A stretch of DNA of 64,000 bases from Siphlonurus alternatus. Its lineage: Eukaryota > Arthropoda > Insecta > Ephemeroptera > Siphlonuridae. The DNA lies in the NCBI GenBank assembly GCA_949825025.1, contig OX463788.1, forward strand, positions 29,567,715 to 29,631,714. Reading direction: 5' to 3'. Below, one piece after another: positions 1-64,000 of this stretch; the stretch's first letter is position 1; the number at the start of each line of letters is the position of its first letter. Position numbers and translations under genes: made by a program. Under the pieces are notes generated by a model. The model did not search any database, had not been told where the DNA came from, and saw only the letters and a list, made by a program, of their open reading frames with translations.

Positions 1-179
1 ATAATTAATTAATATCGCTAGTTCGATTTTCTCTTCCTTTTCCTTCTCCTGTGTTGTCCATCTTTTACCCTCTATCAAATCCCACTATCTCTACCTTTTA
101 TTTCAAATCCCTGGCTTGTCAATGGTTTTTGCTGCGATAGCGTTACATATTTAAACTTTTGGCACCCACAAAGTAGCAG

Positions 180-230
180 CCAATGAAGAGTCGCGCTATA
201 ATTGCGAGACTCGGATCGCCGGTATAAAAG
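180..230 (+). promoter_or_regulatory. CCAAT and TATA boxes upstream of the hammerhead
   Basis: A CCAAT pentamer at 180-184 is followed 39 bp later by TATAAAAG at 223-230, in a locally GC-richer stretch. The spacing fits a polymerase II core promoter whose start would fall near 250-260, just upstream of the hammerhead ribozyme. No experimental support can be seen; this is a motif reading only. Confidence 0.4.
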
Positions 231-306
231 GCCGCGCGAACTCTGCTACTTTGGCAGTAGCTCGATAGTCTTGCTCTCATGTAGACCTGGCTGGGAGCTG
301 CTGCCT

Positions 307-367
307 CTCTCTCCTCGCCATGCTGATGAGGCCCAGTAGGCCGAAACAGCTGTCCATGGCTAGAGAG
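307..367 (+). ncRNA. Type I hammerhead self-cleaving ribozyme
   Basis: All core nucleotides are present: CTGATGA at 323-329, stem II GGCC/GGCC (330-333 with 339-342) closed by a 5-nt loop, and GAAA at 343-346. Stem III is very short (347-349 with 350-352, plus the A346-T353 closing pair), and the predicted cleavage site follows GTC at 354. Stem I is formed by 317-322 with 355-360 (six pairs). An asymmetric internal loop (313-316 opposite 361) separates this from six more pairs (307-312 with 362-367); such loops serve tertiary contacts in natural hammerheads. Stem III is almost loopless, as in hammerheads of Penelope-like elements and animal retrozymes, which often work as dimers. No second copy was found in the window. 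Confidence 0.87.
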
Positions 368-655
368 TGGCGCACCAAATGTATTATTTGTGTGACGATT
401 TTGCTAGCAAAAACTAGCTGATCAAGCCAAAAAAATCCCTCCCTCTCTCTAAAACGAGCGGCGAGTCAAACCTAATATACACGCATAGCGTTGTTTTAAT
501 TAATTTTTCTCTTTTTGCTGGGTCACTGACGGCTAAAAGCTCGAACTATCTCCCTACCCAACAAATCTTTTTCTATCATATGTGTTTTTCTATCTATACT
601 TTCAAAAAAATAATTATATTGTATTATGTATTAATGTATATGTGTTTTCTTCATG

Positions 656-683
656 AATAAACAAATGTAACAAAAAAAAAAAA
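656..683 (+). terminator. AATAAA signal and genomic A12 tract
   Basis: AATAAA at 656-661 is followed ten bases later by twelve A residues (672-683). A poly(A) run this close to its signal suggests the 3' end of a retrotransposed transcript. The unit would run from near 250, through the hammerhead, to here (about 430 nt). It could instead be an unrelated A-tract next to the LINE remnant that follows. Confidence 0.4.
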
Positions 684-689
684 GTACAC

Positions 690-1160
690 AGTGTAATAGA
701 GAGTGCAGAAGGCAAAAGAGTGTTATGAGTATTTCTGAAGCAAGTGGAGTATGCAAGAATCGAGTGCTTTGAAGGGCAATTTGTAGACGGCCGAGGTAAT
801 CAAATCAGATTGACAACAATGTACAAAATTACTAGGAACGCCAAGGGAGATGAGTGGAAAAGTGGACAGGGGGAGATATTTGGGGAGAAGGGACCATGAA
901 TGGAAGCTCGAGTATCAGGGAAGCAACAATGATGTGGGAAAGTATTCGTTTATCAGGAGGATGGCGAGAGAGTGGAATCTGTTGAGGACTGCGGAGGTGG
1001 GCGCGGACAGGATTGAGAAATTCAGGGAGCTGGTGACCTCAAGCAGGACCCAAACTGTGAGCCATAGTGGTGTAACCACAACTGCCGCAGTATAAAAAAA
1101 TATTTACTTTACTTTAATAATGCTGCTGGCTTACCCCATAAAGGGATATGGCGTCATGTT
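690..1160 (+). mobile_element. LINE 3' end, C-terminal tail of ORF2 plus 3' UTR
   Basis: An open stretch at 850-1,095 encodes GRRDHEWKLEY and, further on, RRMAREWNLL followed by a KFREL-type end. This is the usual C-terminal tail of CR1/Jockey-group ORF2 proteins. The same blocks occur in the LINE tail at 23,861-24,127. Upstream 790-850 reads MYKI-TRN-like, also shared. The following 3' UTR (1,113-1,158, beginning AATGCTGCTGGCTTACCC) recurs on the minus strand near 45,800-45,865. The copy is strongly 5'-truncated and not functional. Confidence 0.7.
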
Positions 1161-1684
1161 ATGTTACATATTAAGCTTTTGATCAAAAATCACCATGGGA
1201 ATTTTGATTAAAACGTTTTGATCAAACACTTTCTTAAATTTTATAAAGGGTGCACATAAAATCCAGTAGTCCACAACTAATTTTACAATAATTTCCTTTA
1301 AATAGTCTCTTAGTGTGCATGGATCTTTGTTGCAGAGTGCAGAGTTGATCTGTTTACAATGTATGCATACAATACATGCATATCATACATACAGCACAGA
1401 TGATCTCCAGATAGAAACTATGCATAATATATGCTGCAGGCCACAAGCTTATTTCTTACCAAAGTTTATTAACTTCGTTTTGTATTCAACACGCTAATAC
1501 ATTAGTAAAAATTATCATATTGTTACACATACACGATATTATTCATATAAATACACAAATAAATAAATACTTTCACATAAAAAATACATAAGAAAATAAA
1601 TAAATATAGTAACTTCACTTATTAATGTCAGCCATTTTCTTTCGCAGCAGGAATCAATGGTTAATGCAGCGCCTGCGTCGATAG
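1161..1684. other. AT-rich stretch, nothing recognised
   Basis: AT-rich sequence without a convincing reading frame, RNA gene or inverted repeat. Confidence 0.5.
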
Positions 1685-1785
1685 TAGGGATCGGCGATAT
1701 TTATCGATTATACTCGATACCCGATACTTTTTAAAGTACTCGATATAAAAAGTATCGATACTTTTTTCACTATCGCCGATACCTA
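1685..1785. mobile_element. hAT-like miniature inverted-repeat element with perfect 8-bp TSD
   Basis: A 101-bp element begins TAGGGATCGGCGAT and ends with the near-complement ATCGCCGATACCTA; its interior is a run of ATCGATA-type palindromes. It is flanked on both sides by the identical octamer GTCGATAG (1,677-1,684 and 1,786-1,793). An 8-bp duplication with TAGGG/CAGGG-type ends is typical of the hAT superfamily. It is non-coding, so it must have been moved in trans. Confidence 0.8.
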
Positions 1786-1887
1786 GTCGATAGATTCTTG
1801 CCTTGCACTAAGCGATTTGGTGGGATAGCCAATTGTCGTAAACCGCGACCAAAGTGAAGTCCTCTCCCATTAGGTTACACGCAAACC

Positions 1888-2440
1888 ATAAAAATAAGTT
1901 ACGATAATGATTAAAAAAGTTAATTTTCCAAATAGCTCTTAAAGAGCCCATTCTGAAAAAGTATATCACAACATGGCAAATTTTGACTTACCGGGGCTAA
2001 TTAATTTGGAAGGTGCAATGTTTTTCTTACGCGGTCACTCAGCTGACGCGACAGACACGCGTGAAGTTTGCTTCAAGCCGATAATAAACGCAATGCGCAT
2101 GCGCGCTGAAAAGCCGCCACAAACGTTAGATAAAAAGAGGTACAACGAGAGGAAAGTGAATATAAGGAATGATTTGTGAAACAATATATGATTAAATTGG
2201 AAAATGCATTCTTGCGAATTTATATTGCGCTGAAATTGATAGAGCGACTTAATTTCTACTGACATATCAAACATATATTAAAATATATTAAATTAAACGA
2301 AAACAAAAATTTGCATTCTTAATTAATTTTGATAAAATAACAGCTAGAATATTGAGGCATGCATGACTAATATATATATATACAATTAAAATATTAAAAC
2401 AATGAAAACCATTGTAATTTAATAAAGCTATATATAATCT
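1888..2440 (+). repeat. Left terminal inverted repeat of the foldback element
   Basis: Matches the complement of ~17,160-17,714 nearly base for base. It includes a CpG-rich patch with GCGCATGCGC near 2,095-2,104, an NRF1-like palindrome. It has no coding potential beyond a short frame shared by both copies. Confidence 0.85.
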
Positions 2441-5390
2441 TAGGGGTGAGGTGCTACTGACATTTCCTAACTATACCAGTCTTTAGTTCCACCAACATAT
2501 TTCATTTTTAAATTGAAATAATATTTTATTTTTTAAAATTCAAGTTTTTGGTTTAAAATATAACATATATTTAATTAAATAAAGAATTGTTGCGTATTTA
2601 ATTCGACCTGTAATTAACAGGGTAAGGTGCTACTGACATTTCCTAACTATACCAATCTTAAGTTCCACCTACAAAACATTTTTAAATTAAAATAATATTT
2701 TATTTTGTGAAATTCAAGTTTTTGGTTTAAAATATAAAATAAATTAAATAAAACATTGTTGCGTACTTTAATCTACCTGTAATAGTCAGGGTGAGGTGCT
2801 ACTGACATTTCCTAACTTTACCAGTCATTAGTTCCACCTGCAAAACATTCTGAAATTGAAATTATATTTTATTTTTTAAAATTCAAGATTTTGTTTTAAA
2901 ATATAAAATTAATTAAATAAAACATTGTTGCGTTCTTTAATCTACCTGTAACTTTCAGGGTGAGGTGCTACTGACATTTCCTAACTATACCAGTCTTTAG
3001 TTCCACCTACAAATCATTTTTAAATTGAAATTATATTTAATTTTGTGAAATTCAAGTTGCATGGTTACATATATGAAATTAATTAAACAAAACATTGTTG
3101 CGTACTTTAATCTACATGTAATTAACAGGGTGAATTAATTGCTACTGACATTTCCTAACTATACCAGTCTTTAGTTCCACCTACAAAACTTTTTAATATT
3201 GAAATTATTTTTAATTTTGTAAGATTCAAGTTTTTAGTTGAAAATATAAAATTAATTAAATAAACATTGTTGCGTACAATAATCTACATGTAATTGTCAG
3301 GGTAAGGTGCTACTGACATTTTCTAACTATACCAGTCTTTAGTTCCACCTATAAAACATTTTGAAATTGAAATTACATTTAATTTTGTAAAATACAAGAT
3401 TTTGGTTGAAAATACAAAATTAATTAAATAAAACATTGTTGCGTACTTTAATCTACATGTAATTGTCAGAGGGGGAGATTTTGGTGATGTTACTAATATT
3501 TGCTAACTGTTCCAGTGTTTAGTTCCACCAAGAAAACACATTTATTTCGTAACCATATTTTTTTTTTTAATAATTTTGGTTCAAAATACTGTATAAAATT
3601 TATTAAAAAAGTATTGTTGCCTATTTTAATCTTACTGGAATTTTTAGGGCGAGTTGCTACTAGAATTTGCTAACTTTTCAATTCTTTAGTTCCAGTAAAA
3701 AAACGTGATTTTTTATATTAATCGATTATTTTTTAAAACGATAATGTTTCTTGGCTAAAAGGTGGATTCACATGGCGATTTTTACCATGCGACGCGACGC
3801 GAATAATGCGCATTTGCTGTAACATCCATTGGCGGCCATATTGGGCGATTAAAAGAAAAAGAGCATCGTAATTAACGCGATTACCTGCGAATTCGCCGCC
3901 GCATAGGATTTCACAGCTTTTAAGTTAAAATCGCGCCGCCCATGAAAATCCACCTTAAAACATATCATTAATAATTTAAAAACAGCGTTGTTGCGTATTT
4001 TAATTAGTCGTTATTTTTAAGGTGACATGCTACTAACATCTGCTAACTTTTCCAATCAAATCTTTCACCAACAAAACAATTTTAGATCAAGATATAAATT
4101 TCATATAAAATTTATAGAGTTGAATATATATAACAAAAAAAATCAATGTTTTGTATTAAAAAAAAAAAAAATGGGCGTGCTGCTACTGATATTTGCCAAT
4201 AAAACACTCATTACTTCTATTAACAAAATCTTAAGTGTTGTTAGAAATATTTTATTTTAATAAAATAGAGTTTTTTATTTTTTAAAAATATTTTCTTAAA
4301 AAGGATCCGAAAGACATTGTTGCATATATATTTTAATCGTGCCTGTTAGGGTGTTCTACTAATAACATTTGCTGACTTTTCCAGTCATTATTTCCAATAA
4401 AAAAACACTTTATATTTGAAAGTACATTGCATTTTTTTAGGATTGGAAATTTTTCAAATTAAAATATATAATATATTAAAAAAAGCATTGTTGCCTATTT
4501 CAATCATGAAAATTTTTTATGGGCAAGTTGTTGCTGAAATTTGCTAACCATGAAACTAATAAGTTCCACAACAGAGCACTTACGTTTCGAAATTACATTT
4601 CATTATTCAAGAGTTTTAATTTTTATGGTTCGAAACATATAATTTATTAAAAAAAGCATTATTGCGTATTGTAATCAAGCTGGAATTTTTAGGGCAACCT
4701 GCATGCTACTAACAGTAGCCAACTATTCTAGTCATTAATTTTACCAACAAAACAATTTACATTCAAAAGTCATTTCTTTTAACAATTCAGCTTGTTAATG
4801 GCCACAAATATAGTGATCATTATAAAGGCATTGTTGCGTACTTCAATGCAGATTATAATTTTTTGGTATGCTGACACTTACTTTTTCTAGCTAGAAAAGT
4901 GTTCAGATTAAACAACAAAATACTTTGTATTAAAAATGTTTTTTTTTTATGAAAAAAACCTGTCTCGTTTACAGAGATATTAATAAATAATTTAAAAAAG
5001 CATTTAATGCTGAGTATTTCAATCAACGTGATATTTTATTAACAGGTTGCTGCTGACTTTTGTTATACTAATGAAAGAAAGTTTCTTAACCAACAATCCA
5101 CTTTATTTATAAAGTTATAATATTTTTAATAAAATTAAACAATGTTAATTATTGGCGATTAACACATTACTAATTGAATAAGCATTGTTGCGTACGGAAT
5201 TTTACAGATAAGTAACTTATAGTTACAGATAAGTTGCTACTGACAATAGCTGTAGAAGAAACCATCAAATTTTTTACTTAATTAAACAGGCTTTCTTCTT
5301 CTGATGAAGGTGAACTGAAGTACTTAGGTAAAAAAAGCATTAAAGCTGTGTTTAGAGACATTTCCTGACAATGCTCCTTATTTTCAAAAT
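2440..5390 (+). repeat. Left array of ~170-bp tandem units in the foldback arm
   Basis: Each unit carries GAGGTGCTACTGACATTTCC, then CAGTCTTTAGTTCCACC, an AT-rich middle and a CATTGTTGCGTACTTTAATC-like end. Starts near 2,447, 2,621, 2,789, 2,958, 3,128 and 3,299 give a period of about 170 bp. Units become more diverged toward the axis. A CpG-rich insert at about 3,770-3,950 interrupts the series. Confidence 0.85.
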
Positions 5391-5479
5391 TTAGCAGTCT
5401 TACCCATTTAATATGTTTATTATATTATAATAAAGAACTATTATTCTAATAATTTTAATACAATGAATGGGTAAGACTG

Positions 5480-8301
5480 CTAAATTTTGAAAATAAGGAG
5501 CATTGTCAGGAATGTCTCTGAACACATATTTAATGCTTTTGTTACCAAGTACTTCAGTTCAACTTCATTTGTAAATCAGAAGAAGAAAGCCTGTTTAAAT
5601 GATTAAATTTAAGTAAAAAATTTGATGGTTTCTTCTACAGCTATTGTCAGTAGCAACTTGTCTTTAACTAAATTCCGTACGCAACAATGCTTTTTCAATT
5701 AATAATGTGTTAATCGCCAATAATTAACATTGTTTAATTTTATTAAAAATATTATAACTTTATAAATAAAGTGGATTGTTGGTTAAGAAACTTACTTTCA
5801 TTAGTAACAAATGTCAGCAGCAACCTGTCAAAAAATTATATACATGTTTACATACATTGTCAGCAACATATTGTATACATTTTAATTTAAAAATACGTTT
5901 TATACCTTGAACAATTAATTAAAAAGAAAGAAATAAATTTTCAACAAAAGTGGTTTGTTGGGTAAGAAATTTACTATCATTAGTAACAAATATCAGCAGC
6001 AACCTGTAAAAAAATAATATACATGTTTACATACATTGTCAGCAACATATTGTATACATTTTAATTTAAAAATACGTTTTATACCTTGAACATTTAATTA
6101 AAAAGAAAGAAATAAATTTTCAACAAAAGTGGTTTGTTGGGTAAGAAATTTACTTTTTTAAGTAGCAAAAGTCAGCAGCAACTTGTCAATAAAATATCAC
6201 GTTGATTGAAATACGCAGCGTTAAATGCTTTTTTAAATTATTTATTAAGATCTCTGTAAACGAGACAGGTTTTTTTCATAAAAAAAAAAACATTTTTAAT
6301 ACAAAGTATTTTGTTGTTTAATCTGAACACTTTTCTAGCTAGAAAAAGTAAGTGTCAGCATACCAAAAAATTATAATCTGCATTGAAGTACGCAACAATG
6401 CCTTTATAATGATCACTATATTTGTGGCCATTAACAAGCTGAATTGTTAAAAGAAATGACTTTTGAATGTAAATTGTTTTGTTGGTAAAATTAATGACTA
6501 GAATAGTTGGCTACTGTTAGTAGCATGCAGGTTGCCCTAAAAATTCCAGCTTGATTACAATACGCAATAATGCTTTTTTTAATAAATTATATGTTTCGAA
6601 CCATAAAAATTAAAACTCTTGAATAATGAAATGTAATTTCGAAACGTAAGTGCTCTGTTGTGGAACTTATTAGTTTCATGGTTAGCAAATTTCAGCAACA
6701 ACTTGCCCATAAAATATTTTCATGATTGAAATACGCAACAATGCTTTTTTTAATATATTATATATTTTAATTCGAAAATTTTCCATTCCTAAAAAATGCA
6801 ATGTACTTACAAATATAAAGTGTTTTGTTATTGGAAATATAGACTGGAAAAGTTAGCAAATGTTATTGGTAGAACACCCTAACAGGCACGATTAAAATAC
6901 GCAACAATGTCTTTCGGATCATTTTTATGAAAATATTTTTTAGAACCTAAAGAACTCTATTTTATAAAAATAAAATATATCTAAAAACACTGAAGATGTT
7001 GTTGATATATATATATATATATATTTAAATACAAAACACTGATTTTTTTTATATATATTCAACTCTAATTTTATATGAAATTTATGTCTTGATCCAAAAT
7101 TGTTTTGTTGGTGAAAGATTTGATTGGAAAAGTTAGCAGATGTTAGTAGCAGGTCACCTTAAAAATTCCGGCTAAATTAAAATAAGCATTAACGCATTTT
7201 TTTTAATTAATGATATAATGATATATTTTAGCCAAGAAACTTTATTGTTTTAAAAAATAATCGATTAATAAAAAATCACGTTTTGCTGCTGGAACTAAAG
7301 AATTGAAAAGTTAGCAAATTCTAGTAGCAGCTCGCCCTAAAATTTCCAGTTTGATTAAACTAGGCAACCATACTTTTCTAATAAATTTTATACAGTACGT
7401 ATTGTGAACCAAAATTAAAATAAAATATAGTTACGAAATAAATGTGCTTTCTTGGTGGAACTAAACACTGGAAAAGTTAGCAAATATTACTAACATCTCT
7501 CCATAAAAATTTCAGGTAGATGAGAGCATGCAGCAATGTTTTATTTAATTAAATTTATATTTTTAAACAAAATTAATCTCGAATTTTACAAAATAAAATT
7601 TCAATTTCAAAATGTTTTGTAGGTGAAACTAAAGACTTGTATAGTTAGGACATGTCAGTAGCACCTTACCCTGACAATTACATGTAGATTACAGTACGCA
7701 ACAATGCTTTTTTAATTAATTTTTAATTTGGAACCAAAAACTTGAATTTTACAAAATAAATATAATTTCAATTTAAAAATTATTTGTAGGTGGAACTAAA
7801 GACTGGTATAGTTAGGACATGTCAGTAGCACCTTACCCTGACAATTACAGGGCGATTAAAGTACGCAACAATGTTTTATTTAATAATTTTATATTTTCAA
7901 TTAAAAACTTGAATCTTCCAAAATTAAATATAATTTCAAATTTAAAATGTTTTGTAGGTGGAACTAAAGACTGGTATAGTTAGGATATGTCAGTATCACC
8001 TCACCCTGAATATCACGGGTAGATTAAAGTACGTAACAATGTTTTATTTAATTTGTTTTTTATTTTACACCAAAACTTAAATTTTATAAAATAAAAAGTA
8101 ATATTAATTTCAAAATGTTTTGTAGGTGGAACTAAAGTCTGGTATAGTTAGGAAATGTCAGTAGCACCTCACCCTGAAAATTACAGGTAGATTAAAGTAC
8201 GCAACAATGTTTTATTTATTTATAATTTTATATTTTAAACCAAAAACTTGAATTTCACAAAATAAAATATAATTTTAATTTAAAATGTATTGTAGGTGGA
8301 A
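5480..8301 (-). repeat. Right array of ~170-bp units, inverted copy
   Basis: Complement of the left array: GCAACAATG, GGTGGAACTAAAGACTGG and GTTAGGAAATGTCAGTAGCA recur about every 170 bp. A local duplication of about 180 bp (CAGCAACCTGT, TTGGGTAAGAAATTTACT) lies at 5,820-6,190. The array is cut at 8,302 by a TTAA element. It resumes at about 16,946 with TGGTATATAGTTAGG, which completes the interrupted unit. Confidence 0.85.
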
Positions 8302-8302
8302 C

Positions 8303-8958
8303 TTAAAGTAAAGTGCGCACGAGAAAAAAAAGTTGAGTTAGTACTATCTAAAAATAGTTCAAGTGGTCCTCCATATGGAACTTTAATCCAAAAAATTCCA
8401 TCTCAAATAGGTTCTCCAGAAAAAAATTCCAAAGTCTGAATGAGCGCGTCGCTTAACATTGGGCCTTACCTGACAAACACCCTCGATTATCTCGAAAAAA
8501 TACTGCGTTCAGTGGTATAAAAAAAATATAGCGATGTTTTATGACTTGAGCTTTAACCATATGCAAATTTTGAGCATTTTTTTTCGAATCAGTTTTTCTG
8601 TAAAAAATCTTGGAAATTTCTTATGATAATTTAACATGGACGATTTTCAAGAATTTTTTACGGAAAATCTGAATCGAAAAAAAATGCTTAAAATTTGCTT
8701 GTGGTTAAAGTTCAAGTCATAGAACATCGCTATATTTTTTTTATACCACTAAACGCAGTATTTTTTTGAGATAATTGAGGGTGTTTGTCCGGTAAGGCCC
8801 AATGTTAAGCGACGCGCTCATTCAAACTTTGGAATTTTTTTCTGGAGAACCTATTTGAGATGGAATTTTTTTGATTTCAGTTCCATATGGAGGACCACTT
8901 GAACTATTTTTAGATACCACTAACTCAACTTTTTTTTCTCGTGCGCACTTTACTTTAA
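8303..8958. mobile_element. Palindromic TTAA-flanked element
   Basis: A ~650-bp near-perfect hairpin whose ends are AGTAAAGTGCGCACGAG and its complement. TTAA stands at both borders (8,303-8,306 and 8,955-8,958). TTAA duplications are known for piggyBac-like and some Kolobok-like elements. No protein is encoded. It sits 4 bp from the start of the next, much larger insertion. Confidence 0.8.
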
Positions 8959-9239
8959 GATTGCCCTTGTCAAAAAAATCCGCAGTGGTCAAGCGTTTGA
9001 CCACTGCTTAGTGGTATTTTTGCCGGTGGTCATGGTCATGGTAAGTTGTTAAGTGGTCGCTCTAGTGGTAAACCCTAGTGGTCACCCTAGTGGTCACCCT
9101 AGTGGTCACCCTAGTGGTCACTCTAGTGGTCAATTCTAGTGGTCACACTCTAGTGGTAGCGCCCGCGCGGTCTAGTGGTCAAAAAGTCGTTAGTAGATGC
9201 ATGGTCAATACGCGCCGTATATCACGATGCAGTTAGCAC

Positions 9240-9960
9240 TTTCTTCAGCCTCAGACAGTGGAAAATATAGCTACAACATGTAATAAAATTATTATTTCAC
9301 ATTTCTACCTTGAATAAGTAAATTATTTCACTTAATTCCAGATAAAAATGATACGTATTTATACACGCATTTGTACAAGAAAACGACAAAAGAGCATGCA
9401 CTGAGAGAGAATTGTTCATTATATTTATTATTATAACATTAATTAAATTACAATACAAAAGAAATATAATAATAATTATAAAGCATGCAAGTTTTTGAAG
9501 AATAATTAACAACCAGCTACAGTATAACAGATCTTAGTTTACGTGTGGATTCGATTACGCTCGACGGCCATCTTGGAAGTCATAACATGGCTAAAATAGG
9601 GGGCGCCAGTCGGTCTAGACGTATAGTCTAGCCATGTCAGGCGTAAACTTAGATTTGTTTTACTGTAGATGTTCCGGCGATATTTTTGTCAGGTCCCAAA
9701 GGAAGCCGACAATCATTGACTGTTTAAGGCTACCTGGAACAAATTATTCAACACAAAGTAACGAGAACTTAACAAAAGAACATTTCATAACACGTTTTAT
9801 GTACTAAAAAGGTACTTATCTGACATTAAACAGCTTGATAGTACGTTTTTCAGAGCTCGCGTTTCTCTGTACACTTTGCTCGTCCTCGTGTGCGACGCCA
9901 TGATTTTTCTGTATCACGTGACGTTGCGCATGCGCTCTAGAGTGACCACTGAGATCAGTG
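9240..9960. other. Unassigned interior sequence of the AGTGGTC element
   Basis: Lies between two blocks of AGTGGTC repeats. It contains GTCACGTGATACAG-like and CpG-bearing sequence, including a region near 9,560-9,590 that reads like host 5' sequence (GCCATCTTGGAAG). No reading frame is convincing. It may be cargo picked up by the element. Confidence 0.35.
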
Positions 9961-10487
9961 GTAAAAAATCTGACCACTAGATAATTAAGTGGTCAATTTT
10001 TTTTTTTTATTGACAACGGATATATTTATATGGTGCGGCCACGGCAGGCGCGAATCCGGGGGGGGGGAAGGAGGTGCCCCTCCCCCCCAAATTTTGGATT
10101 TAACATGGGCAATATAGGCGTTTCCCCCACTTCAATTTTTTTAACATTTTCGGCATTGCAGCCCGGCCCTGGCCCCTCTTTCAAATTTTGCAGCCGTCCC
10201 CGCCCTGCCCCCGCCTCCCCCCCCCTCACCTGACCACTACCACTAGATCTGACCACTACCACTTAGGTCCTACCACTTAGTCTAGTGGTCCTACCACTAA
10301 GGCTACCACTTGGTCTGACCACTACCACTTAGTCTGACCACTACCACTAGATCTGACCACTACCACTTAGGTCCTACCACTTAGTCTAGAGGTCCTACCA
10401 CTAAGGCTACCACTTGATGTGACCACTACCACTAGATCTGACCACTACCACTTAGTCTGACCACTACCACTATAGATCTGACCACTA

Positions 10488-12431
10488 GCCCTTATGAAAA
10501 TGATGGATCCAGTTGGATCCAATTTTGCTGGATCCAGTTGGAACCAATTTTGGGCAGCACTTCCTGACCCGACTGGATCCAACTGGATCCAGCTTGACCC
10601 GATTGGATCCATCCCACTTATTGACCCGATTGGATCCATCCCGACCGACTCCGATCAGCTGTTTCCCGCCTTCGTCATCCTACTCATCAAAGAAATGATT
10701 AATTGCACAATTAATAATTACGCTGTATACTCTCTTTAAAGCAATACAAATTAGATAAATATTTTTTTTTATTAAAATTACATAAATATTAACAGATTTT
10801 TAAGTTATAACTGACTGTTGTAGCGCTGCATCGTGTCCACCATAGGCTTGCTGCAGGGGGACTCCATGGTCAACAATAACGTAACATTACAGCCCTCTCG
10901 GTCTCTAAAACCCTGTAACCACAAAGACCCCACAAAGTAAATAGCCCCCAAAACAGCTTAAATAATAAAGAACTAAGTTTAACTTCCCGTATCTGCCTCC
11001 CAGTGACCACATGGACATCCCGGGGACCTTGCGAACATCCCCGCAAGATCCCCCAACATCCCTGAACGTTTTACGTGCTAGTTTTTAAAACCCTTTAACT
11101 TTAAACATGTTTTCCGTGCTCTAAAAAAGGTTTTAGCTACACTTCGAAAATAAATTTCTAGGTTTTTTAATATTTTTATGAAAGTCTCTCAGAACATCCC
11201 CTAGGGATGCAACACGGCTGTCCCTTGAACATCCCCGGAGGACTTTGAAAGGACCCTTTAGTCAATGTTTTCATTAAAATCATAATTTGTGCTGTTCATT
11301 ATTATGTACTGATTTTAAAAATATACAAATTTAGTTAATATTATTTAAAATATTATATGAAAATATTAATATTTAAAATAAGACGTGAAATTTTACTTAA
11401 TATTAAATTGCGTAATTTGCACCGAAAAATAATTATTTTTAATAAAATATCCTCGTAGAAAAAAATATCTATGAAAAATAAACAAGGTCCCATCAAAGTC
11501 TCCTAGGGATTTTAGAGGGACGCTTGAACGTCCCACAAATGTCCTCGGAGGGACCTTTAAAAAATTCTAAAAAATTAAAAAAAAAAATTTTTAATGTCGA
11601 AGTCTGTTAACAATTAGAGATGCATTTGAGCGTTGCAATTTATAATTAATTAATGTATAAACATGTTTTTATTAAAATTATAAAATTTTATTTTAATTTA
11701 TTTTTAAAAAAATTAAATCTCAATATATTTAACGTTGTATTAAATAATAACAATCTCCCAATGTACCAGTTTGCTTAAAAAAATAAAAAAAAGCAACTTC
11801 GCTCGTAATATTAAAATATTATACAACACCCAAAACTTTACAATTTATATACCTAACTAAACCACACTTTAGTAACGAAGAGCAATATCCAAGTTGTCTA
11901 CGACGTCGTCTGTCAACCAAAAGGTCCGAGTTCGATTCCCGACGGACCCAATTTTTTTATTTGGTAATCTTGTAGTCCTCATTCTAAAAGACCCTAAACT
12001 TCTTTAAAATAAATTTTAGGATGAATTAATATATAATTGGCAAGTGAAAATTAGGGAACATCCCCGAGGGATGTCCACAGGACGTCCGCAGGGACGTCCT
12101 TTTTTGATGGACATGGGGGATGTCCTTGGGGATGTCCAATGGGGACCTTAGAGGGATGTCCCCGGGGCGTCCCGGGGACGTCCATGTGGTCACTGGGCTA
12201 ATATCTTCATTCTTGTCGCACTCAAGTAACTGACCACTCTTTTCTAACTGTCACCACATTTTTTTCTGTACTGTAGTGTCATCTGGTGGCAGAAGCTCGG
12301 AACTATCATTTCCTGACCCGCCTGGATCCAATTGGAACCAGCTGGATCCAGGCTGGATGCAACTGGATCCAGCCTGACCCGACTGGATCCAATTGGATCC
12401 AGACTGGATCCAATTGGATCCACCTTTTTCA
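10488..12431. mobile_element. Element with GGATCCA subterminal repeats
   Basis: Both ends carry the same motif in inverse order: TATGAAAATGATGGATCCA at 10,493 on, and TGGATCCACCTTTTTCATA ending at 12,433. GGATCCA recurs many times in 10,504-10,640 and 12,324-12,421. Removing it restores the host repeat GACCACTACCACTTAGG, which supports insertion at TA (10,486-10,487 and 12,432-12,433). It carries another element at 10,999-12,197 and no coding frame. Confidence 0.7.
10999..12197. mobile_element. Element with CCCAGTGACCACATGGAC termini
   Basis: The terminal inverted repeat CCCAGTGACCACATGGAC is matched at the other end by GTCCATGTGGTCACTGGG (12,180-12,197). Subterminal blocks repeat GGGACATCC/GGATGTCC-type words (11,010-11,060, 11,180-11,260, 12,050-12,180). 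No clear target duplication was seen. The middle is AT-rich with no gene. Confidence 0.7.
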
Positions 12432-12899
12432 TACCACTTAGGTCCTACCACTTAGTCTAGTGGTCCTACCACTACCCACGAGAAAATAAGCGTGAAAATT
12501 GGAGTCAAATTCACTCGCGCATATTGACTCCAATTGACCCAAATTTGGCCCCTAGTTTATGTCAATATGCGCGAGTGAATTCACGTGTATTGAACCATTT
12601 TGGTGCAGATTGGCTCGTATATATTGACGTATTTTCGCGTATTTTGACAAATATTGGCGTAAATGCCAGCCCAAATCCTTCGTTCGGCCTCACGTACTTT
12701 CAGGTATATTCACATATATTGACTCACCTTTTTTCACCCATATTAACCCAAAATTGGCCCCTTTTATGCGTGAATCTGAATGAGTGGATTGTTCACGAAT
12801 ATTCACCCACTTTCACCTCTGTTGACCTGCATTGCCCCCCGTACTTGTTTCACTCATTCTCACGCTTTTTGACGCACTTTCACCCATTTGTCAACCAAT

Positions 12900-13915
12900 T
12901 TTTTCCATACAGGCCCCTCATGCATATTGACGCATTTTGACATATTTTGACATATTTTCACCCATTTGTCAACCAATATTTTCCATACAGTCCTCTCATG
13001 CATATTGACGCATTTTGACATATTTTAATTGACGCACTTTCACCCATTAGTCAATTAATTTTTTCCACAAAGTCCCCTCATGCATATTGACGCATTTTGA
13101 CATATTTTGACGCACTTTCACCCATTAGTCAACCAATTTTTTCCACAAAGTCCCCTCATGCATATTGACGCATTTTGACATATTTTGACGCACTTTCACC
13201 CATTTGTCAACCAATTTTTTCTATAAAATCTCCTCATGCATATTGACGCATTTTGACATATTTTCACGAAGTTTCACGCTTTTACCAACCAAATTTTTAC
13301 ACCAAGTCCGTTCATGCATATTGACACTTTTTGACATATTTTGACGCACTTTCACCCATTAGTCAATTAATTTTTTCCACAAAGTCCCCTCATGCATATT
13401 GACGCATTTTGACATATTTTGACGCACTTTCACCCATTAGTCAACCAATTTTTTCCACAAAGTCCCCTCATGCATATTGACGCATTTTGACATATTTTGA
13501 CGCACTTTCACCCATTTGTCAACCAATTTTTTCTATAAAATCTCCTCATGCATATTGACGCATTTTGACATATTTTCACGAAGTTTCACGCTTTTACCAA
13601 TCAAATTTTTACACCAAGTCCGTTCATGCATATTGACACTTTTTGACATATTTTGACGAACTTTGACCCTTTTAGTAACCAACTTTTTCCATAGAGTCCG
13701 TTCATGCATATTGACACTTTTTGACATATTTTGACGAACTTTGGCCTTTTTACTAACCAACTTTTTCCATAAAGTCCGTTCATGCATATTGACACTTTTT
13801 GACATATTTTCACGAATTTTCACGCTTTTATGGAACAAATTTTTACAACAAGTCCGTTCATGCATATTGACACTTTTTGACATATTTTCAAGAACTTTCA
13901 CATAAAAGTATCGAT
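12900..13915 (+). repeat. Tandem ~79-bp satellite array, forward orientation
   Basis: Units contain CATGCATATTGACGCATTTT, GACATATTTTGACGCACTTT, a CACCCATTAGTCAACCAA-like block and TTTTTTCCACAAAGTCC. Repeats start near 13,079, 13,158 and 13,237. A block of several units (13,022-13,320) is itself duplicated at 13,330-13,640. Confidence 0.85.
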
Positions 13916-13984
13916 CAAATATATTTTGTTATTAAGTTCACTCATGCATATTATACATCACGCATTTTTACACATTTTCACACA

Positions 13985-14810
13985 CAACAGCATACATTTC
14001 TCGTCATAGGCTAGCTCACCGAACCGTTGAAGTTAATGCAGTTCCATATAGCCTCGTCAGTCCATCGATACCTGAAATGTGCAAAGAATCCACAAAGAAA
14101 CACGCTCGCAAATTTTTTACAGAATGAAAATTGTTCTCACTTGCCACACCACAATTAAAAATGAAGAGCAAAATAAAAATAACAATTATAAGTATTATTA
14201 CAAACAGAAATATATAGCTAGGCATACAGTAAAATGAGGCCTCTGATAAAACTTTTACTATATAGGGTTGAATATTATAGCAATAAATTTTCACTGATTC
14301 CCTCTAGGCTTGAATAATTTAACTGAAAAATAATTTAATTATCATAATATAGGGCCAAACTTTAACTGTTTCAATTTAACCATCATAATGAGCGAATTCA
14401 TATATACCTCATAATAGTAATTTTTTAAATAATTTAAGGAACTAATTTTACTTATCTGATATACGACTTCTCGTGTTTTAATCTTCTTTTTCTCATCTTG
14501 AATACACGACTAAACATCCGATTCTGACATTTTGTAAACACGTGCCGTACGGCCGGAGGGAACTCAACATCGCATTTTCTCTTTTTTCATCATTAAAAAT
14601 GCGGAAAACTTGCAAATTTTAACATTGGACAAACGAATGATTACCTAACTTCACTTTAATTAACAATTTAATGTTCAGGAACAAGTAAAACTTCACTTAA
14701 ACACCTCATAAACACCACAATCATGAAGCTTCCACGCACCTCTAGCTATGTCGCCATCTTGTATAACTACCAACCGCCAAGTCGAATGACCGGAAGTTCC
14801 CCCACTCTCA
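13985..14810. other. Unique core of the satellite element
   Basis: Non-repetitive sequence between the satellite blocks. On the minus strand, CAAGATGGCGACATAGC (14,746-14,762) looks like the 5' end of a host gene, but stops follow at once. A 92-codon minus frame (14,016-14,294) has a hydrophobic stretch but no recognisable family. Captured host DNA is a plausible reading. Confidence 0.35.
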
Positions 14811-14819
14811 ATTCTTGAA

Positions 14820-15250
14820 CAATTTTTTTACAAAGTCTATTCACGCACATTGGCACTTTTTGACATATTTTCGCGAACTTCCACGTATTTACTAACCAAA
14901 TTTGTCTACAAAGTCCACTGACGTATTTTGACCCATTTTGACATATTTTCACGAACTTCCACGTATTTACTAACCAAATTTTTCTACAATGTCCATTGAC
15001 GTATTTTGACCCATTTTGACATATTTTCGCGAACTTCCACGTATTTACTAACCAATTATTTCTACAAAGTTCACTGACGTATATTAACCCATTTTGACAT
15101 ATTTTCACGAACTTCCACGTATTTACTAACCAAATTTTTCTACAAAGTCCACTGACGTATTTTGACCCATTTTGACATATTTTCACGAACTTCCACGTAT
15201 TTACTAACCAATTATTTCTACAAAGTTCACTGACGTATATTGACCTATTT
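14820..15250 (+). repeat. Second forward satellite block
   Basis: About five units of roughly 76 bp with GACATATTTTCACGAACTTC, CACGTATTTACTAACCAA and TTTCTACAAAGTCCACTGACG. It is a diverged subfamily of the satellite in the same element. Confidence 0.8.
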
Positions 15251-15259
15251 TGACAATTA

Positions 15260-16140
15260 ATCTATACAGGTGAATGGACTTTGTAAAAAAAGGTGTTATC
15301 TTCCATAAACGGACTTTGTGGGAAGATTTGATCGATAAACGTGTGAAAATGCTTGAAAAAGTGTAAAAATAGGTGAACTTGCATGAACGGACTTTGTGGA
15401 AAAAGTTGGTTAGTAAAAGGGTCAAAATATGTCAAAAAGTGTCAATATGCATGAACGGACTTTGTATAAAAATTTGGTCGATAAAAGGGTGAAAGTTCGT
15501 GAAAATATGTCAAAAAGTGTTAACATGCATGAACGGACTTTATGGAAAAAGTTGGTTAGTAAAAGGGCCAAAGTTCGTCAAAATATGTCAAAAAGTGTCA
15601 ATATGCATGAACGGACTTTATGAAAAAAGTTGGTTAATAAATGGGTCAAAGTTCGTCAAAATATGTCAAAAAGTGTCAATATGCATGAACGGACTTAATG
15701 GAAAAAGTTGGTTAGTAAAAGGGTCAAAGTTCGTCAAAATATGTCAAAAAGTGTCAATATGCATGAACGGACTTTATGGAAAAAGTTGGTTAGTAAAAGG
15801 GTCAAAGTTCGTCAAAATATGTCAAAAAGTGTCAATATGCATGAACGGACTTTCTGGAAAAAGTTGGTTAGTAAAAGGGTCAAAGTTCGTCAAAATATGT
15901 CAAAAAGTGTCAATATGCATGAACGGACTTGGTGTAAAAATTTAGTCGGTAAAAGGGTGAAAGTTCGTGAAAATATGTCAAAAAGTGTCAAACGGACATT
16001 AAGGAAAAATTTGGTTAGTAAAAGGGTCAAAGTTCGTCAAAATATGTTAAAAAGTGTCAATATGCATGAACAGACTTGGTGTAAAAATTTGGTCGGTAAA
16101 AGGGTGAAAGTTCGTGAAAATATGCCAAAAAGAGTGAATT
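15260..16140 (-). repeat. Satellite array, inverted orientation
   Basis: Complement of the left array: ATGCATGAACGGACTTT, GGAAAAAGTTGGTTAGTAAA, AGGGTCAAAGTTCGTCAAAA and TATGTCAAAAAGTGTCA repeat every ~78 bp, with up to nine units very alike. It forms the right arm of the foldback structure. Confidence 0.85.
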
Positions 16141-17159
16141 TAAATTGTATCATTGTAGCTGAAAGTACGTCAAAATGAATCAATTTACTTCATATTAATT
16201 GTAGAGCAATGAATGCGTGAAAATGCTTGAAACTTTATCAAAATGGGTGAGTGAAAATAAGTCAACAGGCATCAATGTAGGTGAAGTTCACACCAAATTA
16301 GAAATACTTGGATATACGTGAAACTGCGTGAATCTGCACGAGTCAATTGTGTGAAAATATGTTAGTATATGTCAATATGGGTGAGTGAAACTGCTTGAAA
16401 TTCACCTATTTTGAGAAATAGCTGAAAATTTGTCAATATGCTTGAATGAAGCGTCAATCTACATGAGCCATACTTCAATATATTTCAATGTATGGGAATA
16501 TGGGTGAGATTTTCACCCATATTGACGAATTATTCACGTTTTTTTTCTCGTGGGTAAGGCTACCACTTGATGTGACCACTACCACTAGATCTGACCACTA
16601 CTACTTAGGTCCTACCACTTAATCTGACCACTACCACTAGATCTGACCACTACCACTTAGGTCCTACCACTTAGTCTAGTGGTCCTACCACCAAAAGGCT
16701 ACCACTTGGTGTGACCACTACCACTAGATCTGACCACTACCACTTAGGTCCTACCACTTAGTCTAGTGGTCCTACCACTAAGGCTATATACCACATGGTC
16801 TGACCACTACCACTATATAGGCTCTACCACTAGATTTAGTGGTCCTACCACTAAATTTAGTGGTCGTACCACTAAATCTAGTGGTCTGACCACTCATTTT
16901 AGGTGGTCAAATCATGACCACTACTCTAATTTTTGGACAAGGCCGGGCCGGGTGGTATATAGTTAGGAAATGTCAGTAGCACCTTACCCTGTTAATTACA
17001 GGTCGAATTAAATACGCAACAATTCTTTATTTAATTAATGTTATATTTTAAACCAAAAACTTGAATTTTAAAAAATAAAATATTATTTCAATTTAAAAAT
17101 GATATGTTGGTGGAACTAAAGACTGGCATAGTTAGGAAATGTCAGTAGCACCTCACCCC

Positions 17160-17714
17160 TATAGTAAGATTATAGCTTTATTAAATTACAATGGTTTTCA
17201 TTGTTTTAATATTTTAATCGTATATATATATAGTCATGCATGCCTCAATATTCTAGCTGTTATTTTATCAAAATTATAATTAAGAATGCAAATTTTTGTT
17301 GTCGTTTAATTTAATATCTTTTAATATATGTTTGAAATGTCAGTAGAAATTAAGTCGCTCTATCAATTTCAGCGCAATATAAATTCGCAAGAATGCATTT
17401 TCCAATTTAATCATATATTGTTTCACAAATCATTCCTTATATTCACTTTCCTCTCGTTGTACCTCTTTTTATCTAACGTTTGTGGCGGCTTTTCAGCGCG
17501 CATGCGCATTGCGTTTATTATCGGCTTAAAGCAAACTTCACGCGTGTCTGTCGCGTCAGCTGAGTGACCGCGTAAGAAAAACATTGCACCTTCCAAATTA
17601 ATTAGCTCCGGTAAGTCAAAATTTGCCATGTTGTGATTTACTTTTTCAGAATGGGCTCTTTTAGAGCTATTTGGAAAGTTAACTTTTTTAATCATTATCG
17701 TAACTTATTTTTAT
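17160..17714 (-). repeat. Right terminal inverted repeat of the long foldback element
   Basis: Complement of 1,888-~2,440 with only scattered differences, ending in TAACTTATTTTTAT at 17,701-17,714. The remaining ~250 bp to the EIF4E3 start codon are the presumptive promoter and 5' UTR region. Confidence 0.85.
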
Positions 17715-17786
17715 TATAACCGTACCCAAACGTGCTCTGAAAACTCTGAACCTGCTGCTCAGTTAATATTAATTTAGTAACTCTAT

Positions 17787-17837
17787 GGTTGGACCCAAAG
17801 TAACTCTACAGTATGTAGAGTTATTTTGGGTTGGACC
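17787..17837. repeat. Short palindrome upstream of EIF4E3
   Basis: A ~50-bp hairpin (GACCCAAAGTAACTCTACA against TGTAGAGTTATTTTGGGT). It lies in a ~75-bp stretch bordered by TA on each side that is absent from the related sequence at 32,410-32,435, so it behaves like a very small TA-inserting element. Confidence 0.55.
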
Positions 17838-17965
17838 TAGGACGGCTATTGAAAAGTGGGCGCGGTCAGGTCTTGGCCTTCCACCAGAGGGCTATGGTTA
17901 ACTCAAGGACCTTGGGTTAACTCTATTGGTTCAACTGGAAGAGCTGAATCAGCTGTGTCAGTTAA

Positions 17966-18150
17966 ATGGCGTCTTTGCACAGAGAATTGGAAGAGACTGA
18001 AGATATTATTACTTCTGAAGCTGTTGGTGTTGCAGAACAGTTAAATCTTTCTAGCTCACCAGTTTTTTCTTCAATCGATTTAGACAATTTGCGAAACAAA
18101 GAAAACACTGGTGTGCCTCTTAATTCAACTTGGACGTTTTATCTTGACAG
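17966..18150 (+). CDS. EIF4E3: EIF4E3 exon 1 (residues 1-62, partial codon)
   Basis: Encodes the divergent acidic N-terminus and the first beta strand (NSTWTFYLD). It ends after AG of an Arg codon, with the donor GTTGGT. The start context is TTAAATGGC, with G at +4. Confidence 0.9.
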
Positions 18151-21100
18151 GTTGGTTTGTTATTGCTGTTTTTTAAAAATGAACTGGATCACTGAATGAC
18201 GACGATATATTGTATGTATGTATATATGTATGTATGATACTGTATTTAGAGTTTGGATTTAGATCTTCATTCATTTTATGTAGGTAGCAAATGAACTTTC
18301 AGACCTGCCTCGCCTCTCTCAGTATCCAACAAGTTTTTCAAAACTGTGTGTTAATAAACAAATTCGAAAAAAATACATATATATGACACTTCACATAGAC
18401 TACAATACAATACAATACAATACAATACAATATAATATGTAATATGTATTACAATACACCCCAAGAGTTTGGAAAACTCGACTGTCACCGTCCTTTACTG
18501 TAAAATGAACTTATAATACAGTATATGCATATATTATGCATACATAGTATATACTGTATGCATACTGTGTAATTGCAATGTGCACGTGTATGCATATGGT
18601 TATTGGCATGTTTATTTATTTTATTTATTCACATTAAATATCAGTTGATACATTGTGACTATATACATATACTAAACAAACAATTTGGATTTAGCTGTAA
18701 AATGAAACAATTAAAATTATAGTAATACAGAGAGTCAAGCTACCTAGGGCAAACGCTGTCTGAGGAAGTGAAGGTTACTTCCGGAGTCTTTCGGGCAGTG
18801 TGCTAGGACCGCTACTTTTCATTATCTTTATTGATGGTATTGTACAAAACCTGGAGTCGGAGATAAGGCTTTTTGCTGACGACAGCGTAATCTACAGGAC
18901 AATAAGTAGTAAAGAGGATGAGCAAATTTTACAAAAAGATCTGGAGGCAGTGGATAGATGGGTAGGAGCATGGAGGAAAAATTTGATCCATGGGTAGGAG
19001 CCAACAAAATGATGTTGGGAAATGTAGCTTGGTTAAGTTCAACAGAAAGAGGGAGCAAAGTCAGGTTAAATATTTTATGGAGGGGGAAGAAATCAAATCA
19101 GAGGAAAAATACAAATATCTGGGAGTAATGCTTCAGTGCAAACTTCACTGGGATGAACATATCAGGTATGTAACGGCAAAGAGCAGAGGGAATCTTGAGG
19201 GAATGAGGAACCTTAAAGGCCCTATGACCATTTCACAGTATTAAGTCCACAGTTAGCATTGCCTCAGTATGATACGGCTGCATTAAAAAATTTGTTCCAG
19301 CAAAAATTGTTCCAGCACCAATAATATCAGAGATAATAGCCGATGAAAAGACACCTGTGATGTCATTTGTACCCATTCTGCGGCGACGGTATAGGGAAAT
19401 CCCTGCAAAAGAGAGGTTCACTCTAGCTGCAACCACGGACATAATTTTAATTCTGGAATGTTGAAATTTTACCAGGGCAGTCTTGATAGTATTTTTCAAC
19501 TATCCTGAAAGAATTTTGTTGTTGACATTTACACAGACTGAATTCTTGCAATAGCAAGATAAGCCAAAAATTTAACATTGTTTTCCTATGCAATATTTTT
19601 CTCTTTTTGCTACTGCAATTAGTCAGTCTGTGTGAATGTCGACAGCAAAATTCTTTCAGGATAACATTGTTTTCCTATGCAATATTTTTCTCTTTTTACT
19701 ACTGCAATAAGTCAGTCTGTGTGAATGTCGACAGCAAAATTCTTTCAGGATACTTGACAAATACTATCAAGACTGCCCTGGTAAAATTTTAACAATCCAA
19801 AACTAAAATTATGTCCGTGGTTGCAGCTAGAGTGAACCCATCTTTTGCAGGGATTTCCCTATACCGTCGCCACAGAATGGGTACAAATGACGTCACAGGT
19901 GCCTTTTCATCGGCTATTATCTCTGATATTATTGGTGCTGGAACAATTTTTTTTATGCAGCCGTATCGTACTAAGGCAATACTAACTGTGGACTTAATAC
20001 TATGAAATGGTCATAGGGCCTTTAATACTGTAAAATGGTCATAGGGCCTTTAAGGGGGCAGGTAGGATAGTAAGAGAAAAAGCATACAAGTCTCTGATTA
20101 GACCGATAATGGAATATGGATGTAATGTGTGGGACCCATATAGAGCAAAAGGGAAGAAAGACATGGAAAAGATCCAAAGACGAGCAGCAAGAAGGGTTCT
20201 AGAAAAGGGGAACTGGAGCATTATCTGTAATTAAAGCAAAATTTATTTTTGAACGAAATGACTGATGGCGGCGCTGTCTGCAGAGTGATGACGTCACAAA
20301 ATGGCGGACGTAATGCGGCTCGAAAGAAATATGGAGTATGAAAAGCAGGTTAATAATTTGATAATGTGCGATTAGAAGCTTACATACCAACGTAAAATTT
20401 GACGCACCTGCTGTACCTTAGGGTTGTCAAATTAAATTCAGGGGCTTTACAATATTATTGGAAACCAATCACACCCCTTTCAGCCTTTTCAGGGGTGTTT
20501 TTTTATGTTATTTCCACCATAGGAAATACGAAACAATTTTTCAATGAATATGACCGAGATGTAACAATTTGAAAACTTGTAATAATTTTATGGAGAAAAT
20601 TTTATACAATAGGTAATTAATTGACACCTCTGAAATAACTAATTAATACAGATTCATTACCACACCCCCGTGGCACCACCTCTACCACCCACCCCTGGAG
20701 GGCTACCCGGCCGCGTACCCCGTTATTCAGACCTAGTATTTTCAACTATTTTTAATAAATGAGCTAAAATTATAAAACTTAATTTTCAAGAGGTAATCAA
20801 CCCTTCTGAACTAGGAAATAATTTTTGAATTTCTCCCCGACGCACCCTTGAGGGTTGGATAACTACCCCTACCATTTTCCTTAAAAATTGTGCAAAAATT
20901 ATGAAATTAATTTTCAAATGGTAATCGACCCTCCTAAACTAGGAAATAATTTTAGACTTTTTCCCTGACGCACCCCTGAGGGTGGAGAACTACCCCTAAA
21001 ATCCATTTTCCTTAAAAATTGTGCTAAAATTATGAAATTAATTTTCAAGGGGTAATCGACCCTCCTGAACTAGAAAATAATAATTTATTTTCTCCCTGAC

Positions 21101-24100
21101 GCACCCCTGAGGGTGGAGAACTACCCCTAAAATCCATTTTCCTTAAAAGTTGTGCTAAAAATGCTAAAATTATGAAATATATTTTCAAGGGGTAATCGAC
21201 CCTCCTGAACTATAAAATAATATTATAGTGTCTCCCTGACGCACTCCTGAGGGTGGAGAACTACCCCTAAAATCCATTTTCCTTAAAAATTATGCTAAAA
21301 TTATGAAATTAATTTTCAAGGGGTAATCGACCCTCCTAAACTAGGAAATAATAATTTATTTTCTCCCTGACGCACCCCTGAGGGTGGAGAACTACCCCTA
21401 AAATCCATTTTCCTTAAAAATTGTGCTAAAAATGCTAAAATTACGAAATATATTTTCAAGGGGTAATCGACCCTCCTGAACTATAAAATAATATTATAGT
21501 GTCTCCCTGACGCACTCCTGAGGGTGGAGAACTACCCCTAAAATCCATTTTCCTTAAAAATTATGCTAAAATTATGAAATTAATTTTCAAGGGGTAATCG
21601 ACCCTCCTAAACTAGGAAATAGTATTATATTTTCTCCTTGACGCACCCCTGAGGGTGGAGAACTACCCCTAAAATCCATTTTTCTTAAAAATTGTGCTAA
21701 AATTATGAAATTAATTTTCAAGGGGTAATCGACCCTCCTGAACTAGAAAATAATAATATATTTTCTCCCTGGCGCACCCCTGAGGGTGGAGAACTACCCC
21801 TAAAATCCATTTTCCTTAAAAATTGTGCTAAAATTATGAAATATATTTTCAAGGGGTAATCGACCCTCCTGAACTAGAAAATAATATTATAAATTCTCCC
21901 TGACGCACCCCTGAGGGTGAAGAACTACCCCTAAAATCCATTTTTCTTAAAAATTGTGCTACAATTTTGAAATTAATTTTTCAAGGGTTATTAAAACCCT
22001 CCGAATCTCAGAAATAATTTTAGACTTTTTCCCCGACGCAACCCTGAGGGTAAACGGTCACCCACCACCTCCTTCTTTCTTCATAATCGAGTTGGAATTG
22101 CGAATTAAATTATTTTCGGGATTTATCGTAATTTTTCATAGAAAAAAAATATCCCAGACTCACCCCCCTTTACTTGCAGTATGAAGATGGATGTCCACCG
22201 TTATAATAATTACATGGCGTTAAGGCTCATGTTGTGGTCTGCACAATGAGGCTGTGTGTGACTTTAATTAACAACTGAGGTGTGACCATCAATTCCACAT
22301 AACGTCTATCACTTTCGGCTCGTCAATGGTCTCAAATCTCTTTCTGAAGCAAAAGGTTTACAAGAAGAGATTTGAGACCAATTGACGAACAGAAAGTGGA
22401 GATCAGATGTTGCATGGAATTGGTCCCACCTCAGACGATGTTAGAGGCCATGCACCTACCCACATAGCCTCGTTGAGCAGACCAACATGTGCCATCACGC
22501 CAATTAACGGTGCTGGACACATTGAGTGAAACCATCGTCATGCTGCAAGTGAAGGGGTGAGTCTGGAATATTTTTTCTCTGAAAATTTTTGATAAATCAC
22601 GGAAAAATAATTAATTTACAATTTCAACTTGCTTAATAAGAAAGAAGGATATGGTGGGTAGCCGTTGACCTTCAGGGTTGCGTCGTGGAGAAATTCTAAA
22701 ATTATTTTCGAGTTCAATAGGGTCGATTACCCCTTGAAAATTAATTTCATAATTTTAGCACAATTTTTAAGGAAAGTGGATTTTAGGGGTAGGTCTCCAC
22801 CCTCAGGGGTGCATCGGAGAGAAAATCTAAAATTATTTTTTAGTTCAGGAGGGTCTATTACCCCTTGAAAATTAATTTCATAATTTCAGCACAATTTTTA
22901 AGAAAAATTGATTTTCGGATTAGGTCTCCACCCTCAGGGGTGCGTCGGGGAGAAAATCTAAAATTATTTCCGAGTTTAGGAGGGTCGATTACACCTTGAA
23001 AATTAATTTCATAATTTTAGCACAATTTTTAAGGAAAGTGGATTTTAGGGGTAGGTCTCCACCCTCAGGGGTGCATTGGGGAGAAAATCTAAAATTATTT
23101 TGCAGTTCAGGAGGGTCTATTATCCCTTGAAAATTAGTTTCATAAATTTAGCACAATTTTTTAGAAAAATGGATTTTCGGGGTAGGTCTCCACCCTCAGG
23201 GGTGCGTCTGAGAGAAAATCTAAAATTATTTTCTAGTTTAGGAGGGTCGATTACCCCTTGAAAATTAATTTCATAATTTTAGCACAATTTTTAAGGAATA
23301 TTGATTTTCGGGGTAGTTCTCGAATCCACCCTCAGGGGTGCGTCGGGGAGAAAATTTAAAATTATTTCCGAGTTCAGGAGGGTCAATTACCTCTTGGAAA
23401 TTAATTTCATAATTTTAGCACAATCAGTGAGAAAAATTAACAATAATTATCGTATGGACATTTGCATATAGCCATATACCACGCGCCGCGCGCAATATAA
23501 TTAAGAGACTCTATTTAATTAAAGCAAATGACACGGTGTATGGTCACATTTATCTTTTATTTTATTTATTAAGACTAATATTTAACTTTATAATGATAAT
23601 TAAAAATTTGCAAGTGGATAATATTATATAATCACGATTCACGAAACGTAAATTAGCTCAGGAATAGTATGTTGTTCCTATACTGTTATGAACAGCTAGC
23701 CGCATTCTAGTAGTTCACACTTTCGGCCGCTAGAGGGCTAAATTTTGTTGTGTTCGCGAATAGTGAAAGAGAGTGTGATCAAAATGATAGAGCAACTGGA
23801 ATGGGAGGACCTGGAGGAGAGGAGGTAGCAAAGTAGACTGGTAACAATGTACCGTATAAAATGACTAGGAACCAAAAAGGCTGGGAGGAGCTTTGCAATT
23901 GTACTGAGGAAGGGCGTTATAAGGGTAGGAGGGACCGTGATTGGAAGTTGGACTATGAGGGCAGCAAAAATGATATGGGCAAGTATTCCTTCTTGAGAAG
24001 AACGATGACGGAGTGGAATTTGCTGGACTCTGGGCTTGTGGAGGTTCAGAGTGTTGGTAAGTTCAGGGAGGGGCTGAGAGAGTCAGCCGCAAGCAAGCGA

Positions 24101-24317
24101 GCCACCGTGGTGGAATACCCACAATAGCCGCAAGCTGGGGTGTATGCATGTAATGTGTACACACTGCTTATCTCTATCTTTATCTAATAGTAATACAAAC
24201 ATATAGACATACATTCAATTTATTGCAAATAAACTCTAAAATAATGATATTCTAATTAATTTACAACTATACAAATTATTAATGGCATTTTTCTTGTTGC
24301 ATGAGCCTAATAGAATA

Positions 24318-24386
<69 letters not shown>

Positions 24387-27300
24387 GTCTTTTATTAAAC
24401 ACAAAAAGTGTACACATAAAATAATATTAGAAATATACATTGTAAAATAACACTGTAATAGAACACATAAAACACACATACAAACTATATATAATAGTTA
24501 CAGAATAATAGAAAATGATAATAAAAGAATATAAAATAAATAACAGATGATATTAACAGCCTTAACAGCCTGTTACATCATAATATATCATATGTATATA
24601 GGCACATATGTAAAACAAAATATGACATAGAAAATAAATAGAATGAAAAACTTATTGCTTAAGGGTAAGGTAACGCCACCAATGTTAAAAAAAATCCCTC
24701 ACACAAAAATTCTGAAAAAAATTTAAAATGTTCTCCTCTACACCCCCTATCAGTAGCTAAAGTATCAGGTATACACATACGATCTAGTTTTTGAGTTATG
24801 AATTTTTAAAGTTTGACTACTTTAACATGGAGAAATGGAACTCCCATGTTAAATTAGTCAACTTTAAAAATTCATAACTCAAAAACTAGATCGTATTTGT
24901 ATACCTGATATTTTAGCTACTGATAGGGGGTGTAGAGGAGAACATTTTAAATTTTTTTCAGAATTTTTGTGAGAGGGATTTTTTTTAACATTGGTGGCGT
25001 TACCTTACCCTTAATTGCTATTCAAAATATATAGACTATATGAAGTCTCCCTTGGCATATTCGCTGATAGGTTTAATTCTAGATTTACAGATATTTAAAT
25101 GATATTGGCTACAATGTTCATTACATAATTTACATACACAAGATTGTTCAGCTTTATGATAACCAGAGGATTTACAAATTAGATGGTGGAAGCCGTGAAC
25201 AGCTTGGCGAGTTAAGACATTTCTAACATTGGATCTATCCAATTGGGGCAGACACCAATGTTTACATGTCATAGCATCAGTGCTGTAGAACTCAGGATTA
25301 ATATCCTGAGCTTTTTGATTCCTGACAGCTAGAAAATTGGAATATTGATCTGTCATTGGAAGTTTAAACATTTCTTTGATTTCTGTAATAAAATAATTGG
25401 AATCTATCAGTTTATAGGCCAGTCTAGTTTCGGTAAATTTTGACAGACACAGTAGTCTTTTAACAAACATGGCTTTTACTGTTTCTAATTTATCAAAGTC
25501 ATATATAAAACAAAATATGACATAGAAAATAAATAGAATGAAAAACTTATTGCTTTTTTTTTTAATTCATTTTAGCAATATATACATACCGGCCAAGGTT
25601 AAACAATTAACCCTGTCGACCGCTACAGAGATTCATAAAAAATCTTCAAGATATTAGATCAGTATTAAGGAAAAATATTAATGCATTGAGAAATAAATGA
25701 ATAAGAATAATTTTACACAAAATCATACAGAGTTGAAACTATTTTTGACCCTAATGTTCTAATACAAAAAGTATAACATTTTAATTACAATATATTACTT
25801 ACTTATGATTATTTTACTGCTACTTTATTCATTATTTTTAACATATTTATTATGAAAACACAACCAAACAAAAACAATTTTTTCATGCTAATCAGCAAGC
25901 AAAGACAAGCAACATTAGATGCAGCAATATGCATGCATAAGGTCCATCTGAAACAAAAAAGCTTTAGAGTACGTTTTTCCAAACAATGCACAACATACGT
26001 GACTTTAAAACAACCAAAAATGAATATTTTCATTTATTATTATTCGCTTATTATTTTTCAATAATTACTTTGAATTCAAAATTTGAGATTTTTTTTTTGT
26101 ATTATTATTATTATTATTATTATTATTTTATTGTTACAAATTATTAACTGAAAACAATTTTACATAATTTGATTTTAATTTAGTTATTTATTATTAATAA
26201 AAGTAAAGAATGAGAAAATAATATAACATGAAAATAAGCTGTTGATTCACATTTAAAATTTGAAAAAAATTAACTGAATTTGGGCCTTTAAATCCTAGAA
26301 TAGAAATAATTTATTAGTTTGGCTGAAAAAGATTGAGGCTGAAACAGATCACATACATAATACATATTAATAAGCATTATTAAAGGGGCATGAAACAAAA
26401 TTATACAATTTTAATATGTAAAGAACCATAAAATGAAATACATAGCAAGTAAAAAAATAAAAATATACTGAAAATATTTACTGGTACGTAAATGATTAAT
26501 TTTGATTAATTTCCTGTATGTTACATTTATTAATAAATTATAATCAATTTTTTTTTATTTATTTTTTTTTATGAGATAGAGAGAAACCATTCTTTAACAT
26601 GTTTTTTTTATGAGATTTTTAGAATCTAAATTTTTTAATACAGTTGGCATTTTGTTCCATAATCGAGGTATTAAAAACTTCCAGGTCCTGTCATTAAATC
26701 TATTTATCCTTTTTGGGGTAATTAATGGTTCTGACATATAAAGTCGGGTTTGATGAGTGTTTTAATTGCTATTTAAAATATATAGACTATTTGAAGTCTC
26801 CCTTGGCATAATCGCTGATAGGTTTAATTCTAGATTTACAGGTATTTAAATGATATTGGCTACAATGTTCATTACATAATTTACACAAGATTGTTCAGCT
26901 TTATGATAACCAGAGGATTTACAAATTAGATGGTGGAAGCCATGAACAGCAATCTCAACAATCTTTTTGCTGCCCGTCTCTAATCTAAAATTTCTCCAAC
27001 TCCTTCTTTGGTTGTACTCACTGAACTATATAACTCACTACATCCAAACAGAACTACATTATTGGCCTGATGCAAGTATTTTGTATGCCTTCTTTTCATA
27101 TATGTGTATGGATAATTGACCTCATAAAGCACAAATTGGGCCGTAAGCTCCAACCTACTTGAACCTGGTTCAAAGTTGTTTGAACCAGGTTTAAAGTTGA
27201 ACCGAGATCAATTAAAATTTTCTTAAGCTCCACCGAAGTTAAACCAAGTTCAACGCATTGTTGGTTTAAACCTGGTTCAAACTCGGTTCAGCGCAGTTTT

Positions 27301-30300
27301 TCGTAAGCTCCCCCGCAAAAATTTGCTGAACCAGGATCAAAGTTGTTGGTTTTGGGGTTAAACTTAAACCACCGACGTCGGTGGATTAACTTTTGATCCG
27401 GGATTATATTTTTGTGTTTAAAATGTTTTCTTTTCAGATTTTTTTTTTAAAAATAACAATATAAATCAAGTAGGAAATATAATTAAAATTGATAATTAAA
27501 TAAAATATAAATAATAATTTAATAAAGAATGTTTTTTTTTTAATTTAAATATTTTAAGTTAGTTCAATTTATATTAAAACATTTAAATATATATACAGTA
27601 GTCTTTTAATTTGAAATGCTGTTGTATTGAGCAAAAATGTTGAAATAATAAATTATATTGAGATTGTCAGTGTTCCATTATTTAAGTGTCAGGGGAGATT
27701 TTTTATTACAATTTTAATTTAATTTTATTTTTCAACTCTTAAATGGGGTCCAAAACAAAAAGTTTGATTTCCCATAGAGGGTTTCAATGTTAAGAGGTCT
27801 CGAACAAAAATTCTGTCAGATCTTTAAAAAAAAAATAATAATTTCTGGGGATTAAAACATATGCTGAATTTAATGGTGCAAATTAAAATTTACAGAAAAT
27901 AACCCTTAACGAGATACCAGTCCTTATTATGTTAAAAAATCATTTTATCTTCATTTTGACAACAGCATTGAAACAAGCTCATTTTTCCACCCTAGAAGCA
28001 AGCTTTGATTTTTTTTTAATAAGAAGATGTTAAGAAATAAAAAAATAGGGGTTGCTTTCTTAACCCCTATTTTTCAGTTCTAAAAAACATCTGATTAAAA
28101 AAATTCAAAGGTTTATTCTGGGGTAGAAAAATGAGGTTGATTCAATGGCTTTGTCAAAATGAAGATATCAGGGTTCCAGATCGGACCGTTTCAGACCGGT
28201 CATGACCGCAAAATACCGCTCATTTTGCTTGACCGGTCATGACCGGTCCATAAATGACCGTTGATGCTCACCTGCGACCGGTCTGACCATCGATCGCGAC
28301 CGGCCGGACAGTGACCGCGACCGGTCTGACCAAGACCGCGCACATTGAACGGTTATTTCGAACTACCGACCGCGATCGTAAATTTAGGGGCCTTGAAAAA
28401 TTTAAAAGTTAAAAATATATTGAAACCGCTCCTTACTGAAGAACCGAAATTAAGATCGCGGTCAACATAACTTTATTTGCGATCATGGTTTTCATATATT
28501 TATACATCATTAATATATTTTATAAGTTATATGTTATTATATAACATATAAAAAGTAAAATATTTATATTATTACTAAATTATAACTACATATTATTTTT
28601 GTTGCTCTTTACTTACTTTTTTTTTTAGTTCATAATAAAGTACATAATTATATAATACTTTAAAACTGATCATGCATAATTGCTGTCTGCTTGCTGGTTA
28701 GTGGCGACATACGTGTACTGTCGCTCGCAATGCTCAGGTATAACTAACTTGACGAGAACGAAGTACGGCCGGGTCGGTCGGTCTCAACAATCAAGTTAGA
28801 CCGAGACGATCAAGTTGACCGGGCATGTACCGGCGTTCCTAAGTAATGTTATGAGTAACCATGCAGCATCAACCACACATCATAGTTAGCACAAATTCAT
28901 GAAAGCATAAATTAAAAATTGAGAAAATTTATCCCGAATTCTTGATAAGTATACTTATAACGAATAATAAGTATCGAATACTAGTCTGTTAAAAGAAGGC
29001 AACTGTAAGCCTAGTATAAAAAATAATTTATAAAATATAATTATGCCCGATTATCCAGATAATATTATATATATGCGACCGCGGTCATGGTCCGCCGCGG
29101 TCCATCTGACCGAAATGACCGCGTATTTTGATGCGACCGGTCATGACCGGTCCAACATGACCGCCATGCCCCGACCGCGACCGGTCACGCGACCGCTGCT
29201 GCGATGAGACCGCTGGACCGGTCCAAATTTTTGACTGACGAATCAACGACCGGACCGCGGTTGACCGGACCGTTTTCACCGGCGGTCCGGAACCCTGGAA
29301 TATACAATGATTTTTTAACATGGTAAGGGTCAATATCTCGTTAAAGTTGGTTTTCTGTAACTTTTAATTTGCACCATTAGATTCAAAATATGTTAAAACC
29401 TCTAGAAACAATTTTTTTTTCTAATATATGAAAGAATTTTTGTTTGAGACATTGAAACACAATAAGGAGAACCACACCATATAATATAATAATAATGACC
29501 ACACTTTCCACTTTTGACCCCCTTTAAGGGTTAAAAGAATTACATTGGATCAAAATTTCAAAGGTATCATTAAATTTTGTGTTATGTTTTTAGTAGGAAT
29601 ACAAAGTCTCTAATAGAAAAATTTTCAAAAATTATATTTGTAATAAAAAAAATCTCCCGTGACACTTGAATAATGAAGCACTGTGTATGAATTTTTTACT
29701 TTTAAGTTTTGCCTGAGAGTGAGTGACACGTTAAAATTGAAAAATTGGTTTCTGGTCAGAATTAGTGGGTCAGGGAAATAAAAAAAAATCGAATTGTTTC
29801 AAAATTTTAAAAAATACATTTTCCTACATTCAATGTGTTTTACAAAATCTTCCATAAAGTAGACGATATTAGCACTTTCAAAATGTCACCTTTAACTGCA
29901 ATTTTTAACCATATATACATTGTATGTATGCTTTCTTTTGCTTGTGCAACATACAATATTTGTGAGTCTAGTGAGTCACAATTGATGTTTCATTTTCGGT
30001 CATGCATTTTGGCATGAAGGGTTATTAAATTTGTGGAGCTTTGTAACTTTGTACCCTGATAGCTGAGATACCTTTGTTTATGACCTTAATTGGTAGTGAA
30101 TTTCCCATGGACATTTTTTTCAACCCTTCTGGAGGTCTCACACCTAAAAATTGCATTTCTCTTATGGAATTTCCATGTTAAATAAAATTGATTAAAAATT
30201 TTTATTTGACGTGCATCAATTTTTTGAAGAGTAAAATGCCCTTCTGAATCCAATGATGCCATTTTAAAATGATTAAAATCAACCCTTTAAGGGTAAGGTA

Positions 30301-33300
30301 ACGCCACCAATGTTAAAAAAAATCCCTCACACAAAAATTCTGAAAAAAATTATAAAATGTTCTCCTCTACACCCCCTATCAGTAGCTAAAATATCAGGTA
30401 TACAAATTCGATCTAGTATTTGAGTTATGAATTTGTATACCTGATATTTTAGCTACTGATAGGGGGTGTAGAGGAGAACATTTTAAATTTTTTTCATAAT
30501 TTTTGTGTGAGAGATTTTTTTTTAACATTGATGGCGTTACCTTACCCTTAATAAAAAATTAGCTCTTAACTTATCAAATAATCGATTTAGCTTCTTTCTG
30601 AAATTGCCATTCAATCAGGCTTAATTTTCTACCCCAAGAACAGTCTTTCAATTATTTAAATCGGTTCAAATCAAGGATTTGAATTTAAGGGATGAATTTT
30701 TCTACCCTTATTTTTAAATTTCTTAATGCAAACTGATTTTAAAAATTCAAAAGCTGTTCCTGAGGTAAAAAATAAAGCTTGATTGAATAAAAATGTCAGA
30801 TAGAAGCTAAATTGATTATTTAATGTGTTGAAGCTAATTTTTTATTGAAGGGTTGTTTTCATTAATTTTCAAAGGGCACCATTGGATTAAGAAGGGCAAT
30901 TTACCTTTTAAATAAAAATTGGTGCACATCAAATAACAGTTTTGCATCACTTTTATTTATCATGGAAATCCCATAAGAGAAATGCTGGTTGGTTGGTATT
31001 TTGGGGCAATTGACACATTTTGGTCATGTATGCCCCCATAAGAGAAATGCAATTTTTAGGATTGAGACCCCCAGAAAGTTGAAAAAAGAAATGCAATTTT
31101 TAGGATTGAGACCCCTAGAAGGGTTGAAAAAAAAATAAGCCAAAATTCACTACCAAGGTCACAAATAGTGGTATCTCAGCTATCAGGGTACAAAGTTACA
31201 AAGCGCCACAAATAACCCTTCATTGCAAAATCCATGACCGAAAATGAAACACCAATTGTGACTCACTGTACTGTAGTTCATTATAATGTGTGCATTGTAG
31301 TGCTAAAAGTGTGAAAAATATCATTCTTAATAAAATTAGGGTAATATTTCATGTAATTTAATTAAAATCATTGACATTATCAGTACACATACCCATAAGC
31401 CTCTATAATAATTTTTATTTGTTTTGGTTCTGTTAAAAGTTAAAAATTTAAAAATATAACATTGTAGCCCCATAAGGAATTACCACATTGAACGTAATTC
31501 CTGATTAAAAGCAGATATTTATGTGAAAATATTTATGTAGGTTCTTGCAAGTCCCAGAAACAATAATCCAATATAAAAATTAAATTATGTTTAATATTTT
31601 TTATTTTATTATGAAATTAAAATTTGAAATGAGAGTTTTGAATTTCCCACCAAAACTCTCGACCAATCAGAGCGCTCAAAAAAATCAATCAAAACTTTGA
31701 ACAGAGCGTACTTGAGTAGGAGGCCAAAACCCAGCCGGCGCGATCGTCATCTGTCGAGACATTAGCCGTCCGGAATTTAAAAAATAACATGCAATGTAAT
31801 CGGGAGGAAATATTTTTTTTAAATATTTACTTGATATTAATGAAGGTGTCTTGTAGTGCAATAATACTTCAATGTAGTCTCCCGTTTGCTAATTATTTTA
31901 TTTAGTTCATAAATATCATACTTCTTGAGATATAAGACGGTAAAGTTAGGGCGGGAACTTGGTTCTATCTTCCAAGCTTTAGTAATGTATCATGACGTCA
32001 CGAAATATTGAAAATATAAAGTACTTGAATCAACTTTCATACATTATTTTCGATGTAGTAAATAACTTTACTTGATATATACAAAGTATAGAAAATGCAA
32101 TTAAGTAAAGTGAAAGTCACTCGCTATGAAGAAAGGCTTTCAATGTTCATATGACGTCATCGCCAGTAAACTGACTTTTATTACTTCGCGCATGCCGGCG
32201 CATGCGCAGATGTAACAGAAGTAGCAGAAGTCGGGTTCATAAAAGTTTAATTTAAGTGTATTAATATTGTTTTTGCGTGAAAAAAAAGGTTGTCCAGTAA
32301 GATTAAACTATATTAGAGTTAAACTTGTTTCATTTTGAAAACTCTAGCATACAGCGTAATTGTCGTAAACCGCGACCAAAGTCAAGCCCTCTCCCATTTG
32401 ATTACACGCAAACCTGCTGCTCAGTAGGACGGCTATTGAAAAGTGGGCGCGGTCGTGTTGTGGCCTTCTACTCAAGTTTGCTCTGCTTTGAACCTGGTTC
32501 AACTCGGTGGTTCAACTAAACCTGGATCACTTATGGGTGGAGCTTACGGTCAAGATTTTGAACCTGGATCAAATCCTGAACCTGGTTTAGTTGATCCGAG
32601 TTTGAACCAGGTTCAAATAATGGTGGAGCTTACGGCCCTTTAAAGAGATGGCATTGAAAACAACCTCGATAGAATCAATATGACTCGACTAATTTAGCTT
32701 ATACTTTAGCCAGTAGCAAAGCTCTGATATAAATTTTTTTCACTTTTAGATGTCTTTAGATGCCTATACATACCTGTCTTCATGAAATTAATAGAAGTGC
32801 GTGAAGACTGGGTATTAGGAGCCCCAGAAAGCACTATGAACAATGTTGAGAAACAAGTTATGTTGTTAGTAACCAAACAGACCCATGAATTCATTGTCTT
32901 CTATTGTCTTCATTGTCAAATAGGGCCAATCATTTAACAATGAGTATAACCACTTTTCCACGATAGAAAAATTGTGTGCTTTAAAAAACTTATTGCTGTA
33001 AAAGTTGAAAAAGCAGTTCAAAACAAATATTAATTAACTAAAAGTTAATTTGAAGGTCTCCAGACAGTACAAATTTATCTTAATTCCGGCATGTCCTCTT
33101 GTTAATCAAGTCTTGGTTGCTGATCAAGAATTGTGTTTGCTAGTACTTATGTGTGTGAAAAAATAAAAATCTAAATGCAGTTCTTCTTTGTACAGGGCAA
33201 TACGTGGAACAACAGCAGCAGAGTATCAAGAGAGCTTAAAACGAATATACAGCGTGTCCACAGTGCAGGGCTTCTGGGCAGTCTTGAATCATATACCATC

Positions 33301-36300
33301 TGTGGGAGAGCTAGCTGAACGGTGTAGCTACCATCTTATGCGAGGAGACAGACGCCCCTTGTGGGAAGACCCTGCAAATACAAATGGAGGAACCTGGAGG
33401 CTCAAATGTTCCAAGAAAGATTCGGTTTGTAATAAGATGTTAGCTTCAATGTGTTTGTAAAATCGGAATTTGTTCGCAAGCAAAAATGTAAACCTTCTGT
33501 TACCATTCAGTTCGTGAGATCTGTGAACTTCTGCAATTAAAACATCAATAGTCTCAAAATTGAAAGTATCAAAAGACTATTTTTACAACCTCTATTGATC
33601 TGTAATATTATCTGCTGTTAGCATTTCATAGTTGTGTGCATATAGTAGTCTTAAAACCAGAGTCTTCTGCACGCAATGTTTCTAACAAAACATATTTCAA
33701 TGTCTGTCGCGTGGCCCGATTATTGCGTGATGCTTTAGTTCCATTTTGCGCCCGCCAGAGTGACCCAAGGCGCCACTAGCGAGCGGTTTTTGTTGACTAT
33801 GCGCCATTGTTTAAGGAAATTCGCGAGTTGACGCCTAAATGTAACGATAACTTCTAAAATACCACACCAAAGTATAAAAAAATGTATAATTTTGTACTAC
33901 ATTGATCCAGGTAAGGTAAAAATTAATTATTAGCAAATATTACGGTACTTTATCTTATTTTAAGCACATAGAAGAGACGACGCAGACTGAGGTTGGCGTT
34001 TCATTGCCTTTTATGTGATTCTGTGCAATCATAGATGTTGGACGGGACTCCAGTCACTCCAGTATTAAGGTCTAACAGCATAGAAACTTGTAGATTATCG
34101 AATTACTGCTATATCTTCAGTATGTATAGAAATTCAAAGGTAAAATTTTAAAACCCTATTATATTGCTTTTTATTTTTAAATAAATCAACAAATGGACAC
34201 TGGTGCGGCTGGTCAGAGCAGCTAAGTCCTGTCAGAACTGCTAGCTAAAAGATTTTAGAGCTTACAAGCCCTTGGAAACACAGAAATGATATACATTACC
34301 TACACCATGGTTATCGCTCCACATTTCTTCGACCGTTTCAATGATAAAAAACCGTTAAAAATTCTTAATTTTTTCTATAAAATTTCCGCGCATGTTTCTT
34401 TCCATTTCACTTGATTATTGAAAACATGTCCTCAATTTTTTAATTATTTCTATTAGTTTTTCATGTTATTCATAATGCTTCCCTTGATAATTACCACTCG
34501 CTGGTGGCGCCGCCACCGGCAAAAAGTTGTAAACAGCGGAGTTTGTTTACTTTTTTCCTTTCTCGCGTTCAACAATCGAAAATTACACCACGCGACTGAC
34601 ATTGAACAATGTTTTGTTAGAAATATTGCGCGCAGAAGACTCTGCTTAAAACTACTAACAAATAAACATTTTCAATTTGTTTTAACTACCTTACGTCTAT
34701 TTAAGTGTAGCTTTAATTTGAAATACATTTGTTGCAGGAGCAAGCATGGCGGGAGCTTCTACTTGCTGCTATTGGAGAGCAGCTGTCCGAATGTGTTGCT
34801 CCTGGTGATGAAATCTGTGGGGTAACTGTGTCTGCCAGGAGGGAGGACGACCTTGTCCAGGTGTGGAACATATGTGCCAAGCAGGCCCCGAAAGCTAGTG
34901 TTCTTGCAGCTGTGCATAAACTACTACCCGACCTACATTTCACTGCAGAATTCTACAAGTGTAAGTAAATTAATCAGCAAATTAATCTTTTGAAGTTATA
35001 AAAAATATACTGTACAGTATATAATTATATTTTTTAAGTTATTAGTTTTTTGTGTGAAAAATATGCTAGTTTTACTAATAGACTCCGCCACAGTTTCCAA
35101 GTTTCAATACTTTCCTTCTGTGCTGCATGCTGTATACAGCCCAAAACACGCCAATATCATAGTGAAAAACCAAGTGGACACCAGATGTTTATGAAAATTA
35201 CACATGTTAGTCATATAAGGTCATAAAAGCTCGTGTCAAAATTTTTTTGGATTTTTTTTTTTTTTTTTTTTTTTTTTCCGGGACTTATGGGTTGGGGAAG
35301 ATACTCATGATAAGCTTGTTTTTAATGTTAAAGCCGACGATATCTTTTTTTCTATTATAGGTACAAGAAAAAATCTTACGGGTTTTAATGCGAACAACAT
35401 GTACATTTTGGGAAAAAATACTGGAGTATTGTGAATTTAATATTTTTTTTTGTGTTTGTTTCAAAACCAGACATTTCCAAAAAAAAAGTATATATATGAC
35501 ATTTTAAATTTCTTAAACAGTACTTTTCCAATAGCAGACAATGTCTATTAAAATGTTCTGCAAAAGTTTGCATGTTCAATTCACAACTTTTTCTTTTATT
35601 AATTTTACAATATGACGCTCATGTAAGGACCCATGACACCTAGCACCTTGAGGACCAAAAATTTTGCATTTTCAGACCTATACCAATCAACTTAGAATAC
35701 AAAAATACATATAAAAAACTATGCTTCAAAATTCAAAAATTTTCATAATTTTCTATTTTTTTTTTTTTTTTTTTTTAAAGTTTTTTATTATTAAATTGTG
35801 TACAAATACAGTCCAACCAAGGCCCTAAATGAAGCCCTATCGGTTGGAACTGAGTTACATACAATTATTCAACACGTATAGTAAGCTTGAACAAAATTAC
35901 CTATATTTATTAAAAATAACAATACAAAACAATACATTAATAACATTAACAAAAGATAAAAATAAAAACAAACAAAATAACCACGAACAAATTTAAACTC
36001 TTTAACTTAAACAGAAGCACAAATACAATTAATAGAACGGTATTACAGCTCACATTAACGCAAATTATTTAATATATATGCTTTCTCAGCACTTTTTTCA
36101 ATAACATTTTTTGGTCAATTGATCTAATATTTATCGGTATTTCGTTCCAAATTTTTGGTAGCACAAAATTCCATGTTCTTAATTTCTCCAAATCTATTAT
36201 TACTTCTTGGAGTTGTAGCAGGTTCATTTAAAAGTCCTAGTATTATGATCATGTACTCTAGGCTCTAAATATATGTTTCATATCATTGAACTTCTCAATA

Positions 36301-39300
36301 GTAAGCACAAATTTTGCTAATTCATTGACTGGTAAAACATTGAAATATTTAAAATAATTCACGTCACAATCACATTCTTTACCCTTTTTAATTCTTTTTA
36401 AAATCCTAAGTTGCAACTTTTTTAATTTAGTTAAATTACCTGATTTTGTAAAACCCCATGCAAGTACTCCATACGAAATTATTGAGTGACCAAGTGCAAA
36501 ATATACATTTCTTAACATTTTTTCTGACATAAACTTAGACAATTCATACAAGTTTTTAAGTATATATCTTAACCTAGCCATTATTTTATATAAATGTTGA
36601 TCAAATTTAAAGTCTTTTTCAATTACCACACCCAAAAATTGATAGGTCTCGACTACATCAGTTATAACACAATTACAATTATCTCCAATATTATTATGTA
36701 AACAAATATTCTCATGTATATATAATTGCAATTCCACATTTTTAGGTAAATAAGGATTGGCAACGTACATTACTTTCGTTTTCTTAATATTTATTGCCAA
36801 ACCATAATCATGAGACCATTTACATACCCTGTCCAAGTCATCTTGCATCAAATACGAACTTTGTACAATGTCTTTATTTGACACTACTAAAACCAAATCA
36901 TCCGCATACATGTATACTTGACAATTCTTAATTTCTTTTATTAATCCATTTACATAAATCAAAAATAATATTGGTCCTAACATACTGCCTTGTGGTATAC
37001 CCTGGTTTACTTGTTTTTTAGTACTAAAAACATCCCCTATTTTCACATTCAAATTTCTCTTACTGACATACTCACGCAAACACATCAAAAGAGTTTCTCC
37101 TATTCCTATTTTCTCAAGTTCAATCATTAAAATTTTCTTGGTTAATAGTATTAAAGGCTTTAGAGTAATCAATAAAGCAAATTAAGATATTTTCATTTTT
37201 ATCAAGCTTCCCATGAATGTAATTTGAGAACTCTCCCAATAATTGATTTGTTCCTTTTCCTTCTTGATAACTAAATTGTCTACTATCAATGATTTTAGTA
37301 TCGCTAAGAAATTTTTTTAACTCATTTACAACATGTTTTTCCATTATTTTTTCAATTGTTGGTAAAATTGATATAGGTCTATAATTAGATAACATTTTAT
37401 GTTTTCCAGATTTATATATTGGTCTAACATTAGCAATTTTTAATTTCTCTGGTATTGTATGCGTCTCATACGACATATTAATTAATTTTGTCAAAACTGG
37501 AACAAAAGATGGACCAGCCGCAATAATTTCTGTAACTGTTATATTATCAATACCAGGAGATTTGTTACAACTCATATTCCTAAGTATAATTCCAAGTTCA
37601 CTTTCTTGTATCATATTTAAATTACATTTATCATACTTGTTTACACAATCTGCCCTGTCATCAACTCTTCGTGTTACAACTTGACAACTATGCGTAACTG
37701 CTTCCACACCACTAATAAAATAATTAGCAAATTCTTCAACAATATCACATACCTCTTTATTTTTCATATATTTATATATTGTATCATCCACCAAATTTCA
37801 TCAACTTTGAAATTTGAAGTATAGTTTTTTGGATGTATTTTTGTATTCTGAGTCGATTGGTATAGGTCTGAAAATGCAAAATTTTTGGTCCTCGAGGTGC
37901 TAGGTGTCATGGGTCCTTACATGAGCGTCATATTGTAAAATTAATAGAAGAGAAAGTTGTGAATTGAACATGCAAAATTTTGCAGAACATTTTAATAGAC
38001 ATTGTCTGCTATTGAAAAAGTACTGTTTAAGAAATTTAAAATGTCATACATATTTTTTTTTGGAAATGTCTGGTTTTGAAACAAACACAAAAAAAATTAC
38101 TAAATTCACAACACTGCAGTATTTTTTCCCAAAATGTACATGTTGTTCGCATTAAAACCCCGTAAGATTTTTTCTTGTACCTATAATAGAAAAAAAGATA
38201 TCGTCGGCTTTAACATTAAAAACAAGCTTATCATGAGTATATGTAACCCATAACCCAACCCATAAGTCCCGGAATTTTTTTTTTTTTTTTTTTTTTTCAA
38301 AAAATATTTTGACACGAGCTTTGGTGACCTTATATGAATAACATACAATATGTAATTTTCATAAACATCTGGTGTTCACTTGGTTTTTCACTATGATATT
38401 GGCGTGTTTTGGGTCTATATTTATCTCAAAAACTAAACTTAATGCTTCTTTATTTTTTTTTAACAATTATGTAAGGAAGGTTTGCTCACATTTTCAGGGT
38501 GATGTGCCATCCACTTATTTAATAACATTTAATAACTCTGACATTCCCCATTACATAGGGTTAAAAAAAGGAGGGGGGGGCATTCATCTGCTAAAAAATT
38601 ACAGTATTTTCTATTTTTACTTGAAGCATAGCTTCTGCTTTCAGTACTTTAAATTCAAATTTGTCTACTTTTGTGGCTCATTATAGGTCTTGGTAACAAG
38701 TTTACCTTTAGACAATAGCATAACAGGTGAGGCCATTTAGTGAATGATATTATTTTAAATTACCAGGCTGGTTCTGGATGTCTGTAATTACATATTTAAA
38801 AGACTTGAGGCAGTAGCTTGTGGTGACATTGGCTGCCCTCACTTTAGCCTTTATCAAACACATGGATAAGAATGTATGCCATCTCTGGCAGGCATGCATT
38901 GTATTCTTCATTTACCTGTGTAATAAAGGTGAATGTTGTTGGCTCCCTATTTTCTCGCATGCTACTGATTGGAGGTAAGAGTTTGAGTGGAGAAAAAAAT
39001 CTTTTCATGCTACAAAGTATCACTTTTTTTAGAGTAACTTTACATAGATTTTCATTTCATTTGGCTTTAAAACTATATGAAAAAGCTGATTTTACCAAAC
39101 ACAGTAAGCAAGAACAATAGCCCTGGTAGTAAACCCCTGACCAGTGTACATTTTCAACACTCAATCAACCTTCCATTCAAGAACACAATTATGAAATGAG
39201 TGCAGTCAGTATACAGAGATGATGTTCTAGTAAAAGCAGGCAACAAAAGAGCATTGTAATAGACAGTACAAACTTCAACTCTTCCTTCCGCCTTATCACA

Positions 39301-40420
39301 ACGCTCATCCAGTGTTACATTTAACAAAAATGCACGCCTTCCTATGCCTGGCTTGGTCTATCTCCTATTCCCTCTGTGTCCCAGAAAATCTAACATTCTG
39401 AAAAGAAGGAGATAGGCCGAGGAAAACATTGGAAGCCATGCATTTTTCATAAACAAGAGAGCAGCCGAGCGCAGTAAGAAGACTGAAGAAAGAGTTGAAC
39501 TTTGTACTGTCTATTACAATGCTCTTTTGTTGCCTGCTTTTTCTCAAACATCTCTGGACACTGGCCAGTGATTTACAAACTGTACTGTTGTCCAGAAATA
39601 GAAACAAAAGTTGAATGTTGCCCACTGCATGGACCTCCCACTACATTTTATGCACCTCTTCCTCGGTTACCTCAGGCTTTAATGCCTTGCCTATGCGGCA
39701 AATCTACTAGACCCAGAAAATAAATATGGGTAGTGTTAGATTATGTCATGTGGAGTAAATAAAATCTGTGAGTTTGCTTACAATTGCCGCTGGAAAAGAG
39801 AAAGGGGGGTGGGGGGGAAAGAAAAATTGAACATGCTCTTTGTACAAGATTGTGTTATTGTGACTGCAAGATTTCTCACATTAAAATTTCTCATGAGCAA
39901 AAATTACGCATAGACTTTTTCTATGCCTGCTATAGTGTAAATATATATTCTAACATTTGTTGTATTATAATGTTATATTATAATTTTATGAAAGTTATTA
40001 ACAAATGTTTGATTGATAACTTAGATTTCGATAGAGTAACGTACCTCAAGTTAAGTGTTGTCATTAATTTATTTACTTATTTATTTGTTTTTTCAGATAT
40101 TTTTGAAACTTCAAAATTTAGGGGAAAGAGAGCTTCCCCTATGCTTGTTTGTGTGTTAAATATTTGCATGACATAGCGTTTTGCAAAACAATAGGGGTAA
40201 AAAAAATCTTTAAAAAAAAACAACTGACAATACAAAAGTTGAGGTCCTCTATCCAAACATGCATAAAAAAAATCATGCAGCTTTTCAATTTTTGAAACAC
40301 TAATTTATGTCAATGTTCACAAGTCATATGAACAACACCAGTAACAAAAACTTTTGTCCTGCAGCAAATCAAGCACATGATGCATTTGAAGGCCGTAAAC
40401 AATCTCGCTCTTCTCGTTGA
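17966..40420 (+). CDS. EIF4E3: Eukaryotic translation initiation factor 4E type 3 (complete, 4 coding exons)
   Basis: Cap-binding protein of eIF4E class III, acting in the cytoplasm on mRNA 5' ends. Coding exons are 17,966-18,150, 33,196-33,424, 34,738-34,960 and 40,365-40,420; joined they give 693 nt, 230 residues, close to the ~224 of the vertebrate protein. Trp56 corresponds to Trp43 of human eIF4E1. Tyr72 replaces the first cap-stacking Trp, as class III allows (Cys or Tyr). Trp118 in RPLWED is the second cap-stacking residue. Trp89 in VQGFWAVLNHI is the dorsal partner-binding Trp. SYHLMRG, RELLLAAIGEQ and the C-terminal AHDAFEG are class III signatures. A TAA codon lies in frame directly before the ATG, fixing the start. 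Introns are about 15.0, 1.3 and 5.4 kb and filled with transposons. Confidence 0.95.
18402..18432. repeat. (ACAAT)n microsatellite in EIF4E3 intron 1
   Basis: About six uninterrupted ACAAT units within otherwise AT-rich intron sequence. Confidence 0.9.
19213..20053. mobile_element. TTAA-inserting element with AGGCCCTATGACCATTT ends
   Basis: TTAA at 19,213-19,216 and 20,050-20,053 flank inverted termini AGGCCCTATGACCATTT... The arms (about 19,217-19,500 and 19,745-20,049) are near complements. A direct duplication of about 80 bp (AATGTCGACAGCAAAATTCT) lies in the middle. The last ~35 bp of the right terminus are duplicated (ATGGTCATAGGGCCTTTAA twice). A 64-codon open frame appears in both arms and encodes nothing recognised. 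Confidence 0.85.
20700..22060 (+). repeat. Left tandem array of the second foldback element
   Basis: About nine to ten units. Spacing alternates between roughly 130 and 142 bp because some units duplicate a short TGCTAAAA segment. Units in 21,060-21,640 are almost identical to one another, showing recent amplification or conversion. Confidence 0.85.
22650..23430 (-). repeat. Right tandem array of the second foldback element
   Basis: Five to six units in reverse orientation to the left array (GGGTAGGTCTCCACCCTCAG, GAGGGTCGATTACCCCTTG). It is shorter than the left arm. Confidence 0.85.
24318..24380. repeat. (TA)n microsatellite
   Basis: About 31 TA dinucleotides, just downstream of the LINE tail. 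Confidence 0.95.
24659..25014. mobile_element. TTAA MITE, family 'GGGTAAGGTAACGCC', copy 1
   Basis: TTAA at 24,659-24,662 and 25,011-25,014 flank inverted ends GGGTAAGGTAACGCCACCAA. It is an almost perfect palindrome with the axis near 24,838. Copies 2 and 3 lie at 30,287 and 46,373. Confidence 0.9.
25036..25470 (-). pseudogene. LINE-type C-terminal protein fragment with Cys/His cluster
   Basis: A 144-codon open frame ends with C-V-C-K-L-C and CSQYHLNIC, a Cys/His pattern like zinc-binding ends of LINE ORF2 proteins; KHWCLPQLDRSN and LTRQAVHGFHHLIC precede it. A second, shorter copy of its 3' end occurs at about 26,755-26,955. No catalytic motif is present. I read it as a LINE remnant, but the family assignment is uncertain. 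Confidence 0.5.
25508..26754. other. AT-rich intron sequence
   Basis: Contains an (ATT)n run near 26,100 and long A/T tracts. Nothing else was recognised. Confidence 0.5.
26755..26955 (-). repeat. Second copy of the LINE 3' fragment
   Basis: Nearly identical to 25,010-25,205, with an 8-bp deletion and point changes. It lacks the TTAA element found next to the first copy. Confidence 0.75.
27660..29690. repeat. Long inverted repeat interrupted by a hAT-like element
   Basis: The left arm (27,660-28,050) is complementary to 28,070-28,168 joined to 29,298-29,690; the insertion 28,169-29,297 splits the right arm. Marker blocks are GTCAGGGGAGATTTTTTAT against its complement near 29,650, and GGTGCAAATTAAAA against TTTTAATTTGCACC near 29,368. 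Confidence 0.75.
28169..29297. mobile_element. hAT-like element with GACCGGTC subterminal repeats
   Basis: Termini are CAGGGTTCC and GGAACCCTG. Flanking octamers GAAGATAT and GAATATAC agree at six of eight positions, compatible with an aged 8-bp duplication. Subterminal zones are dense with GACCGGTCATGACCGGTC-type palindromes (28,185-28,380 and 29,080-29,290). The AT-rich interior has no transposase. Confidence 0.75.
29990..31230. repeat. Inverted repeat carrying a TTAA MITE
   Basis: The arm 30,010-30,300 (GGGTTATTAAATTTGTGG, TTTGTACCCTGATAGCTGAG) is complementary to 31,090-31,235 and 30,830-31,000. MITE copy 2 sits in the left half. Confidence 0.65.
30287..30551. mobile_element. TTAA MITE, family 'GGGTAAGGTAACGCC', copy 2
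   Basis: TTAA at 30,287-30,290 and 30,548-30,551. Termini are identical to copy 1. The centre is shorter by about 90 bp, having lost the segment around the axis. Confidence 0.9.
32355..32480 (+). other. Paralogue of the EIF4E3 5' flank without the foldback insertion
   Basis: AATTGTCGTAAACCGCGACC to GCAAACC matches 1,830-1,887, the left flank of the long foldback element. It continues without a break into CTGCTGCTCAG and AGGACGGCTATTGAAAAGTG, which match 17,752-17,870, the right flank. It therefore looks like the same sequence before the foldback and the small palindrome were inserted. It lies inside the 27,138-32,638 element. Confidence 0.7.
33196..33424 (+). CDS. EIF4E3: EIF4E3 exon 2 (residues 62-138)
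   Basis: Acceptor TTGTACAG. It carries Tyr72, Trp89, the SYHLMRGDRRPLWED block and a GGTW motif. It closes in phase 0 before the donor GTTTGT. Confidence 0.95.
33643..34657. mobile_element. Palindromic TA-flanked element in EIF4E3 intron 2
   Basis: The left arm (33,645-33,715: GAGTCTTCTGCACGCAATGT, CTAACAAAACAT) is complementary to 34,590-34,655. TA stands at both borders. The centre has GC-rich GCGCC blocks and no frame that can be assigned. Confidence 0.7.
34738..34960 (+). CDS. EIF4E3: EIF4E3 exon 3 (residues 139-213)
   Basis: Acceptor TTTGTTGCAG. It encodes WRELLLAAIGEQLSECV, then GVTVSARREDDLVQVWN and the strand ending AEFYK. A perfect GTAAGT donor follows at 34,961; reading through would give a stop after two codons, so splicing to exon 4 is required for the usual C-terminus. 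Confidence 0.95.
35140..38413. mobile_element. Palindromic element in EIF4E3 intron 3, split by a LINE
   Basis: Arms 35,140-~35,750 and ~37,805-38,413 are complementary (CCAAAACACGCCAATATCAT against its inverse; GACACCTAGCACCT against its inverse). Each arm carries a long T tract after TCCGG. A LINE on the minus strand lies near the axis. Confidence 0.85.
35757..37800 (-). mobile_element. CR1/Jockey-group LINE, 5'-truncated, one frameshift
   Basis: Two overlapping minus frames (37,120-37,794 and 36,258-37,172) together encode a full reverse transcriptase domain. Motifs are NVRPIYKSG, NYRPISILP, FIDYSKAFNTI, then after a frameshift near 37,140 QGIPQGSMLGPILFLIYVNG, the YADD catalytic box and a QFLGV motif. 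The T tract at 35,757-35,779 is the poly(A) tail on the other strand. The endonuclease domain is missing, so the copy is truncated just before the RT. The near-intact frame suggests a fairly recent insertion, antisense to EIF4E3. Confidence 0.9.
38414..39231. other. EIF4E3 intron 3 sequence, nothing assigned
   Basis: Contains a G-rich tract near 38,569-38,580 and AT-rich sequence. The open frames have no recognisable family. Confidence 0.5.
39232..39541. mobile_element. 310-bp MITE with AAAAGCAGGCAACAAAAG ends
   Basis: AAAGCAGGCAACAAAAGAGC followed by ATTGTAATAGACAGTAC at the left is exactly complementary to the right end. The inner part is not palindromic. No clear target duplication was found. 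Confidence 0.8.
40365..40420 (+). CDS. EIF4E3: EIF4E3 exon 4 (residues 213-230, stop)
   Basis: A 56-nt terminal coding exon after the acceptor TTTTGTCCTGCAG. It encodes NQAHDAFEGRKQ and a Ser/Arg end, aligning with the vertebrate C-terminal HAFEGG segment. It is too short to be found as an open frame and was located by splice phase and family similarity. Confidence 0.88.
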
Positions 40421-40742
40421 TTCAACAGCAGCATTGGGAGTACTATGTGCCAGACAGCTGGAGAAGTTTTTTATTCCAGATTTTGTATATCATGAAACAA
40501 TTTATAAATCTTTTACTATAATGAAAGTTTGTAAGTTTTAAAATAATTGTTAAAACTGGTCTTGAATGTATGTTTCTTTTTTTCTTTTCTTTTTCTTTTC
40601 TTTAAGTTTACAACAGTATCCTAATAGATCATATCCTTTCACTGTATACTGTTCAATAATTATAAATAATGTATTTCATTTGTTTTGAAAATATGCACTG
40701 GCAATATACAGTAGTTATTGTGGACACTAAATGCAATCAAGC

Positions 40743-40748
40743 AATAAA
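40743..40748 (+). terminator. EIF4E3: Candidate EIF4E3 polyadenylation signal
   Basis: First AATAAA noticed downstream of the stop codon, about 320 nt into the presumptive 3' UTR. No cleavage evidence is available. Confidence 0.35.
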
Positions 40749-42511
40749 TTTAATAGATTGAATCAAATTAGATTTGAAAAAGTGATAAGTGTTTGTAAAT
40801 ATTCTGGATCTAATTGTTGAATGACTGATTGGTGTATTTCATATTCTGTACCAGATAAAAAAAAATAGTAATAATTTTCTAGTTCTGTATGCACTGTGCA
40901 CTGCACTACACGTTTTAAATATGCAAAAAATCAACTGAAGCGATTTATTTTATTTACTTTTAAATGATTAAATATGAAGTAAATTTTATTTTCATACATA
41001 CAATAACTGAATAACAGCACTAGATAATTTAAAGTTGGTGAGGTATAGATCCCGCTTGACCGTGAACTCTAAATTTTTAAAGACAATTTTTATATCAAAG
41101 TATAATGTCCTAAAATTAGAAAAAAAAAAAGAAAAAACTCTACTTAATTTAATAAAATTACCCCCGCCCCTTCCCGCTCCCCCGTATATTCTCTTATAGC
41201 ACAAACTTGGAATAAGTCATTTCATTCATTCATTATTATTATTATTTTTTTTTTTTTTTTTTGCTTTAACTGACTGAATTCTAAATATTTAAAGAAAATA
41301 TCTAAAAATTGTCTATGGTCTGTAACTAACCCTTCAAATGTTGAAGGCCTGAATTAAAATATTATTTGAGTAACATGTATACCAATGCATCTGTAACAAA
41401 ATGCTCACTTTGCATTTTTATAATGTTGTAAAAAATATACCCGGAACAAAATAACAAATAGACCTTCTTGATTTACAAAGTGAGCATTTTTTGTTACCAT
41501 CTGAAAATTGCAAAGTGAGCATTTTGCCATGGATGTATCAATAGAAAATTTAAGATACATGATGTAAAATTAACTGATATCAAAATGAGACTGTGTTATT
41601 GCTGTTTTTACAGTAATATAAAATAAATACAGTAGCTTAACACAGACTTTGTTTTCACTTGGTAATCATTTTATAAAAATTATATAATATACATATTAAC
41701 TTGTATAATATATATAATTAATGTTCTACAAAATTTCAATTTAATGAGTGAAGGTTATAATCATCAATAAAAGTGAAATTGACCTTCATCGTTGTTATAA
41801 TTAATTAGTCTCTTAATTATTAAGTAATTGAATATCAAGAAATTTCAAAGTTTAATGTTTACCTATCTTCTATGCCATTATCATAATTATGTATGCAAGA
41901 GGAAGAAGTGGGTGGAGAAATGTAGTGTGATAGAGAGGATGACTAAAGTCTGTACAGTTACTACAAACAAATTTTTTAGAGAGTTGGGAGTAGTATAGTG
42001 AAAAATACATGGAAGGGGGGGGGAAGGGGCGTGAGCGTGTCCAGTTCATGTATTTCCCATTCACTTATTATGCCCCCCCCCCTCCCCCAGCATCTTATTT
42101 GTAGAGATCAACTTGGTAAAAATTGTCTAAATTGCCGATCGATATGTAAATGTTTCGGTGTAATTTATTAAGAAATCAGCTTGACAAAAAGGCAATTAAT
42201 GTAGACATTTTTTACCAAGTTGACTTTGGCAAATAAGCAGGACAAATATTTGTACAGTAGTCACAGCCTGCAGCAGATATGTGTTACCGCTTGTGTCTTA
42301 TAATTAATGGACTTAAAACGGGTTGACATTGCGAACTATGTTGATATGATAGACATATATGTTACTGCATATATTATGCCAATTTGATCATGACTAGATT
42401 ATTATGTTAATTATAATAGATTTGCTGCAGTCTGTAGTGATGCCATGAGATTTTTTCCCTATTAGCAGACACTTGTTTATTTTATTTATTCGCATTACCT
42501 ACCAGTTGTGG
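40749..42511. other. Intergenic sequence between the convergent genes, part 1
   Basis: AT-rich with poly(T) near 41,246 and C-rich/G-rich tracts near 42,017 and 42,076. No host exon, RNA gene or element was recognised. Confidence 0.5.
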
Positions 42512-42513
42512 TA

Positions 42514-42591
42514 CACTCCATTCGAATAAAAATGTCTGATCCGGCCATGTTAAAGTATAGCCGGATCGGACATTTTTATCTGAATGGAGTG
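42514..42591. mobile_element. 78-bp TA-flanked palindromic element
   Basis: CACTCCATTCGAATAAAAAT is complementary to the other end, with a short loop around 42,546-42,560. TA lies on both sides (42,512-42,513 and 42,592-42,593). Size and TA duplication fit a Tc1/mariner-type miniature element. Confidence 0.75.
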
Positions 42592-42599
42592 TATGTTGT

Positions 42600-44280
42600 G
42601 TTTAAAGGATTAGTAAGCCCTGGCCTTGTCTTTAATACATATCATGTATCATAGGTAGTTAAAAAATACTGGGCACAAAAAAACAACATCCACCCTAAAG
42701 TTCCCATATAAACAGCTTGTGTATTATAACGTCGGCTATTCAGTGACAACAACTGGCCACAGAGAGAAGCGGCTGGGTCAAAATGTGAAAGAAAAGTTAA
42801 AGCATTTGCCGATTTGCTCACTTTGCTAGCAAATATAAGTCTTGTTTACGCTGCCACAGAGTTTACACTTTTTAAGTCAATGAATTTATATTCCATAAAT
42901 GAACCTGCGGAGTGTCATTTTTCTGCGACGCTTGTGAAGATCAGGAAAAATAATTTAATCTGACGATATAAAATCACTGAAATTGTCGGAAGACTTTCTC
43001 TTTTTTTTTTCTGCCTTCGACTCCCCGGCGGACGAGGGTGCGACAATTGTCTCCTTACAAACCTACCCTCCTCCCACATGACCCACACATGGATGGCGTG
43101 CCGCGGGGATAGTTACCCTTATTGTTCAACTCCTTGAAAAAAATTTACAACTAAGAAAAATAATAGTAATTGCCTTCTCACTGTGTTCTCTTCGTGTTGT
43201 TGACATGATCAACCGTGACCACGCTGACACCCCTCGGTCAAAAGAAACTGATATATTGCATTGGGTCTCACACATTGTATTCAAGCTAGAGGAGCCTTGT
43301 GGCCCTTTGTCGTCAGACCCTCGTACTTTTAAACAATAATTAAAATTACCAATGAAGTGTGACACATGTTTTAAACCTAAAATTGGGCCTTGCTATAGAG
43401 TGTCATTAAAAGAAAAATAAATGTTAATCCGGGTTTACTAGTACTTTAATAAGAGTATATATATGATAGGATGAAGCTTGGAGTGGTGTGGCAGGTAGGC
43501 AAAAAGAAAGAATTTCACACCATTAAATTCTTTGGTAAAAAATACCTACAGAAAATTGTAGCAACAGAAATTTAGGCCATGCTTTTTAATTCCTAAGCCA
43601 AACATCAAAAGCTAGCCTCCATCCCCTCCACATGCATGCATGCATGCTCAATCAGAAATAGAGCCAGCCAGATCTAGGAAAACACTTGCTCTGAAACCAG
43701 ACTTGCGGACTTGTATAGTAATTGCATTGCCCTGCATGGACAGGATTAGAATACATACATACCATGCAGCTAGGTTCTAACAGACAGTGAGAATAGGGTA
43801 ATAAAAGCTGCATTTTGATTGCCACGTATTTCAAATTTTGCCATATATTTTATTATTTCTATCCTTCTTTGCAAAAATAATTATATTTTTTTTTCAAATT
43901 TTAAAATAGCTTAAATTTAGAGCATTGAAGGGAAAAGTAAGTTGCGTTACATATTTTTACTCCAAAAGAGTTAATTTGCAAGGCATACAAAAATAATAAC
44001 CCAAATATAGCTACAGGAATGATCAGCAATTATTTTGCTTTTTGTATGTTAACATATTGAGAAATGTTTTTATCAATCGAAGAATTAAAAGAACAAGAAC
44101 ACATTGCAATAAGGGTTTGAAAAAATGTTCTAAAAATTTAATTACCAAAACTAGAATTTAAGAATCAACAATTAATTAGGAACATTTATGTGATGGCAAA
44201 AATATGTAAATGTATATCAATGATATATTAGAAAAAAATTTAATTCAAATTTAAGTAACCTAATCTTAATTTTTCTCCAC
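42600..44280. other. Intergenic sequence, part 2
   Basis: GC-richer at 42,960-43,120 but with no supported exon. The rest is AT-rich. Nothing was recognised. Confidence 0.45.
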
Positions 44281-44282
44281 TA

Positions 44283-44494
44283 TATATTGTCCCTCGTCCG
44301 CAATAATGAGCTATCTGCTCCAAGATCTTGTTGCAATAATGAGCTGTCTGCTATTTCAGATGAACGCAATATTGAGCTATAAATCGGTATAACATAAGGC
44401 TCAAAATTGCGCTCACCTGAAAGAGCAGACAGCTCATTATTGCAACGAGATCGTGGAGCGAATAGCTCATTATTGCGGAAGAGGGACGATATAT
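44283..44494. mobile_element. 212-bp palindromic element with TATAT(T/C)GTCCCTC ends
   Basis: The left half carries GCAATAATGAGCTATCTGCT and GCAATAATGAGCTGTCTGCT in tandem; the right half carries the complements. The axis is near 44,385. It is non-coding. Confidence 0.8.
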
Positions 44495-46372
44495 CAGATA
44501 CAATTATAAATTAAATTGTAAATTAAATTAAATTTAACAGCATGTGTGTTTGTGTCAGCAAACATTATGAGCTGCCTACTTCACGATCGCTGCACGCTAC
44601 TAACGTGCTCATGTATTTAAAAATCATATTCATTGTAGTAAAGGTCAGATTCCTTCTAGAGATCCTTTTATATTAAGGTATAACCTGAGAATTTGTCTGT
44701 CAAGGTCAGACCATAAAAAAACTTGGCAACACTGTAGCGCCCTATAGTAATGCTAATCAGCAGGAGGGGGAGGTGACTACAGTCCTTGAAAGCGTTGCCA
44801 CATTCCTCATCTAGTTTCAAGAACGAGCAACCCAGCGGTTCTAAATATATGAAAACATTCATAAAAATAGTCCAAAAAATTAGCTTTTAATATATCTATA
44901 TAAAATTTTAAAAAATATCTCAAGCCGTTTTTGTGTAATGTTAATTGAAAAATTTAACATTGAAAGGATACAAAATTCACATTTGAATAAATTAATTATA
45001 ATTAAACCAATGGTTAAAAAAATCTGAAAAAAATCAGCAGTATTTGGACAATTGTTGTAAGTCTACCAAATTAATTTCAAGAACATCTCTGTCGATACGA
45101 CTTTTTTCGTCCAAATATCTCAGGTTAAGCCTTAACCCAAGTGGTTTCATTAACTTTGGTCATCATAAGATATGAAAGATACACTCAAATTTTACAAGAA
45201 CATAATTATATACCGGGTGTTCGTAAGTACTGTACGCATATTGTCGTTTTTAACCACTAATTGTTATCCAAAATTAAGTTAAATTTAATTGTTTTTAATT
45301 TCAACCTTCGGGCCCTTAATTAATTGCGTATAGCAATAAAATTCGAACTAAGCTTTTAAAATTTTAATTGGTTTTAATTGAATTTTCAATTACTTAAGTT
45401 AATTAAGGATAAAAATTAAAATAATTTAAATTAACTTAATTTTCCTTACACTAGGGTTGCAATTAGTAAATTAAGTCAATTCATATATGCCTATTTTTAT
45501 AAAATGTTTGAATTTGATTTTAACATGTGTTTCCCTATATTGATTTTAAATTTTAAGTTGCACCCCATTTATCATAGCAGAAACGGTAGATAATATATAA
45601 AAATTTCCTTGGGGCACCATTCAAGTTAGTTCTTTAGCTACCCCCCGCTAAATTTTGGAATCACTATACCTCCAATATTGCCCCTACAGAACACATCAAA
45701 CATGCATATAGACACTTATGAAAAACACCCAGTATATACACTGATATATCAGTTCTTAAACACGATAATTGCACTTTCTGACTGCAATGAATAATGATAT
45801 GGATTTCTTTTACAGCAACATAACATGACACCATATCCATTACAGGGTAAGCCAGCAGCATTAGTATCTCAGCGTATTTTTATTAATTATATTATATTGC
45901 AATTAAATATCGGTAAGAGTTATTGAAACCACTGCGGTTTCATAAAATATTTTTCTATAAGAGCTACTACCACTTTTGCATTTCTATAACTGAAAAACAG
46001 CCGCATTGATTGTCTTGTTTGGTTTTACATCTATCATTATAGCGGTGTGGTTACAGCACCGAGTTAACTGATCTCAGCTTGGTATAATATATATAAATAT
46101 ATATATTATTTATAGAGAGAGAGAGAGAGAGAGATTATTGATGTCATTTTTATACATTACTGGAAACTAGAGATTGAGATCGGCAATCTATGCAAATTCT
46201 ACCAAGCAGAGATCAGCGAACTAGACGCTACCACGATGATATATATAGGCAGTGCATCATCTTAGTTGTATCAATTCAAGCTTAGCTTCAGACAAGAAAT
46301 CCTGATAATATCTTGTTTTGAATTTGAATGATATTAAATAAGAATACCAATAATGATGCAGTTCTACGTGTA
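44495..46372. other. Intergenic sequence, part 3, with LINE 3' scrap
   Basis: Mostly AT-rich. On the minus strand, about 45,800-45,865 repeats the LINE 3' UTR seen at 1,113-1,158 (AATGCTGCTGGCTTACCC). A (TA)n/(GA)n patch lies at 46,084-46,135. Confidence 0.5.
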
Positions 46373-47041
46373 TTAAGGGTAAGGTAACGCCACCAATGTT
46401 AAATTTTCCACTCTTATTTCTTCCTTCGAACATATTTTAAAATGTTCTCCTCTATGTCGTTTATTAGCTCTTAAAATATCGTCAGTACAAATTCGATTCA
46501 GTTTCCGAGTTATGTGTATTAAAACTGAACCCATTTAGTGAACAAGCATACGCTGCATTTCAGTGACATTAGAAAAATTCTATAATCCAATCGTCCGATT
46601 TTAAAAAAAAAAGTAGACACAAACTTAATGCACTAGGACAAACCTTCACAGCAAAAAAAAAAAGACAATTATGAGAGTGGGAGCGACGTAAATTGATAAT
46701 AACTGCACGATTTTTGACACTCGCACGTCTCACACACCCCTTTTTGGTCGGCCATTAGACAACTGGCGAATGAAACAGGCTGACTAATGAACCAAAACAA
46801 CGCTTATAATCCACTCACCTAAAGTAAAAACTTTCCAAAAATGTTTTATAGAAATGAAAAAAAAGTTTTATAAATAAAACAACCATATAATTACAATTTA
46901 ACTCATTATTTACAAATAAACTGAATATAAAAACTTGCGTGACTGGCGTGACTTGCGTGGTATCTTTAGAGTGGGACAATTTGAATATTGATATAGAGGC
47001 GCTGCGATCGCTGCGCAACTCTGGCGTTACCTTACCCTTAA
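46373..47041. mobile_element. TTAA element, family 'GGGTAAGGTAACGCC', copy 3 (long form)
   Basis: TTAA at 46,373-46,376 and 47,038-47,041, with GGGTAAGGTAACGCCACCAA at the left and its complement at the right. The first ~150 bp resemble copies 1 and 2, but the interior is about 670 bp long and not palindromic. It may represent a longer ancestral or cargo-bearing form. Confidence 0.8.
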
Positions 47042-48480
47042 TTATTTTCCTTAATTTTATGTACAAAATATGTTTCCAATTAATTGTTTATATATTTTCT
47101 TTATTTGAAACAAAATAAGGTTTACCCTCAGTAATGCGTTATGTAATGTATAATAATTAAGCCTGACAGGTTAGGTAATAACATAATAAGACAGTAACAA
47201 CATTATTATATATATTAATTAATATTAAGGTTAACATTGCAGCATGGGTGCTGCATACATTATGCAGTCATGGACTTTGCAGTTCAGCATTTTTTTTTTT
47301 TTTTTTTCTCAGCGGGAATGATTCAATTTCTCACAAACACATATACTGTATAATAGATATACATAATATATAACTTTCTGTCCTTCAATTGCCCTTTGAT
47401 TTGTCAAAAATTATATTCACAGCTATAAAATAAGTTTATAACAAGACAAGCAATTAAAGGAAAAATTACTCCAGATCTTCTACTCGCTGTAAATTGAACT
47501 GTCAAGGGTATTGATAGTTTGAAATTCTATTTGTAACTGAACTGTGGCTAAAATCTGAGTTATCATGTATATATATTTTTCCCCAAAGGCCTCTACAATT
47601 ATTTCTACAGCTGTGTCATCTGGCCAGTTTACCACTAATGGTCACAATTCACTTCTAACTTAAATATTTGTCAATATAGAGCAAAGTCAATTCTTTCTAA
47701 GAATCTAAGAACATAAACGTTTTGATGCCTTTAGAGATAGGAATGGATTGTATTATTCTCACAGATACAGCACTTTAAATACACAAGCTATAGAATAAAA
47801 ACAATGGAGTGGAAAAAAAAAAAAAGAAAAGAAAAGGGGACATAAACTAATATTTAACTTTTGTTTGTCTCAAAAAACAAAAGAGAACAGGAAGGCATTC
47901 ATTCAACTGTATAAAAATTTACATCTATGCATAAAACTGGAGCTTGATGGTAAATAAATGGCAGCTGAGAAGAAAGGTGAAAGAGGGGGGATAAACCGTT
48001 CCCTTATTTTGTTGTTTAAGTTGACAATATTCAATTGATACCATGAGAAGGAAGTAATTGACAAGTTAATATAAAACATTGCATCTGTCAATATCAGTGT
48101 GAACAAAATTATGAATAATTATTGTTCGAGTCACAGATCATGGCCCAGAAACAACAGGATAGATTATCACAATTCAATCGTGATGGCTATTGTAACTTTA
48201 TACTGTGACAGTTTGAGTTGAGTCATCTTTTTGTGCTCAGACACTACAAAGAGAACACTTTAATTTTTTGTTATATTTTATAAACATAAATAAGCAGAAG
48301 GATAAGCATCTTCAGCTAAGACACACATGCTGGCACACAATTAATCCAGCCTATTGTTTGAAGACCATCAATTTCAAATTTGTGTAAACAGATATATGAG
48401 GGTTTAGCAATGAGAAATAACTCTTAAGTCCTACAAATATTAGGTCAATATCTCTTTTAAAAAAAAAAGAACTTAAGCAT
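47042..48480. other. Intergenic sequence, part 4
   Basis: Poly(T) at 47,291-47,308 and AT-rich sequence. No exon was recognised. Part of it could belong to the 3' UTR of AP3D1, whose end cannot be placed. Confidence 0.45.
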
Positions 48481-48488
48481 AAGGAGTG

Positions 48489-48506
48489 TATGTGTGTGTG
48501 TGTGTG

Positions 48507-48570
<64 letters not shown>

Positions 48571-48573
48571 TAC

Positions 48574-48608
<35 letters not shown>

Positions 48609-48670
48609 CATATATACATATATACATATATACATATATACATATATACATATATATATATATATACATA
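48489..48670. repeat. Compound (TG)n(TA)n(CATATA)n microsatellite
   Basis: A short TG run followed by about 150 bp of TA interspersed with CATATA units. Tyr/Ile-rich open frames here are microsatellite artefacts. A second (TA)n lies at 48,788-48,817. Confidence 0.95.
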
Positions 48671-48782
48671 TATATACCTGGAAACCCATAGTGCAAAAGC
48701 AACCATCTCGGCTCGCAATAAAACGAGTTAGTCGTTTTTGAGAACACGCAATAATATGAGATAGTCGTTTTTGACGGAACAC

Positions 48783-48819
<37 letters not shown>

Positions 48820-48821
<2 letters not shown>

Positions 48822-49797
48822 AATATTGGTTTACAGTGAAATAAATTACAATACACTTTAAATTATATTGCCATTGACACAGGATATTTGACATTAAACA
48901 TGTTCACTTATCTTCCAATGTTATATATAGACAATAACAATAAAAGTGTTTAATAAAAATAAATAATATGCTTGAAGACTATGATGAAATAGTCACAAAT
49001 AAGGCAGCATGGTACAAAGATAAACACGCACATCTAACAGTTGCTTGTAATTTTACTATATATTTGTGACCATGCCATCAATCCTAAGTCACTTACACAC
49101 GCCACTGCTTAGCAGAAAAAGTTGCACTTTTTGGATATTCAGTTCTGTTTGACAAGTGTAATCCTTCACGCTAATGGGTTGAATCATGGCAATCACAATT
49201 AGAATAATAAAAATAAATAATAAGTAACAAAGTCCAAATGATTTTGTTCTCTACTCCTTCCTTTTCCCTCTTTCCCCTTCAGAATAATTATTATAACAGT
49301 TACAGCCAATATTGGATCAGATTACTATGCATTGAAATATAATAATAATACATAATAGAAATAAAAAAAAGATGAATAATTAAGTTTGCATTATGCATTC
49401 TCTGCATTAAACATCACCAAGTTTTACTTTGACTCCAAAGGTCCATAGCTATTGTACTCGGGAAGCCTTCATTTTTACCAAAGTTATAATGAGGGTGTTG
49501 TACCAGAAAAAAAAAACACAAAAATGTACTGGTATTCATTAAAACATAGCTAGGCAGATTTCGTTATGTAATTATATTTTAAATGAGATTTAAAATATCT
49601 TGTAAACTACTGTCAGTTTACTAAAGAAGCAGACATAATTTGTGCTGCAAACAAAACTTTTGCTTTTCTGAGCAGCCTGTCTATGCACGTGCAAGCAGTC
49701 GAGTGGGGCTATGAGTTCTGCTGGCTGTGCCTCTTAATGCGTCAGGGCAGGAATGACAAGGGCGGTGCTGAGCTGGGCCACGGCGGCAGCTGCTAGG
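48820..49797 (-). other. Probable AP3D1 3' UTR and downstream DNA
   Basis: Sequence beyond the AP3D1 stop codon. No convincing polyadenylation signal could be chosen, so the transcript end is unknown. No other gene was seen. Confidence 0.4.
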
Positions 49798-49887
49798 TCA
49801 GGGGTTCAAAAGTTCTTGCAGCCTCAACATGACGCTGGCCAGCAACTGCTCGTGGCTGCTCTTGCCGTCAATCATCACCTCACCACC
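49798..49887 (-). CDS. AP3D1: AP3D1 terminal exon
   Basis: 30 codons including the stop, after the acceptor TTGTTGCAG. VMIDGKSSHEQLLASVMLRL matches the VSVDGKCSDSTLLSNLL end of the vertebrate protein. It is separated from the previous exon by a 2.3-kb intron. Confidence 0.9.
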   Translation of the reverse strand, partial: GGEVMIDGKSSHEQLLASVMLRLQELLNP

Positions 49888-52800
49888 CTGCAACAAAAAG
49901 TTGGAATAACAGTTTGGAATAATTGTATCTATGATTGCTAAATAAAATTTGAATGCAAATTGAAAGTCACAAAAACTGTGCTTCTAAAGATTGTAGTATG
50001 GTTGACACTTTTAAGTACAGAGTTGGAAGAAAAAAATAAAAATAGTAGTCCAGTGCTTAGAAAAATGCTATTTTCTACCTATTAGAAGCAATGGAAATTA
50101 TATTTTGTATTAAAGCAGAGTGATCATTTTTGAGTGTGGGGAACTGATGAACTTTTTACAATGAAAAATGCTTTTTGAGACCTCCCTTCTACTTTCATTT
50201 ATTTATATGTTTATTTATTTTTTTTAGCACCTCGCCATCGTAAGTTTTGAGATAATTCAAATACAGAATCCCATCTTCTGCATGTTAAAAAAGTGCAAAA
50301 TCAGACCATTCTTTTTACAAAATCGTATTTTGCTTGAAAAAGAAGGGGACTTTTTGCTCTTAAAAACTTTTATTTAGTACCTATTATGGTTCTTAAGGAT
50401 TGTTTTGTAAAAAATGATACCTCACTGTCGATTTCGATTTTTAAACAAGAATGTCAAATGTGAGATTCATCAGTTTGAACTTGTTTGAATGGTTACCGCG
50501 CGACAATGTATGAGGGTCGTATGATAAGTTCCTTAAGTTGTATAGAAAAAAATCCAGCGAGATAAAATTAACAACTGTACCGACTTAAGTGATATTTCAA
50601 TAGGTCAGATACAAATTTTTACCCCGATATCACTTATATTAATTTCTGGGGGTCAGTTTTCGTGAAGCTCCCTCAAAATTGACTAAATTTGAACTTTGAA
50701 CCGGTATAACACCCACTGCTGTGATATTCCAGGGATGTTTTTTTATCTTTGGTATTGCGCCGTGATCCAATGATCTATTCTGTGCCACCAGACACCGCAA
50801 ATAGTTTGATTTTTGCTTTAAGAACAAGCAATTATGAAATTTCATGGACCGTCACCACCCTTTTTTTGGGCCTTAAAAAGCTCATTTGCGGCACCCCTAA
50901 CGCGGCAAGTTTTTTCGTCGTAATTTTTCATTGGAGATGTAATATAATTATATCATTAGAAAGCCCATAATCTCTGCTATTTGCTGATGTTACATAAGAC
51001 TGTCTGTATTCAAAATTTTGTGTATTTTTTTAATGAAATCTTAAATGACAGATGATTTTGGCCAAACAGTGAAGGGTACACTTCAGTGAGGCATATATCC
51101 TATTAAAAATTTAGGTAACAAATAAACAGCACTAGAGCCTGATAGAGTAAGGTTTTCTGATGTTTTCACGAGATTTTCATGAATTTTCCATGCATCAACT
51201 TTTTTCTGCAACAGATATTGAAACTGGTAAAAAGTACTAATTTTTGGTCAAATTTTAATTTCCCGACCGTGCTTCACGAAAACTGACCCCCAGAAATTAA
51301 TATAAGTGATATCGGGGTAAAAATTTGTATCTGACCTACTGAAATATTACTTAACCTGGTACAGTTGTTAATTTTATCTAGCCGGATTTTTTCTATACGA
51401 CATAAGAAACTTATCATACGACCCTCGTATCACATAAAAATGAATTTCCAGCACTAATTTTAGCATTGCAATAAAAATTGTTGGAACTGAAATTATAAAA
51501 TTATACGGATTATACAGTATGAAATAAGAATGTAATAGACCAGGACTAAATAATTAACATTTATATACACAAATTTTTTTACACTATTTAAAGATCTAAA
51601 ATACAGAAGTTATAGTTCCTATGGCTAGTAATAAAAAAGATCCAGGTCCGAATCTCGCAAGCAGTGAGTGAACCATTCATTCATTCATTCATTCATTCAT
51701 TCATTCATTCATTCATTCATTCATTCATTCATTCATTCATTCATTCATTCATTCATTCATTCATTCATTCATTCATTCATTCATTCATTCATTCATTCAT
51801 TATTTTTTTTCCTCTTGCCCCCTGGAAATTTGTCTCTCATAATTATTAATTAGTTTCATGAAGTTCCAAGCGCTATTTTACTCTCTAAAATGATTTTAAT
51901 TTTTTCATCACTCCACTTTAAACACTGGCTTTACACATTGTTTTTATTGTTGTTTTCTTTCCCTAACGTGGCCCACCTGTACCTGTTGCAAGTACTTGCT
52001 ATCCGAGTGTGCACAGTCAAAAGTTTTTTTAACATAAATACCAATAACAGAGGTAAACACAAATACACAAATTAAAAAGCATTAACATGATATGATAAAT
52101 CTTCTATAGTCAATGTGTTTAAACATAATATAGTTGAGTTGGAAATAGGAGGGCATAAAGAACCAACCTGTGCCTTGACAAGGAGACATACAGGGTAACC
52201 CTGCACACTGTGCGAGGAAAGGGAAGCGGTGTCACCAACTTGCTCCACCAGGCACAGGTGACAGCCCTGGCAAACCCTGATCAGCACCTAAAAGCACATC
52301 ACATTATCAGTTAAATTGTTTATTGCTGCTGTCACATTGAAACCCCACATTTTATTTAAAGATACAAGTACAATTAAATAATATGTAATAATTAGATTTC
52401 TTCAATACAAAAATGTTTGTCATCCCTGTAGGTTGCGCTTAAATTAGTATACAATGCTTTAATTTACAACTTTCGATTTTGTGAAGTTTGATTTTGTGAA
52501 TTCATATTTTTTGGGTCCCTTGAGATATCAAAAAATAAAAAGTTTAATGTAATTATATTTTGTGTGCAAATTTTTAATACTTACTGGTATATGTTAATTA
52601 TTTATGAAAAAATTGAACCAAGCGATGTTATTTATTTAAAAAGAAAGGATAGGAACACATATGATAGGTGTTCATATGTGTTCCTATCCTCTTTTTAAAT
52701 AAATAACTGGTCTATGTAGAACATAGGATAGTATAGTTACCGAGGAAGTGCTTGCTTACCTGAGGGAAGGAAAGGGCACACTGCAGCTGCAGAGAAGAGC

Positions 52801-54075
52801 GGTAAGAAAGCTCTCCACTGGCAAGTAGGTTTGCAAACGCCTCTCCTTGCTGTGGAGCGGCTACAAGGAAGCATGAGACAGGCAGGGGGAGCCACAAATC
52901 TAGCTTTTCATGAGAGGAACCGTTGCCAGACTGAAATTAAATTAAAAAAAATACTTATTACACACAAACAACATTACAAAGTAAAGACCAACAACTGAGA
53001 AGTATATTAGACCGTCAAGTTTGCAATAGACTAACTCATGGTTGCAATACAGGCAATCTTCCAGGTATTGAGACCAGAAATATTTCTACAAAATATAAAA
53101 ATGTGTGTTCCACACTGATAAAGGAAAGAAGAAAAAATCACCAAAATGACACAAAAATATTCATAAGTAGGAATTTTGTGTTTGTTTATTTATCTGTGCA
53201 AGAGAACACTGTACACACCTCCACCATGTAGGTAAGTGTGGCCCTCAGCTTGTGTGGTCTCGTCATATCTGCCACTCTGAAGGCAAATTGAGCTTCACGA
53301 CTCGACGATGGCAGCAGGGTGAAGTTGAGACGAACCCCGCCGTGCTGCTCAATTCCCTGTACCAACAAGCACAGCTTCATTACATCTCCGGTCTTCAGTT
53401 CTCTTTATCAGCCATAACCATCATAACCAATGCAATAGAAAAATATACAGTACAACTAGAAATTATGTTTTCCAATTAATATCAGTTACAGTTACTGACT
53501 GTGTTGTAAAATATTTTGATTATTTCCATCAGAACAAAGAAATTTTAAAAATTCAAGTGAATGTTCTAAAACTGAATACTATAACTAATGGTTTGAAGAA
53601 ATTCAAGGGGGCGGTTTTCTCAAAACAGCTTCATTTCCGATTTGATAAAGCTCTATCTAAAACTTCTAAATCATTTTTTACAAAACTGGTCAGGCAGATC
53701 TACATCAAATTTTGAATGACGCTTATTGATGGTGAGCCTGCAAGTAGTTCCAGAATGTTGAACATCTTTAATACAACAACTATATTCTCTGAATAAATTA
53801 ATACAGTATATTGCAAGGCTTAGTGAAGAACAGCACAAGTTAAAGATAAAGTTAAAAACCTTAGAAATTTACACATTCTGCAGGAAGTATAAAAAAGATT
53901 ACCTGATCATGAAGAAACTTGACATCTAGTGTATCTGAGATGCTAAACTCAAGCTCCTTGACAGTGGAAGAACTCTGATTGGAAAGCAAGATGCATACCA
54001 CTAGTTGACTTGATAAGATTCTTGTCTCATAGCTCTGAAACACAGTATAAAATGTAAAAACCAGTATAGAATGTA

Positions 54076-54106
<31 letters not shown>

Positions 54107-54494
54107 GAAAAAAAAAACAAACAAACATGGAAAGCTCTGACAAATCTGTTAACTAAGAAGAAAAATGGTTACTGTACTTAAAGATATACAAAGCGAGATA
54201 ATACTCACCAGGCTGAGAGTTTTGTCTCGTGCAAGAGCAATGTAGCGGTTGAGTGGAGAGGATGCAGACACCACTGCAGGGGCTGGCTCAGTGCCAGCAG
54301 ATATCACTTCCTTGCTGGGGGTGGAGATGCCTGCTGCCTCCTCGTAGCCCTCTTTAATTTGTAAGCTGTCTTTGGAAACTTTGCTTTTCTTCTCCTAGAA
54401 AATGAAAGCCAGTAATACATAATTCCCTTCTGTTTTTTTCCGGTTATAACAATATAAGCCCCCTCAAAATTGAAATGTTTGCTTCATAGGATAA

Positions 54495-54532
<38 letters not shown>

Positions 54533-57500
54533 CAACATTATACTATTCACTCACTTGGATTGAAATATGCACTTGTTCCGTACAGTACAATTATATACAG
54601 TACATGGTTAGTACCACGTCAGATCAATAAGGAAATGGACGAGGTCAATAGATTTACATGAATTTTACATATGTTACACATCTGACCTAAGGTAATGAGG
54701 TTTGGATGTTATTTTTTCAAATTTCGAAAAAAAAACGATTTTCAGAATTTTTCAAAAATTTAATAACAAGGGCAATCTCGAGAGATAAAAAAAATTGTAT
54801 CTCAAATTCTGCTCAACATAAAATTACAATTTAAATTTTTATAAGTTTGTAGTAGAATTGCTTAACTTTTTTGCATTGACAATGTTGACCTTGAAATTTT
54901 ATTTAGGTCAAAGGTCAGAGGTCAAACTACAAAAAGCGTATTTATTCACACAAGATATCTAGCTAAAAAAAAAAAAAAAAAAAAAAATTCGAGATAAAGG
55001 TTTTGAAGAGGGTCTATCCTTCTATAACATGCAGTTCTCAAATGTTTGGGATAATTCAAAATTTTGAAGTTACAATTTTTTTATATTAATTTTTCCGAGG
55101 TTTTTTGAAAATCTTGAATTTTGAATTTCGAGTTTTTTAGAGATTTGAAAAAATAAACCTTATTGACCTTGGTCATATTGTTGACACATGTGACATTTTT
55201 GGAAAAACTATTACAAAATTTTTCAAAAAACCTCGGAAAAATTAATAAAAAAATCGTAACTTCAAAATTTTGAATTATCCCAAACATTTGAAAACTGTAT
55301 GTTATAGAAGGATAGACCCTCTTCAAAACCTATATCTCGAAAATTTTTAGCTAGATATCTTGTGTGAATAAATACGCTTTTTGTAGTTTGACCTTTGACC
55401 TAAATAAAATTTCAAGGTCAACATTGTCAATGCAAAAAAGTTTAGCAATTCTACTACAAACTTATAGAAATTTAAATTGTAATTTTATGTTGAGCAGAAT
55501 TTGAGATACAATTTTTTTTATCTCTCGAGATTGCCCTTGTTATTAAATTTTTGAAAAATTCTGAAAATCGTTTTTTTTTTCGAAATTTGAAAAAATAACA
55601 TCCAAACCTCATTACCTTAGGTCAGATGTGTAACATATGTAAAATTCATCAACATCTATTGACCTCGTCCATTTCCTTATTGATCTGACGTGATTTTAAC
55701 CACATACCTAGATAATTAATTTTACTTTAATTTTGATAATGTTAATAATAACAGACTTATTATTATATTTTATTAACTTTAATCATTTATGCATTTGTTT
55801 TGTTTTTGTTCCTATAAATTGGATATAATACCACATACTGTGTTATGGTGCTGCTTGTGCCGTGTATTTTATCCTTTTCACCTCAATTGTTTGTCATATA
55901 TGTTTTTTTTTGTATATGTACTTGGGTGAATAAAAAATATATAAAAATAAATAAATAAAAATAAAAAAATTCTATATGATGAATATTTTACTGCATGCGA
56001 TGATTGCTATAATAAATTTGGACAAGAGCACCAGAAGATGATTATTTGCCAAGTGGTTGCAAGTAACTCATGGCCGCATTGCCACTACTGATGGCCGTAA
56101 GTTGCAGCCACCTATCCGAGAATAATCTGCGGATTATCCATGGATTATTTACTAATTAACATTAAAATTCTCGGATAATTGTCGGATTTTTCCAAGATAG
56201 GTTGGCTGCAACTTACGGCCATAAGAGATATAATGAAAGCATTGAAAATGGCAGGCATAAGGAGGCTTTGAATCAGCTAATCAGAACAGAATTTTTAACA
56301 CAGCCTTGAGCCAACAACTAATAGTTATTTTTTTAGTATACAAATATAATATAAGACTACTATTATATATGAAAAGAATAACAAATTACTGTACAACAAT
56401 TTGGAAGGGGGTGGTGGTGGTGTCTTAATTACCTTGGCTGCAGTTTTACCCTTAGTCTTTGCTTTCTTCTTGTCTTTGCTAGTGCTTTTCTTGCTGCTCT
56501 TTTGCTCAGCAGACTCCAGTTCTGAAAGCTGCTGACTGGCAAGCGTGGTGTCTGGCATTGCTTCATAGTCTGCATGGTCCAGCCACAAGTCTACTGCTCC
56601 CAGCACACCCTGACAAATCACCAACTTCATCACACAGTTCCTCAAATATCAAGCTGGAGCACTGATTTTACTTGAGCACCAGCTTTCCAATTAACCTCCA
56701 GGCTAATTTGTAATCTATTTATGTACACATTTTCGATTTTAGTGTATTAATTTTGAATTTCAACTAGAAAAACTTATTATAAATTCTTATTTGTAAAATA
56801 ATATATCCACAAATTTGAATAAAATATCTTGGTCTGACAATAATTTAAAAGTGCATTATAAATTTTAATTAATTATCCCTGAAATAAATATAATTTTATT
56901 GTAATTAAATATAACAGAAATAAACATAAATAAATGCAACATTTAAATTTCTTTGAGAGTTTTGGTCTTGAAGTCTACAAGACAACAAAACCACTAAGCT
57001 TTCTACAGAGAAGACCCCTGTTTTATACATTACATTAGTAGCATTTTAGCACAATCTGTTGAACATTTACTAGTTTCTTAAATAAAATTAATAGCCATCC
57101 CTCAATTACCTCCTGTGAACCGTTCTCGCCATTATGCAGCAAGTCTGGAACAAGAGGAGCAGTGTTGCGGTGGCCTGCTCGCTTTTTCTTTTTCTTGGTA
57201 GCAGCTGTTCCACAAGCTGCTGTCTTTCTGCCCTTGCTGTCCTTGCCCTTCCGGCTGACTATCATATCCTCTAACTCGCCCGCTGCAGCTGGGGCAAGGC
57301 GATGGCTCCTCACAGGCAGCGTCTCTTCAGCACGCAGTGGCCTGAAAATATCAGTGATATTAAAGCACCTGCTACTAAGACAGCATTATGAAACACTAGA
57401 ACATTAATTATCAATAGACAATAATGGTTGCATTTTTTTATTTCATAATTAGAAAATATACATAAAATTATGCTTTTCTGATTTTTTTTCAGATTTTTTG

Positions 57501-58226
57501 GAGTGCGGGAACTAATTTTTAAAAAATATTTAAAAAATCTGAATTAGGGTGGTACATCTGATGGGACAACCGTGACGTCATCAATAGCCAATCACAGCAA
57601 CCGTGATGTCATCAATAGCCAATCACAGCACGACAAATGACGTCACGGTTGTCCCATCAGGTGTACCACCCTAATTCAGAGATTTTAAATATTTTTTTAA
57701 AATTAGTTCCCGCACTCCAAAAAATCTGAAAAAATTCAGAAAAGCATAATTTTAGGTATATTTTCTAATTATGAAATAAAAAAATGCAACCATTATTGTC
57801 TATTTGTTATGAACTCATGTTTTATACTACCAAAAACAAAAGAGGAGCTCTTTTACATAGCAGTTAAACAGCAGTACTTCACTGTATGCAATCATAAATA
57901 CAATTACATAACACAATGTTTTATTTTATGTTGTTCTTTTAACAGTTTAATAAACTATTGTATATGTGGATCTTAGTTTATCAATATGATACATTCTATT
58001 CTACAAGATTAAGTTACATAAGAGTTTGAGCAGCTACGGGTATGAAATATTGGTACTCACTCATCCAGGTCAATGTCAAGAGCTCGATGGGGATCGTCAT
58101 TGGCACGACTGTCATCATCGTCTCCATCAGTTAGTGAAGCTCCCTCAGGCATCTCGCCCAAGTCTGTGTTGACAACATGCAGTGGTGAGGCCAGTTCCTC
58201 CTCAACCTCTGCCTCATCACTGGAGT
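49798..58226 (-). CDS. AP3D1: AP-3 complex subunit delta, C-terminal nine exons (partial gene)
   Basis: Large delta subunit of the AP-3 clathrin-associated adaptor, which sorts cargo from endosomes or trans-Golgi to lysosome-related organelles. Exons, in transcript order: 58,226-58,061; 57,341-57,110; 56,609-56,433; 54,394-54,209; 54,034-53,903; 53,356-53,219; 52,930-52,760; 52,287-52,168; 49,887-49,798. Joined they keep frame and give 469 residues to a stop. DPHRALDIDLDEPL is the conserved motif of the BLVR/AP3D1 region. Lys-rich hinge blocks follow. The ear region has SNQSSSTVKELEFSI, EAQFAFRVADM, HEKLDLWLPL, EAFANLLASGELS, SVQGYPVCLLVK and a final IDGKSSHEQLLA, each aligning with the vertebrate C-terminus in order. 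The adaptin trunk lies beyond the right edge. Confidence 0.94.
50511..51427. mobile_element. TA-flanked mariner-like palindromic element in the last AP3D1 intron
   Basis: TA at 50,509-50,510 and 51,428-51,429. The ends GAGGGTCGTATGATAAGTT are inverted copies and ~160 bp of each arm are complementary. The end sequence and TA target fit the mariner/Tc1 group. The centre encodes no recognisable transposase. Confidence 0.78.
51674..51800. repeat. (CATT)n microsatellite
   Basis: About 32 tetranucleotide units, uninterrupted, in the last AP3D1 intron. Confidence 0.97.
52168..52287 (-). CDS. AP3D1: AP3D1 exon (penultimate)
   Basis: 40 codons, acceptor GCTTTTAG, donor GTTGGT. CHLCLVEQVGDTASLSS and SVQGYPVCLLVKAQ match the family's penultimate segment. 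Confidence 0.93.
52628..52706. repeat. 79-bp perfect-type hairpin in AP3D1 intron
   Basis: GGATAGGAACACATATGA against its complement, loop of about 5 nt, 54 bp downstream (in + coordinates upstream) of an exon donor. Confidence 0.85.
52760..52930 (-). CDS. AP3D1: AP3D1 exon (ear platform)
   Basis: 57 codons, acceptor AATTTCAG, donor GTAAGC. SHEKLDLWLPLPVSCFLV and EAFANLLASGELSYRSS match family blocks THEKLDFRL and DAFAKLLESGDLS. Confidence 0.94.
53219..53356 (-). CDS. AP3D1: AP3D1 exon (ear strands)
   Basis: 46 codons, acceptor TGGTACAG, donor GTGTGT. FTLLPSSSREAQFAF and LRATLTYMVE match the family's FQLPP...EAQYVF and LKGTLSFI segments. Confidence 0.92.
53903..54034 (-). CDS. AP3D1: AP3D1 exon (ear strands)
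   Basis: 44 codons, acceptor TGTTTCAG, donor GTAATC. LVVCILLSNQSSSTVKELEF corresponds to the vertebrate IVLENRSSS...MELSV segment. Confidence 0.92.
54209..54394 (-). CDS. AP3D1: AP3D1 exon (hinge-ear junction)
   Basis: 62 codons, acceptor ATTTTCTAG, donor GTGAGT. It starts EKKSKVSK and ends LNRYIALARDKTLSL, the entry to the ear domain. Confidence 0.9.
54496..54530. repeat. (TAA)n microsatellite
   Basis: About eleven ATA/TAA units close to an exon acceptor. Confidence 0.9.
54605..55701. mobile_element. ~1.1-kb palindrome in AP3D1 intron with AGGTCA direct repeats
   Basis: The left arm from ACGTCAGATCAATAAGGAAA (54,616) to about 55,085 is complementary to ~55,228-55,690 with few differences. 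The centre is 140 bp. The arms carry AGGTCA half-sites spaced by one base: three in the left arm (54,905-54,924), two in the right (55,389-55,401, as TGACCT). A 26-base A tract occurs in the left arm only. No coding frame. Confidence 0.85.
56091..56222. mobile_element. 132-bp MITE-like hairpin
   Basis: ATGGCCGTAAGTTGCAGCCA and the complementary right end enclose a shorter inner hairpin (CGGATTATCC/GGATAATT). AP3D1 intron. Confidence 0.8.
56433..56609 (-). CDS. AP3D1: AP3D1 exon (Lys/Ser-rich hinge)
   Basis: 59 codons between a TTTGTCAG acceptor and GTAATT donor, both phase 0. GVLGAVDLWLDHADYEAMPD precedes a KSSKKSTSKDKKKAK low-complexity hinge. The hinge is poorly conserved in the family, so identity rests on phase and position. 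Confidence 0.85.
57110..57341 (-). CDS. AP3D1: AP3D1 exon (start of basic hinge)
   Basis: Acceptor TATTTTCAG, donor GTAATT. It continues the conserved motif with E-PLRAEETLPV and contains the KKKKKR basic cluster. It ends in phase 0. Confidence 0.9.
57414..57804. mobile_element. 391-bp palindrome with CRE-like TGACGTCA sites
   Basis: Arms from AATAGACAATAATGGTTGCA inward are complementary for ~170 bp each. The centre holds CCGTGACGTCATC, a tandem variant CCGTGATGTCATC with CAATAGCCAATCACAGCA, and TGACGTCACGG. It lies 73 bp from an AP3D1 exon acceptor. Confidence 0.85.
58061..58226 (-). CDS. AP3D1: AP3D1 exon (BLVR/AP3D1 region)
   Basis: Acceptor CCACATTGCAG, donor GTGAGT. An acidic stretch (SSDEAEVEEE, DGDDDD) leads into DDPHRALDIDLD. 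It is the most upstream exon in the window; the next one lies beyond 63.6 kb. Confidence 0.93.
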
Positions 58227-58288
58227 CTGCAATGTGGAAGTCACAATTCACATCAAATAAGTACCACCATAATCAAAATCATTAACAA

Positions 58289-58314
58289 AAATAATAATAA
58301 TAATTATTATTATT

Positions 58315-58345
<31 letters not shown>

Positions 58346-58350
58346 ATATA
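58289..58350. repeat. (AAT)n/(ATT)n microsatellite
   Basis: Mixed AAT/ATT runs next to the R4-like LINE cluster, the presumed preferred target. Confidence 0.9.
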
Positions 58351-58596
58351 TATATATATAATATGTATATATAATAATATGGGGACGGGGGAGAGGGTGC
58401 AAAGCTCAGTCATGGTGGGGCTGATGGTCACTGCGGTGACACTTTCCATTTGTTTAAGCCCGGGGGTATTGGATCCGGGGCGAATGGATGTGATTCCGTG
58501 GAGGCTGGGTAACACCATGGTCAAAAGTCTGGCACTCCAAATGAGGAAAAAAAAAAATAATAATAATAATAATAAATAAAATATAATAATAATAAT

Positions 58597-59041
58597 GGAC
58601 ATCCAGCTACGGGATGAGCGTAGGCTCTTCTCTGGCTTGAGGTACGTGTCCCCCCGCGCTCAGGAAGGACATGCGGGTTGGGGGTTGCCTTGCGAGTGTG
58701 ACCTCTGGCCCGTAGCCTGTGGTTCTTGAACCACAGGGCGGCCAGGGCATTGGTTTGGGAAGCCCAAGATGCATCCCCACCTCTAAGTGCCCTGGTTAAA
58801 GGCATCCAGCACCCATGAGTGCTAGCGGAAATGTGTCCCACCGCGCCTAGGAGAGGACCTGCCCGAAAGGCTGTGTGATGGGCTATTTGCGGGTGTACCC
58901 GGGAAGCCCTCATTGCCCGCAACTGAGTAGGAGACGCTGGATCGTAACATCACCAACAGGATCAGCGGGCACCTTCATCTTGGCCCAATTGGGCCCGGTG
59001 CTGGTGCTTAACCACCCCAACTAGGTTGGGAGTTAAAACAA
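58597..59041 (+). mobile_element. R4/Dong-like LINE copy A (3' end only)
   Basis: A GC-rich segment whose last part (GGCACC..., TTGGGCCCGGTGCTGGTGCTTA-like) matches the 3' end of copy C (about 63,528-63,570). It ends directly in (ATA)n. It is a short, strongly 5'-truncated insertion. Confidence 0.65.
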
Positions 59042-59043
59042 CC

Positions 59044-59084
<41 letters not shown>

Positions 59085-59139
59085 TATTATTAGCCCTAAT
59101 AATTAATAATAATAATAATAATTATTATTAGCTCTTAGC

Positions 59140-61001
59140 CCTAGGCTCTATTGCATTTCACAAATGCCTCTTTCTGCGATTCTCAGATTGCAGGACGGTT
59201 ATGCGGCTGGCCCACCCTCATGTCGGGACCATAAGGTCACCCATACCTTTTTCATGGATGACCTGAAAATTTTTGGTTCGAGCAAAGCCAAGCTCAAGGA
59301 GTCACTTGAGGTTGTTAAAGCTTATGCATCAGATACAGGGATGGAGCTAGGAGTCAACAAGTGCGCAGTTTTGCACATTCTGCGGGGAAAGGTGGATGGC
59401 GAGAGGGAGGATGTTGAGTTGACAGACGGGAGCATTATTCATCATCTTGATGCCGAAGCGCGGTACAAGTACCTGGGAGTGAGTGAGAGTCACGTTCAGG
59501 ATACTGTGAAGTGCCAGGCCGCACTTCGTGGCGAGTATGTCCGACGCCTGAAGAAGATTTGGGGCTCCAGGTTGTCGGGTCGCAACAAGATCCATGCGAC
59601 AAACATGCTTGCTGTCCCTGTCATGCTCTACACGTTTGGCGCCATGAAGTGGAACGTGATGGAGCTTAGAGACCTCGATTTCACCACGAGGAAGATCATG
59701 TCCTCCAGTTTTAGCCACCACAAGAGAGCCTCGGTAGAGCGGGTCTATCTCCCTCGTGAGCAGGGGGGTAGGGGCTTGTTGGGAGTGGAGAACATTTACA
59801 ATCGGATGGTTCTCTCGATGGCTTGTCGAGTAGCAACGAGTGTGGATCCCCATTTGCAGCTTGTGTATCAGCATGAGCTGTACAGACGTGGAGCGTTTTT
59901 GTTCAGTGCAGCTGAAAGGGCAGCGCAAATCCTTGGGTTAGAGCTGGACTTGGCACAGCCGGATGCGAGGCCAGGCGAGAATCTCGCGGGGTTGCCTCGT
60001 GCTGTGGCTAAGAAGAGGGTGTGGGAGGCGGAGTGTAGGATGCTGATGCAAGGGCACATGGAGAAGAACATGCACAGTGTGTTTTTCAAGAACATCGAGA
60101 GCTTGGGCCTGAGCAGGGAGCGGACCTTTGCCTTCCTGCAATCCTCCGGCTTGACATCTGAGGCTGAGAGTAATATCATCAAGATGCAAGATGGTGTGTT
60201 TGCGACCCTTGCGTACCAGAAGGTCGTGTTTGGGCGTCACTTGGATGCCAAGTGTCGGGCGTGTTTCCGATTCCCCGAGACCACCATGCATCTGCTCTCT
60301 GCCTGTTCATTCTACGCCAGGACTCTGTACATTGAGCGGCATAATTCTGCATTGAGAGTGCTTTATTTCCACCTAAGGCACCATTTTGGTATCGACGAAG
60401 CGCCTGTCATACCATTCGCTCCGGGGGACATAGAGGCGGTGGTAGAGAACGACCAGGTGAAGATCTTCTGGAATTACTCGTTCCCTACCACTCGCCAGCT
60501 CCATGCTACCAAGCCAGACATTGTTCTGCTTGAGAAGCGCAAGAAGGTCATGACAGTGATTGAATTTTCTGCTCCTGCGGAGCACAACATCACTGACAAG
60601 TACACGGAAAAGCGCGACAAGTATCGAGACCTTGTCATGGACTTGCGGCAAAGCTATCGGGGACATTCGGTGTCTCTTGTTGTCCTGTTGGTCGGCGTGA
60701 TGGGCGGGGTGCCTGACACACTACTCTCTGGGCTTCGGCAAGTACCAGGCTGCCGTGGATCCGCTGAGCGGCTGGCGGATGCCATGCAGAAGGCAGTGTT
60801 GCTGGGCTCTCTTCGTCTCCTTCGCGCGCATGGGGAGGTTGGGTGAGGTGCACCCATAAAAATAGAAAAGGCAGCCCTGGAGTTTACTGCACGAGAGTGC
60901 GGAGCGCCGGGGTCGAGTTTTTTCTTTAGTTGTTAAAGTTGTTAGAGGAGGAATACTCTGTTTTTCATGGAGCCTGTACTTTCAACTTTGGCCTGCTGGG
61001 G

Positions 61002-61005
<4 letters not shown>
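59140..61005 (+). mobile_element. R4/Dong-like LINE copy B (5'-truncated in the RT)
   Basis: A single open frame (59,164-60,846, 560 codons) starts between RT motifs B and C. FMDD at residues 30-33 is the catalytic box. KYLGV, RNKIHATNML and GGRGLLGVENI follow. A C-x2-C-x8-H-x4-C zinc knuckle comes next, then a restriction-like endonuclease core KPDIVLLEKRK...VIEFSAPAEHN...EKRDKYRDL. This layout is that of R2/R4-type LINEs with a C-terminal endonuclease. It ends in a long A tract and (TAA)n at 61,003-61,068. The frame is uninterrupted although the 5' part is lost. Confidence 0.88.
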
Positions 61006-61046
<41 letters not shown>

Positions 61047-63482
61047 ATAATAATAATAATAATAATAAAAATCGGAAATTGGAGGAAGAGGGCAAAGAGG
61101 AGCAACCTCAGCGGCCGCCCAAAGCAGAAACAATGGCAGAGTTTTGGTCGTCCATTTGGTCGGAGCCAAAGCAACACTCTGAAGATGCTTACTGGTTGCG
61201 AGAGGAAGAGGAGGAATGCAGAGACATTCCGGCAATGTATTAGTATTACACTGGCTGATGTACAGGCTGCAATTAGGAAAACGCAGAACTGGAAGGCTCC
61301 GGGTGTGGATGGCATTCACAACTTCTGGTGGAAGTATTTTAAAACTACTCACCAGGCTCTTCCTACTCACTTTCATGAGGCCTTGGAAGATCCGTCCATT
61401 GTGCCAAGATTTTGTACGCTTGGAATTACGTACATGAAGCCGAAGTCAGGTGATTCATTGAATCCCAAGAACTATAGGCCAATCACATGTCTTCCCACTC
61501 TGTACAAGATCTTCACATCCATTCTGTCGATAAAGATTTATGACCATCTTGTCGCGAATGGACTTCTTGCTGAGGAACAGAATGGCTGTCGGAAGGGCAC
61601 GAGGGGATGCCGGGAGTTATTGGTAGTTGACGCTGTTGTGTCTCAGCAGGCTCGTAGAAAACACCGTAATATTTCAGTAGGTTGGGTTGACTACAAGAAA
61701 GCCTTTGATTCAGTCCCCCATTCCTGGCTCCTCTCTGTACTTCACATTTACAAAATTCATCCTTGCATTGTTCAGATTCTCACTTCTTGCATGGGCATGT
61801 GGAGGACTTGTCTTCATGTAAACCAAGGGGGGGTCAGCTACAAGACCAGAGAGATGCGAATCTCGAGAGGTATTTTTCAGGGAGATAGTCTCAGCCCATT
61901 ATGGTTCTGTCTTGCATTGAACCCGCTGAGCAGGATGCTCCGAACCTCTGGGTATGGTTACGTTCTACAGAGGAATCCAGAAGTTCGCATTTCTCACCAG
62001 TTTTACATGGATGACCTCAAGTTATATGCTTCTGGTGAAGACCAGTTGCACAGCATGTTTGAACTTGTCAAAAGTTTTAGTGATGCAATTTGCATGGAGT
62101 TTGGTCTTGACAAGTGTGCTGTTGTGCATGTGAGAAAAGGGGAGATTCAAGATCCACAAAAAGGCTTGCGGCTCATGGGAGGCACCGTTATTCAAGACTT
62201 GGGTGTCGAGGAAAACTACAAGTACCTCGGTCTGCAGCAGCTAATTGGCATTAAAGATGTAGATGCCAGAAAACAAGTCGAGAAAAAAGTGCTGTCTCGA
62301 GTCGACAAGATTTGCAAGTCTTTTGTCAGTGCGAGGAACAAGATTACTGCGATTAATACGTGGGCTATCCCTGTGGCTGGATATACGTTTGGTGTCGTCA
62401 GGTGGTCGGAGACGTCACTGCAAACTTTTGATAGAAAAGTGAGAACCACCCTCACGAAGCACAGGATACATCACCCGAGGAGCTCAGTCGAGAGACTGTA
62501 CCTTTCACGTCATGTAGGTGGAAGAGGTTTGCTCAGCATGGAGATGATGTGTCGTCAGCAGGAGTTGAAACTTCGGCAGTACTTTGTGTCACGTGGTGAT
62601 GGGTTGCATGCAGCTATTTGCAACCAGGACCGTGGCTACACTCCGCTACATTTGAGTGAGCAAGAGTTTCAGCCTGCCATTAGAACCCAGGCTGACAGAG
62701 TTTTGGAGTGGTCAACAAAAGCATTGCATGGTCGGTTTGCTGCAGCGTTATCTTCGGATCAGGTGGACACCAAGAGTTCCACTGAGTGGCTGCGGACAAG
62801 TGGGTTGTTTGCGGAGACAGAGGGCTTTGTCTGTGCCATACAGGATCAGGTCATCAGGACTAGGGCGTATGAGCGACACATCCTCAAAGTCAACATCAGT
62901 GATCGGTGTCGTCTTTGCAAGCAGGCTAACGAGTCCATTCAGCATGTCACTGGGGGCTGTCCAGTGCTTGCTCCAAAAGAGTACTTAGAGCGCCACAATT
63001 CTGTTGCCAAAGTTGTACATCAAGCTTTGGCCAAGAAAGTTGGTCTCATTGAGACAGAGGTTCCGTACTATAAGTGCAAGCCGGAACAAGTTCTCCGTAA
63101 TCAGGATGCAAAAATCCTGTGGGATTCTGCCATCACCACAGATAGAGCTGTTGAAGCAAACAGACCTGATCTTGTTCTCTTCGACAAGAAATCTCGAACA
63201 GCGGTGATTGTCGACATTGCTGTCCCGCTGGACGAGAATCTTGTGACCACAGTTGCGGAGAAAAAGCGCAAGTACCAGCCACTTGCTGTCGAGCTCAAAG
63301 ACATGTACCAGCTCCGTAGTGTTGATGTGGTTCCAGTTGTGATCTCTAGTAACGGTCTTGTGACCAAAGACTGGTCATTTGCCAGAGAGAAGTTGGCTCT
63401 CAAAGAATACCACATGCGTGTCATGCAGAAGGCTGCTATTCTTGGCACGGCTAACATTGTGCGCAAGGTTTTGAGCTTGTAG
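60930..63482 (+). CDS. LINE reverse transcriptase with restriction-like endonuclease (copy C ORF)
   Basis: The mechanical open frame starts in the tail of copy B, so the first ~46 codons are not element protein. The rest is a complete RT-thumb-zinc knuckle-endonuclease polyprotein, acting by target-primed reverse transcription in the nucleus. PD at residues 746-747 and D/K residues downstream are the predicted nuclease catalytic set. All RT catalytic Asp residues are kept. With no stop or frameshift it may be a recent copy, but a promoter and start cannot be identified. Confidence 0.8.
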
Positions 63483-63618
63483 CACCCCCGCATGTGTACC
63501 CGCAATCCCCTCTCAATGTTTGGTACGGGCGCTTGCACCTTGGCTTGATTGAGCCCGGTGTTAGTGCTTATGAAGAAGAAAGCAAGAAAAAGACATAATA
63601 ATAATAATAATAATAAAA
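61069..63618 (+). mobile_element. R4/Dong-like LINE copy C (RT plus endonuclease intact)
   Basis: Real element sequence begins after the A/TAA tract; the upstream poly-Lys/Ile codons of the open frame are copy B's tail. It encodes about 800 residues: RT motifs NWKAPGVDGIHNFWWKY, NYRPITCLPTLYKI, WVDYKKAFDSVPH, GIFQGDSLSPLWFCLALNPL, FYMDD (62,001-62,015), KYLGL. Then come zinc knuckle C-x2-C-x8-H-x4-C (62,907-62,960) and the endonuclease core RPDLVLFDKK...VIVDIAVPLDEN...EKKRKYQPL (from 63,162). The frame is open to the stop at 63,480. The 3' UTR ends in (TAA)n at 63,596-63,618. The 5' end is probably truncated, since no N-terminal DNA-binding fingers are visible. Confidence 0.9.
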
Positions 63619-64000
63619 AGCTATTGAGACAGTGAAAACATTTTTTCCCCCATCCAAATTTCAAATTCTGTTCTTAAATTTTAATAACAGAGTCTAATAT
63701 CTGACCATCATGCAGGTAATAAATACTTTCTTTCTTTCGGTACTTTAAGGGAGATGGAGGTACTGAAAATCTCATCACATGAAGTTGACAGGCACAGGTT
63801 GTTAATTTTATCACAATTATACAATATACGTAATTATGTTAAATGGCACGTTTTTATCTGTTGGGACAAAGATTTTTTTTTAAAGATAGGTTATGCAGGT
63901 AAAACAGTAATTTAAATACTGAATGTTACAATTTTTTTTATGTTTTACAATTAGCAGCAGCACAATATAAAAACTGCTGTAGATTATGGCCTACATAGTG
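63619..64000. other. AP3D1 intron sequence, nothing recognised
   Basis: AT-rich DNA after the LINE cluster. No AP3D1 exon was seen on the minus strand. Confidence 0.5.

Follow-up and report, generated by a model that had tools for sequence, protein, structure and literature searches.

A non-coding 639-bp hammerhead ribozyme repeat, probably retrozyme-like, with insertion ends of the Penelope type

In the lizard Penelope system, as described in the main account of that work, the protein cuts and extends both strands of its target and starts synthesis at two adjacent internal sites of the RNA, and the purified protein prefers AT-rich DNA (PMC11167929). The interval between the two start sites is equated there with the 30-40-bp tail of Penelope-like elements (PLEs), a signature called unique to them; a ribozyme-dead RNA was inserted too, and no difference in start site between the strands was observed (PMC11167929). 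The main text of that paper contains none of the words retrozyme, circular and non-autonomous. Inverted Penelope pseudo-LTRs (pLTRs) have been described, one of them with a tail of 31 bp, along with a TATA/initiator pair and duplications 8-10 bp in length; self-priming is offered there as the cause of head-to-head repeats (PMC3846280). Penelope elements have also been put forward as "strong" or "likely" candidates for the movers of animal retrozymes, and their own ribozymes are described as minimal (PMC7229834, PMC7761336). Our literature search, which covered titles and abstract openings in a limited collection, gave no report of Penelope-type ends on a retrozyme.

The window considered here is a stretch of 64,000 nt (G000:C11:29567715-29631714) from a host genome of 455.7 Mb. 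At its left edge lies the right part of an insertion that belongs to a repeat family with a hammerhead ribozyme. We think it probable that this element is a non-coding and non-autonomous retroelement with a unit of 639 nt, a retrozyme-like RNA that is inserted in the Penelope manner. Its features in the window are the following.

1 to 611, plus strand: right end of the insertion and part of its plus-strand arm, from about position 23 to 633 on the 639-bp unit
162 to 305, plus strand: structured RNA, whose helices 169-179/243-253 and 253-263/295-305 abut each other and the ribozyme
223 to 231 and 254 to 258, plus strand: possible TATA box TATAAAAGG and initiator-like GCAGT, both of putative function
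307 to 367, plus strand: type I hammerhead ribozyme with an intact core and three stems, predicted to cleave after 354
612 to 625, no strand: 14-bp target-site duplication AATTATATTGTATT, right-hand copy; its counterpart lies to the left of the window (L066:3146-3159)

The initial annotation had proposed a complete type I hammerhead with matched stems and an internal loop in stem I, and all of this is borne out. The core motifs are CTGATGA (323-329) and GAAA (343-346); stem II has 4 bp (330-333/339-342, loop 334-338); stem III, of 2-3 bp (346-348/351-353), is made from the palindrome ACAGCUGU; and stem I has an inner part (317-322/355-360) and an outer part (307-312/362-367) of 6 bp each, interrupted by the internal loop (313-316/361). 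Having both a stem III and the stem I loop, the ribozyme is of the canonical type I and not of the minimal Penelope type. A covariance-model search also found it, with Rfam Hammerhead_HH9 matching 305-377, though at 25.7 bits (E 9.8e-4) against a gathering score of 52; over the 64-kb window there was no Rfam match at the gathering level. When a relaxed hammerhead descriptor (stem I at least 4, stem II at least 3 and stem III at least 2 bp) was run over both strands of the 64 kb, 307-367 was the single match, against a mean of 0.01 over 100 Markov shuffles, so that this hammerhead is not a product of chance. The minimum-energy fold of 305-369 differs from the active one (-24.4 versus -18.4 kcal/mol, with no credit for the core). 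The neighboring structured RNA (162-305), which the bases of the putative TATA box and initiator (223-258) overlap, has a fold z of -5.2 on the plus strand versus -1.95 on the minus strand; since 53 of 710 windows reach z -4.8 or lower, the top ones often strong on both strands, this score is no test of rarity here. Telomerase RNA or another known non-coding RNA was rejected as an identity for the region, there being no further credible Rfam match in 1-1500 and no lead in the literature. Three 269-nt windows farther along (at 24661, 30241 and 44281) have foldback z below -14 on both strands and are probably palindromic DNA repeats.

A genome search with window positions 170-700 as the query, in which 40 of 591 candidates were scored, yielded at least 59 matches. 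The long matches among those listed show 96-99% identity and, with the exception of the window itself, stop near window position 617. In the genome the ribozyme pattern of the family is matched exactly at 126 places (64 and 62 on the two strands) and its reversed control at none; viral contigs also have none, and the 35 stretches that they yield with a looser hammerhead pattern do not resemble the 639-bp family by eye. For a closer analysis we assembled 67 loci of the host genome (the 30 best matches of the 170-700 search, plus 6, plus 31), of which 56 remained once 11 that repeat an already sampled insertion had been removed; L077 and L099, with less than 300 bp of the unit, do not enter the tallies of ends, duplications and arms, which thus concern 54 insertions. 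Loci were chosen either for their score or for having an intact ribozyme, and the sample is biased to young copies. Nevertheless, L079, L084, L092, L093 and L096 diverge from the majority row by 5-17%, and hence the family has also been active long ago.

Alignment of the copies provided both the length of the unit and its tandem arrangement. The unit (L043:1308-1946 is a genomic example) is 639 bp long with a GC content of 41.6%, and L043:776-1946 has no ATG open reading frame above 45 aa, which is the length of the longest. Two intact ribozymes stand about 639 bp apart on the same strand in 8 of the 56 loci, and the supposed contrast between a single ribozyme per unit and the usual two-ribozyme retrozyme is therefore lost. 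The unit that holds the window's ribozyme begins some 22 bases before position 1. The insertion runs on leftwards of the window (G000:C11 about 29566874-29567714) with a further stretch of the plus arm and with a minus arm in inverted orientation; its left end is long and its right end short, in the sense explained below.

These boundaries bear on the compact unit of about 430 nt, from promoter through ribozyme to poly(A) end, that the initial annotation had drawn. The TATA, the AATAAA (656-661) and the A12 (672-683) are indeed all present in the sequence, which is what speaks for a Pol II unit ending at the last two, but they do not form one compact unit: the repeat ends ahead of AATAAA and A12, which lie in flanking DNA past the target-site duplication. 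Since both the copies and the duplication stop before these signals, the repeat does not include the poly(A) end, and with its mobility refuted by the copy boundaries we give the Pol II unit next to no credence. A LINE 3' end (684-1161) directly adjoins the A12; it has matches at 45817-45866 (88%), to its tail, and at 23822-24025 (69%), to one part. A reading of 162-1161 as one LINE-type insertion, a template-switch chimera, is refuted because the family copies cover 1-617 without 618-683. The 20-bp near-repeat (142-161/1162-1181) that prompted it was equally good in 24 of 2985 random pairs, and was equalled by 9 of 3000 random 36-mer draws and 11 of 3000 shuffles. Elsewhere the window has 168-169-bp tandem arrays at 2444-3469 and 7454-8308, whose consensus suggests one family in opposite orientations, and 78-bp tandem arrays at 12867-13901, 14821-15255 and 15380-16139.

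The architecture of the insertions is quite regular. In 38 of the 54, two arms are arranged head to head, with minus-strand units on the left, plus-strand units on the right and the 5' ends in the center, although some of these arms measure merely 30-50 nt; the count of "single"-armed loci is 18, with L077 and L099 included. Duplications that match exactly over 12 bp or more flank 32 of the 54 insertions; among 1064 pairs of swapped flanks the rate is 0.28%. The duplications measure 13-15 bp in 29 of the 32 insertions and are 81% AT. When the ends of these 32 insertions, with boundaries set by the duplications, are placed on the unit, long ends cluster at positions 31-33 of the next unit and short ends at 632-636, a separation of 39 nt on the closed unit, with a few ends elsewhere (7, 12, 15, 42, 45, 54 and 606). 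The stretch between the two sites has no hairpin signal and folds no better than its shuffles (z +1.2). Both outer ends could be classified in 29 of the 54 insertions, and 28 of these 29 combine one long end with one short end (16 long/short and 12 short/long); the other, L095, was scored short/short, and its left side overruns the end of the unit by about 15 nt. At least one end falls outside the two classes in the remaining 25. This near-strict pairing of long with short suggests that the two target strands use different start sites, a rule that did not show up in the in vitro study of the lizard protein.

The inner ends of the arms are far less orderly. At the 38 centers, 20 pairs of arms overlap by 1-8 nt, 4 abut and 5 are separated by 1-3 extra nucleotides; the rest show gaps of 9-71 nt (7 cases) or overlaps of 25 and 67 nt (2 cases). 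Some of the short overlap may be due to alignments extended by chance. Hairpin self-priming was rejected as the source of the inverted arms, as the two arms have inner ends within 5 nt of each other in just 4 of 38 insertions; the explanation offered for Penelope repeats in PMC3846280 misfits this family for the same reason, the independence of the inner ends.

Taking these observations together, we envisage the following cycle. A tandem copy would be transcribed, perhaps from its own TATA/initiator, and hammerheads one unit apart would release a 639-nt monomer that a host ligase circularises, as the retrozyme literature leads one to expect. A Penelope-type enzyme acting in trans would then nick both strands of an AT-rich target about 14 bp apart; here the duplications are observed and the enzyme is postulated. 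Each 3' end would prime at one of the two fixed RNA sites, 39 nt apart, one per strand, the fixed ends and the one-long/one-short rule being observations and the priming our interpretation of them. Finally, both cDNAs would pass the ribozyme cut, often continuing beyond one unit, and would be linked head to head, the junction varying between insertions; arms, lengths and junctions are all seen in the copies, where an overlap of a few nucleotides is common at the junction. More generally, it is plausible, if somewhat short of probable, that Penelope machinery moves animal retrozymes, with the nicked strands priming at different sites of a ribozyme-made circle on which the cDNAs meet. If this is true, the one-long/one-short rule would be the trace left in vivo by two enzyme molecules that sit asymmetrically on a single RNA. 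What is reported of the lizard system counts against the proposed cycle, because ribozyme-dead RNA is inserted there and no strand difference in the start site was observed (PMC11167929). The length of the unit, the minimum-energy fold of 305-369 and the 25 insertions with an end outside the two classes also speak against it, as does the lack of a Penelope protein match in the flanks of the 67 loci.

The arms themselves constrain the template. The two start sites are about 255-294 nt from the ribozyme cut, so that arms of more than 320 nt begun at these sites have crossed it; among the 92 arms, 76 are longer than 320 nt and 34 longer than 639 nt, and the longest reaches 2461 nt. Their inner ends do not pile up at the cut, with 0 of 92 at unit positions 372-380 and 2 at 381-384, and linear ribozyme-cut monomers were accordingly rejected as the template. 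With arms crossing the cut and no pile-up there, the template must have been either uncut or re-closed. That the same insertion machinery copies an uncut multimeric transcript, the ribozyme not being needed for insertion, is a possibility to be taken seriously even if we do not rate it as the probable one: the arms do cross the cut site, and in vitro the lizard system inserts ribozyme-dead RNA and has unprocessed RNA as its main substrate (PMC11167929). However, the two intact tandem ribozymes on one strand at 8 of 56 loci would cut such transcripts, and the units of a young insertion look as if copied from one monomer or from near-identical ones, which a homogeneous array would fit too. In the 39 young insertions (less than 1% from the majority row), 26 of which have two or more units, units within one insertion differ by 0.38% versus 1.0% when units are dealt at random, and opposite arms differ by 0.43% versus 1.0% (none of 1000 permutations was as low); the medians for the entire sample are 0.45% within and 1.5% between insertions. 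A circular template explains this likeness simply; a homogeneous source array may also account for it.

Twin priming during LINE mobilisation also gives head-to-head arms and target-site duplications, both of which fit what is seen here, but it predicts one 3'-terminal end and one variable end. The family has instead two fixed outer ends, 39 nt apart within a unit that has no poly(A), where LINE or SINE insertions have one fixed 3' end that is usually a poly(A) or simple repeat, and we consider this explanation highly improbable. Two consecutive LINE reverse-transcriptase reading frames (574 and 850 aa between stops) occupy 59122-63482 of the plus strand; the protein at 60930-63482 has its named best relatives in a planthopper, a butterfly, a ladybird and a mayfly, which makes an insect the probable host. 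A closer rival is that the unit is the pseudo-LTR of an autonomous Penelope-like element, or a deletion derivative of one without reading frames, and so a Penelope relative by descent. We regard this as possible but rather doubtful. Tandem and inverted units, the tail, the duplications and the TATA/initiator are all known from pLTRs (PMC11167929, PMC3846280), but the ribozyme is canonical rather than minimal, the pLTRs described from A. vaga measure about 181-218 bp (PMC3846280) as against 639 bp, and at 30 loci neither a reading frame nor a shared coding flank adjoins the unit. The initial annotation had come close in supposing a ribozyme-bearing retroelement or a Penelope-like repeat continuing leftwards, given the inverted arm left of the window and the Penelope-type ends; 120 Penelope proteins gave no match at E 1e-3 in the 67 loci or the window. 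The PF01541 domain has 2 matches among 8 candidates, not tied to the element, and says little as a Penelope probe, since just 3 of the 120 listed proteins carry that label. Left of the window's insertion, L066:715-2750 has pieces of LINE reverse transcriptase, recognised by eye from the reading frames, and no Penelope protein match. The unit may thus be best described as a retrozyme-like variant with Penelope-type insertion, for which descent from a Penelope pLTR is possible; we say "retrozyme-like variant" because the unit exceeds the described animal retrozymes in length.

For the hypothesis that Penelope elements move retrozymes, the retrozyme-like family described here offers a footprint at the insertion ends, and it suggests a route by which animal ribozyme elements may enter new sites. 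The ends of this non-coding family with a canonical ribozyme bear the very signature for which work on a Penelope enzyme gave a biochemical explanation in 2024. Its dozens of natural insertions constitute a test set for the Penelope insertion model, and the 639-nt RNA is a compact substrate with which to ask if circles serve as template.

How, then, does the family compare with the systems already described? With the metazoan non-LTR retrozymes, as they are characterised in PMC7229834, it shares a canonical type I hammerhead, the lack of coding capacity, a GC content under 45%, tandem copies and the absence of LTRs; the helix III of two pairs with a tetraloop given there as the invertebrate form of the ribozyme has its counterpart in the short stem III here. 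It differs in unit length (639 bp versus about 150-450 bp) and in its head-to-head arms, two-site ends and 13-15-bp duplications, which do not figure in the description of metazoan retrozymes in that source (PMC7229834). The plant LTR retrozymes (PMC4918200, as summarised in PMC7229834) are likewise non-autonomous and hammerhead-bearing, with units of 600-800 nt, but they have type III ribozymes, LTRs with PBS and PPT, and 4-bp duplications. The pDo500 repeat of Dolichopoda cave crickets is, like ours, an insect hammerhead repeat, described as satellite DNA and compared here by its description. Unlike Penelope, the family has no RT/GIY-YIG reading frame in the unit or the flanks of the 67 loci and a ribozyme of the canonical kind, and the tail at one end, called optional in accounts of Penelope elements, is almost strict. 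Nevertheless, the partial tandems, the head-to-head arms, a tail in the range of 30-40 bp (39 nt here), the duplications and the AT-rich targets are all as described for Penelope/Poseidon, and so is a TATA/initiator in the repeat (PMC3846280), which is putative in our family.
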